64,000 nt of DNA from Candidatus Zixiibacteriota bacterium (GTDB lineage: Bacteria; Zixibacteria; MSB-5A5; GN15; FEB-12), in contig JAGNLV010000002.1 in NCBI GenBank assembly GCA_017999435.1, forward strand, positions 496,001 through 560,000. The letters are read 5' to 3'. Shown here piece by piece: positions 1-64,000 of the stretch. The first letter of the stretch is position 1. Every line of letters starts with the position of its first letter. The translations under genes were made by a program, and so were the position numbers. Under the pieces are notes generated by a model. The model made no database searches, was not told the DNA's origin, and saw nothing but the letters and a program-made list of their open reading frames with translations.

Positions 1-16
1 CGGGAGTACCCGGAAC

Positions 17-367
17 ATGGCAGCCAAGCGAACCAAGTACTTTTTCCAGGCGAGCAACCAGCAGGTGGATCTGGTCGCCCGCGCCTTCCGGGCGCTGGGC
101 GACCCGACGCGGCTGAAAATGCTCAAGGCGCTCGAATCGGGCGAGCAGTCGGTGCAGGATCTGGTGGCCCAGTTTACTTGCTCCCAGCCCAACATTTCGC
201 GGCACCTCTCAATCCTCACCGCGGCCGGGCTGGTGGCCAAAAACAAGCAGGGTCCGTACGTCCTGTACCGGGTGGCGGATCCGCGCATTTTCGAACTGTG
301 CGACCTGGTGTGCGGGCACGTCTACAGCCTGCTGGCGCGGTACAGCGGCAAGGCGTCCTCGGCGTAG
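17..367 (+). CDS. ArsR-family transcriptional regulator
   Basis: A 116-residue winged-helix regulator. The segment around residues 22-50 (ARAFRALGDPTRLKMLKALE) is the classic ArsR/SmtB opening, and residues 55-72 (CSQPNISRHLSIL) form the recognition helix. Cysteines 55, 95 and 99 are present. C95-x3-C99 near the C-terminus could bind metal or act as a redox pair, but the usual ELCVCDLC box of ArsR is absent, so the signal sensed is unknown. The upstream neighbour lies outside the window. The next gene is 206 bp downstream and probably separate. Confidence 0.85.
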   Translation: MAAKRTKYFFQASNQQVDLVARAFRALGDPTRLKMLKALESGEQSVQDLVAQFTCSQPNISRHLSILTAAGLVAKNKQGPYVLYRVADPRIFELCDLVCGHVYSLLARYSGKASSA

Positions 368-573
368 CTGGTCCGCCACCGCAGTGGCGGCCTCCGGCGA
401 GGCTCGGCCAAGATCCTCCGGGGACGGGCGCAATGGGTCTTTCCATTCGGGACCCGCTTGCGTATATTGCAGTATTGTATCTTCCCGGCGGGTGCTGCGG
501 ATCCTTCCCTTCTCCGGCAGCGGCATCCGGGTGAGAGCAGAAAAGTGTCTCCTGTCCGGCGGAGGTTTCTGGC

Positions 574-2829
574 GTGAGTTCCTTCCTGTGCGTGCTTTTC
601 CTGCTCGTGAATCCTCCCCCCGCGATGGGCGCGGCATCGGTCTCCCATTTCGCCGTTCCGGTGACGCGCGATGTGCGCCTGCTGCCCTATCGGGTCGACC
701 TGATTTTCTCCGGCGGGGTTAGCCCGGGCGCCCCGCTGGTGTGCCACCCCTGGAGAGTCTTCAGCGCCGCGGAGTCGGCGAGCGACTCCGTGGTGATCCT
801 CGCGACATCCAACCAGCCGGAATCGAGCGACTTGCCGTCGATGGTGGAACTGCTGCGCTACCCGGAACGGCTCCCCCTGGAGGAACATCCCATCTGGCTG
901 ACCGTCACCGATGCCGGGGTCTGGGAGCGCAATGGAGAGCCGCCGAAGGGGCTCTGGTTTGCAGGCTACGCGCAGGACAGCGCCTGGGTGTGCCTGGTGA
1001 ACGGAGCGGCCGAGCCCGGCGGCCGGTTGTTCCTGGCCGCGGGTACCGACTCGACGGGGGATGCGGTGTGGCGATGCGCCCTCCAGGAGGTAGGGGCGTT
1101 TGACTATGACTTTGACGGCGCGGTCGAGCACTTCTTCTACCTGGATCCCGAACGCGGCCTCCGACCCCGGTACTTATACTGCGTGGAGCCGGCCGCCCGC
1201 CGGATCGAGTGGGGCGCGCGAGTATCCAGCCCGCTGCCGCTCGGGTGTATCGTCCCGTGCGGGGACAGCGCCGATGCGGGAATCCTCGCGATCACCTACG
1301 CGCCGGGCCAGGGGGCCTCGGATTCGCTTTTCAGCGACTCTTTCGGGTATCTCGTCCGCCTCGACCGGGCGGGAGCAGTCCGGTATCGGAAAATCGTCTC
1401 GCGCTATTCGGAAGCGACGGGATTAGTCCCGGCCGCCGATGCCTCGGGCTGGTATATCCTGCACACGCTCCCCCTGGTCGACAGCGTGGCGTCGGGCGAT
1501 CTCCGGCCGGGGCCCAGTGTGATCTCGCGGATTGACCGCGACTTTCGGGTGGTCAAGAGCATCGCCATGCCCGACCGCGTCCAGTACATCTTTCCGGCCG
1601 ACTACGACCGCGACGGGGCGGCGGACCTCTATGCGGTGTCGCACGAGGGAGTGATACGGATCTTCGGCGCGGATCTGACATTGAAAGCCGAGTCCGACTC
1701 CAGCTATCTCCAGTATCGCGGTCAGATGACCGGGTGGCCCGGCGCCGACACAGTGCTCTTCTTTCAGGAGCGGGACACCGGCGGTGTTTACACGCCGCAG
1801 TTTGAGAAACTGGCGGCGGTCCCGACGAGCGACTACCGCGATGTTTTCGCCTATGATGATCGGCGTCGGGTGGCCGCCATTCTGGGCGCCGATCGGGACC
1901 GCCACTTCATCGGCTACGTGAGGAAGAGCACCTTCATGGAGGCGGCGACGGCGTTCTACGTGGACTACCAGGCGTGGGTACTCGCGGCGCTCTCGTCGCT
2001 GCTGGTCGGGGTCGCCGTCCTCGGCGCCTTCCGCCACAGGCTGTCGCGCCGCAAGCAGGAGCTGGAATCGGCCCACCGGAAACTCGCGCAGGCGTATGCG
2101 GACCTCAGGGCGGCCCAGGAAAAGATCGTCGCCCAGGAGAAGTACCGGCAGGCGAAAGACATTGCTGGCGGTTTCGCCCACGAGATCAAGAACGCGCTCT
2201 TCCCGGTGGATGGCGCCCTGCTCCGGCAGGAGAAGCTCCTTCGGGAGCCGGCCCCGGACAGCGCGCGGCTGAGATCGACGCACGCGACGATCCGCAGTGC
2301 GATCACGCGGGCGGTAAACCTCACCCGCCAGATCACCGAATACTCCCGGCTCGAGGCAGAGATCCGACCGGAACCGGCAGACGTCCGCGCGATTCTCGGG
2401 GAAGTCCTCGCGGCCAACGCCGCCCCGGTCGAGGAGCGGGCGATCGGGGTGGCCGCGGAGGGCGAGGCGGCCGCGGTCGCGGCCGTGCGGGCCGGCCACC
2501 TGCGGAGCGCCTTCACCAATCTCCTCATGAACAGCATGGAGGCGCTCGAGGGCCGGGACACCCCCCGCATTACGATCGCCTGGACGGTCCGCGACCGCCG
2601 CATCCTGTTGGAGTGGACCGACAACGGGTGCGGGATTGCGGAATCCGACCTGCCGCGGATCTTCGACGCTTTCTTCTCGACCAAGCCGACGACCGGGACA
2701 GGGCTGGGCCTCTCGCTGGTGAAGAGGATAGTCGAGTTGTATGGGGGAAGCATCGCGGCCGAGAGCCGGCCGGGGAAGGGAACGGCTTTTCATCTGGTCT
2801 TGCCCATGATTCCGGAGCAATCCGGTTAA
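574..2829 (+). CDS. Membrane sensor histidine kinase with large periplasmic domain
   Basis: A 751-residue kinase starting at GTG with a Sec-like signal (about residues 1-22). Residues ~25-460 form a long exported region. Its D-x-D-x-D-G like pieces (FDYDFDGA, DYDRDGAADLY) resemble FG-GAP/VCBS beta-propeller calcium loops. One membrane helix lies at about 468-488, followed by a charged coiled coil. The phosphoacceptor is His536 in FAHEIKN. The ATPase domain shows an N box (LMNSMEAL), G1 (DNGCGI) and G2 (GTGLGLSL). It lies 41 bp before an NtrC-type regulator, its likely partner. The propeller-like sensor probably reads an envelope or extracellular ligand; this is inference. No HAMP or PAS domain is apparent. 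Confidence 0.9.
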   Translation: MSSFLCVLFLLVNPPPAMGAASVSHFAVPVTRDVRLLPYRVDLIFSGGVSPGAPLVCHPWRVFSAAESASDSVVILATSNQPESSDLPSMVELLRYPERLPLEEHPIWLTVTDAGVWERNGEPPKGLWFAGYAQDSAWVCLVNGAAEPGGRLFLAAGTDSTGDAVWRCALQEVGAFDYDFDGAVEHFFYLDPERGLRPRYLYCVEPAARRIEWGARVSSPLPLGCIVPCGDSADAGILAITYAPGQGASDSLFSDSFGYLVRLDRAGAVRYRKIVSRYSEATGLVPAADASGWYILHTLPLVDSVASGDLRPGPSVISRIDRDFRVVKSIAMPDRVQYIFPADYDRDGAADLYAVSHEGVIRIFGADLTLKAESDSSYLQYRGQMTGWPGADTVLFFQERDTGGVYTPQFEKLAAVPTSDYRDVFAYDDRRRVAAILGADRDRHFIGYVRKSTFMEAATAFYVDYQAWVLAALSSLLVGVAVLGAFRHRLSRRKQELESAHRKLAQAYADLRAAQEKIVAQEKYRQAKDIAGGFAHEIKNALFPVDGALLRQEKLLREPAPDSARLRSTHATIRSAITRAVNLTRQITEYSRLEAEIRPEPADVRAILGEVLAANAAPVEERAIGVAAEGEAAAVAAVRAGHLRSAFTNLLMNSMEALEGRDTPRITIAWTVRDRRILLEWTDNGCGIAESDLPRIFDAFFSTKPTTGTGLGLSLVKRIVELYGGSIAAESRPGKGTAFHLVLPMIPEQSG

Positions 2830-2870
2830 ACGAGAAAACAGGCTGGTGCAACCACAGGGCGGCGACAGGT

Positions 2871-4235
2871 ATGGCAAAGGACACGATTCTTCTGGTTGAT
2901 GACGATCCGCTGGTGCTCGAGGCCCTGCGCGATCTGTTCTCCGACGACTACACTCCGCTGAGCGCCCGGTCCGGCGAGGAGGCCGTCCGCATCGTGGAGG
3001 GGCACCGCGACATCTGCGTCGTGGTCATGGACATCCGCATGCCGGGGATGGACGGGATCGCCGCCGCCCGCGCAATCGCCCGCATGGAGCCGGAACTGGC
3101 GGTCATATTCCACACCGGCTATCCGGGCGACTATGACGAGCACGAGATCGATGAGCGCGAGGCACCCTACGACTATGTCGAGAAAGGAGTCTCCGGGCTT
3201 CGCCTCCTCCGATCGGTTCGGCATGCGGCGGAGCGCAGCCGGCTGAAGGGAGATGTTGAGCGACTCCGGGGACACGCCGCCGACTGCCTGGGTATCCTAG
3301 GGCGGTCGGCGGGCATGCTGGAGGTGTTCCGGCTCATTCACCGGGCCGGCCCGTCGAACAGCAAGGTCATGATTCTAGGCGAGACCGGCACGGGCAAAGA
3401 GCTGGTGGCCAAGGCCCTCCATGCGCTGAGCCCGCGCGCCGGAAAACCGCTGGCCGTGTTCAACTGCAATCACAAGTCGACCGATCTCGTGGAGTCCGAG
3501 CTGTTCGGCCATCTGAAAGGGGCTTTCACCGGGGCGATCGCCGACCGCATCGGGCTGTTCAGATACGCCGACGGCGGCACGGTTTTTCTCGATGAAATCG
3601 GCGATCTCGACATCACGACGCAGGCGAAGTTGCTCCGCGTTCTCGAGTCCGGGGAGTTCCATCCCATCGGCTCGCCCCGGATTCAGGCGTGCGATGTGCG
3701 GGTGCTCTGTGCGACCCACCGCGACCTGGCGGGCATGGTGAGAGAATCCAAATTCCGCGAGGACCTGTACTATCGTCTCCGCGGCGTCGAAATCCGCATC
3801 CCACCTTTGCGTGAGCGCCGGGAGGACATTCCCCTGCTGGCCGCGCGGTTCCTTGACCGGCTGACGGTTGAGCGGGACGGCTTCCCCCGTGTCATCGATC
3901 GCGCCGCCATGGAAATGCTCATCGCCTACGACTGGCCCGGCAACGTGAGACAGCTCCTCAGCACGATAGAATCGCTGCTGGTGCTCACCGACTCCGAGCT
4001 GATCACGCGCGCCGATATTGCGCGGCAGTTGGGCGCGGGGGAAAACGCCGCCGGGCCGCCGGCCGAGTCCGGCCGCCCGACTTTGACTCAGCGGGTGAGG
4101 GAGTACCGCAGGAACTGCATCATTGAAGCGCTCGCGGCCGCCGGCGGCAACATCAGCGAGGCTGCGCGCATCCTCGGTGTGGACCGGTCCAACCTGCGCC
4201 GCGACATCCAGGATCTGGACATTCGGCTGGGGTAG
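2871..4235 (+). CDS. Sigma-54-dependent NtrC-family response regulator
   Basis: A 454-residue activator beginning at ATG 2871; the frame stays open further upstream but only as shadow of the kinase gene. The receiver domain has acidic residues D10-D12 and phosphoacceptor D54 (MDIRMPG). The AAA+ domain has Walker A (GETGTGKE), the sigma-54 contact loop GAFTGA and Walker B (VFLDEIGDL). The C-terminal Fis-type helix-turn-helix is NISEAARILGVDRSNLRRD. It should activate sigma-54 promoters when phosphorylated by the kinase immediately upstream. Targets are not visible. No convincing -24/-12 element was found in the short gap before the kelch gene. Confidence 0.93.
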   Translation: MAKDTILLVDDDPLVLEALRDLFSDDYTPLSARSGEEAVRIVEGHRDICVVVMDIRMPGMDGIAAARAIARMEPELAVIFHTGYPGDYDEHEIDEREAPYDYVEKGVSGLRLLRSVRHAAERSRLKGDVERLRGHAADCLGILGRSAGMLEVFRLIHRAGPSNSKVMILGETGTGKELVAKALHALSPRAGKPLAVFNCNHKSTDLVESELFGHLKGAFTGAIADRIGLFRYADGGTVFLDEIGDLDITTQAKLLRVLESGEFHPIGSPRIQACDVRVLCATHRDLAGMVRESKFREDLYYRLRGVEIRIPPLRERREDIPLLAARFLDRLTVERDGFPRVIDRAAMEMLIAYDWPGNVRQLLSTIESLLVLTDSELITRADIARQLGAGENAAGPPAESGRPTLTQRVREYRRNCIIEALAAAGGNISEAARILGVDRSNLRRDIQDLDIRLG

Positions 4236-4442
4236 TCTGACTTGCCGCTGGCCGCTCCGTTGGAGTCAACGTGACCTTGCGGGCGCAGCCCTCGCGCTCC
4301 CGCCAAGTCGCATCTTGTTCCTCCCTATGGAATTACGGAAGCCTCGCCTCGTCATTCCGCCGGCACGGCGTTTGTCTACTGCTACTGCGATGAAAGAGTC
4401 TTCACCCTTCAAACCTACGGCGATTCCATAGGAGGAATTGAC

Positions 4443-6206
4443 ATGTACGCGTCACAAATCGGCCGGCAAACTGAGGTGCGCATCGGCACGACGATCCTGA
4501 TTCTCCTACTCGTCCTTCTGCCCTTTGCCTCCACGGATGCTCAACCGTCCGGAACATGGTCCGAGAGGGCTCCCATGCCAACGGCCAGGGCGGCGCTCCC
4601 GGCGGTCGCGCTCGGCGGGCGAATCTATGCGATTTCGGGGGATGTTGCGGCCAATGTTCAGACACCGCAGGTGGAGCGCTATGACCCAACTACCAATTCA
4701 TGGGAAAACGTTGCGCCGCTTCCCACCGCCCGAGGGGGCCTGTCGGCCACGGTCTACGACGGCAAGATCTATGCGGTCGGCGGCCAATTTCGCGGGGGTC
4801 CCAACCCGGCAAACTTCTCAGATGATATTGAAGTGTACGATCCTCTGACCAACTCCTGGTCTGCCCTCGCTCCTATGACAACCCGAAGAACCGGCCTGGC
4901 GGTAGTTGCACTCCGCGGGAAGATCTATGCGATCGGCGGCTATCAGGAAGGACATAGCCCTCAGGTGATGAATATCGTTGAGGTATATGATCCCGCCACA
5001 AACACGTGGTCTCCGGGAACGCCCATGCAGATGACGCGTTGTGCGTTCAACTGCGCCGTCGTCAATGACAAGATATACGCGATCAGCGGATTGGACGGCA
5101 CCGGGGGAGCAACTGAGACTAGCGAAGTGTACGATCCGGACACCGATACCTGGACATACATCGCGCCCATCCCAAAGAAGCGATCCTGGTCTGCCTGTGA
5201 TACACTCGACGGACAGGTTGCCATTGTGGGCGGGTATCTGCCCTACGACCTGTATCCTGATCTTTGGTTCTATGACCCGATGACCAATACGTGGAGCCAA
5301 TCGTCCGCTTCATTGCCGACCCCGCGGCACGCCTGCGGCGGGGCGAGCTTGAATGGAACGCTGTATGTCGTTGGCGGAGGTCTGGGATACGACCCTTCCG
5401 TGCTGAATACCGTCGAAGCGTATGAGATCAGCTCCGTCGCCGTCGCTGTCGACATCAAACCCGGCTCCTGTCCCAACCCGCTCAACCTGCGGCCTTATCG
5501 CGAGGAAATCCCGGAGCCGGCCGACAATGAGTCTGGCGCGACCGGCCGGTTGGACAAACAAGGCCCCCGCCCGCCGCGCGCCGTCCTCCCGGTCGCTATC
5601 CTCGGAACCGCCGAGTTCGATCCGACGATGATCGACTGGACGACGGTCATGCTGGCAGGCGTCTCGCCGATCCGCTTCAGCCTCGACGATGTCGCGACGC
5701 CGGTGCCGGCCGATGCGGTGCAGTGCCAGTGCACCACCGCCGGCCCCGACGGCTACACTGATATGACGCTCAAGTTCTACCGCGACCAGATCATCGCCGC
5801 GCTCGGCCAGGTGTACGCCGGCGACACGGTAGCGCTGGCTCTGACCGGCAATCTGCTCGACGGCACGCCGATCGAGGGGACCGACTGCGTGCACATCATC
5901 AACGGCCCCGAGCCGCCGGAACCCCCGTTGGCCGCCGACGATCAAACGCCCGTCCTGCTGGGCAACTACCCCAACCCGTTCAACCCGGCCACCCAGATCG
6001 GGTTCTCGCTGCCGGCGGCGTCGCACGTTACGCTCGTCGTCTACAACATCATGGGGCAGCAGGTGGCGGTGCTGGCCGATGGCCAGTACGAAGCGGGCGA
6101 CCACAGTGTCACCTGGGATGCATCGGCGCAGTCCTCCGGTGTGTACCTCTACCTTCTTGACGTGTCCGGGTTCAGCCAGACGCGCAAGATGCTGCTGCTC
6201 AAATAG
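4443..6206 (+). CDS. Secreted kelch-repeat protein with C-terminal sorting-type domain
   Basis: A 587-residue exported protein. A strong ribosome site (GGAGGAATTGAC) precedes ATG 4443, and a hydrophobic signal lies at about residues 18-35. Six kelch-like blades follow (residues ~40-320), with repeated units of the form YDP-x-TN-x-W and KIYAIGG. Residues ~335-490 are a beta-rich module opening with VDIKPGSCPNPLN, a segment common in FCB and planctomycete secreted proteins. The C-terminal ~80 residues start at NYPNPFNPATQI and end in a Lys-tailed strand, as in FlgD-like/T9SS type A sorting domains. It is probably surface-attached or released and may bind glycan or protein. No enzyme motif is seen. 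Confidence 0.88.
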   Translation: MYASQIGRQTEVRIGTTILILLLVLLPFASTDAQPSGTWSERAPMPTARAALPAVALGGRIYAISGDVAANVQTPQVERYDPTTNSWENVAPLPTARGGLSATVYDGKIYAVGGQFRGGPNPANFSDDIEVYDPLTNSWSALAPMTTRRTGLAVVALRGKIYAIGGYQEGHSPQVMNIVEVYDPATNTWSPGTPMQMTRCAFNCAVVNDKIYAISGLDGTGGATETSEVYDPDTDTWTYIAPIPKKRSWSACDTLDGQVAIVGGYLPYDLYPDLWFYDPMTNTWSQSSASLPTPRHACGGASLNGTLYVVGGGLGYDPSVLNTVEAYEISSVAVAVDIKPGSCPNPLNLRPYREEIPEPADNESGATGRLDKQGPRPPRAVLPVAILGTAEFDPTMIDWTTVMLAGVSPIRFSLDDVATPVPADAVQCQCTTAGPDGYTDMTLKFYRDQIIAALGQVYAGDTVALALTGNLLDGTPIEGTDCVHIINGPEPPEPPLAADDQTPVLLGNYPNPFNPATQIGFSLPAASHVTLVVYNIMGQQVAVLADGQYEAGDHSVTWDASAQSSGVYLYLLDVSGFSQTRKMLLLK

Positions 6207-6749
6207 TCAGAGGAGGGAGGCAGCTTACCCCGAGGTCGCGGGCCGAAACGCAGGGAGCCGAGCGACCAGAGGGGAGATGCCCGACAACAAGCGCTGCAGA
6301 TAAGCAGCAGGTAAGAGACAGTGGGGGAACTCACCGAGGGCCGGCGGCAACGCCGGCCTCGATTTACTGACCGGGCTCAATTAGGCTCGACGCCACCCGT
6401 GTCGAGGTGGGCGCTACCCGACCGGCTTTTGCGGAAGGTGGAAGTCGGGGCCGGATTCTCTTGGTTGCACTCCAAGCAGGCTGCCTTCAGGTGCACCGAG
6501 GATGAGTCTGCGCCACCTCTTCATATGTCTTGACGGATGCCGGCCGCGTGCGTGTACCGCGGTCCTCTTCAAACCGATAGTCGCTGATCGGCCGGCCCCT
6601 CCGTCCCGCGGATCCGCGACTACTTCCGGCGACACGGCCGCCCCCGGTCTCGCCTTGCGCCCGGACCGCCTCGCGGGTGTAATCCTTGATCTCGTGGTCC
6701 GACCCGACCGGGTGGTTGTCGACAGACAAACCGGGGAGACCTCGACAAA
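6207..6749. other. Non-coding stretch between kelch gene and tRNA
   Basis: No gene is supported here. The open frames lack conserved motifs and are opposite-strand noise. A purine-rich run follows the kelch stop codon (GGAGGGAGGCAGC). No T-rich intrinsic terminator is visible. Confidence 0.5.
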
Positions 6750-6837
6750 TGGCGGAGAGGCAGGGATTCGAACCCTGGATAGGTTTCCCTATACACGCGT
6801 TCCAGGCGTGCGCCTTCAGCCGCTCGGCCACCTCTCC
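6750..6837 (-). tRNA. tRNA-Ser (anticodon GGA)
   Basis: Read on the minus strand, the sequence starts GGAGAGGTGGCCGAG and folds as a class II tRNA. The acceptor stem is GGAGAGG/CCTCTCC with discriminator G, and CCA is encoded. The anticodon loop is CTGGAAC, giving anticodon GGA (reads UCC/UCU). A long variable arm follows (TAGGGAAACCTA), then the T arm with GGTTCGAATCC. The long variable arm and G discriminator identify serine. It is 88 nt including CCA. It stands alone, with no sign of an integrated element next to its 3' end. Confidence 0.97.
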
Positions 6838-7085
6838 GTCGCACAACGAGCGCCCACCGCCGGCTGCACCAGCCGGGGCGGGGCTGCCGTAAGGTAGGGG
6901 AATCGCTCCAAAAGACAAGCTTTTTCGGCCCCCGCGCGCGTGCTCGCTCCGTGGTAGTGACTGAAGTCCCCGCCCCCGCGTATTCTCAGCCCCGGCGCGC
7001 GGGTCGGCTGCGCTTCCACGAAGAACCTGCGGGCAGGTTTTCCCTGCCGCGCTCCTCGATCGGCGGCGGCCCGCGGCGCCCGGCC

Positions 7086-7865
7086 TCACTTGAGCGCCGG
7101 AAGCCGGCGCAACTGGTGGTGGGGGGTGAAGAACTTGCGTACGGTCAGGTCGACCGCCACGATCGACGTGATCGTCACCGCCGACAGCAGCATGTAGGCG
7201 ACTATAATCTGGAGGAGCACGGCCTCGAGCGGGTCGGCGCCGCCGAGGATCATCCCGGTCATCGCCCCCGGCAGGGCGACGATCCCCACGGTCTTCATAA
7301 AATTCAGCGTGGAGAGCATGCCGGCGGTGGCCGCGTCCCGCTGCAGTCCCCGCGAGGCCTCCCGCCACGGCTTGCCGAGCGCGAGGGCGGTTTCGATGGC
7401 GAGGGTGTGGGCGCGCAGATCGGAGATCAGCCGGGTCATGGCGAGGGCCGCGGCGTTCATGGCATTGCTGATGATCATGCCGCCGAGCGGGATGACGTAG
7501 CGCGCCGTGAACGGGATGATGTCGACGGCCACCATGACGGCGATGGTGACCAGGGAGCCGGCGGCGATCGAGACCCAGGCGATCGCGAGCGCGCCGTCGA
7601 CTCCCCTGATCCGTCCGCCCGAGGTGTACGCGCCGGTGGTCAGCATGACGAGGATGGTGAGGACGATCAGCCACCAGGTGTTGAGGCCGAAGATGAACTC
7701 CAGGGCATAACCGACGGCGATGAGCTGCACGAACGAGCGGATCGTGCCGAGGGTCATTTCTTTGGCCAGGTTCAGCTTCCAGTAGCGGGAGACGATGACG
7801 GCGATGGCGACCAGCACGAGCGCCAGCGCCACCTGCACGAATCCCGGTCCGTTGGCCCCGCTCAT
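7086..7865 (-). CDS. fetB: ABC transporter permease, FetB/YbbM (UPF0014) family
   Basis: A 259-residue polytopic membrane protein, the same length as E. coli FetB. About seven hydrophobic helices are visible. The conserved UPF0014 core is present (RYVIPLGGMIISNAMNAAALAM, then LSTLNFMKTVGIVALPGAMTGMILGGADP). The family is linked to iron export and oxidative-stress resistance in enterobacteria; the substrate here is inferred. ATG at 7863-7865 overlaps the stop codon of the ATPase gene by 4 bp (ATGA), so the pair is translationally coupled. Confidence 0.9.
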   Translation of the reverse strand: MSGANGPGFVQVALALVLVAIAVIVSRYWKLNLAKEMTLGTIRSFVQLIAVGYALEFIFGLNTWWLIVLTILVMLTTGAYTSGGRIRGVDGALAIAWVSIAAGSLVTIAVMVAVDIIPFTARYVIPLGGMIISNAMNAAALAMTRLISDLRAHTLAIETALALGKPWREASRGLQRDAATAGMLSTLNFMKTVGIVALPGAMTGMILGGADPLEAVLLQIIVAYMLLSAVTITSIVAVDLTVRKFFTPHHQLRRLPALK

Positions 7866-8581
7866 CGCAGTTCCCTCGCGCGGTAGCGCCGGCCCAGGTC
7901 GGTTTGCGGCCGGTTGATCACCTCGTCGCTCGGTCCGGACTCCACCAACCGTCCCTGGACCAGCAGGAGCGTCTCGCCGCCAAGCCGGAGGGCCTGGTCC
8001 GGGTGGTGGGTGACCCAGATAACGGTCAGGCCGGTGCGGCGCACGATGTCCATGACCGTGCGCTCGATAGCCTCGGTGATGGTGGGATCGAGCGCCGAGG
8101 TCGGCTCGTCCAGCAGCGCAATCTCGGGTTCGGTGGCCAGCAGCCTCCCCAGCGCCACACGCTGCTTCTGTCCGAGCGAGAGCGGCTCTGTGTCGGCATC
8201 GATCAGCGCCGCCTCGAGCTGCACGAGATCGGCCAGCCGCGCGGCCGTCTCCTCGGTGCGGGCGCACGCCGCCGAAAAGAAATTGTCGCGGACCGTGCCC
8301 GGAAAGAGATACGGCGTCTGGAAGAGGTAGCCGATGCGGCAGCGAAGGCGGGTGGGGGGCAACTCCCGGATGTCGAGGCCGTGGAAGCGTATTTCGCCGC
8401 TGCCGATTTCGTCGAGGCGGTTGACCAGCCGCAGGAGCGAGGATTTTCCCGCCCCCGAGGGGCCGATGACCGAGTAGATCCGCCCTTTCCGGAACTGCGC
8501 CGAGAGGTCATCGATGATCGTCTTTGCCTCAACGCGGCGAACGACGCGGCGCAGTTCCAGAATGACGCCGTTATCGCTCAC
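7862..8581 (-). CDS. fetA: ABC transporter ATP-binding protein, FetA-like
   Basis: A 239-residue ATPase with Walker A GPSGAGKS (residues ~40-47), Q-loop FQTPYLF, a signature motif in the variant form LSLGQKQR, Walker B IALLDEPTSALD and switch histidine (WVTHH). It partners the FetB-like permease, whose start overlaps its stop. Its own ATG overlaps the stop of the OB-HD gene upstream (8578-8581). The three genes therefore form one coupled operon, in the order HD gene, ATPase, permease. No Fur box was recognised. Confidence 0.9.
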   Translation of the reverse strand: MSDNGVILELRRVVRRVEAKTIIDDLSAQFRKGRIYSVIGPSGAGKSSLLRLVNRLDEIGSGEIRFHGLDIRELPPTRLRCRIGYLFQTPYLFPGTVRDNFFSAACARTEETAARLADLVQLEAALIDADTEPLSLGQKQRVALGRLLATEPEIALLDEPTSALDPTITEAIERTVMDIVRRTGLTVIWVTHHPDQALRLGGETLLLVQGRLVESGPSDEVINRPQTDLGRRYRARELR

Positions 8582-9528
8582 CGGGGCTCCTGGGCGGTAT
8601 CGTCGAAATACAGGAATCGGTCGATCAGTTTCACATACTCCGACCAGCCCGGTTTCCCCTGCCGTTCGCGGATGCGGCTCATCGCGCCGAGTTTGGAGTC
8701 GATTTCATCGCAGTAGTAGAGCACAAACGCCTCCGGCATCATCGGCCTCACCGGCGTCTCGAATTCTCCCTGGTGCGACAGGAGGAGGTGGCGGAGCTTG
8801 GTCAGCAGGGCCGGGGGGAATCCCTCGATGCGGGCAGCCCGCTCGCACACCCAGACGTCAGCGATGCAGATGTGCCCGACCAGGCGTCCCTCATCGGTGT
8901 AGTCGATTGCGGCCGCCCCGGCGTAAGTGTTCACCTTGCCGAGATCGTGGAGCAGGCCGCCGAAGATGAGGTAGTCGCGGTTGAGGAAATCGTACCCCGC
9001 GGCCACGCGGAGGGCGAGTTCGCCGACGTTGGCGGAGTGTTCCGAGAGCCCGCCCACGCAGGCGTGGTGCCAGAGTTTGCCGGCGGCCGCGGCGAGGAAC
9101 CGGGCGAAGAACGCCTGGTCCTCCCAGAACGACTCGACCAGCCGGCGGATGTGGCTGTTGTCGATCTGCCGGGTCAGGGTGAGGATCCGGGCCCGGCGCT
9201 GCTCGAGCGGCTGTTTCGAATGCGGGAGGATATCCTCGAGCCGGTACTCGTCCTCCGCCGCCAGGCGGATGCGGGCGATAGTGAGCTGGAGGCGGCCGTT
9301 GTACTCGGTGACTTTCCCGGCCGCCTTGACCACCATCCCCTCCGCGAGTTCCTCCAGAGCGAACTGGTCGGGTTCCCAGACGACGGCGGGGATCCGGCCG
9401 CTGGCGTCGCCGAGTTCGAGGGAGAGGAATTTCCCGCGGGTGAACTCGCGCACCTCGCGCTTGCGTACGGAGAAGAAGGCGGTGATCGTGTCGTCAACCG
9501 CGAATTCGCTGATCCGCTTGGCCTCCAT
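8578..9528 (-). CDS. OB-fold/HD-domain 3'-5' exoribonuclease (YhaM-like)
   Basis: A 316-residue protein with an N-terminal OB fold (residues ~10-90, nucleic-acid-binding type) followed by an HD hydrolase domain. Metal ligands are visible as His164 (LSEHSANV) and the H194-D195 pair in GLLHDLGK. Domain order and length match the YhaM/CBF1 exoribonuclease family. It should trim RNA or single-stranded DNA in the cytoplasm; this is by family only. It is first in the three-gene minus-strand operon with the FetA/FetB-like transporter, overlapping by 4 bp. A functional link to metal export is not obvious. Confidence 0.85.
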   Translation of the reverse strand: MEAKRISEFAVDDTITAFFSVRKREVREFTRGKFLSLELGDASGRIPAVVWEPDQFALEELAEGMVVKAAGKVTEYNGRLQLTIARIRLAAEDEYRLEDILPHSKQPLEQRRARILTLTRQIDNSHIRRLVESFWEDQAFFARFLAAAAGKLWHHACVGGLSEHSANVGELALRVAAGYDFLNRDYLIFGGLLHDLGKVNTYAGAAAIDYTDEGRLVGHICIADVWVCERAARIEGFPPALLTKLRHLLLSHQGEFETPVRPMMPEAFVLYYCDEIDSKLGAMSRIRERQGKPGWSEYVKLIDRFLYFDDTAQEPR

Positions 9529-9585
9529 GGCGCCAAGATACGCGCGCGGCGCGCGCCGCGCAAGCGGCGGCGACCGGCCGGCCGT

Positions 9586-10128
9586 TCAAACCCGCCGCGG
9601 GCGCACCGGCGCCGGCGAGCGGCGCACGGGAGCGGGTGAGACCGGAAAGAGCAACAACGGCGCGCCCCCGCTTTCGTCCGCCTGCGCGCGTCCGTCCGCC
9701 CGAAGATGGCGCACCGCGACCCCCCGGGCAGCCAGCTCCGGGGCGATCAGGAGCCGCCGATGGCACCGGTCGGGGTCTTCCTCCGCACACATAAGCACCA
9801 ATCGCGTTCGGCCGGCGGCTTCAAGGAGATCGGCGATGCCGGCCTGGAACGCAGGCGACGCCGCCAGCCGGTCGTACCGCACATACCCTTCGTCGTCGTA
9901 GAACCGATCGTCCTCGGGCAGGCCGCCGAGGCGGTCCCCGAAATAGAGGTAGTCAAGGCCGGCGGCTTTCAGGCCGGCCTCCAGGCGCGACTTGTTGAAC
10001 TGCGGCGCAAATCGGGAGTAGGGGCGGGTGCGGACGTCGACGATGGCGGCGATGCCATGGGGGGAGAGCAGGCCCAGAAACGTCGCGAACGGGAGGCGCG
10101 AGTGCCCGATGGTGAAGATCTCCCTCAT
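9586..10128 (-). CDS. DUF488 family protein
   Basis: A 180-residue protein starting at ATG 10126-10128, with typical DUF488 segments: IFTIGHS near the start, VDVRTRPYSR, FGDRLGG and the Cys-containing LMCAEEDPDRCHRR. The biochemical role of the family is unsettled. The C-terminal ~25 residues are Pro/Arg-rich and look like low-complexity extension. The start codon overlaps the stop of the PLP enzyme upstream by 4 bp, so the two are co-translated. Confidence 0.85.
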   Translation of the reverse strand: MREIFTIGHSRLPFATFLGLLSPHGIAAIVDVRTRPYSRFAPQFNKSRLEAGLKAAGLDYLYFGDRLGGLPEDDRFYDDEGYVRYDRLAASPAFQAGIADLLEAAGRTRLVLMCAEEDPDRCHRRLLIAPELAARGVAVRHLRADGRAQADESGGAPLLLFPVSPAPVRRSPAPVRPRRV

Positions 10129-11330
10129 GGTTGGGCGCCCACGGCGCGCGCGAACCCGACCGGGTCGGTCGCGCCCTCGGTATTGAGCAGCAGCACCCGC
10201 GAGGCGGGGCCGAGGCCGAGCGCAGAGCGGAGATCGGCCAGGGCGGGGTCGGCGCACAGGGCGAGGAGCGCGGCCAGGCCCGCGGCGCCGGACTCGCCGG
10301 CGATGATCCTCGGGTCGCCCGGCTCGGGACGGTAGTACCGGTTCATCGCCTCCACCGCGTAGTCGTCCTCGATGGCGACGAAGGCATCGAAGGTGTCGCG
10401 GATGAGCGGCCAGGCCGCTACCGAAACTTCCCGGCAGTTGAGTCCGGCCATGATCGTGGGCGCGGGGTTGCCGGCCGGCACGGGAGTCCCCTTCGGCGAG
10501 CGGGCCGAGGCGAGCAGGCAGGCGGCGCCGACCGGTTCGACACAGATGAGTCGGGGCCGCCGGGCGCCGTACTGCTCCGCGTAGTGCCAGGCGGCTCCGG
10601 CGGCGAGGGCGCCGACGCCCCCCTGCACGATCACGGCGTCCACGCCCGGCTCACCCGGCCGGGCGAGGGTCTGCTCGAGCTCGCGAAAAAGGGTCGTGTA
10701 GGCGGCCTGAATCCAGGCCGGGATTTCGGTATACCCCGGCCAGGCGGTATCGGAAATAATCTGCCAGCCGCGGGCGGCGGCGTCGTTCCGGATCTGCCGG
10801 ACCGCGTCATCGTACCCGCCGTCGATCACCTCCGCCCGCGCCCCCTCGCGGCGGATGTTTTCCACCCGGGCGGTCGCGCTGCCGGCGGGGAGGTAGATAA
10901 CCGCCGGGAGCCCGACGACCCGGGCTGACCAGGCCACCGCGCGGCCGTGGTTGCCATCGGTCGCCGTGCACAGCGTCGCCCCCTCGAAGAATCGCCGCTG
11001 CTCCGGCGTGAGGGCCAGCGTATCGCCGAAGGGCGCGCTCTGCCGGTCCTCCCACTGCCGGCGGAGGAAGCGGTAGACGGCGTAGGATGCGCCGAGGACT
11101 TTGAAAGCGTTCAGCCCCAGGCGATGGGCCTCATCCTTGACCAGCACTTCGCGCAGGCCGAGGCGGCGCGCCTGGCCGGGCAGGGACACGAGGGGTGTCG
11201 GACAGTAACCGGGCAGGGTGCGGTGGAACGCGAGCGGATCGCAGGCTTCGACCGCCCTCCGCAGCGCCCGGTCGGGGCGCGGTTCCTGGCGCCGAAAGCG
11301 GTTGAGAACTCCGAGACTCACGGGAGGCAT
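10125..11330 (-). CDS. Diaminopropionate ammonia-lyase-like PLP enzyme
   Basis: A 401-residue fold-type II PLP enzyme, close to the ~400 residues of E. coli YgeX. The PLP-binding lysine is in LNAFKVLGASYA, the cofactor loop is TATDGNHGRA, and a glycine-rich loop follows (VQGGVGALAAGA). ATG 11328-11330 was chosen because the upstream extension is not protein-like. The family cleaves 2,3-diaminopropionate to pyruvate and ammonia; threonine/serine dehydratase-like activity is an alternative. It overlaps DUF488 by 4 bp. With aspartase and glutamate dehydrogenase nearby, it fits an amino-acid nitrogen theme. Confidence 0.85.
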   Translation of the reverse strand: MPPVSLGVLNRFRRQEPRPDRALRRAVEACDPLAFHRTLPGYCPTPLVSLPGQARRLGLREVLVKDEAHRLGLNAFKVLGASYAVYRFLRRQWEDRQSAPFGDTLALTPEQRRFFEGATLCTATDGNHGRAVAWSARVVGLPAVIYLPAGSATARVENIRREGARAEVIDGGYDDAVRQIRNDAAARGWQIISDTAWPGYTEIPAWIQAAYTTLFRELEQTLARPGEPGVDAVIVQGGVGALAAGAAWHYAEQYGARRPRLICVEPVGAACLLASARSPKGTPVPAGNPAPTIMAGLNCREVSVAAWPLIRDTFDAFVAIEDDYAVEAMNRYYRPEPGDPRIIAGESGAAGLAALLALCADPALADLRSALGLGPASRVLLLNTEGATDPVGFARAVGAQP

Positions 11331-11379
11331 AGTACGCAACCGACGGGGGGAAGTAAAGCCGTCGCGGGCGAATTCATAC

Positions 11380-11408
11380 TTGGCGGTCCATTGTATAACC
11401 AATATATT
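11380..11408 (+). promoter_or_regulatory. Candidate sigma-70 promoter of lptF-like gene
   Basis: TTGGCG (11380-11385), a 17-bp spacer and TATATT (11403-11408) lie just before ATG 11420. Transcription would start about 5 nt before the ATG, and no Shine-Dalgarno is visible, so the message could be leaderless or nearly so. The match is moderate. Confidence 0.4.
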
Positions 11409-11419
11409 TGCTTGCACTT

Positions 11420-12751
11420 ATGAAGATACTGACGCGCTACATACTGGCCGAGCACATCGGGCCGTTCCTGTTCGCCTTTTTCACCATCACCTTCCTGCTG
11501 GTGATCGAGTACGTGCCGAAAATCATCGACCACGTCATCGACAAGGATCTTTCGATCTGGGTGGCCCTGGAGCTGGTCGGGCTCAACCTGGCGTGGATGC
11601 TCGCGCTTTCGGTGCCGATGTCGGTGCTGGTGGCGGTGCTGATGGCGTTCGGGCGGCTCACCGCGGATTTTGAGGTGACGGCCATGAAGGCCTCCGGCAT
11701 CAACCTCCTGCGCGCGACCATCCCGCTTCTGATCGCCGGCGGGGTGATCGCCTACGGGATGGTCGAGTTCAACGACAAGGTTCTGCCCGATGTGAACAAG
11801 AAGGCGCGCCACCTCTGGGGGGACATCTCGGCCATGCGGCCGACGCTGGTGTTCCGCTCCGGCATTTTCATCACCGATATCCCGGGCTACCTCGTCCTCA
11901 TCGACCGGATCGACCACGCCACGTCGCGGGTCGAGGGCGTCCGGATTACCGACAACAAGAATCCCGCGCGGCCGCAGATTATCGTGGCCGAGTACGGTTA
12001 CCTGAAGATGCTGGACAACAACCTCACCATGCAGTTCACGCTCTACAACGGGGAGGTCCACCAGCTCGACACGCAGAAGCGGGAGAACTACCGGCGCCTC
12101 GACTTTGAATCGCAGGTGATCAACATCGCCGAATCGGGACAGTCGGAGCTCAAGCGCACCGACAGCGAGTACCGGACCGACCGGGAGATGGGGCTCGAAC
12201 AGATGCGGGAGAGCGTCAGCGTGGCGGAGGCGGCCATACAGCCGTTCATGGAAAAGGTGGGTCAGGCGGTGGACAACCGGACGACTTATCTCCTGAGCGA
12301 TACTTTCCGGTTCGCCGCGGCCGACATCAAGACCGACTCGGCGGCCTTTCTTGCGGTCCAGCGCGATGCCGAGGCGCAGTATCGGTCGCTGCAGCGCACG
12401 ATCGACCAGATCGAGGGCCAGCGCCGGGTGCGCAACAAGTACTTGATCGAGATCTACAAGAAGTATTCGATCCCGGTGGCCTCGCTGGCCTTCATCCTCA
12501 TCGGCGTGCCGCTGGCGGTCATGACGCGGCGGAGCGGAATGGGCATGGCGATCGCCATCTCCATCATCCTCTATGTGGTCTACTGGGCCTTTCTCATCGG
12601 CGGCGAGGATCTCGCCGACCGCGGCCTGGTGAGTCCGTTTCTGGCCATGTGGTCGGCCAACATTCTCATCGGCGCGATCGGCGTCTACCTCCTGTACAAG
12701 GTCATCAGCGAGCGGCCCGTATTCGCGTGGTTCCGCCGGGGAAGCGCCTGA
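11420..12751 (+). CDS. LptF/LptG-family lipopolysaccharide export permease (first copy)
   Basis: A 443-residue YjgP/YjgQ permease. The N-terminal part has three membrane helices (residues ~12-120), with the family motif MKASGINLLRATIP. A large periplasmic beta-jellyroll region follows (~130-260), then an insertion of charged coil (~265-345), and a final three-helix block (~350-440). ATG 11420 was chosen over TTG 11408 because MKILTRYILAEH is the normal family start. LptF and LptG with LptB extract lipopolysaccharide from the inner membrane. The second copy starts 12 bp downstream. The central coil is longer than in E. coli LptF. Confidence 0.9.
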   Translation: MKILTRYILAEHIGPFLFAFFTITFLLVIEYVPKIIDHVIDKDLSIWVALELVGLNLAWMLALSVPMSVLVAVLMAFGRLTADFEVTAMKASGINLLRATIPLLIAGGVIAYGMVEFNDKVLPDVNKKARHLWGDISAMRPTLVFRSGIFITDIPGYLVLIDRIDHATSRVEGVRITDNKNPARPQIIVAEYGYLKMLDNNLTMQFTLYNGEVHQLDTQKRENYRRLDFESQVINIAESGQSELKRTDSEYRTDREMGLEQMRESVSVAEAAIQPFMEKVGQAVDNRTTYLLSDTFRFAAADIKTDSAAFLAVQRDAEAQYRSLQRTIDQIEGQRRVRNKYLIEIYKKYSIPVASLAFILIGVPLAVMTRRSGMGMAIAISIILYVVYWAFLIGGEDLADRGLVSPFLAMWSANILIGAIGVYLLYKVISERPVFAWFRRGSA

Positions 12752-12763
12752 AGGTGTCGGACT

Positions 12764-13852
12764 ATGGTGCCCGTTAAGAAGCTCGATCGCTACCTGCTCA
12801 AGTCGTTTCTCCTCGCCCTGGTGGTCGTCACCGTGGCCGTCGGACTGACCATCAACGTCATCAACATCATCGAAGAACTCCGCGATTTCATCGACAACGA
12901 CGTGCCGGTGGCGTCGATCGCCGAGTACTACCTGTATTTCGGCGGGTGGGTGGTGAAATCGTTTTTGCCGATGTTCGTGCTGATCGCCAGCCTCTTTTCG
13001 GTGTCCATGTTCGCCCGCCGCAACGAGATTCTGGCGATGAAGGCCTCGGGCATCTCGCTCTATCGCATCGCGCTGCCGTACCTGGCGGCGGCTGCCGCCC
13101 TGTCGGTCGGCCACTTCTACTACAACGAGTACGTCTACCCGCCGGCCAACCAGCGGCGCCTCGAGATCAAGGAGTTCACGATCGAGAAGCGGTCCCGGCA
13201 GGCCACCAGCCAGGTCGGCAACATCTACCGGCAGATCGAACCCGGCCACATCTATACAATCGAGGGGTTCAACGTCGACCGCCGCGCCGGCCTGTCCGTG
13301 CGCGTCTACAGGACGGCCGACGACCGTCTCCGCAAAATCATCACGGCCGAGCGTCTCACCTACGACAATCAGACGTGGGTGCTCCACGACGGGGTTGAGC
13401 GGACGTTCAGCGACTCCCTCGGCGAAACGTACCGGGAATTCGCCGACCTGCCGTATCCGGACATCCGGGAGAAACCGGAGGACTTTGCCAAGAAGATCGG
13501 CGACCCGGCGGACATGGGGCTGGTCGAACTGCGGGGGTACATTGATCTGATGAAGCGCACGGGCGGACCGTACCACCGCGAGGAGGTGGATCTCGGGTTC
13601 AAGTATGCGTATCCGGTGGCCTCGTTCATTGTCGTGCTCATCAGTCTGCCGCTGGCCTCGAACCCGCGGCGCGGGGGGGTGGCGGTGTCGATCTCGGCCG
13701 GGGCGCTCATCTCGCTGGTCTATTTCGTGACCTTCCGCGTGCTCCAGTCGGCCGGCTACAACCAGAAGATTCCTCTGGAGGTTTCGGTCTGGGGGGTCAA
13801 CGCCCTGTTTTTCCTCGTGGGGGTCGTCCTGATGCTCCGGGCGAGGAAGTGA
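12764..13852 (+). CDS. LptF/LptG-family lipopolysaccharide export permease (second copy)
   Basis: A 362-residue member of the same family (MKASGISLYRIALPYLAA; E. coli LptG is 360 residues). Two triple-helix membrane blocks flank a periplasmic jellyroll (residues ~120-250). It lies 12 bp after the first copy, and the two should form the heterodimeric membrane core of the Lpt ABC transporter. No LptB ATPase gene lies nearby. The stop codon overlaps the start of the methyltransferase gene. Confidence 0.9.
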   Translation: MVPVKKLDRYLLKSFLLALVVVTVAVGLTINVINIIEELRDFIDNDVPVASIAEYYLYFGGWVVKSFLPMFVLIASLFSVSMFARRNEILAMKASGISLYRIALPYLAAAAALSVGHFYYNEYVYPPANQRRLEIKEFTIEKRSRQATSQVGNIYRQIEPGHIYTIEGFNVDRRAGLSVRVYRTADDRLRKIITAERLTYDNQTWVLHDGVERTFSDSLGETYREFADLPYPDIREKPEDFAKKIGDPADMGLVELRGYIDLMKRTGGPYHREEVDLGFKYAYPVASFIVVLISLPLASNPRRGGVAVSISAGALISLVYFVTFRVLQSAGYNQKIPLEVSVWGVNALFFLVGVVLMLRARK

Positions 13853-14625
13853 TGGGCCGTCCCGACCACGAACAGAACCGCCGCTTCTGGGATGAAATCG
13901 CCGACATTCACTACCGCCATCCCGACTACCGCGTCGCAGAGTTCCTGGCCGGCCGCAGCACGCTGAGGCCGATCGAACGCCGTCTTCTCGGCGAGGTGGG
14001 CGGCCGGACGCTCCTCCACCTGTTCTGTCAGTTCGGCCTTGACACGCTCTCGTGGGCGCGCCTCGGTGCCGACGCCACCGGGGTCGACATTTCCGGCCGC
14101 TCGATCGCGCTGGCCGGCGAACTCCGGCGGCAGACCGGTTTGCGGGCCGAGTTCGTCCAGGCCGATGTCCTCGAACTCATCGGCCGGCTCGACCGGACAT
14201 TCGATATCGTCTTCCAGTCCTACGGCACGCACCACTGGATCAGCGACCTGGACCTCTGGGCCCGGACCGTCGCGCACTATCTGGGACCGGGCGGGGTGTT
14301 GTGCCTGGTCGACATTCACCCGCTCGCCCCCGTGTGCCTGGAGGGCGCGCGGTACTTTGCCCGCGGGGCGCGGCGGCGCCGCGACCCCGACTACGCCGAC
14401 AAGGACTACCGGCCGGCCGAAGAGTCGGTGCAGTGGGCGCACACGCTCGGGGAGGTGGTGACAGCGCTCGCCGGGGCGGGGCTGGCGATCGACCGGCTTG
14501 AAGAATTCGATGGATTTTGCTACCCTTACCGGGAGGGGTGGGTCGAGCGCGACGGCTACTGGTATCCGCCGGAGGGCCCGCCCCCGTACCCGATGCTCTT
14601 CGCGCTCCTCGCCCGCAAACCCTAA
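13849..14625 (+). CDS. Class I SAM-dependent methyltransferase
   Basis: A 258-residue methyltransferase. Motif I appears as LLHLFCQFGLDTLSWARLGA (residues ~51-70, a variant of the glycine-rich loop), followed by VTGVDIS-type acidic strand GVDISGRSI and the DIVFQSYGTHHW segment. GTG 13849 is given; ATG 13852 is equally possible. It overlaps the lptG-like stop, suggesting coupling. The substrate is unknown. The C-terminus ends in a MLFALLARKP strand typical of ubiquinone/small-molecule methyltransferases. Confidence 0.8.
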   Translation: MMGRPDHEQNRRFWDEIADIHYRHPDYRVAEFLAGRSTLRPIERRLLGEVGGRTLLHLFCQFGLDTLSWARLGADATGVDISGRSIALAGELRRQTGLRAEFVQADVLELIGRLDRTFDIVFQSYGTHHWISDLDLWARTVAHYLGPGGVLCLVDIHPLAPVCLEGARYFARGARRRRDPDYADKDYRPAEESVQWAHTLGEVVTALAGAGLAIDRLEEFDGFCYPYREGWVERDGYWYPPEGPPPYPMLFALLARKP

Positions 14626-14643
14626 GAGAATGAGGTCCGACAT

Positions 14644-16518
<1,875 letters not shown>

Positions 16519-16601
16519 GCCGCGATCGAGGGGAGACATATCGGACTGCGACAGAAAGCCGTGCGGAAACCGGGCCCGGAGGGGGAGGAGTGAGGGGGTG
16601 T

Positions 16602-17945
16602 CTACACCACGCCCTGCGCGAGCACGGCGTCGGCCAGCCGCACGAAGGCGGCGAGATTGGCGCCGTTGACGTAGTTGCCGGGGCTCCCGTACGCCGCCGC
16701 CGTATCCAGGCAGGTACGGTGAATCTGGGCCATCATGGCGCGCAGCCGGCGGTCGATCGCGGCCGCCGACCACACGAGCCCGGAAGCGTTCTGCGCCGTC
16801 TCAAAAGCGGAGACCACGGCGGCCCCGGCGTTGGCCGCTTTGCCCGGACCATAGAGAATCCCCGCTTCCTGCAGAACCCGCGAGGCGTCGGCCGTCACCG
16901 GCATGGTCGCGCCCTCGCAGACGCACCGGCAGCCATTGGCGATGAGGGCCGCGGCGTCCTGAGTGTTCATCTCGTTCTGCGTCGCGCAGGGCATGGCGAT
17001 ATCCACCGGCACGTGCCAGATGTGCGGTCCCTGGGAGTAACTCACCCCGCTGAAGCGGTCGGCGTACTCGCGGATCGTCCCCCGGCGCCCCTCGCGCTCG
17101 GCGGCAAGGAAAGCGAGTTTCTCTCCCTCGATGCCGGCCTCGTCGACTACGAAACCGTGGGAGTCGGACATGGCCACGACGCGGCCGCCGAGGGCGACGA
17201 CCTTCTCCGCGGCGTGGAGAGCCACCGTGCCCGCCCCCGAGATGGCCACCCGCTTGCCCGCAAACGATTCGTCCCGGGTGGCGAGCATTTCGGCGGCGAA
17301 ATACGCGCAGCCGTAGCCGGTGGCCTCCGGGCGGAGGACGGTGCCGCCCCATCCCACCGCCTTTCCCATCACCGCGCCGTCGAACGCGTTGCGCAGCCGC
17401 TTGTACTGGCCGAAGAGGAAGCCGATCTCCCGGCGTTCCACGCCGATGTCGCCGGCGATGATGTCGATCCGGGGCCCGAGGTGGCGGAAAAGCTCGTTCA
17501 TGAAGCTCTGGCAGAACCGCATCACCTCGCCCTCGGAGCGGCCTTTCGTGTCAAAATCCGATCCCCCCTTGGCCCCTCCGAGCGGCAACGTGGTGAGGCT
17601 GTTCTTGAGAGTCTGCTCGAAGGCGAGGAATTTCATGACGCCGAGGTTGACACCCGGGTGGAAGCGCAGCCCGCCTTTGTAGGGACCCAGAGCGCTGGAG
17701 AATTCCACGCGGTACCCGCGGTTGACCCGAACGCGCCCGCCGTCGTCCACCCACGGCACGCGGAAAATGACGACGCGCTCGGGTTCCACGATCCGCCCGA
17801 GGATGTTGGCGCCCTGGTACGCCGGCGTGCGCTCGAGCGCCGGGGCGGCCGACAGCAGGGTGTCGTACACCGCTTGGTGAAATTCGGGCTGGCCGGGGTG
17901 AGTGTTGCGCAATTCGCCGATGAACGACGCGATGAAGGTGGACAT
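16602..17945 (-). CDS. gdhA: NADP-type glutamate dehydrogenase
   Basis: A 447-residue enzyme, exactly the length of E. coli GdhA. Conserved stretches include YKGGLRFHPGVN, the catalytic-lysine segment LPLGGAKGGSDFD, the GDIGVE loop and a dinucleotide-binding GAGTVA. It interconverts 2-oxoglutarate plus ammonia and glutamate in the cytoplasm. ATG 17943-17945 gives the normal family N-terminus. The gene is convergent with the CNB-aspartase gene, and the two together can link aspartate, ammonia and glutamate pools. Confidence 0.95.
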   Translation of the reverse strand: MSTFIASFIGELRNTHPGQPEFHQAVYDTLLSAAPALERTPAYQGANILGRIVEPERVVIFRVPWVDDGGRVRVNRGYRVEFSSALGPYKGGLRFHPGVNLGVMKFLAFEQTLKNSLTTLPLGGAKGGSDFDTKGRSEGEVMRFCQSFMNELFRHLGPRIDIIAGDIGVERREIGFLFGQYKRLRNAFDGAVMGKAVGWGGTVLRPEATGYGCAYFAAEMLATRDESFAGKRVAISGAGTVALHAAEKVVALGGRVVAMSDSHGFVVDEAGIEGEKLAFLAAEREGRRGTIREYADRFSGVSYSQGPHIWHVPVDIAMPCATQNEMNTQDAAALIANGCRCVCEGATMPVTADASRVLQEAGILYGPGKAANAGAAVVSAFETAQNASGLVWSAAAIDRRLRAMMAQIHRTCLDTAAAYGSPGNYVNGANLAAFVRLADAVLAQGVV

Positions 17946-18360
17946 CGATGTACCTCGCCGGGCGCCATCCGGATCGCCGCCGCGCGGAGCCCGGGCATTC
18001 GGGAAACGAATCACGGGTATATAGCAGAACCGGCGGTCTTTGTCAAGGCCGCCCGACAGGCCGGCCGGTCATCGACTAGTTTGTCCTTGACACCGCATTC
18101 CCATCTTTCTTCTTTCTTATGGGGCGCCGCGCCGCCGTGGGTGCCGGGTGGCACCGATAAGTGTACGGCGACGCTCGAGCAGCCTCACCGCGGACGGTAT
18201 GGCAGCGCCGACGGAGATTCTGGGGCCGCCCGCGGGAACCCACGACAGTGACCGGCAGAGGATGAGGCTCACACCCGCCCGATAAGCGCACGGACGCTCT
18301 GGGGCGCCGCCGCGACCGGACGGGATGCCCTGTAACTCCATTATCGTATGGGAGGTGCGC
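17946..18360. other. Non-coding leader region of precursor gene 1
   Basis: No conserved gene is seen. The stretch holds the promoter-like element at 18073-18092, a small hairpin GGTGCC-gggt-GGCACC (18140-18155) and about 200 bp of GC-rich leader before precursor 1. The gdhA promoter must also lie near 17950-18060. Confidence 0.5.
18073..18092 (+). promoter_or_regulatory. Promoter-like element, copy 1 (upstream of precursors 1-2)
   Basis: CGACTAGTTTGTCCTTGACA contains a perfect -35 hexamer TTGACA (18087-18092). The same block, with two mismatches, recurs at 20054-20073 before precursors 3-5. The -10 here is poor (TTCTTT at 17 bp; TCTTAT further on), so activation by a factor binding the GTTTGTCC part is plausible. 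Confidence 0.5.
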
Positions 18361-18468
18361 ATGCTCTTTCTGATCTGCCCGGACAGTGCGGGCACACCGA
18401 AAGTCTGCACGTGGGTGTGCAGCACGTTGTGCCGGGTCAAGCCCTGCTACGGCGTCGACCCCATTTAG
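18361..18468 (+). CDS. Cys-rich RiPP precursor-like peptide 1
   Basis: A 35-residue peptide preceded by a strong ribosome site (GGGAGGTG, 5 nt before ATG). It begins MLFLICP and ends KPCYGVDPI. Cysteines are at 6, 16, 20, 24 and 29, so C16-x3-C20-x3-C24 is regularly spaced. It shares both ends with four other short genes before the radical SAM genes. With peptide 2 it forms a subgroup marked by KVCTW and KPCYGVDP. It is not a known protein to me; precursor status is inferred from family structure and context. Confidence 0.75.
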   Translation: MLFLICPDSAGTPKVCTWVCSTLCRVKPCYGVDPI

Positions 18469-18691
18469 TCGCATCGCCTTGCGGACGGGATACGCGCGGC
18501 GAAGTGTCCCCTGCGACAAACCCGCCGATTGTCGCATGACGGTCGCCGACGGCGCGGACATTTATCCCGCCGACCGGTCGGCAAAAATGGGAACGTCCAC
18601 ACCTGCCGGAGATCCGGAACCGCCAGCCGGCGGCTGCGGCGCCGGCCATCCGGACAGGAGTTACCGAAACGTCCTGATATGGGAGGTGCCT

Positions 18692-18805
18692 ATGGTATAC
18701 CTGATCAGCCCGGAGTGCGTGTGCAAGGCCAAGGTGTGCACCTGGCTCTGCGTCACAAACTGCGGGATCAAGCCGTGCTACGGCGTCGATCCTGACCCAT
18801 GGTGA
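18692..18805 (+). CDS. Cys-rich RiPP precursor-like peptide 2
   Basis: A 37-residue peptide, ribosome site GGGAGGTG 5 nt before ATG. It begins MVYLISP, has cysteines at 9, 11, 16, 20, 24 and 29, and ends IKPCYGVDPDPW. The 16-20-24-29 cysteine pattern is identical to peptide 1, while the N-terminal part differs, indicating selection on the central cysteines and the tail. A hairpin follows the stop (18821-18848). Confidence 0.78.
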   Translation: MVYLISPECVCKAKVCTWLCVTNCGIKPCYGVDPDPW

Positions 18806-18820
18806 TTCCTGTGTGTCGTC

Positions 18821-18848
18821 CGGGGAGGTTCGCGTATGGACCTCCCCG
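18821..18848 (+). terminator. Hairpin after precursor 2
   Basis: CGGGGAGGT (18821-18829) pairs perfectly with ACCTCCCCG (18840-18848) around a 10-nt loop. There is no T-run, so it is either a weak or bidirectional terminator for this gene and the convergent dehydrogenase, or an mRNA-stabilising stem. Confidence 0.5.
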
Positions 18849-18890
18849 CCGATACTCCGCCTGTCCATTCCCCGCCAGTTCCGAGAGCGC

Positions 18891-19892
18891 TCACCCCGAG
18901 GCGTCTTCATCCACGACGACGACCGCCGCGCCGGTGAAGTTCCCCTCGCGCAGGTCGCTGAGGGCCTCGTTGGCCCGGTTGAGCGGGTACGGATGCACCT
19001 CGGTCCGGATCGGCACGCGCGGGGCCAGCTCCAGAAACTCCTCGCCGTCGCGGCGGGTGAGATTGGCAACCGAGCGCACGACCCGCTCCCCCCACAGCCA
19101 GCGGTAGGGGAACGAGGGGATGTCGGTCATGTGGATACCGGCGCACACGACTACGCCGCCGGGGGCGACTGCCTGCAGGGCCAGCGGCACAAGCGCGCCG
19201 ACGGGAGCGAAGATAATCGCCGCGTCAAGGGGTTCCGGAGGGAGTTCGTCCGACGGCCCCGCCCAATCGGCCCCGAGCGAGCGGGCAAAATCCTGGCTTG
19301 CGGTGTCCCCGCGGCGAGCGAACGCATACACGCGCCGGCCCTGATGCCGGGCGACCTGGATAACGATGTGCGCGGCCGCCCCGAACCCGTACAGACCGAG
19401 CCGCCGGGCAGAGCCGGTCATGCGCAAAGAGCGGTACCCGATCAGGCCGGCGCACAGCAGGGGAGCCGCCTGGAGGTCAGGATAGCCGGGGGGGATGGGA
19501 AAACAGAAGCGGGCATCGGCAACGGTCTTTTCCGCGAAGCCGCCGTTGATTTGGTACCCGGTGTAACGGGCTGTGGGACAGAGATTTTCCCGACCGCTGC
19601 GGCAGTAGTCGCAATGCCCGCAACTCCCGCCCAGCCAGGGGACGCCGAGGCGGTCGCCGGGCTCAACGCCCGAAACGCCCTCGCCCACGGCAAGTACCGA
19701 TCCCACAATCTGATGCCCCATTATCAGCGGAAGGACCGGCTCGGTCAAATCGGCGTCGAATACGTGCAGGTCGGTCCGACAGACGCCGCACGCATGCACT
19801 TTCAGCAGGATTCTCCCCGGACCCGGTTTCGGGTCGGGAAGATCGGTCAAAACAAGGGGCTCGTGCGGTTGTCTCAAAACCATCGCCTTCAT
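18891..19892 (-). CDS. Zinc-dependent alcohol dehydrogenase
   Basis: A 333-residue medium-chain dehydrogenase. Catalytic zinc ligands C38 and H60 are visible, and structural zinc cysteines are C91, C94, C97 and C105 (GSCGHCDYCRSG). The nucleotide-binding glycine motif appears as LYGFGAAAH. Segments GGFAEKTVADARF and LLCAGLIGYRSL match the AdhP-like subgroup. It oxidises alcohols or reduces aldehydes with NAD(P)(H) in the cytoplasm. It lies on the opposite strand between precursor peptides 2 and 3. Whether it belongs to the peptide pathway or is an unrelated insertion cannot be decided from sequence. Confidence 0.92.
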   Translation of the reverse strand: MKAMVLRQPHEPLVLTDLPDPKPGPGRILLKVHACGVCRTDLHVFDADLTEPVLPLIMGHQIVGSVLAVGEGVSGVEPGDRLGVPWLGGSCGHCDYCRSGRENLCPTARYTGYQINGGFAEKTVADARFCFPIPPGYPDLQAAPLLCAGLIGYRSLRMTGSARRLGLYGFGAAAHIVIQVARHQGRRVYAFARRGDTASQDFARSLGADWAGPSDELPPEPLDAAIIFAPVGALVPLALQAVAPGGVVVCAGIHMTDIPSFPYRWLWGERVVRSVANLTRRDGEEFLELAPRVPIRTEVHPYPLNRANEALSDLREGNFTGAAVVVVDEDASG

Positions 19893-20436
19893 GAGCTATC
19901 AACTCCATTGTCGTGCCGTGATCTGTCAGCATTCCGGCGCGTGATTTCCCGCCGAAAGGTAAGGTATTACCCGTTCGCATTCAAGCTGTTTCGCGCAGAG
20001 CGGAGATGCGCATCTTATTCGCTACAAACATTATCCTATTTATGTGCCATACTCGACCGGTTTGTCCTTGACAGAATTGTCCTCGTTGCATAATTTTGAC
20101 AGAAAGAGGCTCGCTCTGGTGGCTCCGCCTCCATCGCGGAGGAGAATTCGGACAAACCGTTTTCTTGGACCTGGCGGTGTGGCATCGCCGCATGAGTGTC
20201 TGAGATTATCGCCTGCATACTGCATTGATTAGTAAACTCGGATATTCCATGCCTGCCGAATGCAGTCGAATAGTCGAAATTCATCGGTGTTCGGACAGGT
20301 CGAAATGTATTCACCGCTTGCTGACGGGAGGTGACGCGCTGCCCCTGGTCGCTTGTGTGCGGACTGATATACTGGCGAGTTGATCCGGGGCGGAGCGGAC
20401 GCCCGAACGGCAGGCCAACAACAGGAGGTCTTTGGC
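19893..20436. other. Non-coding, relatively AT-rich regulatory region
   Basis: No gene is supported. Base composition is visibly lower in GC than the flanks. It contains a 12-bp palindrome AGATGCGCATCT (20004-20015), the strong promoter at 20068-20096, and a 10-bp inverted repeat: CGGTTTGTCC at 20058-20067 against GGACAAACCG at 20150-20159. Together these look like a regulated control region for precursors 3-5 and the modification genes. Confidence 0.55.
20054..20096 (+). promoter_or_regulatory. Strong sigma-70-type promoter for precursors 3-5 / radical SAM genes
   Basis: TTGACA (20068-20073), a 17-bp spacer and TAATTT (20091-20096) make a near-consensus promoter. The upstream part CGACCGGTTTGTCC repeats the element before precursor 1 with two mismatches. 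The CGGTTTGTCC arm recurs inverted 83 bp downstream, a candidate operator pair. The predicted start is about 335 bp before the first ATG, giving a long leader. Confidence 0.65.
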
Positions 20437-20571
20437 ATGATCTACTTGGTCGATCCCGCCAATGCGAATCGCCCGCCGTGCTTTGCGAAGTGCAAGGTGC
20501 TGTGCGATGGCAAAGGCTGCACGACTTACTGCGGCATCAAGCCGCTGTACGGTATCGATCCGACCATCTAA
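20437..20571 (+). CDS. Cys-rich RiPP precursor-like peptide 3
   Basis: A 44-residue peptide, the longest of the five, with ribosome site AGGAGGT 8 nt before ATG 20437. It begins MIYLVDP, has PPC at 13-15 and cysteines at 15, 19, 23, 28 and 32, and ends CGIKPLYGIDPTI. With peptides 4 and 5 it shares D-P at positions 6-7, the P-P-C motif and KPLYGI. A 13-bp hairpin follows. Confidence 0.8.
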   Translation: MIYLVDPANANRPPCFAKCKVLCDGKGCTTYCGIKPLYGIDPTI

Positions 20572-20916
20572 AGGTCGGAGAAGTGACTCAGGCCGGGAGG
20601 GCTCGCAGAGCCCTTCCGGCATTGCTCGCAGTTGAGTCGGACGCCGTCGTGACCGGTCAAGGAGGGGGTGGCACGGCCCACACGAACAAACCGCAGCTCC
20701 CGCGAATACCGCAGCACCGGAAAGTGTGCACCAGGTAAGTGCCATCGGGCGTGGCGGGAGGTTCTCAGGCGCCCCTGATCGGCTCTTTGCCGGCCGAGGA
20801 CGCGGCCAGGCAGTCCGGGGCGAGCAGCAAGATGAGGCGTTACTCAGGGTTCACAGCGCCCGTTCGAGGGGACTGGGAGCCCGGCCATAACCTTTCACGC
20901 GTATGGAGGTGTCGGC
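20572..20916. other. Spacer between precursors 3 and 4
   Basis: A 345-bp spacer without a supported gene. It begins with a hairpin at 20592-20620. The rest is GC-rich, and I see no sixth peptide of the family: the K-P-x-Y-G tail motif is absent. Confidence 0.5.
20592..20620 (+). terminator. Hairpin after precursor 3
   Basis: GCCGGGAGGGCTC (20592-20604), loop GCA, GAGCCCTTCCGGC (20608-20620): a 13-bp stem with one G-U pair, no T-run. It could attenuate transcription or stabilise the precursor message so that peptide is made in excess over enzyme. Confidence 0.55.
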
Positions 20917-21024
20917 ATGGTCTATCTCATCGACCCGCAAGGGCTGGGGAAGAAACCGCCCTGCAAGACACTGTGCTATCCGGTGTTTTGCGCGATCAAG
21001 CCGCTCTACGGAATCGAGCCGTAA
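20917..21024 (+). CDS. Cys-rich RiPP precursor-like peptide 4
   Basis: A 35-residue peptide, ribosome site GGAGGTG 6 nt before ATG 20917. It begins MVYLIDPQG, carries PPC and cysteines at 16, 20 and 25, and ends AIKPLYGIEP exactly at the conserved proline, so residues beyond that proline are dispensable in the family. A hairpin (21034-21068) follows the stop. Confidence 0.8.
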   Translation: MVYLIDPQGLGKKPPCKTLCYPVFCAIKPLYGIEP

Positions 21025-21033
21025 TGCCGAATT

Positions 21034-21068
21034 CGCATCCGGGAGAGGGAGCTGCTTTCCCGGATGCG
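21034..21068 (+). terminator. Hairpin after precursor 4
   Basis: CGCATCCGGGA (21034-21044) pairs with TCCCGGATGCG (21058-21068), an 11-bp perfect stem with a 13-nt loop. There is no T-run downstream. Confidence 0.5.
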
Positions 21069-21185
21069 GTCGAGAAGAAAGGCCGGGGCCGTCCCCGGTG
21101 TCTTGAGAAGACAGGAAGGCGCAGCTTGAGTTAATGGCTGTGCGAGGTCTCGTGGTACCGCAACCGACCGAAGGGAGGTGAACTC

Positions 21186-21284
21186 ATGGTCTACCTGCTT
21201 GACCCCCAGGAAATGGGTAATCGCCCGCCGTGCACGCGGTGCAGAATTAAGCCGCTTTACGGTATTGACCCGGTCCCGATTTGA
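21186..21284 (+). CDS. Cys-rich RiPP precursor-like peptide 5
   Basis: A 32-residue peptide, the shortest, with ribosome site GGGAGGTG 5 nt before ATG 21186. It begins MVYLLDPQEMG, keeps RPPC, has only cysteines 16 and 19, and ends RIKPLYGIDPVPI. It is nearest the radical SAM genes. It shows the minimal conserved unit: head, PPC, K-P-L-Y-G-I-D-P. Confidence 0.8.
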   Translation: MVYLLDPQEMGNRPPCTRCRIKPLYGIDPVPI

Positions 21285-21300
21285 TCGCACGACCGAATTG

Positions 21301-21328
21301 CCCGCAGCCCGGGTTTCCGGGCTGCGGG
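21301..21328 (+). terminator. Hairpin after precursor 5
   Basis: CCCGCAGCCCGG (21301-21312), loop GTTT, CCGGGCTGCGGG (21317-21328): a perfect 12-bp stem between the last precursor and the first radical SAM gene, without T-run. Position and form suggest partial termination or a processing-protected 3' end. Confidence 0.6.
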
Positions 21329-21462
21329 GCAGAGGGCGTCGCGGAACAGACGCCGACATGAGGTGCGGCCGCGGGCTGAACAGCTGCGGCCGGAACAACC
21401 GCCTGTGGGGCAGAACCGGGCACTGCCCCATCGCGCGGAGACGCAAATGATGGAAACGGAAG

Positions 21463-22842
21463 ATGCCGACACTCTCGCGCTATAATCACTTCCAACCGTG
21501 GCAGGATGGCTACTACATCGCCTACAACGCCCTGTCCGGAGCTGTGGCGCTGATGACCGAGGAGAACTACGCCGTCTACCGCCGGCTCGTCGGGAAGCTC
21601 AACGGCGCGGCGACCCCCGACCTGAGCGAGGAGGAGGCCGGTCTGCTCAAGCAGCTGGAGTACGGCGCGTTTGTCCGCTCCGACGGAGTCGACGAACGGG
21701 CGCTCCTGCGGTTCAATCACAACATTGCCCGCTACGACCGGACCACGCTCGGGTTCGTCATCGCCCCGACCATGGCCTGCAACATGGCGTGCGTGTACTG
21801 CTTCGAGAACAAGACCGCCCGGAAAATGTCCCCCGAGGTGATGGCGGCGATCGTCAGCTACGTCGAAAAGCGGGCCCGCTCGATCAGCGGTCTCCAGATC
21901 GACTGGTACGGCGGCGAGCCGCTGCTGGCTCTCGATGTGATTGAGAGCCTCACCGCGTCGTTTGTGGAAATGGGCGAGAAGCACCAATTCGAGTACAGCT
22001 CGTCCATGATCAGCAACGGCTACCTGTTGACGGCGGAGACGGTCGACCGGCTCGTGGCCTTGAAGATCCGCCACGTGCAGATCACGCTTGACGGCCCTGC
22101 CCGGATTCACAACGTCAAGCGCCCGCTGAAGAACAAGAAGGAAAGTTTCTACCGGATTCTCGAGAACCTGAAATACGCCTCCACCAAACTGAGCGTCGGC
22201 ATCCGGGTGAATGTCGACAAGTCCTTCACGATCGACATGATCGAAGAGCTCCTCGCGGAGCTGACGGCGGCCGGTCTCCGGGAGCGGGCCGGCGTCTACT
22301 TCGGCATGGTCGAGCCGTCCTCGCAGGTCTGCGCGAATATCGCCGAATCATGCTACGAGACGGCCGATTTCTCGGCGATCGAGGTGGACTACTACCGGTT
22401 GCTGCTCGCCCGGGGGTTCCGGATCGACAAGCTGCCGTCGCCGGTGGCGGTGTTCTGCATGGCCCAGTCGACGAACGCGCACCTGGTCGATCCCGACGGG
22501 AATCTGTACCGGTGCTGGAACCACGCCGGCGATGCCCCCAAGGCGTACGGCACGATTACCGACGAGATCAATTATCTGCATCCCAATTTCCAGCGTCTGT
22601 TTTCCGCAGATCCGTTTGACCACGCCCTGTGTGTGGAATGCGAACTGCTCCCGATCTGCATGGGCGGGTGTCCGGCCCGGCGGGCCGACCGCCAGCTCGC
22701 GGGCACGCAGATGTGCGAGGCCTGGAAACACAACCTGCAGCCGATGCTCGAGATTATCGCCCGCTCCAAGCAGCAGGAGATGGCGCGCCGGCAGCAGCAA
22801 GAAGCGGAAGCGCAAGCGGCCGAGAAGGAGTCGACAACATGA
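21463..22842 (+). CDS. Radical SAM/SPASM peptide maturase 1
   Basis: A 459-residue enzyme. Residues ~1-90 are an N-terminal region of the type seen in SPASM peptide maturases (FQPWQDGYYIAYNALSG). The radical SAM cluster cysteines are C106-x3-C110-x2-C113 (CNMACVYC), followed by the GGEPLL motif. The C-terminal SPASM region holds cysteines in VFCMAQ, LYRCWNH and CVECELLPICMGGC, expected to bind auxiliary Fe-S clusters. The C-terminus is a charged Gln/Glu-rich helix. It likely installs thioether or C-C links on the Cys-rich peptides upstream. Its stop overlaps the next maturase by 4 bp. Confidence 0.9.
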   Translation: MPTLSRYNHFQPWQDGYYIAYNALSGAVALMTEENYAVYRRLVGKLNGAATPDLSEEEAGLLKQLEYGAFVRSDGVDERALLRFNHNIARYDRTTLGFVIAPTMACNMACVYCFENKTARKMSPEVMAAIVSYVEKRARSISGLQIDWYGGEPLLALDVIESLTASFVEMGEKHQFEYSSSMISNGYLLTAETVDRLVALKIRHVQITLDGPARIHNVKRPLKNKKESFYRILENLKYASTKLSVGIRVNVDKSFTIDMIEELLAELTAAGLRERAGVYFGMVEPSSQVCANIAESCYETADFSAIEVDYYRLLLARGFRIDKLPSPVAVFCMAQSTNAHLVDPDGNLYRCWNHAGDAPKAYGTITDEINYLHPNFQRLFSADPFDHALCVECELLPICMGGCPARRADRQLAGTQMCEAWKHNLQPMLEIIARSKQQEMARRQQQEAEAQAAEKESTT

Positions 22843-23939
22843 GCGATTTTCATTTTTTCCCCGAACAGGTGGTCTGGGAGATCACGTTCGCCTGCAACAT
22901 GCGCTGCATCCACTGCGGCACCTCGGCGGGTGTCCCGCGCAGCGACGAGCTGACGACCGATGAGGCCCTGCGGCTGATCGACGAACTGACCGGCCTCGGG
23001 GCGCGCGGCATCACCCTCTCCGGCGGCGAACCGCTTCTGCGCAAAGACTGGCCGGTGCTCGGCAAGCGTATCGTCGCCAACGGCGCGGGCGCCTACCTCA
23101 TCACCAACGGTTTCGCCGTCGACGAACAGGCCGTCGATCTGTTCCAAGAGGTCGGCCTGCGCAACGTCGGCGTGTCGTTCGACGGCTCCAAAGAGGTGCA
23201 CAACTACATCCGCCAGCGCAAAACCAGCTACGACAAAGCGCTCCACGCCATGCGCCTCATGGCCGAAAGAAAGATGCGCTTCGAGGCCGTCAGCCAGATC
23301 TCCAAGGTCAATTTGAAGGACATGGACAGCATCCACAAGGACCTCGTCTCCATCGGATGCCCCGAGTGGCGTATTCAGATGACCACCGTCACCGGCCGCA
23401 TGGAGAAAGAGATGGTCATGGGCCTGGCCGAGTACGAGCAGTTGATCGACAAGATTCTCGAGTTCAAGAAAGACACCCGCATGATGGTCGACGTCGGCGA
23501 GAACATCGGCTACTACGGCTGCAAGGGGACGCAGCTCCTCGACGGCATGCCCTACCTGGGCTGCTACGCGGGCGTCCGGGTGGCCGGCATCTGCTCCAAC
23601 GGCGACGTCAAGGGCTGCCTGTCGCAGCAGCCGGAGTTTGTCGAAGGCAACATCCGTGAGCGCTCCTTCACCGAGATCTGGAACGACCCGACCAAGTTTC
23701 TCTACAACCGGGAGTTCACGAAGGCGACCGCGACCGGCGCCTGTCACGACTGCCGCTACCTACCGCTGTGCCGCGGCGGCTGTACGACCACCTCGGTGTC
23801 GGCCTCCGGCGAGCGGGCCAACAACCCGTTCTGCATCTGGCAGGTCGAGCAGAAACGCGGCGTCCAGCCGATCGAGAACGACCTGATCGTGGAGTTGCTC
23901 TCCCGGTTCCAGGAGCCGCAGCCGGCTGAGAAGAAGTAA
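22839..23939 (+). CDS. Radical SAM/SPASM peptide maturase 2
   Basis: A 366-residue enzyme starting at ATG 22839, which overlaps the preceding stop (ATGA). Radical SAM cysteines are C19-x3-C23-x2-C26 (CNMRCIHC) followed by GTSAG, and SGGEPLL is present. SPASM cysteines appear in YLGCYAG, GICSNGDVKGC and ACHDCRYLPLCRGGC, ending NPFCIW. It lacks the long N-terminal region of maturase 1 and looks more PqqE/MftC-like. Two different maturases imply two modification steps, or one for each precursor subgroup. Confidence 0.9.
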   Translation: MSDFHFFPEQVVWEITFACNMRCIHCGTSAGVPRSDELTTDEALRLIDELTGLGARGITLSGGEPLLRKDWPVLGKRIVANGAGAYLITNGFAVDEQAVDLFQEVGLRNVGVSFDGSKEVHNYIRQRKTSYDKALHAMRLMAERKMRFEAVSQISKVNLKDMDSIHKDLVSIGCPEWRIQMTTVTGRMEKEMVMGLAEYEQLIDKILEFKKDTRMMVDVGENIGYYGCKGTQLLDGMPYLGCYAGVRVAGICSNGDVKGCLSQQPEFVEGNIRERSFTEIWNDPTKFLYNREFTKATATGACHDCRYLPLCRGGCTTTSVSASGERANNPFCIWQVEQKRGVQPIENDLIVELLSRFQEPQPAEKK

Positions 23940-24497
23940 GCGCGTTGGGCCGCACTTCTGCGCCGCGCAAACCGCCGGTCCGCCCGTCCCGCTGCAGCCG
24001 CCCGACGGGGATGGAGCGGGACGACCGGAGGACAGGTCTGTTCAGGCCGGACCTTCGGCGTCTGCACTCCCCGCACGATCTCCCGCGCCCGCCCCTTGGT
24101 CCTGCACGATTGTCCCTCGGCCCGCCGGAAGGACGGAGAGGTGAAGCCGCCGCAGGCCGGCCGCCGGGAAGCTGTAATTCCGGGTTGTTGCGGGGGCGCG
24201 CCCGGAGTATCTTGACGGCGACGAGGTAACCTTGGATTCGGAGGCGACGGTGGAGATGCAGTTCGGTGTCGGCAGCGGCGCTCAAAAGGCCGTGCGGTCC
24301 TGTCCCGCGGCCCCCCGGGCGCCGGGGGAGGGGTCGGCCGTCCTGGGCCGGACACCGCAGGACCGCGGCTTCGGCCTCGGGTGCGTCGCCGGCGGCGGGT
24401 GTGACCGGCCGGCGGCTGCGCGAAAAGCCCGCCCGGTGCGCCGGCCCGCCGCGGGCCGGGAATCCCGCGGCGCACGGGCGTGGTCAGGGGTGCCCGG
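23940..24497. other. Gap between maturase 2 and ABC exporter
   Basis: A 558-bp, very GC-rich stretch. Open frames on both strands lack any recognisable motif or ribosome site. No intrinsic terminator with a T-run is visible. It separates the ABC exporter from the peptide locus enough that co-transcription is uncertain. Confidence 0.45.
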
Positions 24498-26258
24498 ATG
24501 ATCCCCGATCCCCGCACCCGCCGGCGTCTCTGGTCCTGGCTTCGCCCGTACTGGCGGCTCGAGGCCCTCATGTTCGTCATCATGCTGGTGATGACGGCGC
24601 TCGCGCTGATGCTGCCGCAGGCGATCCGATACATGATCGACGACCTGATACCGTCGCTCCGGGCGGATACGGACGGGTCGGTGGACATGGCCCCGGCGGT
24701 CTGGTTCGGCCTCGCGCTCATCGGGCTGTACCTCAGCAGCTTCGTCTTCTCCATCGGGCGCGACTACCTGGCCGGCAAAGTGGGGGCCTCGATCATCGCC
24801 GACCTGCGCGCCGCGCTCTTCGACCACCTCGCCCAGGTGCCGCTCCGCTTCTACCAGACGAACAACGTCGGGGAGATCATGTCGCGGCTTTTGGCCGACG
24901 TCCAGCGGGTGCAGAGCCTGCTGACGACGACGCTGCTGATGTTTCTGACCAACATTCTCATGCTCCTCGGCATCCTCGTCACCCTCTTCGTCTTCAACTG
25001 GATCTGGGCGGCGCTGGCGCTCATCCCGGTGCCGATCATCGTCTGGCTGTCCCACCGCTACGGGATTTCGCTCCACGCCATCAACTACCGGCTGCAGGAG
25101 TCGATCGCCCAGCTGTCCGGCCGCCTTCAGGAGGTGTTTTCGACGATCCGCACGGTCCGGGCCTTCGCCCAGGAACGGCGCGAGAAGACCCGGGTGGTGG
25201 GCGTGCTGTCGGCCATGACCGGCCTCTACATCAGGAACAGCGTCATGACGTCGCTGGCGGTGAACCTCGTCCAGCTCGTGGCCTCGCTCGTCCCGGTGAT
25301 CGTGCTCTCCTGGGGGGCATACCTGGTGGCCGCCGGATCCTTCCCGCTGGGGGCGCTCTTCATGTTCTACATCTACCTCGGCTACCTCTACTCGCCCATC
25401 CAGGAGCTGTCCCAGGTGAATGTCGAGGTGCAGTCGGCGATGGCTTCCGTGTACCGGATTTTCGAGTACTTCGATCTCCCGCAGGCGGTGGCCGAGGATC
25501 CCCAGCCGGTCCGTCTCGCCGAGGTGCGCGGCCGGCTGGCGTTCGAGGACGTCGATTTCCACTACGGCGGCGACAACGGTTTCGCCATCCGCGCGCTCTC
25601 GCTTACGATCGAGCCGGGCGAGAAGGTGGCGATCGTCGGACCCTCGGGGGCGGGGAAGACCACCCTCATCAATCTGCTCCTGCGCTTTTACGATCCCGAG
25701 GGCGGGCGCATCCTGCTCGACAGGGTCGACCTGCGCCGCCTCGCGCTCAAAGAGCTCCGCTCCCACATGGGCCTGGTCGACCAGGACCCGGTGCTGTTCA
25801 AAGCGAGCCTGCGCGACAACATCGCGTACGGGCGGGCGGAGGCGTCGATGGACCGGGTCATCGAGGCCGCCCGGGTGGCCAACATTCACGACTTCATCGA
25901 AAAACTCCCGCTCGGGTACGAGACGGAAGTCGGGGAGCGGGGGGTGACACTCTCGGGGGGCGAGCGCCAGCGCGTCTGCCTCGCCCGCGCGATCCTCCTC
26001 AACCCGCCGATCATGCTCCTCGACGAGGCCACCTCGGCGCTCGACACGCGCAGCGAAGAGTTGATTCAGCAGGCGCTCGAGAAAGCGCTGCAGGGGAAAA
26101 CCTCGATCATCATCGCCCACCGTCTCGCGACGGTCCGCCACGCCGACCGCATCATCGTGCTCGACAACGGCCGGATTGTCGGCGAGGGGACGCACGAGGC
26201 GCTGCTGGAGAGTTCGCCGCTCTACGGCGAGCTGGCCCGCAAACAACTGCTCACCTGA
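24498..26258 (+). CDS. ABC exporter (fused permease-ATPase, MsbA/lipid A-exporter-like)
   Basis: A 586-residue half-transporter. Six membrane helices lie in residues ~15-310. The ATPase domain has Walker A GPSGAGKTT, Q loop (VDQDPVLF), signature LSGGERQR, Walker B PIMLLDEATSALD and switch His in IIIAHRLAT. ATG 24498 was preferred to GTG 24480. There is no N-terminal C39 peptidase domain, so it would not process a double-glycine leader. It is a candidate exporter for the modified peptides by position and strand, but could equally be a lipid or drug exporter. The RND genes are convergent downstream. Confidence 0.9.
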   Translation: MIPDPRTRRRLWSWLRPYWRLEALMFVIMLVMTALALMLPQAIRYMIDDLIPSLRADTDGSVDMAPAVWFGLALIGLYLSSFVFSIGRDYLAGKVGASIIADLRAALFDHLAQVPLRFYQTNNVGEIMSRLLADVQRVQSLLTTTLLMFLTNILMLLGILVTLFVFNWIWAALALIPVPIIVWLSHRYGISLHAINYRLQESIAQLSGRLQEVFSTIRTVRAFAQERREKTRVVGVLSAMTGLYIRNSVMTSLAVNLVQLVASLVPVIVLSWGAYLVAAGSFPLGALFMFYIYLGYLYSPIQELSQVNVEVQSAMASVYRIFEYFDLPQAVAEDPQPVRLAEVRGRLAFEDVDFHYGGDNGFAIRALSLTIEPGEKVAIVGPSGAGKTTLINLLLRFYDPEGGRILLDRVDLRRLALKELRSHMGLVDQDPVLFKASLRDNIAYGRAEASMDRVIEAARVANIHDFIEKLPLGYETEVGERGVTLSGGERQRVCLARAILLNPPIMLLDEATSALDTRSEELIQQALEKALQGKTSIIIAHRLATVRHADRIIVLDNGRIVGEGTHEALLESSPLYGELARKQLLT

Positions 26259-26291
26259 CCGAGCGCGCAGCCGGGCGCCGCGCCCACCGCC

Positions 26292-29200
26292 TCACTCGCC
26301 CTCAAGGCTCGGAACCGCGCCGACCGCCCGCTCCGACAACCCGAGCAGGCTCCGCACCTTCACCACGAGCTCGATGGCGTACGAGAATACGAGCGGCGTC
26401 AGCACGAGCGTCACCAGGGTGGAGACGGCGAGGCCGCCGACGACCACGGCGCCGATCCCCCGGTACAGTTCCGATCCGGCGCCGGGCATGATGATGAGCG
26501 GCATCATGCCGAGCACGGTCGTGCCGGTGGTCATGAAGATCGGCCGCACGCGCACGCGCACCGACTCCTTGATCGCGGCCCGCTGATCCCACCCTTCGCG
26601 CATGAAGTTGAGGCCCTGGTGCACGATGAGGATCGAGTTGTTCACGACCGTGCCCACGAGAATCACGAAGCCGAGCATGGTCAGGATGTCAAGCTGCTGG
26701 GAGGGATCGACCATCTGCACGATGTCGAGGCCCAGCACGCCGCCGAAGGTCGCCAGGGGCACCGTCAGCATGACTACGAACGGGTACGTGAACGACTGGA
26801 AGAGGGCCACCAAGAGGAGGTAGGTGAGGATGATGGCGATGTGGAAGTCGGTCATCATTTCGTCGCGCAGCCGGCTCAGATCATCGGCCGTCCCGGAGAG
26901 ATTGATGTCGAACAGGCCGCCGATCTGCCCCTGCGCGCGCATCGGCTGCACCACCTGTTCCTCCAGCCGGCGCACGGCGTCCTCCAGAGCGATGCCGTCG
27001 GGGAGCACCGTTTCGATCGACACGGTCCGCTGTCGCTCGACATGGTTGATCTGGACCGGACCCTGTTCCTGACGCACCTCGGCGACGTCGCCGACCGTCA
27101 CCACCCGCCCGGTGGGAGTGGCGAGCGGCAGCAAGGCGATGTCCTGCGTGTGGCGGCTCCAATCGTCGCGTCCCTTCACGAGCAGGTCGATCTCGCGTCC
27201 GTCGAGGAAATACTCGCTGACAATGGCTCCGTCGACGAGGGCATTGACGGAGCGGCCGATCGCGGAGGCGTCAAAGCCGACGTCGGCGGCCCGGACGCGG
27301 TCGGGGTAGATGCGGACCTCCGGGTTGCCGAGGTCGAGCCCCGGGATGGGGCGGGCGTTCGCTCCCGGCAGCACCTGCGGGACCTGGACAAAAACCTGCT
27401 GGGCGATCTGGAGGACTTTGGGGAGGTCCGGACCGGTCACGTCGATGCGCACCGACCGGGTGCCCGCGAACCCACCGCCGAAGAGCGAGGCCTGGGCGGC
27501 GAAGCCGATCGCGCCGGGGATGGACCACAGGGCCTGGTTGGCCACCGGGACCAGTTCCGCTCCGCGCTGCGGCGCCCGCCCGCGCATGCCCATGAACGCC
27601 TGGTTCGGCAGCGCCACGAAGAAGAAGTTGTCGATGCCGCCGCCCGGCAGAGTGTCGGCCGTCTCCGCGTCGGCCTCCCAGAGGGGACGAATCTGCGCCT
27701 CGATGGTCTGGCCGGCCTGGACCATCTCGTCGAGGTTGTAGCCGGGCGGGGGGAGCATGACGCCGAAGACGAGATTCTGGTTTCCCGTGGGGAGGTATTC
27801 GCTCGGCGGTATGAGCGCCACCGTGAGCCCCATGGCCACCGTCAGGATGGCGCCGATGGTCACCAGCCGGCGGCGGCCCCGGGCGTTGACGTAGTCCACG
27901 AAACTCGCGACTCTCGCGGCCAGGCGCGCCAGCCACCCTTGCGTCTCATCCCCCGCGGTCAGTTTGGTCGACACCCTCAGCATCCGAGCCGACAGCGAGG
28001 GGATGACGGTGACCGAGACCGCGAGCGACACGATGATAGCCGTGGAAATGGCGATCGCGATATCCTGGAACAACTGGCCGGCCTGCTCCTTGACGAACAT
28101 GATGGGGATGAAGACGGCGACGGTCGTGACGGTCGAGGCGAGCAGGGCGCCCCAGACCTCGCGGGCGGCATCGGAGGCGGCCCGCCACCGCGACTTGCCG
28201 AGCTGCATGTGGCGGTAGATATTCTCGAGCACGACAATGGCGCTGTCGACCACCATCCCGACCGCGAACGCCATGCCCGCGAGCGAAATCACGTTCATGG
28301 TCCGGCCGAAGAGCGCCATGGCGAGGAAGGTCGAGATGATCGAAATGGGAATGGACAGCGCAATCACCAGCACGGCCGAGGCGGAGCGCAGGAAGATGAA
28401 CAGCGTGAGTATGGCGAGCAACCCGCCGACGTAGATGTTCGAGAGGACGAGGTCGATGGCCGAGTCGATGTAGACGGTTTCGCGGTAGACGTTTTCGATG
28501 TGCATGCCGCGCGGGTGCAGAATCTCGCGGTTGATGATGTCGATCTGCGCCATGAGCCCGTCCATCACCTCCATCACGTTGGCGCCGACACGGCGCTGGG
28601 CGTTGAAAGCGATCGAGGGCACGCCCAGGTGGCGCACCATGGCGGCAGGCTTCTGATACGTCAGCTCCACCCCCGCCAGGTCGCCGACGCGGATCGGCAC
28701 GCCGTTGCGCACCGTCACCACCGTCTGCTCCACCTGCTCCGGGGTCTCGTAGCGCGAGATGGTCCGGACGACGTAGCGGCGCTTGCCCTCCGCGAAGTCG
28801 CCGCCGGAGATGTCCCGGTTGTCCGCGCGGAGCGCCTCGGCCAACTGGTCGATCGCAATTCCGGTCGAGGCCAGGCGGTCGGGGTCGAACGTCACGTGCA
28901 GTTCCCGCTCGAGTCCGCCGAAGATGTTGATCGACGCCACTCCTTCGACGCGCTCCAGGCGCGGCTTGACCATGTCCTCGATCACCGCCTGCTGATGCGG
29001 GACATAGACGCCGGCCGAATCGGGCTTGACGGCGAACCAGGCGATGGCCCCCTCCAACTGCCCCGAGGTGGTCACCACCGGCCGATCGGCGGTGGCCGGG
29101 TAGGACGGCACCTCGTTCAATTTGTTGGTCACGCGGATGACCGCGCCCGTCAGGTCGGTGCCCGCCGGGAACTCCAGCGTGATCGTCCCCCGGCTGTCCT

Positions 29201-29453
29201 GCGATTCCGAACTCATCTCGAGCAGCCCCTCGACCGATTTGAGATACTCCTCCTGCTTCTCGATGATCTCTTTTTCAATTTCGCCCGGCGACGCACCGAC
29301 CCAGGTGGTGGTGACGGTTACGACGGGGCGTTCCACCTCGGGCGTGAGTTGCACCGGGACGCGGGTCAGCGCCACGATGCCGCCGATGAGAACGATGAGC
29401 ACGCCGACGATGACGGTGACCGGGAATCGGATCGAGGAGGTAATCAGGCTCAC
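26292..29453 (-). CDS. RND-family efflux permease
   Basis: A 1053-residue inner-membrane pump with the AcrB/HAE1 layout: an N-terminal helix (FPVTVIVGVLIVLIGGIVAL), two large periplasmic loops, and two six-helix bundles. The proton-relay helix reads GMVVDSAIVVLENIYRH, so only one of the usual two aspartates is present (D-S instead of D-D). The C-terminal bundle contains GTVVNNSILIVHQGLNF. It should export small hydrophobic molecules together with the adaptor 30 bp upstream. No outer-membrane TolC-type gene is adjacent. Confidence 0.93.
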   Translation of the reverse strand: MSLITSSIRFPVTVIVGVLIVLIGGIVALTRVPVQLTPEVERPVVTVTTTWVGASPGEIEKEIIEKQEEYLKSVEGLLEMSSESQDSRGTITLEFPAGTDLTGAVIRVTNKLNEVPSYPATADRPVVTTSGQLEGAIAWFAVKPDSAGVYVPHQQAVIEDMVKPRLERVEGVASINIFGGLERELHVTFDPDRLASTGIAIDQLAEALRADNRDISGGDFAEGKRRYVVRTISRYETPEQVEQTVVTVRNGVPIRVGDLAGVELTYQKPAAMVRHLGVPSIAFNAQRRVGANVMEVMDGLMAQIDIINREILHPRGMHIENVYRETVYIDSAIDLVLSNIYVGGLLAILTLFIFLRSASAVLVIALSIPISIISTFLAMALFGRTMNVISLAGMAFAVGMVVDSAIVVLENIYRHMQLGKSRWRAASDAAREVWGALLASTVTTVAVFIPIMFVKEQAGQLFQDIAIAISTAIIVSLAVSVTVIPSLSARMLRVSTKLTAGDETQGWLARLAARVASFVDYVNARGRRRLVTIGAILTVAMGLTVALIPPSEYLPTGNQNLVFGVMLPPPGYNLDEMVQAGQTIEAQIRPLWEADAETADTLPGGGIDNFFFVALPNQAFMGMRGRAPQRGAELVPVANQALWSIPGAIGFAAQASLFGGGFAGTRSVRIDVTGPDLPKVLQIAQQVFVQVPQVLPGANARPIPGLDLGNPEVRIYPDRVRAADVGFDASAIGRSVNALVDGAIVSEYFLDGREIDLLVKGRDDWSRHTQDIALLPLATPTGRVVTVGDVAEVRQEQGPVQINHVERQRTVSIETVLPDGIALEDAVRRLEEQVVQPMRAQGQIGGLFDINLSGTADDLSRLRDEMMTDFHIAIILTYLLLVALFQSFTYPFVVMLTVPLATFGGVLGLDIVQMVDPSQQLDILTMLGFVILVGTVVNNSILIVHQGLNFMREGWDQRAAIKESVRVRVRPIFMTTGTTVLGMMPLIIMPGAGSELYRGIGAVVVGGLAVSTLVTLVLTPLVFSYAIELVVKVRSLLGLSERAVGAVPSLEGE

Positions 29454-29483
29454 GGGGGTATGACTCCTGCCGCCGGGCGGCGC

Positions 29484-30596
29484 TTACTGGTTGGTTTGGG
29501 GCGCGGCTTTGGGCGGATTCGCCTGACGGCTGCCGTCCGCTATCATAACCGCCGCGCCCGGGTAAATGCGCTCGTTCCCCCGCACGACCACCGGTGTCCC
29601 CGCCCGGAGAGCCTCGCTCCGCACCGCCACCATCTTGCCATTGGTCGAGGTAGTGACGACCGGGATCGGCGCCGCCTTCCCTTCGTGCACGGTGTAGACG
29701 AGAGTCTGTGCCCCCTGGCGGATGATGGCGTCTTTGGAGACGGCCAGTCCGGTGAACTTGTTGTCCAGCGAGAGGGTGGCCCGCACCAGCATGCCGCCGG
29801 CGAGCTGCCCCTCGCGGTTGGGCACCTCAACGATAACCGGGAACGTGTGAGTATCTTCCGACGCATTCGGGGAAATCCCGACCACACGCCCGGCCACCGC
29901 CTCGCCGCCGCGCTCGCTCAGGCCGATGGTCGCTGGACTGCCGACCGAGAGCAGGCCGAAGTAACGCTCGGGCAGATCGACCCGAACGCGGATGGTTGAG
30001 ACGTCGACCAGTTCGAACACCGGCGTTCCCGGGCTCACCCACTCGCCGACGTCGACCAGCTTGCGGCCCGTATAGCCGGAGAACGGCGCCCGGATCGTGC
30101 AGTTGTCGTGCTCGACTTCGAGCCGCCGTCGCTCCGCCTCGAGTTGCCGGTGGCTTTGCTCGGCCATGGTGGCCCCGGCGCGGGCCGAGTCAATAGCGGC
30201 CGTGGAGATCAGAGTGCGGCTGAAGAGATCCTCCGCGCGGCGCAGGTTGTCGGCCGCCAGCGCGGCCCGCACGCGGGCCTGCTCCGCTTCCGCGGCCTTG
30301 GCCTGCAGCGCCAGCCCCATGCGCTCGCCATCGATCATGACCAGCGTCTGGTCTTTCTGAACCGCCGCCCCTTCGCCGGCCGCGATCGCCTCGACCCGGC
30401 CGCTCACCTCGGCGACGACCCGGCTGGTGACCCACGCTTCGGTCCGGCCGGTAAGCGAGATTTGGTCGTGGAACTCCATCTGCCGCACCGAGTCGGTGAC
30501 GACCAGAGTCGGCGGCGCCCCCTGCGCCGATGTCAGGACGGGGAGCATGAGGACCGCTGTCGACACCAGCGCCCGCCCGATAAGCCGTTTTTTCAT
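29484..30596 (-). CDS. RND efflux periplasmic adaptor (membrane fusion protein)
   Basis: A 370-residue HlyD/AcrA-type adaptor with a signal peptide (residues ~1-25). The lipoyl half-motif VSGRVEAIAAGEGAAVQKDQ lies on one side of an alpha-hairpin (~90-165) and IRAPFSGYTGRKLVDVGEWV on the other. A beta-barrel and membrane-proximal region follow. It joins the RND permease to an outer-membrane channel. It is first in the two-gene minus-strand operon. Confidence 0.92.
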   Translation of the reverse strand: MKKRLIGRALVSTAVLMLPVLTSAQGAPPTLVVTDSVRQMEFHDQISLTGRTEAWVTSRVVAEVSGRVEAIAAGEGAAVQKDQTLVMIDGERMGLALQAKAAEAEQARVRAALAADNLRRAEDLFSRTLISTAAIDSARAGATMAEQSHRQLEAERRRLEVEHDNCTIRAPFSGYTGRKLVDVGEWVSPGTPVFELVDVSTIRVRVDLPERYFGLLSVGSPATIGLSERGGEAVAGRVVGISPNASEDTHTFPVIVEVPNREGQLAGGMLVRATLSLDNKFTGLAVSKDAIIRQGAQTLVYTVHEGKAAPIPVVTTSTNGKMVAVRSEALRAGTPVVVRGNERIYPGAAVMIADGSRQANPPKAAPQTNQ

Positions 30597-31186
30597 AAAG
30601 TCTTACGCACCCTTGTTGGTTTAACCGCCACCCCGGCGGCCGATATAGAATGTCCTTGTCCGAATAGCCTCCGTCCGGGCGGCCCGGCGCCCCCGGCGGC
30701 GCCACACGTTGTCTGAATATAGATAAAACGAATCTATGTAGGTAAGGTTTCGCGAAGGGGCAAAAAATCCCCGGTGGGACCGAGCGGCCCGCACCGGGTA
30801 CTGACAGGGTATAGAAGCCCTGGGGGCAGGGCATCGAAGGCTGCGACAGCCACGCGACGGCCGGAACTGCGTCGCGTTCCGATCCGGGGGCGGTGCCCGT
30901 CGCCCCCCCGACCGCTGGTCTGTTCCTGAGCCGGCGCGCCCTCCCCGCAAAAAAAACCCCCCCTCCCCCGCATTGCTTTATCGCCCTCGACAGGTGGCTA
31001 TGGATACATCCGCCGAAAGAGAGGGAGCCACCTGCCGTAACGGGCGATGTCTTGCTGCTGATAGATAGAGCGCGCAAGGGGGACGAAAAATACATCAAAA
31101 AAGCGGCGCCCCCGGTCTATCGCACGAAAACAGCGCCGTGCGAACGACGCCGTTTCGAGATCCCCTTGGGCCGGCAAGCGGATGGC
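30597..31186. other. Intergenic region upstream of RND operon
   Basis: A 590-bp stretch with no supported gene. It holds a 6-bp inverted repeat ATAGAT-7-ATCTAT (30719-30737) about 120 bp upstream of the adaptor start, a possible operator, and a homopolymer-rich patch (eight A, then C-runs) near 30949-30968. The distal part precedes the 3' end of the subtilase gene. Confidence 0.4.
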
Positions 31187-32614
31187 CTACTGGTCGCCGC
31201 CGAAGAGCTCATCGGAGAGCTCCACCACGTCCTCGGCGTCGACCGTGCCGTCGCTGTTGATGTCCCCCTGCCGCCGGATGCTGTTCGGCGGCGTGGCTCC
31301 GGTGGTCGCCATGGCGGTCACCGTGTTCAGGTCCACCACGTCCACCACCCCGGAGTTATCCATGTCGCCGAGCCGGAACAGGAGCACCGCCGTGAAGGCA
31401 TCGAGGCGGCCGTACCCGTAGAACAAGTCGGGGGGCGCGACCGTCCCCCAGGCCAGTTCGCGGGCCGCCGTGCTCCGAATGTGCGTCTCCATTTCCTGGG
31501 GCGTGAGGGTCGGGCGGACCGCGCGCACCAACCCGGCGACCGCCGTCACCAGCGGCGTCGAGAACGACGTCCCGCTCCAGGTCCCCCAGTAATAGGGAGC
31601 CGGAAGGGCGCTGTAGATGTCGACTCCCGGGGCGCACACGTCGGCCTCGGGGCTGCCGTTGGAAAACGAGGCAGCGAGGTCGAGCGTATCAATCGCCGTC
31701 ACCGCCAGGACGTACGGGTACGAGGCGGGATACATGGGGGTCACGATGCCGTCGTTGCCCACCGAGGCGGCGAGGACGGCGCCGGCCTGGACCGCCCGCG
31801 CGCAGGCCTGGGCGAGGACGCCGTTGTCGGCGGCGGTGCCGAAACTCATGTTGACGACGCCCGCGCCATGGCTCACGGCCCAATCCAGCGCCTGCGCCAC
31901 CTGGAACGTCGTGCTCACGCCATCGCCGGTGAACGCCCGCACCACCATTAACTCGGCCTCCGGGGCGGCCAGCCGGATGAGACCGGCCACAAACGTGCCG
32001 TGCCCGCGCAGCGTCCCCGGACCCTCGCTGGGGTCGGCGTCGTTGTCCACAAAATCGCGGGCCAGAGAGTCGTTCAGGTCGGCGAAAAGCGGATGGCTGC
32101 AGTCCACGCCGCCGTCGATGACCGCGATGCGCACGCCCGCGCCCCGCGAGACGAGGAGGGCCGAGTCGAGCCCGATCGAATAGGCGGCCGGCTGGGCATA
32201 GTAGTTCTGCGGTTCCACCCCCCGCACGAAAACGGGAACTTCGTCTTCCGGAACGCCGATGCTCATCTGGTGGGTCTCCACCAGGTGCATCGGCTCATTG
32301 GCCCAGACGGCGCTGATTCCCGGCCGGCCCGCGAGATCCTGCCGCTTGGTGTCGAAGGACACGGTCGGTGAGAACCGCACCAGGTACAGCCGCGAGCCGG
32401 GAATGCTGTCGGCGATGACGATGCCTGTCCCGGTCAGAATGCAGCCGAGGTTCTGGTCCGGGTCGACGCGGACGAGAGCCTGGCCGGGAAGCGCCTCGGC
32501 CACGGCGGCGCCCCGCGGACAGGCCGATCCGACCAGCAAGAGGAGAACGAACGCGAGAAGACGGTTTCGAGTTGTCACGGGACCTACCCCCTGTTTCATT
32601 GTTGCACGTTTCAC
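31187..32614 (-). CDS. Secreted subtilisin-like (S8) protease with dockerin-type C-terminus
   Basis: A 475-residue exported protease; ATG 32599 is an alternative start. The hydrophobic signal lies at ~18-38. The catalytic triad is D167 (AVIDGGVD), H205 (GHGTFVAG) and S350 (GTSFSTP), with oxyanion Asn287 (SVGNDG). Residues ~415-470 carry two calcium-loop repeats (GDMDNSGVVDVVDL and GDINSDGTVDAEDV), the dockerin type I pattern. It is likely periplasmic or extracellular. No cohesin is visible. It lies 3' of the sigma/anti-sigma genes on the same strand and could be part of that regulon. Confidence 0.92.
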   Translation of the reverse strand: MKRATMKQGVGPVTTRNRLLAFVLLLLVGSACPRGAAVAEALPGQALVRVDPDQNLGCILTGTGIVIADSIPGSRLYLVRFSPTVSFDTKRQDLAGRPGISAVWANEPMHLVETHQMSIGVPEDEVPVFVRGVEPQNYYAQPAAYSIGLDSALLVSRGAGVRIAVIDGGVDCSHPLFADLNDSLARDFVDNDADPSEGPGTLRGHGTFVAGLIRLAAPEAELMVVRAFTGDGVSTTFQVAQALDWAVSHGAGVVNMSFGTAADNGVLAQACARAVQAGAVLAASVGNDGIVTPMYPASYPYVLAVTAIDTLDLAASFSNGSPEADVCAPGVDIYSALPAPYYWGTWSGTSFSTPLVTAVAGLVRAVRPTLTPQEMETHIRSTAARELAWGTVAPPDLFYGYGRLDAFTAVLLFRLGDMDNSGVVDVVDLNTVTAMATTGATPPNSIRRQGDINSDGTVDAEDVVELSDELFGGDQ

Positions 32615-32833
32615 GAGGGACAGTCGGGATCCGCATGCGAGTACGGGCGGTACCCGACCGGTGTCGGTGTCTCACATGGAGGCAAAGAGGCGGGTTGTCC
32701 AGAGGCGGTGAGCGTTCCATGGTTCCTTGACAGGATCCGCTGCAGTACAGGGAGATCGGCGGATGTCAGGGCCGGTGAGCCGGCCGGTTACGCGGCGGAG
32801 AGATCTCGTTGCGGCGAGAACCTGTCCGCCCGG

Positions 32834-33412
32834 CTACAACTCCAGAAGGAACTCGAACCGCCCGCCGTCGGGATCTTCGACGGTCATGTCGTGGGCGCCT
32901 TCCGGAACCCGGGCGAAGTGGAACACGTGAACGGGGTTGGTCCGCTCCCTGAGGGTCTGCCGGCCCTGGCGCAGAGAGACCTCCAGCGCCGCACCCCGAC
33001 GGGACCCCTCGATCTGGCCGATGACTTCAAATGTCCCGGGAGAGGCCGGGTAGACCGACAGTTCGAGCCGGAGGCCTTCCGCCGCATACCGGAGGCGGCG
33101 GCTGTCGAGGGTGGCCGGGCGTATCCCGGCCGGCAGGGGGAGAAGCCCCGAGTCAAAAGTCAGGAGGCCGCGGTGCGGGCTGTCTTTCCGGCGGTGCAGG
33201 TCGGTCACCACGCGGTCGATGAGTCCCCGGGCAGCGGATTCGAGAGCGCCGTCACCAGGCTGTGTCCGGCGCATCGCCCGAAGCAGATCGAGCATCCGGC
33301 GGAGCCGGGGATCGGCGGCGAGGTGTTCCTCCAGGCGCACCGCCTCCTCCGGATCCAGGCGTCCGTCCAGATACTGCTGCAGGCGTTCGACTTTATCGCG
33401 CTTCGATGACAT
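32834..33412 (-). CDS. Putative anti-sigma factor-like protein
   Basis: A 192-residue soluble protein. The N-terminal helix region (LQQYLDGRLDPEEAVRLEEHL, residues ~11-31) resembles the zinc-finger anti-sigma start, but the HxxxCxxC zinc motif and any membrane helix are missing. The C-terminal half (~85-192) is beta-rich and ends FEFLLEL. It follows the sigma factor gene by 39 bp in the same direction, the usual order for sigma/anti-sigma. The role is inferred from position and the N-terminal pattern. Confidence 0.65.
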   Translation of the reverse strand: MSSKRDKVERLQQYLDGRLDPEEAVRLEEHLAADPRLRRMLDLLRAMRRTQPGDGALESAARGLIDRVVTDLHRRKDSPHRGLLTFDSGLLPLPAGIRPATLDSRRLRYAAEGLRLELSVYPASPGTFEVIGQIEGSRRGAALEVSLRQGRQTLRERTNPVHVFHFARVPEGAHDMTVEDPDGGRFEFLLEL

Positions 33413-33451
33413 GGTTCCAGTTCCTCATCCCATAGTCCCGCTTTTCCGCGC

Positions 33452-34033
33452 CTAAAATACGTCGAATTTATACCCCATCCGGACGAGCAGCCGCTCGAGC
33501 CGCTGTAGCGCGCGTGCCCGCGTCGGTCCGATCGACGGGACCGGCATCCCCAGGCGCGCCCCGATCTCCTCGTAGCTCGGCTTGTCCTCGTCGAAGAACA
33601 GCGCCGTGAGCAATTCGTAGTCCCGCGGCGGCAGCATGGCAATGGCCTCTGTCAGCAGCAGGCGCTGCTCCGTCTCCTCGAACTTCCGGTCCGGGCCGCC
33701 GGCCGGGTCCTCGACTGTCTCCCCCAGCCGATCGGTGTCGACAAACTCCAGTCCGCGGTCCTCGTGGAACCGGTTGTAGATCTGGCGGCGGGTGATCGTG
33801 GCGACGAACGCGTACGTCCTGCGGGGGTTGCGGATGCGGTCGATGTTGCGCACCAGAAGATAGCAGACCTGGCCGAAAATGTCCAAGGACTCCTCCGCGG
33901 AGAGGCGGCTGTCCCGGCACAGGGCGAGCACCAGCGGAGACACCCGGCCGAGCAGCTCCCGCCATGCCCACTCCGCTCCCTCCCGGCAGGCGCCGACGAG
34001 TTCTTCGACAGAGGCCCGCTTACCATCCGCCAT
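33452..34033 (-). CDS. ECF-type RNA polymerase sigma factor
   Basis: A 193-residue sigma-70 family factor. Region 2 spans ~45-95 (DIFGQVCYLLVRNIDRIRNP, then RTYAFVATITRRQIYNRF). Region 4 spans ~130-185 (LPPRDYELLTALFF, then SYEEIGARLGMPVPSIG helix-turn-helix). No regions 1 or 3 are present. It is transcribed divergently from the TPR-CHAT gene, 164 bp away, so it may drive that gene, the subtilase, or both. Confidence 0.88.
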   Translation of the reverse strand: MADGKRASVEELVGACREGAEWAWRELLGRVSPLVLALCRDSRLSAEESLDIFGQVCYLLVRNIDRIRNPRRTYAFVATITRRQIYNRFHEDRGLEFVDTDRLGETVEDPAGGPDRKFEETEQRLLLTEAIAMLPPRDYELLTALFFDEDKPSYEEIGARLGMPVPSIGPTRARALQRLERLLVRMGYKFDVF

Positions 34034-34197
34034 GTTGTCCCCGCCGCATCATGCTGCAAAAAGACCCACGGAGACGCCTTTTGTCAAGCACTCTTGTGCC
34101 GGGGGGCCGCGCGGCCGCGCCCGACCGGCCGACAAACTCCTTGCCCCGCCACTTCCAGGCGTTAACTTAGGGCAACGGTCTCTTGGGCGACGCTGCT

Positions 34198-36984
34198 ATG
34201 TACGATGATTCCACATTGCCGGCCGTCAGGTCGGCCGAGGATCTCCGCCGGCTCGTGGAGGGGGAGTTTGAGGCCGACTATGAGAAACTCCTGGCCGCCC
34301 TCAGCCGACAACTGAATACGCTCCTCGGGACCGACCTCCGCGCGGCCGAGGAGTTCCTCCGGCGAATCGAGCCGCTGTACGAGCACATGCCGGCGAAGCA
34401 CCGTCCGCACATTGTGGCCCTCGACGCGCGCCTGTCGCACCATCGCGGCCGGTACCGGGCGGCGCTGGCCCGGTACCGCGAGGCTGACCGCCGCTATCGC
34501 CGGGAGCGCAACTACCTGGCCTCCGCCCGCCTGGGGCAGGGGATGACGGAAGTGCTGATGTACCTCGGGCGTTACCGCTCGGCCCTGGCGGCGGGGCGGC
34601 GCTCGCTCGGATATTTCCGGCGCCGCGGGATGGCGGCGGCGGCCGCGGGCGTTCTGGTCAACATGGGCAACGTCTACCACCGTCTCGATCAGAACCGCCT
34701 CGCGCTGGTCTACTACGATAAGGCCCGCGCCATCTTCGAGACCCGCGGCGGCGCGCCGCTCGCCACCGTCGAGTACAACCGGGCCAACATCTACGCCAAC
34801 CGGAATGAACCGCACCTCGCGGCGCCGCTCTATCGGCGGGCCGCGGAGATCTATCGCGCCTCCGGTCTGGAGGTCCTCTACCGCAAAGCCCAATACTCGC
34901 TCGCCTACCTGCTCTTTCTGGGCGACCGGTTCACCGAGGCGCTCCGCGAATTCGAAAACGTGTACGTCGCGTTCGAGCGCCTCGGGGACACGCGCTCCAT
35001 GGCGGTCACACGCCTCGATCTGGTGGAACTCAACATCCACCTCAATCAGTTCGGGACCGCGATCGCCGCGGGGGAGGAGGTGATCGCCCAGTTTCGCCGC
35101 CTCGGTCTCCGCTATGAGCAGGCGAAGGCGAACTACTTCGTGGCGCTCTCGCGGCTCAGCCTCGGCGATTTCCGTCTCGCCGCCGAGGCGCTGAACGAGG
35201 CGGCCCGGCTGTTCCGCCGGGAGCGGAACGATCTCTGGCTGGGGATGGTGCTGTTGGCGCGCAGCAAGCTGAGTTCGCAACTGGGCCGTTCGGGCGCGGC
35301 GCTGAGAGCCGCGGCGGAATCGCGCCGCCTCTTCACGCGCAGCGGCGACCGGCGCCGGGGGACCGACGCCGAGATCGTCCACCTCGAGGCCCTTTGCGCG
35401 GCCGGCCGCCGAAAAGAGGCGGCGGCGCTGGCCCGCCGCCTGCTGCGCCGCCCGCTCGTGAGCTACCAGTCCTACCTCGTGCAGACGGCCGTCGGCCGCC
35501 TCCGCCGCGCCGGCGGCGACGCCGCCGGCGCTCTCGACGCCTACCGCCGGGCCATCGACATGGTCGAGACGATGCTGGCCGGGCTGTACCCGGACGAGAT
35601 CCGGTTCTTCTTTGTCGCCGACAAGCTCACGGCCTACGCCGGGGCGGTGGAGTGCCTCCTGCAGATGGACCGCCCCGATGAATCCTTTCGGGCCAACCTG
35701 CGGGCTCTGGAGGTGCTCAACCGGCGCAATCCGCTGGCGGCCGAGGTGCATGCCCGCGTGCCCGCGGCGCTGCTGGCGGAACGGGAGCGCCTCCGGGCGA
35801 CCCTCAAGCGGTTCGGGCGTTTCCCGGAGAAGACGCACCGGGGATCCGACAGCCTCGCACAGCAGTCCGCCGTAGAGCAGCGGCTGTGGTCGGCCGAACA
35901 GCGCATCCGCGCCCATCTCTACCCGGCCCGGGGCCGCGGCCGCGCCGCGGGCCCGCGCGAGGACGTGCAGGAACGGCTGGGCGGCGACGATCTCCTGGTC
36001 AGTTTCGTCGCGCCTCCCGGCGGTCCGCCGGGCGCCTTCCGCGCGACGCGCGGGACGGTTGACTTCATCCCCCTGGCGATCGACGCCGAGCGTCTCCGCC
36101 GCCAGGTCTGGGAACTCTATTTCGTCCTCGAGCGGGCCGTCATCAGCGGCCGCGGCGAACGACGGTTCCCCGGGGCGGCCGATTTCTATCTCGCCGATCT
36201 CCACGAAACCCTGGTCGCCCCTCTCCTGCGGGACCACGACCAGAGCCGCGTCATCATTTTGACCGACGGCATCTTTGCGCAGGTACCCTTCGGGGCGCTG
36301 CTGGACCGGGCGCATCTGCCGCTCTGTCGGCGGCGCGACCTTCGGCTCATTGTCAACCCGGACGATCTCGCCCGCGATGGCGTACCGCCGGGAGCGCGGG
36401 CGGGGCGGGGGAGGGTTCCTTTCGCGGCTCGGCGCAATGCCGTCTTCGCCCTCCTCTCCGACCGTCTGCCGGCGGTGGAACTCGAGGCCGGCGCCGTGCG
36501 GCGGGAGTTTGAGGCCGCCGGTCTCTATGTCGACGAGCGGGCGGATTCGACGGCTTTCAAGGAGGCGCTGGGTGTGTGCGATGGGTTCATCCACATCGCC
36601 ACCCACGCCGCGCGGTCGTCGGAGAACCCGCTGTTTTCGCGGGTGGTACTGGCCGACGGGCCGTTCTTCCCGTTTGACCTGTTCGCGGCCGGCATCCGCG
36701 CCGACCTGGTGGCCCTCTCCGGCTGTCAGACGGCCGCGACCGGCCTCTACTACGGCAACAGCTTCAGCCTCGCCAAAGCATTCTACCAGGCGGGCGCCCG
36801 CTATGTCCTGGCGACCCTGTGGCCGGTGTCCGACCAGGTGAGCCATGCGTTCATGAGCCGGTTCTACGCCCGCCTGCGGGCGACCGATGACGTGGTTGCG
36901 TCCTACCGCACGGCGCAGGCCGAAATCGCGGCGACCGCCATCGACCCGGCGCTGTGGGGAGCGTTTGTGCTTCTGGGCATGTAG
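34198..36984 (+). CDS. TPR-CHAT caspase-like protease
   Basis: A 928-residue cytoplasmic protein without signal peptide. Residues ~40-500 are alpha-helical TPR repeats (e.g. NMGNVYHRLDQNRLALVYYDKA). Residues ~590-925 are a CHAT domain with the catalytic dyad His803 (FIHIATHAA) and Cys843 (ALSGCQTA), followed by AGARYVLATLWPV. ATG 34198 was chosen over TTG 34183. CHAT proteases are caspase relatives that cut specific partner proteins, often in defence or stress signalling. The target is unknown; the neighbouring sigma/anti-sigma pair is an obvious candidate. There are no Cas genes or CRISPR repeats nearby. Confidence 0.92.
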   Translation: MYDDSTLPAVRSAEDLRRLVEGEFEADYEKLLAALSRQLNTLLGTDLRAAEEFLRRIEPLYEHMPAKHRPHIVALDARLSHHRGRYRAALARYREADRRYRRERNYLASARLGQGMTEVLMYLGRYRSALAAGRRSLGYFRRRGMAAAAAGVLVNMGNVYHRLDQNRLALVYYDKARAIFETRGGAPLATVEYNRANIYANRNEPHLAAPLYRRAAEIYRASGLEVLYRKAQYSLAYLLFLGDRFTEALREFENVYVAFERLGDTRSMAVTRLDLVELNIHLNQFGTAIAAGEEVIAQFRRLGLRYEQAKANYFVALSRLSLGDFRLAAEALNEAARLFRRERNDLWLGMVLLARSKLSSQLGRSGAALRAAAESRRLFTRSGDRRRGTDAEIVHLEALCAAGRRKEAAALARRLLRRPLVSYQSYLVQTAVGRLRRAGGDAAGALDAYRRAIDMVETMLAGLYPDEIRFFFVADKLTAYAGAVECLLQMDRPDESFRANLRALEVLNRRNPLAAEVHARVPAALLAERERLRATLKRFGRFPEKTHRGSDSLAQQSAVEQRLWSAEQRIRAHLYPARGRGRAAGPREDVQERLGGDDLLVSFVAPPGGPPGAFRATRGTVDFIPLAIDAERLRRQVWELYFVLERAVISGRGERRFPGAADFYLADLHETLVAPLLRDHDQSRVIILTDGIFAQVPFGALLDRAHLPLCRRRDLRLIVNPDDLARDGVPPGARAGRGRVPFAARRNAVFALLSDRLPAVELEAGAVRREFEAAGLYVDERADSTAFKEALGVCDGFIHIATHAARSSENPLFSRVVLADGPFFPFDLFAAGIRADLVALSGCQTAATGLYYGNSFSLAKAFYQAGARYVLATLWPVSDQVSHAFMSRFYARLRATDDVVASYRTAQAEIAATAIDPALWGAFVLLGM

Positions 36985-37036
36985 TTATATCGGTCCGGAT
37001 GTTTTGCCGTCGGCAGCGCAAACCGCGGAGACAAAT

Positions 37037-37906
37037 ATGGATCTGTCGTACTGCGAGGATTACTGGGACGCCCCCGAACTGAAGGAAGAGTACCGACGCT
37101 TCTTGGCCGGGCTGTTCGGCCTCGATTTGTCCCTCTGGGACCGGTTGGGATTCTGGGATGCGCGGTACCGGCCGTTTTCGTATTTCCACGGCGGCACGCT
37201 GGTCTCCAACGTCTGCGTCTACTCCCTGGACATGATCGTCCGGGGAACACGGCGCCGGGTGGCGCAGATCTCCGCGGTGGGGACGCTCCCGGAGTTTCGC
37301 CGGAGAGGTCTGAGCCGGCAGTTGCTGCAGACGGCGGTCGCGTGGGCGCGCCGGGACCACGACTTCTTCTTTCTGTTTGCGGATGCCGAAGCTTTCCCGC
37401 TCTATGCCTCCTGCGGTTTTCGGCCGGCGGCGGAATACAAGGCGCGCGTCTTTCTGCCAGGCCTGCGGGCGCGCCCCGGCGCTGTCCCGCTGGACCCGCA
37501 GGATCCCGAGCACCTCGCGCTGCTGTACCGTCTGGCCGCCGCCCGGACGCCGGTGTCGGATGAACTCGGCGTCCTGAACGCCCGCCTGTTCATGTACCAT
37601 TGTCTGTATGGTCTCCGGCGTTACATCTTATACCTCCCCGATCTGGGGGCGGCCGTCCTGGCCCGGCGGGCCGGCGGCATCCTGACTGTGTTCGACATCG
37701 TGGCGCCATCAATGCGCCCGTTCGAGGACATCTACCGGTACCTCGGCGCGGCGGACGGAGAGACTGTCGAGTTTCTTTTCATGACCGACAAGCTGCATCT
37801 GGGGGATGTCGACTTGGTGGAAGTGGAGGGTAACGGGACGCACGTCATGGGCGATCTCCCATTCGCCGGCGCGCCGTTCATATTCCCGTACACGTCGCAG
37901 GCCTAG
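37037..37906 (+). CDS. GNAT-family N-acetyltransferase
   Basis: A 289-residue protein with a GNAT acetyl-CoA loop (ISAVGTLPEFRRRGLSRQLL, residues ~79-98) and the following strand-helix FPLYASCGFRP. The C-terminal ~130 residues form a second domain, as in Eis-like or two-domain GNAT enzymes. ATG 37037 begins MDLSYCEDYW. It starts 52 bp after the CHAT gene and may be co-transcribed with it. The substrate is unknown. Confidence 0.82.
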   Translation: MDLSYCEDYWDAPELKEEYRRFLAGLFGLDLSLWDRLGFWDARYRPFSYFHGGTLVSNVCVYSLDMIVRGTRRRVAQISAVGTLPEFRRRGLSRQLLQTAVAWARRDHDFFFLFADAEAFPLYASCGFRPAAEYKARVFLPGLRARPGAVPLDPQDPEHLALLYRLAAARTPVSDELGVLNARLFMYHCLYGLRRYILYLPDLGAAVLARRAGGILTVFDIVAPSMRPFEDIYRYLGAADGETVEFLFMTDKLHLGDVDLVEVEGNGTHVMGDLPFAGAPFIFPYTSQA

Positions 37907-38048
37907 CCGCTCCCCGTTCAGGCCGCAGGCTCCGGGCCGCCGGAGATGGCCTTCCGGGAGAATTTGAGTTGAAAATCGGCCGGCGCCGACGTACCATACG
38001 GGAAAGCGCAGGGTGACTCTCTGATCGCTCTCGACGCAAAGAGGCCAT

Positions 38049-38807
38049 GTGAGTTTTCGCAGCGCAGCAAACAGGTTTCTCGCCTCGCGGGGACTGGTAG
38101 TGGAGCGGTCGATGCCGGCGGTTCTTGCCTCGCACACGCGGCTCGCCCTCGACTTCGACTTCCTCGTGCGCGCCCAAATCGACGGCCGCGCCGGGAGTTT
38201 CAGGTTCGTGCAAATCGGCGCCAACGATGGCGTCAGCCGCCCTGATGACCTCATCGCCTACGTGCGGGAGTTCCAGGCGGCAGGCGTGGTGGTCGAACCG
38301 CAGCCCGATGTCTTCGCGAGTCTGGCCCACAATTTCGCCGCATATCCGGGGGTGGCGCTGCTCAACAAGGCCGTGCACCGCGAGCGGAAATCGATGACGC
38401 TCTACCGATTCGCCCCGGACGTGCTGCGCCAAAGAAGCGATCTGCCGCTCTGGGCGACCACGAACGGCATGGCCAGTTTCAGCCGCCGGCATGTTCTCAA
38501 CCACGCCCGCAAGCTCCGGCTCGGCCCGGAGGCGGTTCAGGAGCTGGCCGTGGAATGCGTGAGCCTGGACGAAGTGCTGGCGCTTGTCGACGGCCCGCCC
38601 GACGTGCTGAAAATCGACGTGGAAGGTTACGACTTCGAACTCCTCGACAGCCTCGATCTTGCGCGCCATCATCCGCGGATCATTCGCTTCGAGAATCTCC
38701 ACATGACCGGTGCATTCTACGCCGCCGCAATCCGGAAACTTTCGGCCGCGGGCTATCGGTTCGTCGCCAACCGGATGGACACCACCGCCTACGCCACCCT
38801 GCCGTGA
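38049..38807 (+). CDS. FkbM-family methyltransferase
   Basis: A 252-residue SAM-dependent methyltransferase starting at GTG. Motif I-like FVQIGANDG, the acidic VVEPQPDVF strand, and the FkbM hallmark VLKIDVEGYDFELL are all present. Family members O-methylate sugars or polyketides, and the target here is unknown. It stands alone, 142 bp after the GNAT gene. Confidence 0.88.
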   Translation: MSFRSAANRFLASRGLVVERSMPAVLASHTRLALDFDFLVRAQIDGRAGSFRFVQIGANDGVSRPDDLIAYVREFQAAGVVVEPQPDVFASLAHNFAAYPGVALLNKAVHRERKSMTLYRFAPDVLRQRSDLPLWATTNGMASFSRRHVLNHARKLRLGPEAVQELAVECVSLDEVLALVDGPPDVLKIDVEGYDFELLDSLDLARHHPRIIRFENLHMTGAFYAAAIRKLSAAGYRFVANRMDTTAYATLP

Positions 38808-39047
38808 GGCGCGCCCGCGGCGCCGATCCGTCCGCAAGACCTCAACCCGATTCCCCGTAGCCAAGGTGCGCGCATCCCCTTTCCCCCGCTTTCCCGGTCA
38901 GTGGCGGCCCCTCGTCTTACCGATAATATGTTCTGCGGCAGTGACTTGCGGGGGGAGAAATTTCTCGGCCGGGAGTCAAGTTCCGGAACGAATCGGCCGA
39001 TCTATGCAATGACCACACTAAAGGCAACAAAGCGTAAGGAGTAGGAC

Positions 39048-39647
39048 ATGAAGAAAGCGTTGATTACAGTTGCGGCTCTCCTGCTTATGTCGGCCGGCGT
39101 CTCGGCTCAGGTCGAGAACCCGATCAGCCTGTATGTCGGCGGCGCCATCTCCATCCCGAATTCGCCGGAGGAGTTCTCGGAGGCCTACAACACCGGTTTC
39201 CACGGCTCGGTCGGTCTGGGTCTGGCCGTGATGCCGAGCTTGCAGGTGGTCGGCAAGGTTGAGTACCACCGGTTCGGGCTCGATGTGACACAGGACATGG
39301 AGGACATGGGGGTGACCGGCGGCCACAATAATATGTGGATGTACGGCGCCGATGCGCGGTACTCGTTCGGTCTGCCGGCGGCGCCGATCAAGCCGTTCCT
39401 CCTGGGCGGCGTCGGTTTTGCCCGCATCTCAGCCTCCGATCTTGAAGGCACGGGTGACCTGGTCGCCGGCCTCAACGAGCTCAACCCCGACGCCGAGACA
39501 AACCTCTACCTGAACCTCGGCGGCGGCGTCGAGCTGAAAACCGGTCCGATGTTCAGCTTCTTCGGGCAGGTCCGCTACGTCACGGTAGACACCGATGGCG
39601 AGTCGTCGTCGTTCATCCCGGTGACCCTTGGCCTGAAGTTCTTCTAG
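39048..39647 (+). CDS. Small outer-membrane beta-barrel protein
   Basis: A 199-residue exported protein. The signal peptide is MKKALITVAALLLMSAGVSA (cleavage after ~20). Alternating hydrophobic strands follow (SLYVGGAISIPN, GSVGLGLAVMPSLQVVGKVEYHRF), and the last strand ends VTLGLKFF with a terminal aromatic, the BAM signal. It resembles OmpA-barrel/OmpW-like porins. A good intrinsic terminator follows at 39675, so the gene is monocistronic. Confidence 0.85.
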   Translation: MKKALITVAALLLMSAGVSAQVENPISLYVGGAISIPNSPEEFSEAYNTGFHGSVGLGLAVMPSLQVVGKVEYHRFGLDVTQDMEDMGVTGGHNNMWMYGADARYSFGLPAAPIKPFLLGGVGFARISASDLEGTGDLVAGLNELNPDAETNLYLNLGGGVELKTGPMFSFFGQVRYVTVDTDGESSSFIPVTLGLKFF

Positions 39648-39674
39648 GTGCGGGTTGTCGGCAGAGATTATGCG

Positions 39675-39703
39675 CCGGGGCGGCCAGCCGCCCCGGTTTT
39701 TTT
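39675..39703 (+). terminator. Intrinsic terminator after barrel gene
   Basis: CCGGGGCGGC, loop CA, GCCGCCCCGG, then seven T: a 10-bp perfect GC stem with a T-run. It is the only textbook intrinsic terminator I found in the window. Confidence 0.92.
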
Positions 39704-39833
39704 GTGCCCGCTCGTCAACTCCCTTCCCGTTCGCGCCGGGCCGGTGACGATTCTCCCGGCCGGGCGCCGAACCGGCTTGCCCGCGCCGGGATCGTGCGGT
39801 ATTATCGGTACGAACCCTCAGAGGAGAGGATCC

Positions 39834-41177
39834 ATGAGAGAGACGACCGACCGGCCGCTGTCGCGGCTCACCCGCCCGCTGGCGCGCTTCCTCCACACCG
39901 AATCCTCAAGCGGGATCGTGCTCCTGGTGTGCACGGCGGCAGCCGTGGCCGCCGCCAACTCGCCCCTGGCCGATTCGTGGATGCGCTTCTGGAACACCGT
40001 CCTCACGGTCGGCGCCGGCCGCTTCTCTCTCTCCTATCCGCTCTGGTACTGGGTTAACGACGGGCTGATGACGGTCTTCTTTTTCCTCGTGGGGCTGGAG
40101 ATCAAGCGGGAGCTGGTGAGCGGCGAGTTGCGCGAGGCGCGGCGGGTGATCGCGCCGACGGCCGCGGCGGTGGGGGGAGCGGCAGCCCCGGCCATTTTGT
40201 TCTTCGCCCTGCAGCACGGCCAGCCGGGCCAGTCCGGATGGGCGATCCCAATGGCCACCGACATCGCCTTCGTCGTCGGCCTCCTCGCCCTCCTCGGCGA
40301 CCGGGTTCCCCGCAGCCTGAAAGTGTTTCTCCTGACGCTGGCGATTATCGACGATCTCATCGCCGTGCTGGTGATCGCCCTCTTCTATTCATCGGCGATC
40401 AAATTCGGCTGGCTCCTGGGAGCGCTGGCCGGGTTCGGCGTCGTGGCGGCCATGAAACAGGCGGGCGTGCGGGCCGTGGCCGCCTATGGATTGGCAGGCG
40501 TGGGCGTCTGGCTGTGCACTCTCAAATCGGGAATCCACCCCACCGTCTCCGGGGCCGCGCTCGGGTTTCTCACGCCGGCCCGGCCGCTGCTGTCGGCGGA
40601 ATCGCTGGCGGCGATGTTTGACCGCATCCGCAACCGGCTGAGGGGATCGCCGGAAGGCCCCGAATTGCACGACGCGCTGGAAGAGGCGGCCTTTGCCTCG
40701 CGCGAGGCCGTCTCGCCGCTGGAACGTCTCGAAACGGCGGTTCACCCGTGGTCGGCCTTCTTGATCATGCCGGTGTTTGCGCTGGCGAATGCCGGCGTCC
40801 CCTTCGCCATCGAATCGCTCACCAGCCCGATTGCCTCGGCCATTGCGGTCGGACTGGTGCTCGGTAAACCGGCCGGGGTGCTGGCCGCCCTGGGACTGGT
40901 TACGCTTCTCAGAGTGGCCGAACCGCCGAGCGGCGTCGGTTGGGGAGCGCTGATCGGGGCGGGCTGTCTCGCCGGGATCGGCTTCACGATGTCGCTCTTT
41001 GTGGCTTCGCTCAGCCTGGAGGGGCAACTGCTGATCGACGCGAAGTCGGGGATTCTGATCGCGTCGACGCTCAGCGCGGTCTTCGGGTTCACCGCCCTCC
41101 GTCTGACCCTGCGTCGGCCGGCGCAGAGTTCCCGCGCCCTGGGGCAGCGGGCGCACGAGGCCGACTCGCCTTCGTAA
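39834..41177 (+). CDS. nhaA: Na+/H+ antiporter NhaA
   Basis: A 447-residue antiporter (E. coli NhaA 388; extra length lies in a cytoplasmic loop around 255-300 and the tail). The ion-binding aspartate pair is D173-D174 in LAIIDDLIAVLVIA. Conserved ATDIAFVVG, WYWVNDGLMTVFFFLVGLE and GIHPTVSG are present. ATG 39834 has a good ribosome site (GAGGAGAGGA). It exchanges cytoplasmic sodium for protons in the inner membrane, giving pH and salt tolerance. Confidence 0.95.
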   Translation: MRETTDRPLSRLTRPLARFLHTESSSGIVLLVCTAAAVAAANSPLADSWMRFWNTVLTVGAGRFSLSYPLWYWVNDGLMTVFFFLVGLEIKRELVSGELREARRVIAPTAAAVGGAAAPAILFFALQHGQPGQSGWAIPMATDIAFVVGLLALLGDRVPRSLKVFLLTLAIIDDLIAVLVIALFYSSAIKFGWLLGALAGFGVVAAMKQAGVRAVAAYGLAGVGVWLCTLKSGIHPTVSGAALGFLTPARPLLSAESLAAMFDRIRNRLRGSPEGPELHDALEEAAFASREAVSPLERLETAVHPWSAFLIMPVFALANAGVPFAIESLTSPIASAIAVGLVLGKPAGVLAALGLVTLLRVAEPPSGVGWGALIGAGCLAGIGFTMSLFVASLSLEGQLLIDAKSGILIASTLSAVFGFTALRLTLRRPAQSSRALGQRAHEADSPS

Positions 41178-41185
41178 TGCGCGAA

Positions 41186-41210
41186 GGGCATCCGATGGAA
41201 ACGGATGCCC
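41186..41210. terminator. Hairpin between convergent nhaA and secreted-protein gene
   Basis: GGGCATCCG, 7-nt loop, CGGATGCCC: a perfect 9-bp stem in the 83-bp convergent gap. It has no T-run, so it may be a bidirectional terminator of modest strength. Confidence 0.5.
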
Positions 41211-41260
41211 CTCGAAGAACGATGGTCTCCCGATCGGCCCGGACCCGGGGGAGAGCCGAG

Positions 41261-42625
41261 TTAGTCTTCTGCCTGGTCGCCGCGCTGGTCCACGGCGCGC
41301 TCGCGGGCGGAGTCGATACCCTCGGCCGCGGTCTTGCCGAGCGCCTCCGGATAGAGATACCGCCCGCGTTCCTCCGCGCCCTTGTTCTCCTCGACCGGGA
41401 TGCGGTGGGCGTTGGCGAACGCATCCTGTCGAATGCCGGTCACCATCCACGAGACCTCCATCCCCGGCGCGCCGCCGGCGATCCGGAACCGGCCGCCGTT
41501 GATTTTCTCGGCCACATGGAGGTTCGGCGCGGGGGCGCCGATGGCGGTGAGCTGGTAGCGGAAATCGCGGTTGAGAACCTCAAAATAGTCCGGCAGACTC
41601 ACCGTGGCTTCCCCGGCGCCGTCCAACACGACATTGCCGTTGTAGACGTTCATCATGTCGGGGGATTCGACAAACGAATGGTAGAGGTACTTGTTCGCCG
41701 GATCGAGCGGGTGGTCGATCTTGAACGAGCCGGCTGCCTTGGAGAGCGTGCCGTTGACGTGAACGTTGCCCGCGAAGTACCCGGCATAGCGAACGCCGGT
41801 AGTGGTGCCGGTGACGATGCCGTACACGCCGTAGCCGTTGGCGTCGCCGGTGACGCTGGCTGTGCCCCGGACGCCGTAGGCATCGCCGATGTTGGTGGAC
41901 ACGGTGCTGCCGGAGACCCCCATACATGAACCGTTGGCATCGGCGCCGGTGCCGATGACGCCGGCGCTGTACCCGACGCCGACCACACCGTTGTAGCCAC
42001 CCTCAAAGCGCCCGCCCACGCCGTACTCGGACGACGTGTTCTGCAGGGCAAGCCCGCGGACCGCATAGGCGTCATAGTCCGACGAAGTGGGGCCGAGATA
42101 TTCGGCCTTGAAAATCGCGCCCGATGGACCGTCAAAGTCGCCGGTTATGCGGCTGACCACCGAATCGGAGGAATTCACGTGCAGCCGGTATGGGCCGGAA
42201 GCGACGCCGATGCCGACGCCGGATGTGATCTGGCCGCCCGCGGCGCTGTCGACAGTCGCGACGCTGAAGGCGTACGGGACGGTCAGGAACCTCGTCCGCG
42301 GCGAAATCTCCGGGTCGGCGCCGACCGTGAGCCCGAGATACCGCGATGAAGACTGGAATATGCTCGCCGTGAGCGGTGTCACCGATCCCAGCCGAGCCGT
42401 AAAGCGGCCCCCCGATGTCGTGACCGTCTGCCCCTCGGTCCAGAGCGCCACCGGCGTGACATCCGTCGCATAGATGCGGAACACGACGCCGTAGGATCCA
42501 TCCGCCACGGGATTGCCCGAGGCATTCGTCAGGACCCCCTGAAAGCTGACCTGGGTGGGAACGGCGGCCGGTGTGACCCCGGCCGTCGCCAGGATCATAA
42601 GGAGGACGAAATGAAGCTTGTTCAT
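41261..42625 (-). CDS. Secreted Gly/Val-rich repeat protein of unknown function
   Basis: A 454-residue protein with signal peptide (MNKLHFVLLMILATAGVTPA). Residues ~25-130 form a beta domain (QVSFQGVLTNASGNPVADG) like that found in FCB secreted proteins and phage fibres. Residues ~170-330 contain repeated YGV-GG / GVxGVG / YGVYG units, reminiscent of beta-helical fibre repeats. Residues ~330-430 carry GSFKIDHPLDPANKYLYHSF, which resembles the region before intramolecular chaperone domains of tail fibres. ATG 42625 gives the signal peptide; longer frames are not protein-like. The function is unknown; adhesion is a guess. Confidence 0.75.
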   Translation of the reverse strand: MNKLHFVLLMILATAGVTPAAVPTQVSFQGVLTNASGNPVADGSYGVVFRIYATDVTPVALWTEGQTVTTSGGRFTARLGSVTPLTASIFQSSSRYLGLTVGADPEISPRTRFLTVPYAFSVATVDSAAGGQITSGVGIGVASGPYRLHVNSSDSVVSRITGDFDGPSGAIFKAEYLGPTSSDYDAYAVRGLALQNTSSEYGVGGRFEGGYNGVVGVGYSAGVIGTGADANGSCMGVSGSTVSTNIGDAYGVRGTASVTGDANGYGVYGIVTGTTTGVRYAGYFAGNVHVNGTLSKAAGSFKIDHPLDPANKYLYHSFVESPDMMNVYNGNVVLDGAGEATVSLPDYFEVLNRDFRYQLTAIGAPAPNLHVAEKINGGRFRIAGGAPGMEVSWMVTGIRQDAFANAHRIPVEENKGAEERGRYLYPEALGKTAAEGIDSARERAVDQRGDQAED

Positions 42626-42881
42626 GAGACGACTCCGTTGCTTGGTGTATAGCTGTCTTGGATAATCATGCGCTGATTCACCCGCGACCGGAGGGGGATT
42701 CCGGCGAACGCCTGTCGTGACGAAAAGGCCTGTTGCGGGATCGCACACTCCGGAGTTCCGATTCGTGTGGTCGTTCCTCAATGACTGCGAAGCAGACGGC
42801 GAAGTGGTCGGGGGTCGCCCGCAAAACCTGGATCCCTGCTTCTTCCCCAATTAGCACCGGAATTGTGTTTCTGTCAAGGGG

Positions 42882-45113
42882 TTACTGCCTGGACCGCGCA
42901 CGGCGGCGGGGTCCCTGCAGGGCCGGATACCGGCGCACACACCAGCGCTCGACCTCTTCGATCTCCTCCTCCGCCAAACCGTATAGCCCGAAAACGAGGG
43001 CGTCGATCTCCCGCTGCTCGTGTCGGTGGAAAGGGTAGTAGCGGTCGGTCCGTTGCCGGGCGGCGATCCGGTCGACCAGCAGGATCAAATCCCGCTCGGC
43101 GCCCGCATCGGGGCGCGGGAGGGGAATCTCTTTGAGCGGGTTCTCGGCCGCGTTGACCGAGTGGTTGAGATAGTTCTTGAACAGGTAACGCACCATACTG
43201 GAATTCAGGAGGGCCAACAGGAGGCGGAGGTCGTGCCCGCGGGGGAAGAGAGTGGACCCGGCTGTGTCGAAGACGCCGCCCGCGCCGAACCGAAAGGTGG
43301 GCGCATACTGGCCGGTGTGGGAGAAAGTGACGCCGCGCCGAAAATAGTACTCCCGTCCGTCATGCCGAAATCCCGGCAACCGTTTCATCGCGGCGACACT
43401 CTCGGCCCGCCAGTCAATGTAGTAATCCGTGGGCACCTGGTAGCAGGGAAGCCAACCATCGGCGGTCCGGCTCGCCCCCCCCTTGTCGCAGGGGACCAGG
43501 TAGCGCCCGTCCAGCCGGTCGGGATTGAATCCGTTCTGCCGTTCGTCCTCGGTCAGCCATTCCGCCAAGTCCTCGCCTTCGACAATCCGCTCCGGGTCGG
43601 CGATCGGGTACCGGCCGGGGGCGCCCGGCCGCCGGTAAATGAAGCGGCGCGTGTCGCCGGTGGTGAGGCCGTGGCGTACGTCGGCGATCTCCCCGATCCG
43701 CATCATCGACGGATCCATCAGGAATCGAAAGAGAGCGGGAGACGCGATAAACACCGGATGGCGACGGTGCGCACGGCACCGGGACTGCGGGTAGACATAC
43801 CGGCCGGTCGCTGCGGGGGCGCCGGAAGGATGGGGCGCTCGCAAGAGATCCCGCAACCTCTCCGCCAGTCCGGTCTCGGCCCCGGCGCGAAGGTCGACTG
43901 CCTGCAGCGGCGTGCGGGGATCCGGCGGCGCGTTCCGCAAAATCACGATCTCGGCTCCCACGGTCGCTTTGAAGGTGCCGGCCGGGAGGTCGACTATGCG
44001 GCGAATCTGAACCTGGGCCAGTAACCGCCGCCGGAGCGGCAGATGGCTGGCGATCGTTCGCCAGGTGTCGGCGACCACCAAGCCCGCCACCCCGCCCTCG
44101 GTCAGCAAGCGCGGAGCGTTCGCGAGGAACAACCCGTACGCATCGCGGGACTGCGCCCCCTCTCGTCGCGGATCGATGATCCGGTCGCGGGTCGCCGGAG
44201 GTACTTTCACCCCGTACGGCGGGTTGGTCAGCACCAAGTGCCAGCAGCGACGATCTCGGTAAGGAGGATCAGCGGAGAGCGTGTCGGCCACCACTGCCTG
44301 CGAGATCAGAAGGTCAACGTCCGGGCCGGGCGTGGGCCGGGGAGAGGAGAGCCAGAGACGGAGTCGCGCGACCCCGACTGCCTGGGGGTCAATGTCGGCG
44401 CCGTACAGCCTGCGCGCAGTGGGCAGCTCGGGGGCATCCAGAGCGGAACCCAGGCTGCGAAGGATACGCTGCGTCCCAAGGAGAAAGGCTCCGCCCCCAC
44501 AGGCCGGATCAAGCACGGTCAAATCGGCGAGGCGCCCGATGATCTCCGCTCGCCGCGCGGGAGGGATGCGGGATCCGTCGCTGTCGATGATCAGCTCGGG
44601 ATGGTCCCCAAGCCACTCCATGAGCGCCGCTCGGACGACGAAGTCGACAACCTCGGGCGGCGTGAAAAACGCTCCCCGATCGCGCCGGCCGGGGGCAAGG
44701 GTCTCGATCAGCTCGGCCAACACCGCCGGGCCGAGTATCACCGAGTCGTGGCCGGGGTCCTCCTGGGCCGAGAACGCATAGCGGTCCAGAAAGCCGGTTT
44801 CCCCCAGCAGCGGCCGCAGAGCCTCATCCGATACCGGTGGCGCGCCCGGACAGGCTACCTGAGTTGGAAGAGGAAGAAGCCGTCGCACCACGGACAGCGG
44901 ACCCCGGACCTCGGCGGATCCGTAGAGGACCTCCGTGAAGCGGTCCGGCCGTTCAGTCCGGTGGCCGGCGGTTTCGGCCAAGCGGAGAAACAGCATGCGG
45001 AGCACCAGATCGAGCGCCACGCGGGTCCTGGTTTCGGGCGAAAGATGTTCCGGCAGAACCGCCTCGAGACTGTGAACGGCTTTTCGGCACTCTTGAAGAA
45101 ACCTCTTGTGCAC
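42882..45113 (-). CDS. N6-adenine DNA methyltransferase (type IIG/PglX-like)
   Basis: A protein of about 743 residues if it starts at GTG 45113; the frame is open to 45254, but that stretch is not protein-like and would overlap the divergent NTPase. SAM motif I is DPACGGGAFLLG and the catalytic motif IV is NPPYGVK, which define an N6-adenine methyltransferase. The C-terminal ~300 residues look like a target-recognition region (GEIADVRHGLTTGD, then LLALLNSSMVRYLFK) as in Eco57I/BREX PglX enzymes. No nuclease motif (PD-ExK) is evident, and no restriction or BREX partner genes lie nearby. It is likely an orphan methyltransferase or a remnant of a defence system. Confidence 0.85.
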   Translation of the reverse strand: MHKRFLQECRKAVHSLEAVLPEHLSPETRTRVALDLVLRMLFLRLAETAGHRTERPDRFTEVLYGSAEVRGPLSVVRRLLPLPTQVACPGAPPVSDEALRPLLGETGFLDRYAFSAQEDPGHDSVILGPAVLAELIETLAPGRRDRGAFFTPPEVVDFVVRAALMEWLGDHPELIIDSDGSRIPPARRAEIIGRLADLTVLDPACGGGAFLLGTQRILRSLGSALDAPELPTARRLYGADIDPQAVGVARLRLWLSSPRPTPGPDVDLLISQAVVADTLSADPPYRDRRCWHLVLTNPPYGVKVPPATRDRIIDPRREGAQSRDAYGLFLANAPRLLTEGGVAGLVVADTWRTIASHLPLRRRLLAQVQIRRIVDLPAGTFKATVGAEIVILRNAPPDPRTPLQAVDLRAGAETGLAERLRDLLRAPHPSGAPAATGRYVYPQSRCRAHRRHPVFIASPALFRFLMDPSMMRIGEIADVRHGLTTGDTRRFIYRRPGAPGRYPIADPERIVEGEDLAEWLTEDERQNGFNPDRLDGRYLVPCDKGGASRTADGWLPCYQVPTDYYIDWRAESVAAMKRLPGFRHDGREYYFRRGVTFSHTGQYAPTFRFGAGGVFDTAGSTLFPRGHDLRLLLALLNSSMVRYLFKNYLNHSVNAAENPLKEIPLPRPDAGAERDLILLVDRIAARQRTDRYYPFHRHEQREIDALVFGLYGLAEEEIEEVERWCVRRYPALQGPRRRARSRQ

Positions 45114-45235
45114 GGTCGATGAGTCCTTTTCTCGCACAATTCGATTGCCGGAGCCGGCGGGGGGTCGTAGACTACCGCCGGGGCGGCGGCGCCAGAGTTG
45201 TTCCGTCGTCACAACCGTCCACGTACCATACGGAT

Positions 45236-45781
45236 ATGGATACTCACGAAGCAAGTGGCAAGATTCTCGTTACCGGCCGGCCGGGAGTCGGCAAGACGAC
45301 CCTCATCATGCGCCTGGCGGAGCGGCTGGCGGATCTTCACCCGGCGGGGTTTGTCACGGAGGAGATCCGCGAGCGCGGGGTGCGGGTCGGCTTCGCGCTG
45401 GCGACGCTCGATGGACGGCAGCGGAGCCGGCTGGCCACGGTCGATGTTTCGTCACCATATCGCGTTGGGAAATATGGAGTTGACATTGCCGCACTGGAGC
45501 GTTTCCTGGCCGCCATGGAATTTCCGCACGACCTGCACACCCCGGTCTTGATCGATGAAATCGGCAAGATGGAGTGTCTCTCGCCCGCGTTCCGCTCTCT
45601 GGTGACCACGCTCCTTGACTCCTCGCGCCCGCTGGTGGCGACGGTCGCTCTGGCCGGGTCGGCGTTCATCGCTGGGGTCAAAGCTCATCCCGCGGTGCGG
45701 GTCTGGACAGTTACCCCGGAGGCGCGCGACGCACAGCTTGACCGGCTGGAGGAAGCGGTGCGGCGCTCGTGCAGCGGGTGA
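45236..45781 (+). CDS. THEP1-type nucleoside-triphosphatase
   Basis: A 181-residue P-loop NTPase, with Walker A GRPGVGKTT (residues ~14-22) and Walker B VLIDEIGKMEC, the THEP1/NTPase_1 hallmark. ATG 45236 gives the normal short N-terminus. Family members hydrolyse NTPs and have uncertain cellular roles, possibly RNA-linked. It is divergent from the methyltransferase gene with about 120 bp between the starts. Confidence 0.9.
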   Translation: MDTHEASGKILVTGRPGVGKTTLIMRLAERLADLHPAGFVTEEIRERGVRVGFALATLDGRQRSRLATVDVSSPYRVGKYGVDIAALERFLAAMEFPHDLHTPVLIDEIGKMECLSPAFRSLVTTLLDSSRPLVATVALAGSAFIAGVKAHPAVRVWTVTPEARDAQLDRLEEAVRRSCSG

Positions 45782-45815
45782 CCGGACAGCCGGACGGGCG
45801 GGGGGAAGCTCGCGG

Positions 45816-45843
45816 TTGACAAAGACGGGCAATGTAGTATACT
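45816..45843 (+). promoter_or_regulatory. Sigma-70 promoter of the cysteine desulfurase-like gene
   Basis: TTGACA (45816-45821), a 16-bp spacer and TATACT (45838-45843). The start of transcription would be about 80 bp before GTG 45927. Near-consensus. Confidence 0.75.
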
Positions 45844-45926
45844 GGAGAGGACAAATCGGAGTCTTTTGTACAAATTGGCCGGCCGTGGAGAGGCCCGCCA
45901 GAAACCCGTGATGTAAGAGGCCCCCA

Positions 45927-47123
45927 GTGGACGACTTGATTTACCTCGATAATGCGGCAACCTCGTGGCCCAAACCGGACAATGTGTACAAATTCATGGT
46001 CGATTTCTACCGCAGTTGCGGAGTCAACCCGGGACGGTCCGGTTTCGACAAGGCGATCGAAGCGGGGAACATTCTCGAGGATCTTCGCAAGCGCCTGACT
46101 GCATTCTTCGGCGGCGACCCCGAGACGCCGCAGCGGCTGTGCTTCGGCTACAACGCGACCGACGCCCTCAACCTCATCATCCAGGGGCTGCTCGCGCCGG
46201 GCGACCACGTGGTCACGACCAATCTCGAGCACAATTCGGTCATCCGGCCGGTCAACCACTTGGTGCGGGATCACGGGGTCGAGGCTACCTTCGTCGAGTT
46301 CAACGCGGAGGGGTTCGTGGAGCCGGATGCGATCCGGGAGGCGATCCGCGCCAACACCCGGCTGGTGATAGTCAACCACGGATCGAACGTCATCGGCACG
46401 ATCCAGCCGGTCGCCGAGATCGGGCGCGTGTGCAAGGACGCCGGCGTGCTGTTGGCGATCGACGTCTCCCAGACCGCCGGCGTGGTGCCGATCGACATGC
46501 GGCGCATGAATGTCGATGTCCTCGCGTTCACCGGCCACAAGGGTCTCATGGGGTCAACCGGCATCGGCGGTATGTGCGTGCGCAGCCACGTCGACATCCG
46601 CCACACCCGGAGCGGCGGGACCGGCGTGCGGTCGGCGTACCCCTACCATTTGGACGAATACCCCTACCGCATGGAGTACGGCACGCCGAACATGGTCGGC
46701 GTGGCTTCGCTCTGGGCGGGGCAGGACTGGATCGCCGAGCAGGGGGGCGTCGAGGCCATCCATGCCCGCGAGATGAAGCTGGCGCAGAAATTGGTCGACG
46801 GCTTCCGCGAGATCGAGGGCGTGACCGTCTACTGCGGCGCGAGCCTGGAGAACCACCTGTCGACCGTGTCGATGAACGTGGAGGGGTTCGAGGCGGGGGA
46901 CGTGGGGATCATGCTCGACGTCGATTTCGGCATCGCCACGCGGACGGGCCTCCACTGCGCGCCGCTCGTCCACAAGCAACTCGGGACGATGGCGCGCCAC
47001 GGGAGTGTCCGGTTCGCCATTGGGCCGTTCAACACCGAGGCCCACATCGACCGGGCGATCGAGGCAGTGTCGGAGATCGCGGTGCAGGCCCGGGCGCGGC
47101 TGGTCCAGCCGGGACGCGGTTGA
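45927..47123 (+). CDS. Cysteine desulfurase-like class V aminotransferase
   Basis: A 398-residue PLP enzyme opening YLDNAATSWPKPDNVY, characteristic of the cysteine desulfurase family close to SufS/IscS. The PLP-lysine segment is FTGHKGLMGSTGIGG, and a histidine lies in NLEHNSV. The catalytic-loop cysteine is in RTGLHCAPLVHK. Start is GTG. It mobilises sulfur from cysteine for Fe-S clusters or thiolation, by family. No iscU or sufBCD genes are adjacent, so it is a stand-alone member. It could instead be a selenocysteine lyase. Confidence 0.9.
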   Translation: MDDLIYLDNAATSWPKPDNVYKFMVDFYRSCGVNPGRSGFDKAIEAGNILEDLRKRLTAFFGGDPETPQRLCFGYNATDALNLIIQGLLAPGDHVVTTNLEHNSVIRPVNHLVRDHGVEATFVEFNAEGFVEPDAIREAIRANTRLVIVNHGSNVIGTIQPVAEIGRVCKDAGVLLAIDVSQTAGVVPIDMRRMNVDVLAFTGHKGLMGSTGIGGMCVRSHVDIRHTRSGGTGVRSAYPYHLDEYPYRMEYGTPNMVGVASLWAGQDWIAEQGGVEAIHAREMKLAQKLVDGFREIEGVTVYCGASLENHLSTVSMNVEGFEAGDVGIMLDVDFGIATRTGLHCAPLVHKQLGTMARHGSVRFAIGPFNTEAHIDRAIEAVSEIAVQARARLVQPGRG

Positions 47124-47149
47124 CCCTGCCCGCCCAAGCTGATATGAGA

Positions 47150-47178
47150 AAGCCCATCTCCTGCGAGATGGGCTTTGT
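47150..47178 (+). terminator. Hairpin terminator after cysteine desulfurase gene
   Basis: AGCCCATCTC (47151-47160), loop CTGC, GAGATGGGCT (47165-47174), then TTGTGTT. The 10-bp stem flanked by A and T makes it usable in both directions between convergent genes, although the T-run is short. Confidence 0.7.
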
Positions 47179-47202
47179 GTTGGCGGTCAGAGACTTGAAA
47201 CT

Positions 47203-48078
47203 CTAGATGTCGAGCTTGCCGCTGTACGCATCGGTCATCTTCGGCGCTACCTTCAGACGGTAGAGGGCCGCCCAGGCCTTCATGCCGCTGTTGGCATACG
47301 TGCAGATCTCCTCGCCGTAGACCATCGTTTCCGTGGCTTCCAGGAAGTAGTACGTCCAGGCGCCGTGGCCCAGGTCGGGGGCGTCATAGGAATAGCCGCT
47401 GGTCGACGCCGTGGCCATGATCATCCCGCTCGGGACGCCGGTGTGGAAGCTGCCGAGTTTGCAGGCATCCATCGGGATCATCTTCTTCGTGCAGTTGGCG
47501 CCGTTGATGAACTGCATCACCCATCCCCAGGTCAGGTAGTACAAGTCGGTGGAGATGAGGCAGGATCCATACCCCTGGTAGGTGGTGCCGTGGCCTGAGT
47601 AGTAGAACGCGATCTCGTCGCCCGCCACCGCGGCGTTCATCAACCAGGTCAGATTGGCCTCGATCGCGGCCGCCGTGGCGCTCCGATCGATGTCGCTGTG
47701 CACGGTGAAGCCCTGGCTCTGGAAGTACTGCGCCATGCTCCGGGCGTCATCGTCGCAGTAGTTCAGGTCGTTCGCCGTCCCCTCATAGTCGGAGATGCCG
47801 ACGACATAGGCATACTTGTGGGCCGGGTTCGGGTTCGGGTCCCCGCCTGTGTCGGGCGGCGGTTTCGGCGGCTTGTAGGCGCTCCAGTTGGTGGGGGCGT
47901 TCTTGAGCGTGAGGGCGATTTGTGCATCAGTGCGGTGGTCGACGAACTCCGGGCGCTGCACCAGTTGTCCGAGCTGACTTTGATCACCCGACGGTCCGGT
48001 GACCGAAGTATCCTGACTGCACCCGAAGAGCAGCATCAGGGAACCGCACAGGCCGAGCAGTAATAACAGCCTCTTCAT
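47203..48078 (-). CDS. Caspase-like (C14) lipoprotein
   Basis: A 291-residue lipoprotein. The signal ends at lipobox LFGC (Cys20), followed by a Pro-rich linker (~67-86). The caspase-type domain (~87-290) has the dyad His163 (YYSGHGTTY) and Cys206 (IPMDACKLGS). The KYAYVVGISDYEG opening is the usual metacaspase start. Start ATG 48078 gives the lipobox. It is anchored to the envelope and acts in the periplasm or on the cell surface. Substrates are unknown. It is the second caspase-fold protein in the window, besides the cytoplasmic TPR-CHAT protein. Confidence 0.9.
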   Translation of the reverse strand: MKRLLLLLGLCGSLMLLFGCSQDTSVTGPSGDQSQLGQLVQRPEFVDHRTDAQIALTLKNAPTNWSAYKPPKPPPDTGGDPNPNPAHKYAYVVGISDYEGTANDLNYCDDDARSMAQYFQSQGFTVHSDIDRSATAAAIEANLTWLMNAAVAGDEIAFYYSGHGTTYQGYGSCLISTDLYYLTWGWVMQFINGANCTKKMIPMDACKLGSFHTGVPSGMIMATASTSGYSYDAPDLGHGAWTYYFLEATETMVYGEEICTYANSGMKAWAALYRLKVAPKMTDAYSGKLDI

Positions 48079-48422
48079 GAATCTTGCTCCTCGTAAGAGT
48101 TTCGTGCGATGCTTTCCGATCGGCGGGGGGTCAGCCCGGACAGGAGGACGCCCAGAACCTCCTTTCGCACTCAATCGACAGAGAATCCACTTTTCCTCTT
48201 TCGATGGCGATGCGCCGGGTCGAAGACCGGCGCGGAAATCCGATACGGTTGACCCCAATATACCAGAAATGGCACGTTTTTGTCCACCTTTTTTTCGGGC
48301 CGAGGTTCCTCGGAGCCGGCGCCCGTCTCCGGCCCGCCCGCGGAATCCTCTTGGCAGAACCCCCCTCCCCCGGTAGTTTCCGGGAGCAAAAGGAAAGAAC
48401 CGTCCAACCGATGGAGACCCAG
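48079..48422. other. Intergenic region between caspase-like and SDR genes
   Basis: A 344-bp divergent intergenic region with no supported gene. It should contain promoters for both flanking genes. I see no consensus -35/-10 pair. A T-rich patch (TTTTTGTCCACCTTTTTTT) lies at about 48277-48295. Confidence 0.4.
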
Positions 48423-49178
48423 ATGATTGAAATGAAGGACCGCGTGACGCTCATAACGGGGGGGTCGCGGGGGATCGGCCGGGCGGCGGCCGAGTTGTTT
48501 GCCCGGGCCGGCAGCCATGTCATCATCAACTACCGCCGCGACCGGGCGGCGGCTCTGGAGGTGCAGGCGGCCTGCGCGCGGCACGGCGTCAAGGCGGCCG
48601 CAATCCAGGCCGACGTGGCCGACAAAGCGGCGGTCGACCGCATGGTGGCGGAGACCATCGACCGGTTCGGGCGGATCGACGCGGCGGTCAACAATGCCGG
48701 CGTGTGGCTCCATCACCCGATCGACGAAATGACCGAGGCGCAACTGCGCGAAACGGTCGACATCAACCTCCTCGGGACGTTCCACGTGTGCATGGCGGTC
48801 ACGCCGCACATGAAGCGGCAGCGCTCCGGCGTCATCATCAACATCGCCTCCACCGCCGGGCAGCGGGGCGAGGCGTTCCACTCCCCTTATGCGGCGACCA
48901 AGGGGGCGGTTATCAGCCTGACCAAGTCGCTCGCGCCCGAGCTGGTCGAGTACAACATCCGGGTCAACTGCGTGGCTCCGGGGTGGGTGTACACCGATAT
49001 GTCGATCCCCTCGCTGGGCGGAGCGGAGGGGGAGAAGGTGTTGGCGGCCATTCCGATGCGGCGGGTGGCGCAACCCGAGGAGGTGGCCGGGCCGATCCTT
49101 TTCATGGCGTCCGACCTCGCGACTTTCATCACCGGCGAGATTCTCAACGTGAACGGCGGGGCGGTCCTGTGCGGCTGA
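48423..49178 (+). CDS. Short-chain dehydrogenase/reductase
   Basis: A 251-residue SDR with the cofactor loop TGGSRGIG, NNAG motif (AAVNNAGVW), catalytic serine region (NIASTAGQRG) and YAATKG (Y-x3-K). The C-terminal segment RRVAQPEEVAGPILFMASD is typical of FabG-like SDRs. ATG 48423 has GGAG 6 nt upstream; ATG 48411 and 48432 are alternatives. It is probably an NAD(P)-dependent oxidoreductase of 3-oxoacyl or sugar-alcohol substrates. No partner genes are adjacent. Confidence 0.9.
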   Translation: MIEMKDRVTLITGGSRGIGRAAAELFARAGSHVIINYRRDRAAALEVQAACARHGVKAAAIQADVADKAAVDRMVAETIDRFGRIDAAVNNAGVWLHHPIDEMTEAQLRETVDINLLGTFHVCMAVTPHMKRQRSGVIINIASTAGQRGEAFHSPYAATKGAVISLTKSLAPELVEYNIRVNCVAPGWVYTDMSIPSLGGAEGEKVLAAIPMRRVAQPEEVAGPILFMASDLATFITGEILNVNGGAVLCG

Positions 49179-49224
49179 CCGTGCGGCGGGACGGAAAGCC
49201 CCTCCGACGACCGGCCGTCGCCCG

Positions 49225-50604
49225 TCACCCGGCGGCCCGCGCCGTCACAATCGGCACGCGCCGGAACGGCTGCCTCTTCCGGTAGGCAAGGGACCGCCAC
49301 AGCCACTCGATCGGGCCGAACCGGAAATGCCGCAGCCACCGCGGACTGACGGACAACTGGACCAGCCACATGAGAGTCATGAGAGCCAAGAGCGGGATGA
49401 GACCGAGTTTCCCGAACAACCCCAGGCCGTAGCCGTAGAACACGGTCGTGAAGACCACGGTGTGCAGCAGGTAGTTCGACAGGGCCGTCCGTCCGACCGC
49501 CTCGAGCCCGGTTCTGAGCCGCCGCGCGGCCCCGGACCGGCAGAGGAGCATGACGATGCCGATGTAGCCGAGCGCGCTGCCCGCGCTCGCCGTGTAGTTG
49601 ACCGTCCCCGAGACAAGCATCTGGACGGCAGCGCCGAAGTCGCGGCTGACCAAGAGCGATGCGCCGAACAGATCGAGCGGCAGCCCGATCCCCAGTCCGA
49701 AGAGCGCCAGGCGCAGGTAGAACGCCTTGGACCGTTCGGCGGCGAAGACGCGCCACTTCATGAGCGCCATGCCGATCAGCATGAGCCCGCAGATGCGCCA
49801 CCCGGCGAAGAGCACCAGGATGAGCGTTTGAAACAGCAGCGCCGTCAGAGCGCGCTGCGCGAACAGGCCGCCGTAGCTGCCCAGGTGGGCATCGACTTCC
49901 TTTGAAATCTGGTCTGGAGCCGGGCTCAGCGCCACAGCAACGTTCGTCCAGGCGTCCAGAGACGCTCGTTCATCGCTGGAAAGCGTCTCCCCGGCTTCAA
50001 GTTTCAGCGACGCCGCCTCACCTTTCGACTGCAGGTGGCCGATGAGCCCGGAGAAGCCGGCCGCAAACGGCGCTGGCGCCAGGAAGACGAGAGCGCCGAT
50101 AATCAGCAGCCGGCGCGGCGACAACCGCCGCAGGAGGTAGACGAGCATGCCGCACAGGGCGTAGGAGAAGAGGATGTCTCCCCACCAGAGCAGGTAGGCG
50201 TGGAGCAGGCCGATCACCAGCAACCAGCCCATCCGGCGGTAGTGGAGGGAGGCGGCGTCGCCTCCGGCGGCCTGGGCCCGCTGGGTCATGACCACCAGGC
50301 CCGCGCCGAAGAGCAGGCTGAAAATCGTCATGAACTTCTGCAGGAAAAGAACTATCACCCCTCCCCAGGCGATAGTGTGCAGCAGGCCGGCCTCTCCCTG
50401 AAGGTGCGGGTTCAGGAGCGCCGCCTGCGGGAGGCCCATCTGCTGGATGTTGATCGCGAGAATGCCGAGTACGGCGAACCCGCGGAGCACATCCAGCGAG
50501 GGCACACGTTCCGCATCGGCCACCGGCGCCAGCGGCAGCGGAATGGCCGACACAGCCGGGGCCTCGGGGGCGTTCTCGGGGAAGGACTGGTCAGCCATGC
50601 TCAT
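49225..50604 (-). CDS. DUF418 (YeiB-type) membrane protein
   Basis: A 459-residue protein with an N-terminal disordered Pro-rich region (~1-30), then the DUF418 start VPSLDVLRGFAVLGILAINIQ and about ten membrane helices. The C-terminal half carries AVGRTALSNYLLHTVVFT, the DUF418 signature. The family is related to acyltransferase-3-like membrane proteins; the role is unknown. It is in the minus-strand block, 26 bp after the decarboxylase gene stop. Confidence 0.88.
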   Translation of the reverse strand: MSMADQSFPENAPEAPAVSAIPLPLAPVADAERVPSLDVLRGFAVLGILAINIQQMGLPQAALLNPHLQGEAGLLHTIAWGGVIVLFLQKFMTIFSLLFGAGLVVMTQRAQAAGGDAASLHYRRMGWLLVIGLLHAYLLWWGDILFSYALCGMLVYLLRRLSPRRLLIIGALVFLAPAPFAAGFSGLIGHLQSKGEAASLKLEAGETLSSDERASLDAWTNVAVALSPAPDQISKEVDAHLGSYGGLFAQRALTALLFQTLILVLFAGWRICGLMLIGMALMKWRVFAAERSKAFYLRLALFGLGIGLPLDLFGASLLVSRDFGAAVQMLVSGTVNYTASAGSALGYIGIVMLLCRSGAARRLRTGLEAVGRTALSNYLLHTVVFTTVFYGYGLGLFGKLGLIPLLALMTLMWLVQLSVSPRWLRHFRFGPIEWLWRSLAYRKRQPFRRVPIVTARAAG

Positions 50605-50630
50605 CTCCTTCGCCGGGTCAGGCGTCTCAC

Positions 50631-52055
50631 CTAACCGCGGCCGAGGGCCCGCGCCGTGCCGGCGATCGTCTCCCAGGCGAGGTCGACATCATCGGCGGTC
50701 ACCTGCGTCTGGCCGATCACCATGCGGAGCGTGAAGGCCCCGTTGAGTTTCGTGTGGGTGATGAACACCCGGCCCGTGCGGTTGACCTCCTCCAGCAGGC
50801 GCTCGTTCAGTCGGTTGAGCGCCTCGCTGTCGGCCGCCCCGGTCGGCCGGTAGCGGAAACAGAGGACGTTGAGCGGCGCCGGGGCGAGCAGTTCGAAATC
50901 GTCCGATTCCATGATGCGGTCCGCCACACCGCGGGCGAGCCCGATCTGGAGGCGGAGTTTTTCCCGTATCCCGGACAGGCCATAGGTGCGGATGACGAAC
51001 CACAACTTCAGCGCGCGGAAGCGCCGGCCCAGCGGGATCCCCCAGTCGCGGTAGTTGTTGACCGCCGCCGTCTCGCGCGTCTTCAGATACTCCGGGAGGA
51101 TCTCGAACGTCCGGATGAGAGCGCCCCGGTCTTTCACGAAGTACGCGGAGCAGTCGAAGTTGGTGAACATCCACTTGTGCGGGTTGAACACGAACGTGTC
51201 GGCCTCCTCAATCCCGTCGATCATCCACCGCATCTCCGGGAGCACGAGGGCCGTCCCGGCATAGGCGGCGTCGACATGGAGCCAGAGGCGGTGGCGGCGG
51301 CAGATCTCACCGATCCGGCGGAGGGGATCGACCGCCGTGGAGCCGGTCGTGCCGAGCGTGGCCACCGCGCAGAGCGGGCGAATTCCGCTGTCCTCATCGC
51401 GGCAGACCGCCTCTTCGAGGACCTCCGGCCGCAGCGCAAACCCCGCATCGACCGCCACTTTGCGGAGGTTCTCCCTGCCGAGCCCCGCGATCTTGACCGC
51501 CTTCTCGATCGACGAGTGCGTTTCCGACGAGCCGTACACGGCATAGCGCGGCCGGTCCTGGAGGCCGGTCTGGTTGACACCGTAGTCGGACGCCTGTTCG
51601 CGGGCGGTGAGGATCGAGGTGAGGGTGGCGGTGGAGGCGGTATCCTGGATGACGCCATCCCAGCCGGCCGGGATGCCGATCATGGCGCCCAGCCATAGCA
51701 TCATCTGTTCCTCGAGTTCGGCGGCGGCCGGCGAAGTCTGCCAGAGCATCCCCTGCACGCCGAGAGTGGCGGTGAGCATCTCGGCCAGCACCGAGGCCGG
51801 GCTGCTGTTGGCGGGAAAATACCCCATGAACCGGGGGTGCTGCCAGTGCGTGATGCCCGGCATGATGATCCGTCGGAAATCGGCCATGATATCGTCGAAC
51901 GCCTCCGGGGTCTCGGGAGGAAGGTCGGGCAGCTGCCGCCGGATGTCGCCCGGGGCGGCGGGGGACTTGACCGGATAGGCGCGCACGTTGGCGAGGTAGT
52001 CGGCCATCCAGTCGACCAGTTCGTGGGCGCGGCGGCGGAATTCGGCGTCATCCAT
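50631..52055 (-). CDS. Group II PLP decarboxylase (aromatic-L-amino-acid type)
   Basis: A 474-residue decarboxylase. Cofactor residues include His180 (SSETHSSIEK), Asp262 (HVDAAYAG) and the PLP lysine Lys294 (FNPHKWMFTNFDCSA). HWQHPRFMGYFPA near the N-terminus is the substrate-loop segment of aromatic amino acid decarboxylases. It removes CO2 from an aromatic amino acid such as tryptophan, tyrosine or DOPA, by family. Its start overlaps the end of the [2Fe-2S]-methyltransferase gene by 8 bp, which implies a joint pathway giving a methylated amine or related product. Confidence 0.92.
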   Translation of the reverse strand: MDDAEFRRRAHELVDWMADYLANVRAYPVKSPAAPGDIRRQLPDLPPETPEAFDDIMADFRRIIMPGITHWQHPRFMGYFPANSSPASVLAEMLTATLGVQGMLWQTSPAAAELEEQMMLWLGAMIGIPAGWDGVIQDTASTATLTSILTAREQASDYGVNQTGLQDRPRYAVYGSSETHSSIEKAVKIAGLGRENLRKVAVDAGFALRPEVLEEAVCRDEDSGIRPLCAVATLGTTGSTAVDPLRRIGEICRRHRLWLHVDAAYAGTALVLPEMRWMIDGIEEADTFVFNPHKWMFTNFDCSAYFVKDRGALIRTFEILPEYLKTRETAAVNNYRDWGIPLGRRFRALKLWFVIRTYGLSGIREKLRLQIGLARGVADRIMESDDFELLAPAPLNVLCFRYRPTGAADSEALNRLNERLLEEVNRTGRVFITHTKLNGAFTLRMVIGQTQVTADDVDLAWETIAGTARALGRG

Positions 52056-53427
52056 GAGGACCGACCTCCGGACGGCAGGCGACCACGAGCCCGGTCGGAC
52101 CCGGCAGGGCCACGACGCGCAGGTCGGCAAAACCGGCGCCGGTCAGCCACTCGGTATACTCGCTGATGCTGTAGGAAGCTCCCGCGGGTGTGCCGACGAG
52201 CATGTTGAGCGAAAAGAGCGCCGCCGTGAACGGGCCGGTCTTGTCGGCGTTGAGAATGAAATCCTGGATGGCGACGGTGCCGCCGGGGCGGAGGGCGGCG
52301 AAAGCCTTGTGGCACAACTGCCGGTTCTCCTCCGGGCTGTTCATGTGGCAGATGGCCGAGATGAACACGAGATCGAAGGGGGAGCCGAACTCGGTGGTGT
52401 GCAGGTCGCCGACGCGCGTGGTGACGCGCTCGGCGAGGCCGGCCCGGTCGATGTGCCGCCGGGCGATTGCGGTGACCGGTTCGAGGTCGAACACCTCGGC
52501 GCGCAGGCGCGGATTGGCCTTGGCGAATGAAATCGCGTAGGCCCCCGAGCCGCCGCCGACATCGAGCATCCGCTCGAACCCCGCCACCCCCAGCGCGCCC
52601 ACCACCTGGTCGGCGCGCAGCGCCGCATTCTTGTGCATGGCGGCGATGAAAGCCTCGGTCCAGCCGGGGTCGCGATCTTTCGCCTCCGTGTAGGTCACCG
52701 ACGTTCCCTTGCGGATGCACTCGGTCAGCGTGTGCCACCGGTTCCACAGCCCGACGAGGTGCAGGAGGCTCAACCGGGAATCATCGGGCCCGCCCGCCGC
52801 CAGGTAGCGGCGCGCGGCGGCGGAGTTGGCGTAGCGGCGCCCGTGCTTCTCCAGGAGGCCGTAGGCGGTGAGAGCGTCGAGCAACTGCTCCGCCCCCCGC
52901 TCATCGACCTCGAGCCGGGCGGCGATCTCGCCGGCCGAGGCGGAGCCGCCCACGGCCGTGAAGAGGTCGAGCTCGACGGCGGTCAGGAGCATACGGCTGG
53001 TCTGAAAGCCCCGGAAATCGGCCATCAGCTCGTCCGGGAGGACGCCGGCCGCGTCGCGGGCCTTAAGCCCGGCGAGCATTTTCGCCCGGTTGGTTTCGAT
53101 TTCGGCGCGCACGGCGGCGGCGTCGCGCCGCGCCAGTCGCTCGACCGGACGGCCGCGCCCGAAGTGCTCGCGGACAATCTCGGGAACGTCCTCGGCCCCT
53201 ACGCCGGTGTACCAGACCCCCTCGGGATAGACGATCATGTTGGGGCCCCAGGCGCACAGGCCGAGCGAGCCGCAGGTCGTAATGTGCACATCGTCGCCCA
53301 GCCCTTGCGCCGCCACCTCGCGGCGAAGAGCGTCGATCAGTTTTTCGCCCCCGCGGGCGCGGCAGCACGGCACGCCCTCGGGCTTCTCCTGATTGCAGAT
53401 GTAGACGTGGTACTTGAAGGCTTCCAT
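52048..53427 (-). CDS. [2Fe-2S] thioredoxin-like ferredoxin fused to O-methyltransferase
   Basis: A 459-residue fusion. Residues 1-~90 resemble a thioredoxin-like [2Fe-2S] ferredoxin, with Cys11, Cys21/22, Cys52 and Cys58 (TTCGSLGLCAWGP) and GVWYTGV following. Residues ~125-459 are a dimerising small-molecule methyltransferase (acetylserotonin O-methyltransferase type) with a winged-helix start (ELDLFTAVGG), motif I MLDVGGGSGAYA and HMNSPEENRQLC. ATG 53425-53427 was chosen. This arrangement couples a redox-sensitive domain to methyl transfer. Its gene is first and overlaps the decarboxylase gene. Confidence 0.88.
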   Translation of the reverse strand: MEAFKYHVYICNQEKPEGVPCCRARGGEKLIDALRREVAAQGLGDDVHITTCGSLGLCAWGPNMIVYPEGVWYTGVGAEDVPEIVREHFGRGRPVERLARRDAAAVRAEIETNRAKMLAGLKARDAAGVLPDELMADFRGFQTSRMLLTAVELDLFTAVGGSASAGEIAARLEVDERGAEQLLDALTAYGLLEKHGRRYANSAAARRYLAAGGPDDSRLSLLHLVGLWNRWHTLTECIRKGTSVTYTEAKDRDPGWTEAFIAAMHKNAALRADQVVGALGVAGFERMLDVGGGSGAYAISFAKANPRLRAEVFDLEPVTAIARRHIDRAGLAERVTTRVGDLHTTEFGSPFDLVFISAICHMNSPEENRQLCHKAFAALRPGGTVAIQDFILNADKTGPFTAALFSLNMLVGTPAGASYSISEYTEWLTGAGFADLRVVALPGPTGLVVACRPEVGPHG

Positions 53428-53570
53428 AGGCGGCTCATTTCTCCACAGGACGGCGCACTGTGCCGGGTGTTGCTGCAAGGTACGAGGAAAACGGGCGGGG
53501 GACAAGAGGGAGGGCCGATGAATTGCTTGTCCGGCGGGCCGGGCTGCCGTAGAATGTCGGTGGAGCGGCC

Positions 53571-54290
53571 ATGAAGATCATCGTGTTCACTGATACCCAC
53601 GCCAACCTGCCGGCGCTGCGGGCCTTCCGCCGGGCGATCGAGAGAGAGGGCTACGATCTGGCCGTGCACACCGGCGACGCGGTGGATATCGGCCCGTACC
53701 CGGCCGAGAGTCTGGCCGAACTGCTGAGCATCCCGCGGGTGGAATGCGTCATGGGCAACCACGATGCGATGTTTGTCCACGGCATTCCCGACCCGCTCGC
53801 GGGCGTGATCGACGGCAACGAGGCGGAACACTGCGCCTGGACCGCCCGCCAGCTGGGCGAGGACTTCCGCGAGCGCCTGCGTCACTGGCCGTACGTAATC
53901 CCGCACGAGTTCAACGGCCTGCGGGTGACCTTCGTCCACTACGGTTTGTCGGCGACCTTGGACGGTTTCGTCCCGGCCGCAATCGCCGATCCGACCCCGG
54001 CCGACCTCGACCGCATCTTCGGCGCTTTTGACACCGATCTGCTGTTCTACGGCCACAGCCATCCCTTCTCGGATGTCCAGGGCCGGGCCCGGTACATCAA
54101 CCCCGGCGCTCTCGGCTGTTTCTGCCGTCCGCTTGCGCGCTACTGCGTGCTGGAGTTTCGCCCGGGGGGATTAGGGGTCACCTACAAGGCGGCGCCGTAC
54201 GACGATAGCGTCCTCAGAGCCGAGTATGCCCGGCGGCGGGTGCCGGCCGCCCGATTCATCCTGAAAGAGTTTTTCGGCAAGAACCTGTGA
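53571..54290 (+). CDS. Calcineurin-like metallophosphoesterase
   Basis: A 239-residue phosphoesterase with all metal motifs: FTDTHANLPAL (D-x-H), HTGDAVD (G-D), MGNHDAM (GNHD), VTFVHYG and YGHSHP (GHxH). It is similar to YfcE-type phosphodiesterases. It lies 13 bp before the 2'-5' RNA ligase-like gene and is likely co-transcribed with it, suggesting a nucleotide or RNA substrate. Confidence 0.92.
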   Translation: MKIIVFTDTHANLPALRAFRRAIEREGYDLAVHTGDAVDIGPYPAESLAELLSIPRVECVMGNHDAMFVHGIPDPLAGVIDGNEAEHCAWTARQLGEDFRERLRHWPYVIPHEFNGLRVTFVHYGLSATLDGFVPAAIADPTPADLDRIFGAFDTDLLFYGHSHPFSDVQGRARYINPGALGCFCRPLARYCVLEFRPGGLGVTYKAAPYDDSVLRAEYARRRVPAARFILKEFFGKNL

Positions 54291-54303
54291 GGGGAGCTGT
54301 GCC

Positions 54304-54867
54304 ATGCCCTTTGCGGTAAGTCTGTTTCTGGACAAAGAAGCCTCCGCGATCGTCACCGACGTCTGGCGGCGGCTGGCCGACATGGAGGTCTCCGAGAGCA
54401 TGATCAAGGCCAACTTCCGTCCCCACATCACGCTCGGCATCTGCGAGGACCTTCGGGTCGAACCCTTCCGCCGCTTCCTGGCCGGATTCGCAGGCACGCA
54501 CATGGTGTTCCCGATCATCCTGTCGAGCCTCGGCGTGTTTCCGCTGGACACGAAGGGGGCGGTGTTTTTTGGCGTGACGCCCTCGCCGCAACTGCTCCGG
54601 GTGCACGACGATTTCACACGCTCGTTCGCCGAATTCGGGGAGGGTATCCGCACCTACTATCGCCCCGGGCACTGGGTTCCCCACTGCACGCTCGCCGACG
54701 GGATCGGGTGTGAGGTGGTGCCGCGGGCCATGGAAATCTGCCAGCAGACGCGGCTGCCGGTCTACTGCCTGGCGCGGGAGATCGGCGTGCTGCAATTCCC
54801 GCCGGGACATGAACTTCTGGCCTACTCGCTGCGTTCCGATGTCGATGGCTTCCTGGCCGGGACCTGA
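54304..54867 (+). CDS. 2'-5' RNA ligase / cyclic phosphodiesterase family protein
   Basis: A 187-residue 2H phosphoesterase with two H-x-T motifs, FRPHITLGI (~39-47) and WVPHCTLAD (~122-130), separated by about 80 residues. The family opens 2',3'-cyclic phosphates or ligates RNA ends. The neighbouring phosphoesterase could remove the resulting phosphate. It has a strong ribosome site (GTGAGGGGAGC). Confidence 0.9.
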   Translation: MPFAVSLFLDKEASAIVTDVWRRLADMEVSESMIKANFRPHITLGICEDLRVEPFRRFLAGFAGTHMVFPIILSSLGVFPLDTKGAVFFGVTPSPQLLRVHDDFTRSFAEFGEGIRTYYRPGHWVPHCTLADGIGCEVVPRAMEICQQTRLPVYCLAREIGVLQFPPGHELLAYSLRSDVDGFLAGT

Positions 54868-54931
54868 GACGGCTCCGCGGGATGCGCGCTCCCGGCCGCG
54901 CCGCCCTTGGCCGACGGGGGGGCCTTTCTTC

Positions 54932-54937
54932 TTGACA
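54932..54937 (+). promoter_or_regulatory. Possible -35 element before glgB
   Basis: TTGACA lies 118 bp before GTG 55055, but the downstream -10 is weak (GGTTAT at 17 bp, TTATGA at 19 bp). GATAAT (55029-55034) closer to the start could be an alternative -10 without a good -35. Confidence 0.35.
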
Positions 54938-55054
54938 AAGGCGCGGCCAAGTGCGGTTATGAAGTCGACCGGCGCCCGGCCGGCGGCCGAAAGGCGTGCG
55001 AGGGGATAAACATTTCCCCCGCGTGATCGATAATAGACACAGGAGACAGTCTTT

Positions 55055-57034
55055 GTGACCGAACAACACTCCCGGAATCGGACAACGGCGAATGCAGCGA
55101 TGACCGCCCGCGAGACCTCCGTCATACACGGGCCGACCCGGCTCACGGAACACGACGTCTACCTTTTTAAAGAAGGAAGCCACTACCAGCTGTACGACAA
55201 GCTGGGGGCGCACCCGATGGAGGTGGACGGGATCAAGGGGACGTATTTCGCGGTCTGGGCGCCCAACGCCGAGGCGATCAGCGTGATCGGGGATTTCAAC
55301 GGCTGGAACCGCACCGCGCATCCGCTGGGCGTGCGGTGGGACGGTTCCGGGATCTGGGAGGGGTTCATTCCCCGGCTCGGCGACGGCGCCATCTACAAGT
55401 ATTTCATTCATTCGCGGCACAACGGCTACACGGTCGAGAAGGGCGACCCGTTCGCGTTCGAATGCGAGCTTGCCCCCCGCACGGCCTCGGTGGTGCGGAA
55501 CCTGGCGTACACCTGGAACGACCGCGCCTGGATGCACGGGCGGCGGCGCCGGAACGCCCTCGAGGCGCCGATCGCGGTGTACGAGGTGCATCTCGGCTCG
55601 TGGCGGCGCGTCCCCGAAGAGGGAAACCGGTTCCTCACCTATCGCGAGCTGGCGCCGCTTCTGGCGGAGTACGTCGCGCGGATGGGCTTCACCCACGTCG
55701 AGCTCCTGCCCGTGATGGAGCACCCGTTTTACGGTTCGTGGGGTTACCAGACAGTCGGCTATTTCGCGCCGACCAGCCGCTACGGCTCGCCGCAGGACTT
55801 CATGTACCTCGTGGACTACCTCCACCAGAACGACATCGGCGTCATCCTCGACATCGTCCCCTCGCACTTCCCCTCCGACGAACACGGGTTGGTGTATTTC
55901 GACGGCACGCACCTGTACGAGCACGAGGACCCGCGGAAGGGATTTCACCCGGACTGGAAGAGCTACATCTTCAACTACGGCCGCAACGAGGTGCGCAATT
56001 TCCTCATCTCCAGCTCGCTCTTCTGGCTCGATAAGTACCACGTCGACGGTCTGCGGGTCGATGCGGTGGCCTCCATGCTCTACCTCGACTACTCCCGGAA
56101 CGAAGGGGAGTGGATCCCCAATCAGTACGGCGGCCGGGAAAATCTCGAGGCCATCAGTTTTCTCAAACGGATGAACGAGGTGGTGTACGAGCGGTATCCG
56201 GACGTGCAGATGGTGGCCGAGGAGTCGACGGCCTGGCCGATGGTCACGCGGCCGACTTGGCTCGGCGGCCTGGGCTTCGGCCTCAAATGGAACATGGGCT
56301 GGATGCACGATACCCTCCTGTACATGTCCAAAGATCCCATCCACCGGAAGTACCATCACGACACGCTGACATTCAGCCTGCTCTACGCTTTCCACGAAAA
56401 CTTCCAACTCCCGCTGTCGCACGACGAGGTGGTTCACGGCAAGGGGTCGCTGCTGGGCAAGATGAGCGGGGACACCTGGCAGAAGCAGGCCAACCTCCGC
56501 CTCATGCTCGGCTACATGTGGATGCACCCCGGCAAGAAACTCCTCTTCATGGGGGGGGAGTTCGGGCAGTGGGACGAGTGGCACCACGAGGAGAGCCTCA
56601 GCTGGCATCTCACCGAGTTTCCCAAGCACCGCGGAATCCAGCGGTGGGTGGAAGACCTGAACCGGTTCTACCGGGGGACGCCCGCCCTCTACGAAGTTGA
56701 CTTCAACTGGGAGGGTTTCCAGTGGGTGGACGGCAGCGACTACGCCAACAGCGTCATCAGTTTCCTGCGGAGAGACCGCCAGGGGCGGGCGAGTATTCTG
56801 GTAGTGTGCAATTTCACGCCGGTGGTGCGCTCCGGCTATCTCATCGGAGCGCCCTATCCCGGCTACTGGCAAGAGGTTCTCAACAGCGACGCACAGGAGT
56901 ACGGCGGCGGCGGCCAGGGAAATGCCGGCGGATGCGACACCCGGCCGGTACCCATGCACGGTTTCCCCCAGTCGCTCGCCCTGAACCTTCCGCCCCTTGC
57001 GGTGGTTGTATTGGAGAAACAGGACTTGGATTAG
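55055..57034 (+). CDS. glgB: 1,4-alpha-glucan branching enzyme
   Basis: A 659-residue GH13 enzyme starting at GTG. An N-terminal CBM48 domain (~45-140; [22 protein letters not shown]) is followed by the TIM barrel. The nucleophile is Asp336 ([11 protein letters not shown]), the acid/base lies in the AEES motif at 389-390, and [17 protein letters not shown] is the third conserved region. It forms alpha-1,6 branches in glycogen. MalQ lies 0.8 kb downstream. No glgA or glgC gene is in the window. Confidence 0.96.
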
Positions 57035-57144
57035 CGAGTTTTCGGCGCAGCCGGTACGAATATTAGTTGCTCCTCGATTCGCGAGCAGCGTACTTTCAAA
57101 ATGATAGCGCGTCCTCAGAATAGGAAAGGTTAGGGTTACGGAGT

Positions 57145-57360
57145 ATGAAGGAGCAGATCGGAGCGACCGCGGGGGCGATTTGGCAGGTGCTTCAGAAGAA
57201 GGATAAGCTGGCCCTGTCGCAGGTCCCGAGGGCGGTCAAGGAAAAAGAGTCGCTCGCCTTTCAGGCGGTGGGCTGGCTGGCCCGCGAAAACAAGATCGAG
57301 TTCCAGGTGGAAGGGAAGACGACGTACGTGACGCTCGCTCCCACCGAGCGCCGGGCCTGA
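57145..57360 (+). CDS. DUF2582-type winged-helix protein
   Basis: A 71-residue basic protein. The pattern ATAGAIWQVLQKKDKLALSQ, then AFQAVGWLARENKIEFQVEG is the winged-helix DUF2582 fold. Family members are single-domain DNA-binding-like proteins of unknown role. It lies between two glycogen/maltodextrin genes and might regulate them; that is inference. Confidence 0.85.
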   Translation: MKEQIGATAGAIWQVLQKKDKLALSQVPRAVKEKESLAFQAVGWLARENKIEFQVEGKTTYVTLAPTERRA

Positions 57361-57822
57361 GCAGCGACACCGGCCGCTTCTCTGCAGCACGTTCCGCCAC
57401 CCATCTCCTCTCTGCACTCGCGACAAGCATGTGTCCCGGCCGGCCGAATCTGTGGATTCGGCCGGCCGGCAGCGCAATTACCCAGACAGAGCTTGACAGG
57501 ACAACCGGTTGTCGCTCGCCCCGAAGTGTGGGCGGTCGCGCGGGGTAAGCCGGTTCCGTTGATGGCGAACGGCCGGGTTCGGCTGTACAACGGGGTGCGA
57601 CCTCCGACCGACAGGGTGCGGTCGGCTGCGCGGGTATGGGTCTTTTCTCCCCTTGGGATTCGCGCCCGGCGCGCCGATACTATAATTGCGTTCGCATGGT
57701 GCGGCGCCGAGGCTGGTCGGAGTCAATGATGCGCAAGGCGGACTATCGAGCGCGCCACGGCGCTTTCCGGGCCGCGTCTACGAGGTGCGGGACAGCGGCG
57801 GTTCGCCGCCGCGCGAGGAGAG
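57361..57822. other. Non-coding region between wHTH gene and malQ
   Basis: No gene is supported in these 462 bp. It contains the long palindrome at 57436-57469, a TATAAT hexamer (57681-57686) without a good -35, and a small UUCG-loop stem GCGGCGG-TTCG-CCGCCGC (57795-57812) just before the malQ ribosome site. Confidence 0.5.
57436..57469. repeat. Perfect 15-bp inverted repeat
   Basis: CCGGCCGGCCGAATC, loop TGTG, GATTCGGCCGGCCGG. A perfect 15-bp stem with no T-run. It may serve as a terminator, an mRNA end or a protein-binding palindrome. Confidence 0.7.
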
Positions 57823-59364
57823 ATGATGACCGAGTATAGACGGACGAGCGGTATCCTGCTGCCCATCACGGCGCTGCCCTCAGTGTACGGGATCGGCGAT
57901 TTCGGGCCGGGAGCTTCCCGGTTCCTCGATTTTCTCGCCCGCGCCCGGCAGGGTGTATGGCAGGTGCTGCCGCTGAATCCAACCGATCCGGCGCATGCCA
58001 ATTCCCCCTACAGCAGCAGTTCATCCTTCGCGGGCAACCCTCTCCTGATCAGCCCGGACCGGATGGTGGAGGACGGTTTTCTGGGGGCGGAGGAGCTGCA
58101 GCCGATCCCGGCGGCGCCGGATGACCGCGCGGATTATGAACAAGCGACCGCGTACAAGACGCGGCTTTTGGACCGGGCCTGGCAGGCCTTCCGGGACCGC
58201 CCGCACCAGGAGGAGTTCCGGGAGTTCTGCCGGGAAGAAGCGGGCTGGCTGGAAGACTACGCGCTCTTCGTCGTGATCAAACGGGCCCAGCAGGGGGCGG
58301 ACTGGAGCCGGTGGCCGGTCGGGCTGCGCGACCGCAACCCCCGCGCGCTGGACGAGGTACGGAAGGTTCATGCCGATGAGCTCGGGCGCGAGCAGTTCGC
58401 CCAGTGGCTGTTCTTCCGCCAGTGGCTCGCCCTCAAGCGGGAGGCCAATGCCCGCGGGATACGGATGTTCGGCGACATCCCCATTTACGTCAACTACGAC
58501 AGCGCCGACACCTGGCGCGACACCCACCTGTTCAAACTGAACGGCGGCAAGCGGCCGGAAGTGGTGGCGGGCGTCCCGCCGGACTACTTCAGCACGATCG
58601 GACAGCTCTGGGGAAACCCGGTGTACGACTGGGAGGCGCTCAAAAGGGAAGGGTACCGGTGGTGGATCGACCGGCTGGCTCACGTTTTCCGTCTCTACGA
58701 CATCGTGCGCATCGACCATTTCCGTGGCCTCGTCGCCTACTGGGAGGTGCCGGCGGGACACAAGACCGCGCAGAAGGGGAAATGGCGCGAAGTACCGACC
58801 GATGATTTCCTGCAGACGCTGCAACGGCACTTCGGGCGCCTGCCCGTGGTGGCGGAGGATCTCGGACTGATCACCGACGATGTGACAGCCACGATGAAGC
58901 GGTACGGATTCCCCGGCATGAAGGTGCTCCTGTTCGCTTTCGGAGCGGATGATCCAACCCATCCGTACCTGCCGCGCAACTACGATGAGAACGCGGTGGT
59001 GTATACCGGGACGCACGACAACAACACGGTGCAGGGGTGGTTCGAGGAGGAGGCGAAGCCGGCCGAGAAGAAACGGTTGTTCGCGCACTTGAGCCGGGCC
59101 GTGCCGAGAGACCGGGTGCACTGGGCCATGATCGAACTGGCCCTGCAGTCGCGGGCGCGGCTGGCGGTGATCCCGATGCAAGATGTGCTCGGCTTGCCGG
59201 GGTCCGCGCGCATGAACACGCCCTCGACCCGAAACGGCAACTGGACCTGGCGGTTGACGGCGCAGCAGTTGGCGGCGGCGCCGGCCGCGCAACTGGCCGA
59301 ACTGGTCGCCACCAGCGACCGCGAGCCCGAGGGACAGGCGGTGCCCGGAAGTACGCCTGCCTGA
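57823..59364 (+). CDS. malQ: 4-alpha-glucanotransferase
   Basis: A 513-residue GH77 amylomaltase, of the usual length. Conserved parts are SGILLPITALPS at the start, the WQVLPLNPT segment, the nucleophile region VRIDHFRGLVAYWEVP, VVAEDLG (acid/base) and YTGTHDNNTVQGW. The second in-frame ATG (57826) is equally possible. It rearranges maltodextrins by transferring alpha-1,4-glucan segments and works with the branching enzyme in glycogen metabolism. Confidence 0.96.
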   Translation: MMTEYRRTSGILLPITALPSVYGIGDFGPGASRFLDFLARARQGVWQVLPLNPTDPAHANSPYSSSSSFAGNPLLISPDRMVEDGFLGAEELQPIPAAPDDRADYEQATAYKTRLLDRAWQAFRDRPHQEEFREFCREEAGWLEDYALFVVIKRAQQGADWSRWPVGLRDRNPRALDEVRKVHADELGREQFAQWLFFRQWLALKREANARGIRMFGDIPIYVNYDSADTWRDTHLFKLNGGKRPEVVAGVPPDYFSTIGQLWGNPVYDWEALKREGYRWWIDRLAHVFRLYDIVRIDHFRGLVAYWEVPAGHKTAQKGKWREVPTDDFLQTLQRHFGRLPVVAEDLGLITDDVTATMKRYGFPGMKVLLFAFGADDPTHPYLPRNYDENAVVYTGTHDNNTVQGWFEEEAKPAEKKRLFAHLSRAVPRDRVHWAMIELALQSRARLAVIPMQDVLGLPGSARMNTPSTRNGNWTWRLTAQQLAAAPAAQLAELVATSDREPEGQAVPGSTPA

Positions 59365-59718
59365 GGACGGCCGCACGGTGTGAGCGGCGGCACCGGCGCT
59401 GTCTCGCCGCCATCGGCAAGAAGCGACACGCCTCTTGTGACCCGCCCGGTAGGACGGAGCGGTTCGTTCGTTTGATCAATCTTCACGAGATCCCGGTTAT
59501 CCCCCGAGTCGGTCGCCACGAAAGGGGGGCGCCGGCCCTCGCGCTTTCCTCCCGATTGTGTCCCGCCCCAATGAATACGGTCAATCGGCGGAGAAAGTAA
59601 ATCACCAATCGGCCGGTGAGTGTCACATTGTGCACGGTCAGAATCAACCGTGTCTGGCAAAACTTCCGCTTGCTTCCCACCCGAACAGCGACGACCATGA
59701 GGCATGAGGAAATCGGCC
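59365..59718. other. Gap before small lipoprotein
   Basis: A 354-bp region without a supported gene. There is no clear promoter consensus; the sequence near 59600-59660 (AAATCACCAATCGG, GTGTCACATTGTGCACGG) is more AT-rich and likely holds the lipoprotein promoter. Confidence 0.4.
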
Positions 59719-60129
59719 ATGAACAAGCGAACGGGACTGCTTTTAACTTTGGCGCTGACCGCACTCGCTCTCCTCTCGTGCGGAGGGAGCCGGACGCTGG
59801 TGCTCTACGAGGGCGAGCGTCGGCCGGCGGAGCAGGTCGCGGTTCTCGATGTCAGTCACAAGTCGCTGTACGTGATGGGGATCGACACGCTGGTCCACCG
59901 CTACCGAGCGCTCTCGGAAGAGCACATCGAGGTACTTCCGGGAGAACACACGCTGGTCCTGAACTACTCCTCGTGGAAGGGGACCTCCGATGAGCCCATG
60001 ACGCTGTCGTTTGAGGCGCAGGCCGGACATCTCTACCAGGTCAAAGCATCAGCGGGTTACCGGCGGTGGACGGCGTGGATTATCGATATGAACGACGGGT
60101 CGGTGGTGGCCGGCTCGCCGCCCGATTGA
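59719..60129 (+). CDS. Small lipoprotein of unknown function
   Basis: A 136-residue protein with signal and lipobox LLSC (Cys about 22 residues from ATG 59719; ATG 59704 is possible). The mature part is beta-rich (VAVLDVSHKSLYVMGID, HTLVLNYSSW) with an EVLPGEHTL segment and LYQVKAS strand, typical of PEGA-like envelope lipoproteins. No specific function is recognised. Confidence 0.75.
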   Translation: MNKRTGLLLTLALTALALLSCGGSRTLVLYEGERRPAEQVAVLDVSHKSLYVMGIDTLVHRYRALSEEHIEVLPGEHTLVLNYSSWKGTSDEPMTLSFEAQAGHLYQVKASAGYRRWTAWIIDMNDGSVVAGSPPD

Positions 60130-60481
60130 CGTGCGGTACCGTAGCGGCGCCCGGCCTGGAACGACCGAAGGAGGGGTTTGACTCGGCGGGTGGCGGAAGC
60201 TGACGACATATAATGAAGCGCGCGGCGAGGCTGGGAAAGAGGCAGGCAGATTTGAGGGGACTATCGGCTACTCCTGCAAGTACACCATAAGTCATTGATG
60301 TAAGAGTTGTTGGCTGCCGAGAACATCCTGCGCACAAGGATGCCGGGCAGGGACGCAAACGACAGAGGCGTCCACCGGGCGAATTTTGTGCCGTGAAACA
60401 GCAAAATGGGCTTGACAGAAATGAACGGCGATATAATATTTCAGATAAAAGAGTCCTAAAACTGGAATGTGAACCGAAAAG
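60130..60481. other. Regulatory region before rrf2-like gene
   Basis: A 352-bp intergenic region with no supported gene. It contains the promoter-like sequence at 60412-60440 just before the regulator. The AT-rich stretch ATATAATATTTCAGATAAAAG is conspicuous against the GC-rich surroundings. Confidence 0.5.
60412..60440 (+). promoter_or_regulatory. Promoter of the Rrf2-family regulator
   Basis: TTGACA (60412-60417), then TATAAT (60432-60437, 14-bp spacer) or AATATT (60435-60440, 17-bp spacer). An AT-rich block follows up to the ATG at 60482, which has a poor Shine-Dalgarno. It may be autoregulated. Confidence 0.6.
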
Positions 60482-60916
60482 ATGCTGTTTTCCAAAGCGT
60501 GCAGCTACGCGATCCGCGCCGCCGTGCTCGCCGCGGCCAAAGATCCCGACGGGCGGCGGGCGTTTATCCCGATCCGCGAGCTGGCCGATGAGGTCGGCGT
60601 CTCGTTCCACTTTCTCACCAAGATCCTCCGCAAGTTGACGGAGGTCGAGATCATGGAGTCCTTTCGCGGACCGAACGGAGGGGTGGGCTTGGTGCGGCCG
60701 GCCAGGCAAATTCGGGTGATCGAGGTGATCGCTGCAATCGACGGGATGGGGTTGTTCGAGGGGTGCGCACTGGGACTCCCGCAGTGCAGCGACAAGACGC
60801 CCTGCCCGCTGCACGAGGCCTGGCGGAAGCGGCGGGAGGATCTGCGGGCCATGCTGACCCGGACGACGCTGGCCGACCTTGTGCCGAAAGGATCGGCGGA
60901 GGGAAAAAGGAGATAA
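60482..60916 (+). CDS. Rrf2-family Fe-S transcriptional regulator
   Basis: A 144-residue protein with the Rrf2 winged helix (IPIRELADEVGVSFHFLTKILRKL, then GPNGG wing). Cysteines C95, C102 and C108 (C-x6-C-x5-C) match the cluster-binding spacing of Rrf2 proteins such as NsrR (x7, x5) and IscR (x5, x5), so it probably senses nitric oxide, oxygen or Fe-S status. It sits directly before cytochrome c and nosZ, and is the probable controller of the nos genes. Confidence 0.9.
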   Translation: MLFSKACSYAIRAAVLAAAKDPDGRRAFIPIRELADEVGVSFHFLTKILRKLTEVEIMESFRGPNGGVGLVRPARQIRVIEVIAAIDGMGLFEGCALGLPQCSDKTPCPLHEAWRKRREDLRAMLTRTTLADLVPKGSAEGKRR

Positions 60917-60958
60917 TCGCGCAGGCCGCGCGAGCGGTCTGAGCACGGCAATATTACG

Positions 60959-60977
60959 GATTTCATACTCCGAAATC
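60959..60977. promoter_or_regulatory. Candidate operator in front of the nos genes
   Basis: GATTTC-7-GAAATC (60959-60964 and 60972-60977) is a short inverted repeat in the 132-bp gap between the Rrf2 gene and the cytochrome gene, next to TTGTTATAGG. It is a plausible binding site, but short. Confidence 0.35.
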
Positions 60978-61048
60978 TTGTTATAGGCGGTCAGACTCCG
61001 GGTGTGAATCGGGGTCCAGCCGGTAACCGACAGAAGAGGTAGTTTGTC

Positions 61049-61582
61049 ATGACGGTAGAGTTCAGGAAGTTGATCGGGGTCGCGGGGTTTGCTCTAACTC
61101 TGTGGTTGATGGGATGTTCCTCGGGGCCGGAAACGGAGGCGGAGCGCCAGACCCGCTGGCAGCAGGGGAAGCTGACCGGCTGGGAGCTCGAACACGGGAT
61201 CGGCCCGATCACGGACGCACTCGAGATCGGTCCGGTCGATGCAGCGCGAGCGGCGCAGGGGCGGGAGCTCTTTATCGCCAAGTGCGCGACTTGCCACTAT
61301 CTGGATGACCGGAAAACCGGTCCGGGACTGCGCGATGTAACCAAGCGCCGTAGTCCGGAGTATGTGCTGAACCAAGTACTCAACCCGGAGCAGATGGGGA
61401 AGCTTCATCCGGAAGGGAAGAAGCTGGTGGCGCAGTACGCACAATTCATGACGATCCAGGGGATTACGCCGGATGACGCGCGGGCGCTCCTGGATTTCCT
61501 TCGGTCGGAGGCCGACAAGCCGCCGGTGCCGCTTGAGCAGCAGCCGGGGGCGAATGTCCCGCCGCCGCCGCCGGCCAACTGA
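61049..61582 (+). CDS. Lipoprotein c-type cytochrome of the nos cluster
   Basis: A 177-residue protein. The signal ends at lipobox LMGC (Cys23), and the heme c motif is C79-A-T-C82-H83. A Pro-rich tail (EQQPGANVPPPPPAN) ends it. It should be a membrane-anchored monoheme cytochrome passing electrons to NosZ. It ends 32 bp before nosZ, and clade II nos clusters usually contain such c-type cytochromes. Confidence 0.9.
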   Translation: MTVEFRKLIGVAGFALTLWLMGCSSGPETEAERQTRWQQGKLTGWELEHGIGPITDALEIGPVDAARAAQGRELFIAKCATCHYLDDRKTGPGLRDVTKRRSPEYVLNQVLNPEQMGKLHPEGKKLVAQYAQFMTIQGITPDDARALLDFLRSEADKPPVPLEQQPGANVPPPPPAN

Positions 61583-61614
61583 GTGGAGCGAAGAAACCGA
61601 GCACGTTTCGTGAT

Positions 61615-63558
61615 GTGGTGAGAGGAGAGAGAAGTATGGTTCGGAGGTTATCTGGGAAAATCCTTTCCGGCCTGGCCGGGCTGGTTGCGTTAGTCCTACT
61701 TGGCGGATGCGGTACCGGCGGCAACGAAGGTGTCGCCGGTACCGGCGATGCCGCGGCGCGGGTTTATGTGGCGCCCGGGACGTACGATGAGTTCTACGCG
61801 TTCATGTCGGGGGGATTTTCGGGGCAAGTGAGCGTCTACGGACTGCCCTCGGGGCGTCTGCTGCGGCACGTGCCGGTGTTTTCGCAGTACGCCGAGAATG
61901 GCTACGGCTACAGCGAAGAGACGAAGAACATGCTGATGACGTCGTTCGGGTTTGTGCCGTGGGATGACGCGCACCATCCGCAACTCTCCCAGACGGACGG
62001 GGTTCCAGACGGGCGGTGGCTGTTCATCAACGGGAACAACACGCCGCGGGTGGCGCGGCTGGATCTGACCACGTTCGAGACGACGGAGATCATCGAATTG
62101 CCGCATTCCGGCGGCAACCATGCCTCCCCCTTTCTCACGCCCAACACCGAATATGTCATGGCGGGGACGCGGTTCAGCGTGCCAATCCCGCAGCAGGACG
62201 TGCCGGTGAGCACCTACAAGGAGAATTTCAAGGGGACGCTGTCGTTCATCAAGGTGGACTCGGCGACGGGGCGGATGTCGCTGGCGTTCCAGATTCTCGT
62301 GCCCGGGTTCGACTACGACCTCTCGCACGCCGGAAAAGGACCATCGCACGGCTGGGCGTTCTTCTCCACGTACAACACGGAGCAGGCGAACACGCTGCTG
62401 GAGGTGAATGCCTCCCGCAACGACAAGGACTACATGGCGGCCGTCAACTGGAAGCTGGCCGAGCGGTACGCCGCGGAGGGGAAGGCTAAAGACGTGCCCG
62501 CCTCGTACCGGCACAATTTTCTCGACGAGGCCCGCGTGGCGCAGAGCGAGGTGGTCGGCTCGGTCAAAATCCTGGACCCCCGGGATTGTCCGGGGATGAT
62601 CTACTACATTCCGACGCCGAAGTCGCCGCACGGGGCGGACGTCGACCCGACCGGGGAGTACATTGTCGGCGGGGGGAAGCTGGCGACGGTGATCCCGGTG
62701 CACTCGTTCTCCCGGATGATCAAAGCGATCGAGAACCGGGAGTTCGAGGGGGAGGTCGACGGCATCCCGGTGCTCAAGTACGAGGCGGTGCTCGCGGGGG
62801 AGGTGCAGAACCCGGGTCTCGGCCCGCTCCATACGGAGTTCGACGGCCAGGGGTACGCCTACACCTCGATGTTCATTTCCTCGGAGATCGTGAAGTGGAA
62901 GCTCGGGACGTGGGAGGTGGTTGACCGGGCGCCGGCGTACTACTCAATCGGGCACCTGATGATACCGGGCGGGGACAGCCGGGCGCCTTTCGGCAAGTAC
63001 GTGGTGGCGCTGAACAAGATCACCAAGGACCGGTACCTACCGACCGGTCCGGAGCTCTCGCAGTCAGCCCAGCTCTACGACATCACCGGCGACAAGATGA
63101 AGCTCCTGCTGGATTTCCCGACGATCGGGGAGCCGCACTACGCGCAGGCGCTGCCGGCCGCGCTGATCAAGGACAAATCGGTGAAGTACTTCCCGATCGC
63201 CGAGAACCGGAATCCGCACGCGATCACGGCGGAGAACCAGGCGCGCATCGAGCGGAGCGGGAAGCTCGTGCGTGTGTACATGTCGACAATCCGGACGCAT
63301 TTCGCGCCGGACAATATCGAGGGGATCAAGGCGGGGGACTCGGTGCTGTTCCATGTGACCAACCTCGAGCAGGACTGGGACGCCCCGCACGGCTTCGCGG
63401 TGATGGGGGCGAACAACGCCGAATTGCTGATTATGCCGGGGGAGACGCGGACGCTGGCGTGGAAACCGCAGGCGCCGGGCGTGTATCCGTTCTACTGCAC
63501 GGATTTCTGCTCGGCTCTGCACCAGGAGATGCAAGGGTACATCCGGGTGTCGAAATGA
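61615..63558 (+). CDS. nosZ: Nitrous oxide reductase, clade II (Sec-type)
   Basis: A 647-residue reductase turning N2O into N2 in the periplasm. The N-terminus is a Sec lipoprotein signal (VLLGGC) without a twin-arginine motif, which marks clade II. The propeller shows Cu-Z histidines at 120-121 (WDDAHHP) and in SGGNHASPF and GADVDP. The C-terminal cupredoxin domain has the Cu-A ligands C628, C632, H636 and M639 (CTDFC...ALHQEM). It is followed by a nos-type membrane protein gene. Nos maturation genes (nosDFY) must lie beyond the window. Confidence 0.96.
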   Translation: MVRGERSMVRRLSGKILSGLAGLVALVLLGGCGTGGNEGVAGTGDAAARVYVAPGTYDEFYAFMSGGFSGQVSVYGLPSGRLLRHVPVFSQYAENGYGYSEETKNMLMTSFGFVPWDDAHHPQLSQTDGVPDGRWLFINGNNTPRVARLDLTTFETTEIIELPHSGGNHASPFLTPNTEYVMAGTRFSVPIPQQDVPVSTYKENFKGTLSFIKVDSATGRMSLAFQILVPGFDYDLSHAGKGPSHGWAFFSTYNTEQANTLLEVNASRNDKDYMAAVNWKLAERYAAEGKAKDVPASYRHNFLDEARVAQSEVVGSVKILDPRDCPGMIYYIPTPKSPHGADVDPTGEYIVGGGKLATVIPVHSFSRMIKAIENREFEGEVDGIPVLKYEAVLAGEVQNPGLGPLHTEFDGQGYAYTSMFISSEIVKWKLGTWEVVDRAPAYYSIGHLMIPGGDSRAPFGKYVVALNKITKDRYLPTGPELSQSAQLYDITGDKMKLLLDFPTIGEPHYAQALPAALIKDKSVKYFPIAENRNPHAITAENQARIERSGKLVRVYMSTIRTHFAPDNIEGIKAGDSVLFHVTNLEQDWDAPHGFAVMGANNAELLIMPGETRTLAWKPQAPGVYPFYCTDFCSALHQEMQGYIRVSK

Positions 63559-63589
63559 CCCGATCTGAAACCACAGGGCGGGCCCGGCG

Positions 63590-64000
63590 ATGAGTCCCGC
63601 GATTCTCCGCGAGGCGGACGACCGGGCCGCCTGGCGGTCCGAGGCGACGGGGAAGCGAGGCCGGATGCACCCGGCCGGACGGATCGCGCTGGCGGCCGCG
63701 GCCCTGCTGTTGGCCCTGACCTATTTCCTCCCGCTGTGGGAAATCGCCCTGGAGGCGCCGCAGTACCCGGAGGGGCTGGGGCTGGAGATCTGGATCAACC
63801 GGATGGAGGGGCAGAACGCGGGGGACATCGAGAAGATCAACACCCTCAACCATTATATCGGTATGAAGGCCATTCACCCGGAGTCGATCAAGGAGCTGCG
63901 GATTATGCCCTGGGTGATGCGCGGCCTGATGCTGCTCGGGCTGGCCGCCGCGGCGGTCGGACGGCGGACCTGGGTGCTCGTATGGTTGGTGCTGTTCGCC
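63590..64000 (+). CDS. nos-cluster membrane protein, NosB-like (partial, runs off window)
   Basis: An open frame from ATG 63590 with no stop through the last base (137 codons). Two hydrophobic helices are visible: residues ~32-52 (IALAAAALLLALTYFLPLW) and ~110-137. Between them is the segment LNHYIGMKAIHPESIKEL, which recalls membrane proteins found next to clade II nosZ. Its position 31 bp after nosZ supports this. The 3' part is missing, so the call is provisional. Confidence 0.7.
   Translation, partial: MSPAILREADDRAAWRSEATGKRGRMHPAGRIALAAAALLLALTYFLPLWEIALEAPQYPEGLGLEIWINRMEGQNAGDIEKINTLNHYIGMKAIHPESIKELRIMPWVMRGLMLLGLAAAAVGRRTWVLVWLVLFA

Follow-up and report, generated by a model that had tools for sequence, protein, structure and literature searches.

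A conserved operon of TPR-CHAT protease, anti-sigma-like protein and ECF sigma factor as a candidate CRISPR-independent caspase–sigma switch

In the CalpL–CalpT–CalpS cascade, a cytosolic protease cuts a soluble anti-sigma factor and an ECF sigma factor is freed. Cleavage of a sigma inhibitor by a TPR-CHAT protease is already known from the CRISPR-guided caspase (Craspase) of type III-E systems, in which the TPR-CHAT protein Csx29 cuts Csx30, the inhibitor of CASP-σ (PMC10028731). ECF54 sigma factors have carboxypeptidase, subtilase and CHAT proteins conserved in their genomic context, and are described as having no anti-sigma factor and as being controlled by proteolytic enzymes in its absence (PMC8999054). 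In Myxococcus, DdvA is the cognate anti-sigma factor of DdvS (PMC4374960), and CalpL, of the type III CRISPR protease cascade mentioned above, is the subject of PMC11417357.

Here we describe a locus at positions 31187–36984 of a 64,000-nt stretch of DNA from Candidatus Zixiibacteriota (the window). Its four genes form one conserved operon in several bacterial phyla, which in our best reading would be a CRISPR-independent counterpart of the Csx29–Csx30–CASP-σ circuit.

Gene content of the locus

Genes were called by codon usage, with training on CHAT homologues, in this GC-rich genome. A sequence-only reading had proposed an ECF sigma factor, an anti-sigma-like protein (ASF), a TPR-CHAT protease and a secreted subtilase here, and each of the four was recovered in its place with Pfam or NCBIfam matches (Table 1).

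Table 1 Features of the sigma–ASF–CHAT–subtilase locus in the window
Feature	Position	Strand	Details
S8 subtilase	31187..32614	−	475 aa; hydrophobic signal segment at the N-terminus; catalytic triad D167/H205/S350; dockerin type I repeat at the C-terminus
Dockerin type I domain, subtilase residues 415–469	31208..31372	−	Dockerin_1 4.4e-5, above curated cut-off
ASF, anti-sigma-like, soluble	32834..33412	−	192 aa; helical anti-sigma domain 1–80, linker 81–108, beta-sandwich 105–191
ASF linker motif FDSxxxPxPxGxRxxxxxxRRL, residues 86–105	33098..33157	−	Candidate CHAT recognition/cleavage site
ECF sigma factor	33452..34033	−	193 aa; TIGR02937 4.1e-17; family signature SIGPTRxR near C-terminus
Intergenic region, sigma/CHAT divergent	34034..34182	.	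Convincing promoter motif not found
TPR-CHAT caspase-like protease	34183..36984	+	TPR solenoid followed by a pseudo-caspase and a caspase (CHAT) region; 933 aa if begun at the TTG codon, 928 aa if at ATG 34198
CHAT catalytic His803 codon	36604..36606	+	Invariant in 36 homologues
CHAT catalytic Cys843 codon	36724..36726	+	Invariant in 36 homologues

The protease matched the Pfam CHAT family (PF12770) at 1.9e-38, with 133 bits against a cut-off of 24, and TPR_12 was also matched. Its active site is intact: the dyad H803/C843 (counted from the ATG at 34198), which the earlier reading had placed correctly, is unchanged in 36/36 aligned homologues. The best PDB fold match of its AF2 model (pLDDT 87.7) was Csx29 (8eey_B, E 3e-16), a chain from the complex with Csx30; the similarity is moderate (TM about 0.37–0.46), and separases matched almost equally well. 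A search of a viral structure library returned TPR matches only, and PADLOC gave weak or generic protease matches only.

The subtilase matched Peptidase_S8 in Pfam (1.9e-44), its catalytic triad is invariant in 39 homologues, and 22 of these 39 S8 proteins carry a dockerin type I domain. Word enrichment and −35/−10 scans of 58 operon upstream regions found no ECF-like promoter motif; the only signals were CCGCCG, TATATT and a weak excess of TTGACA, which resemble effects of base composition or housekeeping promoters. An autoregulatory sigma promoter was therefore rejected, as these scans do not support autoregulation.

It had also been claimed that no CRISPR genes exist here. This holds for the window, in which genome-wide searches for Cas1 and RAMP proteins found no match, and fails for the genome, in which a separate contig carries Cas1, a repeat array and a Cas9-like open reading frame. 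That locus is type II. The RAMP search of the genome, which is 98% complete, gave no match, so there is no sign of type III CRISPR and no Cas7-11/gRAMP.

Near-obligate synteny in relatives and recurrence in other phyla

Conservation of the four-gene order in relatives had been named beforehand as a point on which the proposal could be refuted, and it held strongly. Across 79 related genomes, 58 of 68 CHAT homologues have a sigma gene within 4 kb upstream on the same strand; of the other ten, nine lie at contig ends and one is the window's own inverted copy. Every CHAT homologue with enough upstream contig (58/58) is thus preceded by a same-strand sigma gene. Conversely, 59 of 64 sigma homologues adjoin a CHAT gene; the remaining five lie at contig ends, and in four of these an ASF gene is nonetheless present.

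The common order in relatives is sigma, ASF, CHAT and S8, all co-directional. The divergence of CHAT from sigma, reported from the sequence alone, is therefore real in the window and does not extend to the general layout; it is a rearrangement in the window's genome, which has two further copies of the operon and one CHAT gene without sigma. In 19 of 26 cases the ASF gene shares exactly 4 bp with the CHAT gene, an overlap that suggests translational coupling. For 60 distinct complete four-gene sets, comparison of the distance matrices of the four encoded proteins gave correlations of r = 0.77–0.86, against permutation maxima of about 0.12.

The operon was also found in Acidobacteriota (one locus), in Chloroflexota (two loci) and, in Burkholderiales, in 8 of 201 sampled family genomes, and a rearranged form is present in the actinomycete Nonomuraea. 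Calditrichaeota are not counted as an extra phylum, because the genome concerned (G047) belongs to the window's own family. As a negative control, plasmid CHAT relatives from Caballeronia, Azospirillum, Deinococcus, Nostoc and Streptomyces, and a second Nonomuraea locus, had no sigma, ASF or S8 neighbours, indicating that the linkage is specific.

The anti-sigma-like protein and its linker

ASF matched the Pfam zf-HC2 anti-sigma domain at 5.2e-7, over the curated cut-off, and its profile gave weak matches to PDB sequences that include the anti-sigma factors RsiW and DdvA. Its gene sits immediately 3′ of the sigma gene, as in class I ECF anti-sigma factors. The AF2 model (pLDDT 90.8) begins with four helices, no transmembrane segment was found in the protein, and a fold search with the model returned generic Ig-like matches only. 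The zinc motif HxxxCxxC, which is optional in class I ECF anti-sigma factors (ASD/ZAS), is missing from the window's ASF and present in 20 of 79 homologues. In Burkholderiales, the N-terminal domain is degenerate.

The most conserved part of ASF is its linker. Across 79 distinct homologues from four phyla, D87 is conserved in 100%, R98 in 99%, R105 in 96% and S88 in 95%, and mean column conservation is 0.54 in the linker versus 0.27 in the anti-sigma domain and 0.35 in the C-terminal domain. These four residues plausibly mark a site at which CHAT cuts or docks, as judged from their conservation; they could also have a structural role or contact sigma. In the AF2 model, D87 and R105 border beta-strands. 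As a candidate cut site, D87–R105 is precise enough for direct testing.

A proposed model of proteolytic sigma release

We consider it probable that the four genes form a conserved proteolytic signalling operon, in which CHAT cuts ASF and frees the ECF sigma factor that ASF holds. The N-terminal domain of ASF would bind sigma and keep it inactive. A signal sensed through the TPR solenoid would activate the cytosolic TPR-CHAT protease, which would then recognize the invariant linker and the beta-sandwich of ASF and cut the protein. Once released, sigma would redirect RNA polymerase to its regulon. The sequences themselves show the gene content, the near-obligate synteny, the intact active sites, the homology to anti-sigma factors and the invariant linker; the steps of binding, recognition, cleavage and release, and the nature of signal and regulon, we infer. 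The subtilase, as the last gene, would most likely be part of the response or have a linked extracellular function.

A chance grouping of a sigma/anti-sigma pair with an unrelated CHAT protein and an unrelated subtilase might be suggested by the divergent CHAT gene, a feature of the window alone, and is exceedingly improbable: it is refuted by the pairing of every CHAT and sigma homologue that could be tested across the 79 genomes and by the recurrence of the four-gene order across phyla. A more serious rival, which we nevertheless regard as unlikely, makes TPR-CHAT the output, with the sigma/anti-sigma pair responding to another signal and driving both the cytosolic protease and the secreted subtilase, and with CHAT never touching ASF. 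Both protease genes do lie downstream of sigma and ASF, co-inheritance would suit any sigma-controlled proteolytic module, and the subtilase is nearly always retained even though, once secreted, it could not meet a cytosolic ASF. However, a soluble ASF is without the usual extracytoplasmic sensor and so needs a cytosolic one, its gene is mostly translationally coupled to that of CHAT, its linker is better conserved than its sigma-binding domain, and no sigma-specific promoter motif was seen upstream.

Sigma might instead be freed with ASF uncut, if CHAT were a non-proteolytic scaffold or TPR sensor that binds the beta-domain and linker by partner switching. Linker conservation and gene coupling would fit this equally, TPR solenoids are typical binding modules, and the solved anti-sigma factor DdvA is itself a CHAT-domain protein; yet the invariance of His and Cys in all 36 aligned homologues would be unexpected were catalysis dispensable, and we find this alternative more doubtful still than CHAT as output.

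Comparison with known systems

Like Craspase, the operon encodes a TPR-CHAT protease of the same fold class, with intact His and Cys, beside an ECF-type sigma factor and a putative inhibitor. Unlike Craspase, it comes from a genome in which no RAMP protein was found and adds a secreted subtilase. ASF also differs from Csx30 in its architecture, a 192-aa protein with an anti-sigma domain and a beta-sandwich, and a search of PDB sequences with the ASF profile detected no relation to Csx30. If our reading is correct, a CRISPR-free four-gene operon with the logic of Craspase would make caspase–σ switches a general bacterial signalling device.

The DdvS–DdvA pair resembles this locus in that an ECF anti-sigma factor is functionally tied to a CHAT region (DdvA, PDB 8rot/8rw5, is annotated as 'CHAT domain-containing protein'). 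However, DdvA is a single transmembrane polypeptide that includes the CHAT region, whereas here ASF is soluble and ASF and CHAT are separate proteins. The proposed release of an ECF sigma factor through cutting of a soluble anti-sigma factor by a cytosolic protease would parallel CalpL–CalpT–CalpS, although that cascade uses a SAVED-Lon protease driven by cyclic oligoadenylate and has neither CHAT nor subtilase.

As in the ECF54 context, CHAT and subtilase genes lie in the neighbourhood of the sigma gene, a likeness of gene context; in contrast to ECF54 as described, an anti-sigma-like protein is present. In the rearranged Nonomuraea locus (L190), CHAT, S8 and sigma are accompanied by a 156-aa protein that matches the ASF profile at 1.1e-8, with a different gene order and an S8 protein without a signal sequence. 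Several ASF beta-domains, the window's not among them, match Pfam CarboxypepD_reg weakly and under the cut-off, which would explain the 'carboxypeptidase' of ECF54 contexts. If the proposed reading holds, ASF would be the missing anti-σ factor of the ECF54-type context. Taken as a whole, the broadest claim, to which we give slightly less than even chances, is that a CRISPR-independent caspase–sigma operon occurs in at least five phyla, that its TPR-CHAT protease releases a dedicated ECF sigma factor by cutting the anti-sigma protein at the invariant FDS...GxR linker, that the actinomycete ECF54 systems, supposed to have no anti-sigma factor, are part of it, and that Craspase would be one specialized offshoot of this wider switch.

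Conservation of the four-gene operon

The σ, anti-σ-like (ASF), CHAT and subtilase (S8) ORFs of the window (table) were all called by a model of codon usage that had CHAT homologues as its training set, and their identities are consistent across independent domain models. The cluster described in the sequence-only reading is therefore confirmed, and synteny extends it. Searching 79 genomes, mostly of the same family and order, with the window's CHAT (E ≤ 1e-20) revealed 68 homologous loci; in 58 of them a σ homologue lies upstream on the same strand, no more than 4 kb away. Ten loci do not fit this pattern: nine start about 400 bases or less from the end of a contig, and one is the window itself, with CHAT inverted. 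Reciprocally, a CHAT match adjoins 59 of 64 σ homologues (E ≤ 1.8e-13); the remaining five lie at contig ends, with ASF still visible before the contig stops in four. Neighbourhoods fetched from relatives read co-directionally σ>ASF>CHAT>S8, the subtilase usually lying immediately 3′, and the window's own genome holds two further copies (L062 and L063). The four genes are thus syntenic in relatives, and the window's S8<ASF<σ< CHAT> arrangement is a local rearrangement of this standard operon. Of 26 ASF–CHAT gene junctions measured, 19 show an overlap of exactly 4 bp.

No σ, ASF or S8 adjoins the strongest CHAT match of the genome (L064/L001, G000:C1 about 1175526; E 3.3e-64; ORF of ~1144 aa). 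In several relatives (L174 from Chloroflexota, L058, L039 and G066:C11), CHAT is split into two ORFs by frameshift, assembly error or decay. In the more distant operon subfamily (cluster c6; L063, L066, L067, L069, L073 and L074), a recurring 3′ protein is often present; it reaches ~430 aa and combines internal repeats with a lipoprotein-like signal. The GNAT-like ORF about 50 bases past the window's CHAT gene does not recur beside CHAT in relatives.

Features of the window and of two further loci
Feature	Location	Strand	Match or detail
S8 subtilase, secreted, with dockerin repeat	window 31187–32614	minus	Peptidase_S8, 1.9e-44
ASF, anti-σ-like protein	window 32834–33412	minus	zf-HC2, 5.2e-7
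ECF σ factor	window 33452–34033	minus	TIGR02937, 4.1e-17
TPR-CHAT protease, 933 aa, divergent	window 34183–36984	plus	CHAT, 1.9e-38
GNAT-like ORF	window 37037–37906	plus	
CRISPR repeat array	L160 (G000:C1:350000-368000), 7483–8275		11 repeats, 66-base spacing
Cas1 ORF	L160, 8675–9562		
Cas9-like ORF, 1035 aa	L160, 9618–12725		begins with RuvC-I-like DIGTNSVGW segment
Nonomuraea gerenzanensis locus L190	NZ_LT559118.1 7901320-7917823		CHAT< S8> σ> ASF>

Scanning genome contigs with a CHAT alignment, followed by profile annotation, revealed the four-gene order in Ca. Zixiibacteriota, one Acidobacteriota MAG (L105) and many Burkholderiales, including a genome named Rubrivivax sp. A210. The module is patchy in that Burkholderiales family: ASF turned up in only 8 of the 201 genomes searched, and each of the eight has the full operon where its loci were examined. 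One Chloroflexota MAG carries two copies. Across 60 distinct full sets, each of the six protein pairs shows strongly correlated distances (r 0.77–0.86, against maxima of ~0.12 under permutation), values that include shared species history and paralogous copies within genomes. The operon also appears in a metagenome bin (L142, CALQLA020000053.1) whose Bordetella parapertussis label looks doubtful; we make no claim on species.

A candidate proteolytic σ-release circuit

The sequence-only reading proposed that CHAT cleaves the anti-σ protein to release σ, and this is partly supported by operon synteny, intact active sites, anti-σ homology and linker invariance. Most likely, ASF would sequester σ until a signal activates TPR-CHAT, which would cut the ASF linker and free σ; we infer the binding, cutting, release, signal and regulon.

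In the ASF model (AF2, pLDDT 90.8), a linker joins N-terminal helices to a β-sandwich. Conservation across 79 distinct homologues is highest in this linker (mean 0.54; β-domain, 0.35; helical domain, 0.27), with D87 at 100%, R98 at 99%, R105 at 96% and S88 at 95%. Model confidence dips to ~80 over residues 91–100, R98 included, and the linker is probably exposed. Such interdomain invariance is as expected for a candidate site that a protease recognises or cuts; alternatively, the linker may be structural or contact σ. The zinc motif HxxxCxxC is kept in 20 of the 79 homologues; the window's ASF has no zinc ligands and no transmembrane segment.

CHAT could instead be a non-proteolytic scaffold, but the H803/C843 pair named in the sequence-only reading is intact and invariant in 36 homologues, which argues against this. 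The operon might also be a σ-controlled output module, a reading mildly disfavoured by the coupled ASF and CHAT genes. No σ-specific motif emerged from a search for promoters, so operon autoregulation is not supported.

All 39 aligned S8 proteins keep the catalytic residues; dockerin occurs in 22 of them and a Por secretion tail in 6. A hydrophobic N-terminus is present in 53 of 60 S8 proteins. On a Miltoncostaea oceani plasmid (L191, NZ_CP064357.1), an S8 peptidase lies directly 3′ of a σ relative with neither CHAT nor ASF nearby, possibly a reduced form of the system.

Comparison with known systems

In type III-E CRISPR, Csx29 cleaves Csx30, the inhibitor of CASP-σ (PMC10028731). The CHAT model (AF2, pLDDT 87.7), a long TPR solenoid followed by a caspase-like region, has as its best PDB match Csx29 within the Cas7-11–Csx29–Csx30 complex (E 3e-16). 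Next come separases and DdvA, a Myxococcus anti-σ that also bears a CHAT annotation. The sequence-only reading had stated that no CRISPR genes exist here, which holds for the window. No RAMP protein was found in the genome, but another contig carries Cas1, an 11-copy array and a Cas9-like ORF (L160), which together look like a type II locus in this Ca. Zixiibacteriota-related genome. The operon therefore stands apart from type III CRISPR.

ECF54 σ factors have a conserved context of carboxypeptidase, subtilase and CHAT proteins, from which control by proteolytic enzymes without an anti-σ was proposed (PMC8999054). In the actinomycete Nonomuraea, the neighbours of a σ from the family studied here are S8, CHAT and a protein of 156 aa with a match to a profile of the ASF linker and β-domain (1.1e-8). 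Several ASF β-domains weakly match CarboxypepD_reg, and we infer that the ECF54 'carboxypeptidase' may be ASF. Because the S8 at L190 lacks a signal sequence, this subtilase may work intracellularly in N. gerenzanensis. The four-gene operon would be a new version of an already known type of caspase–σ circuit.
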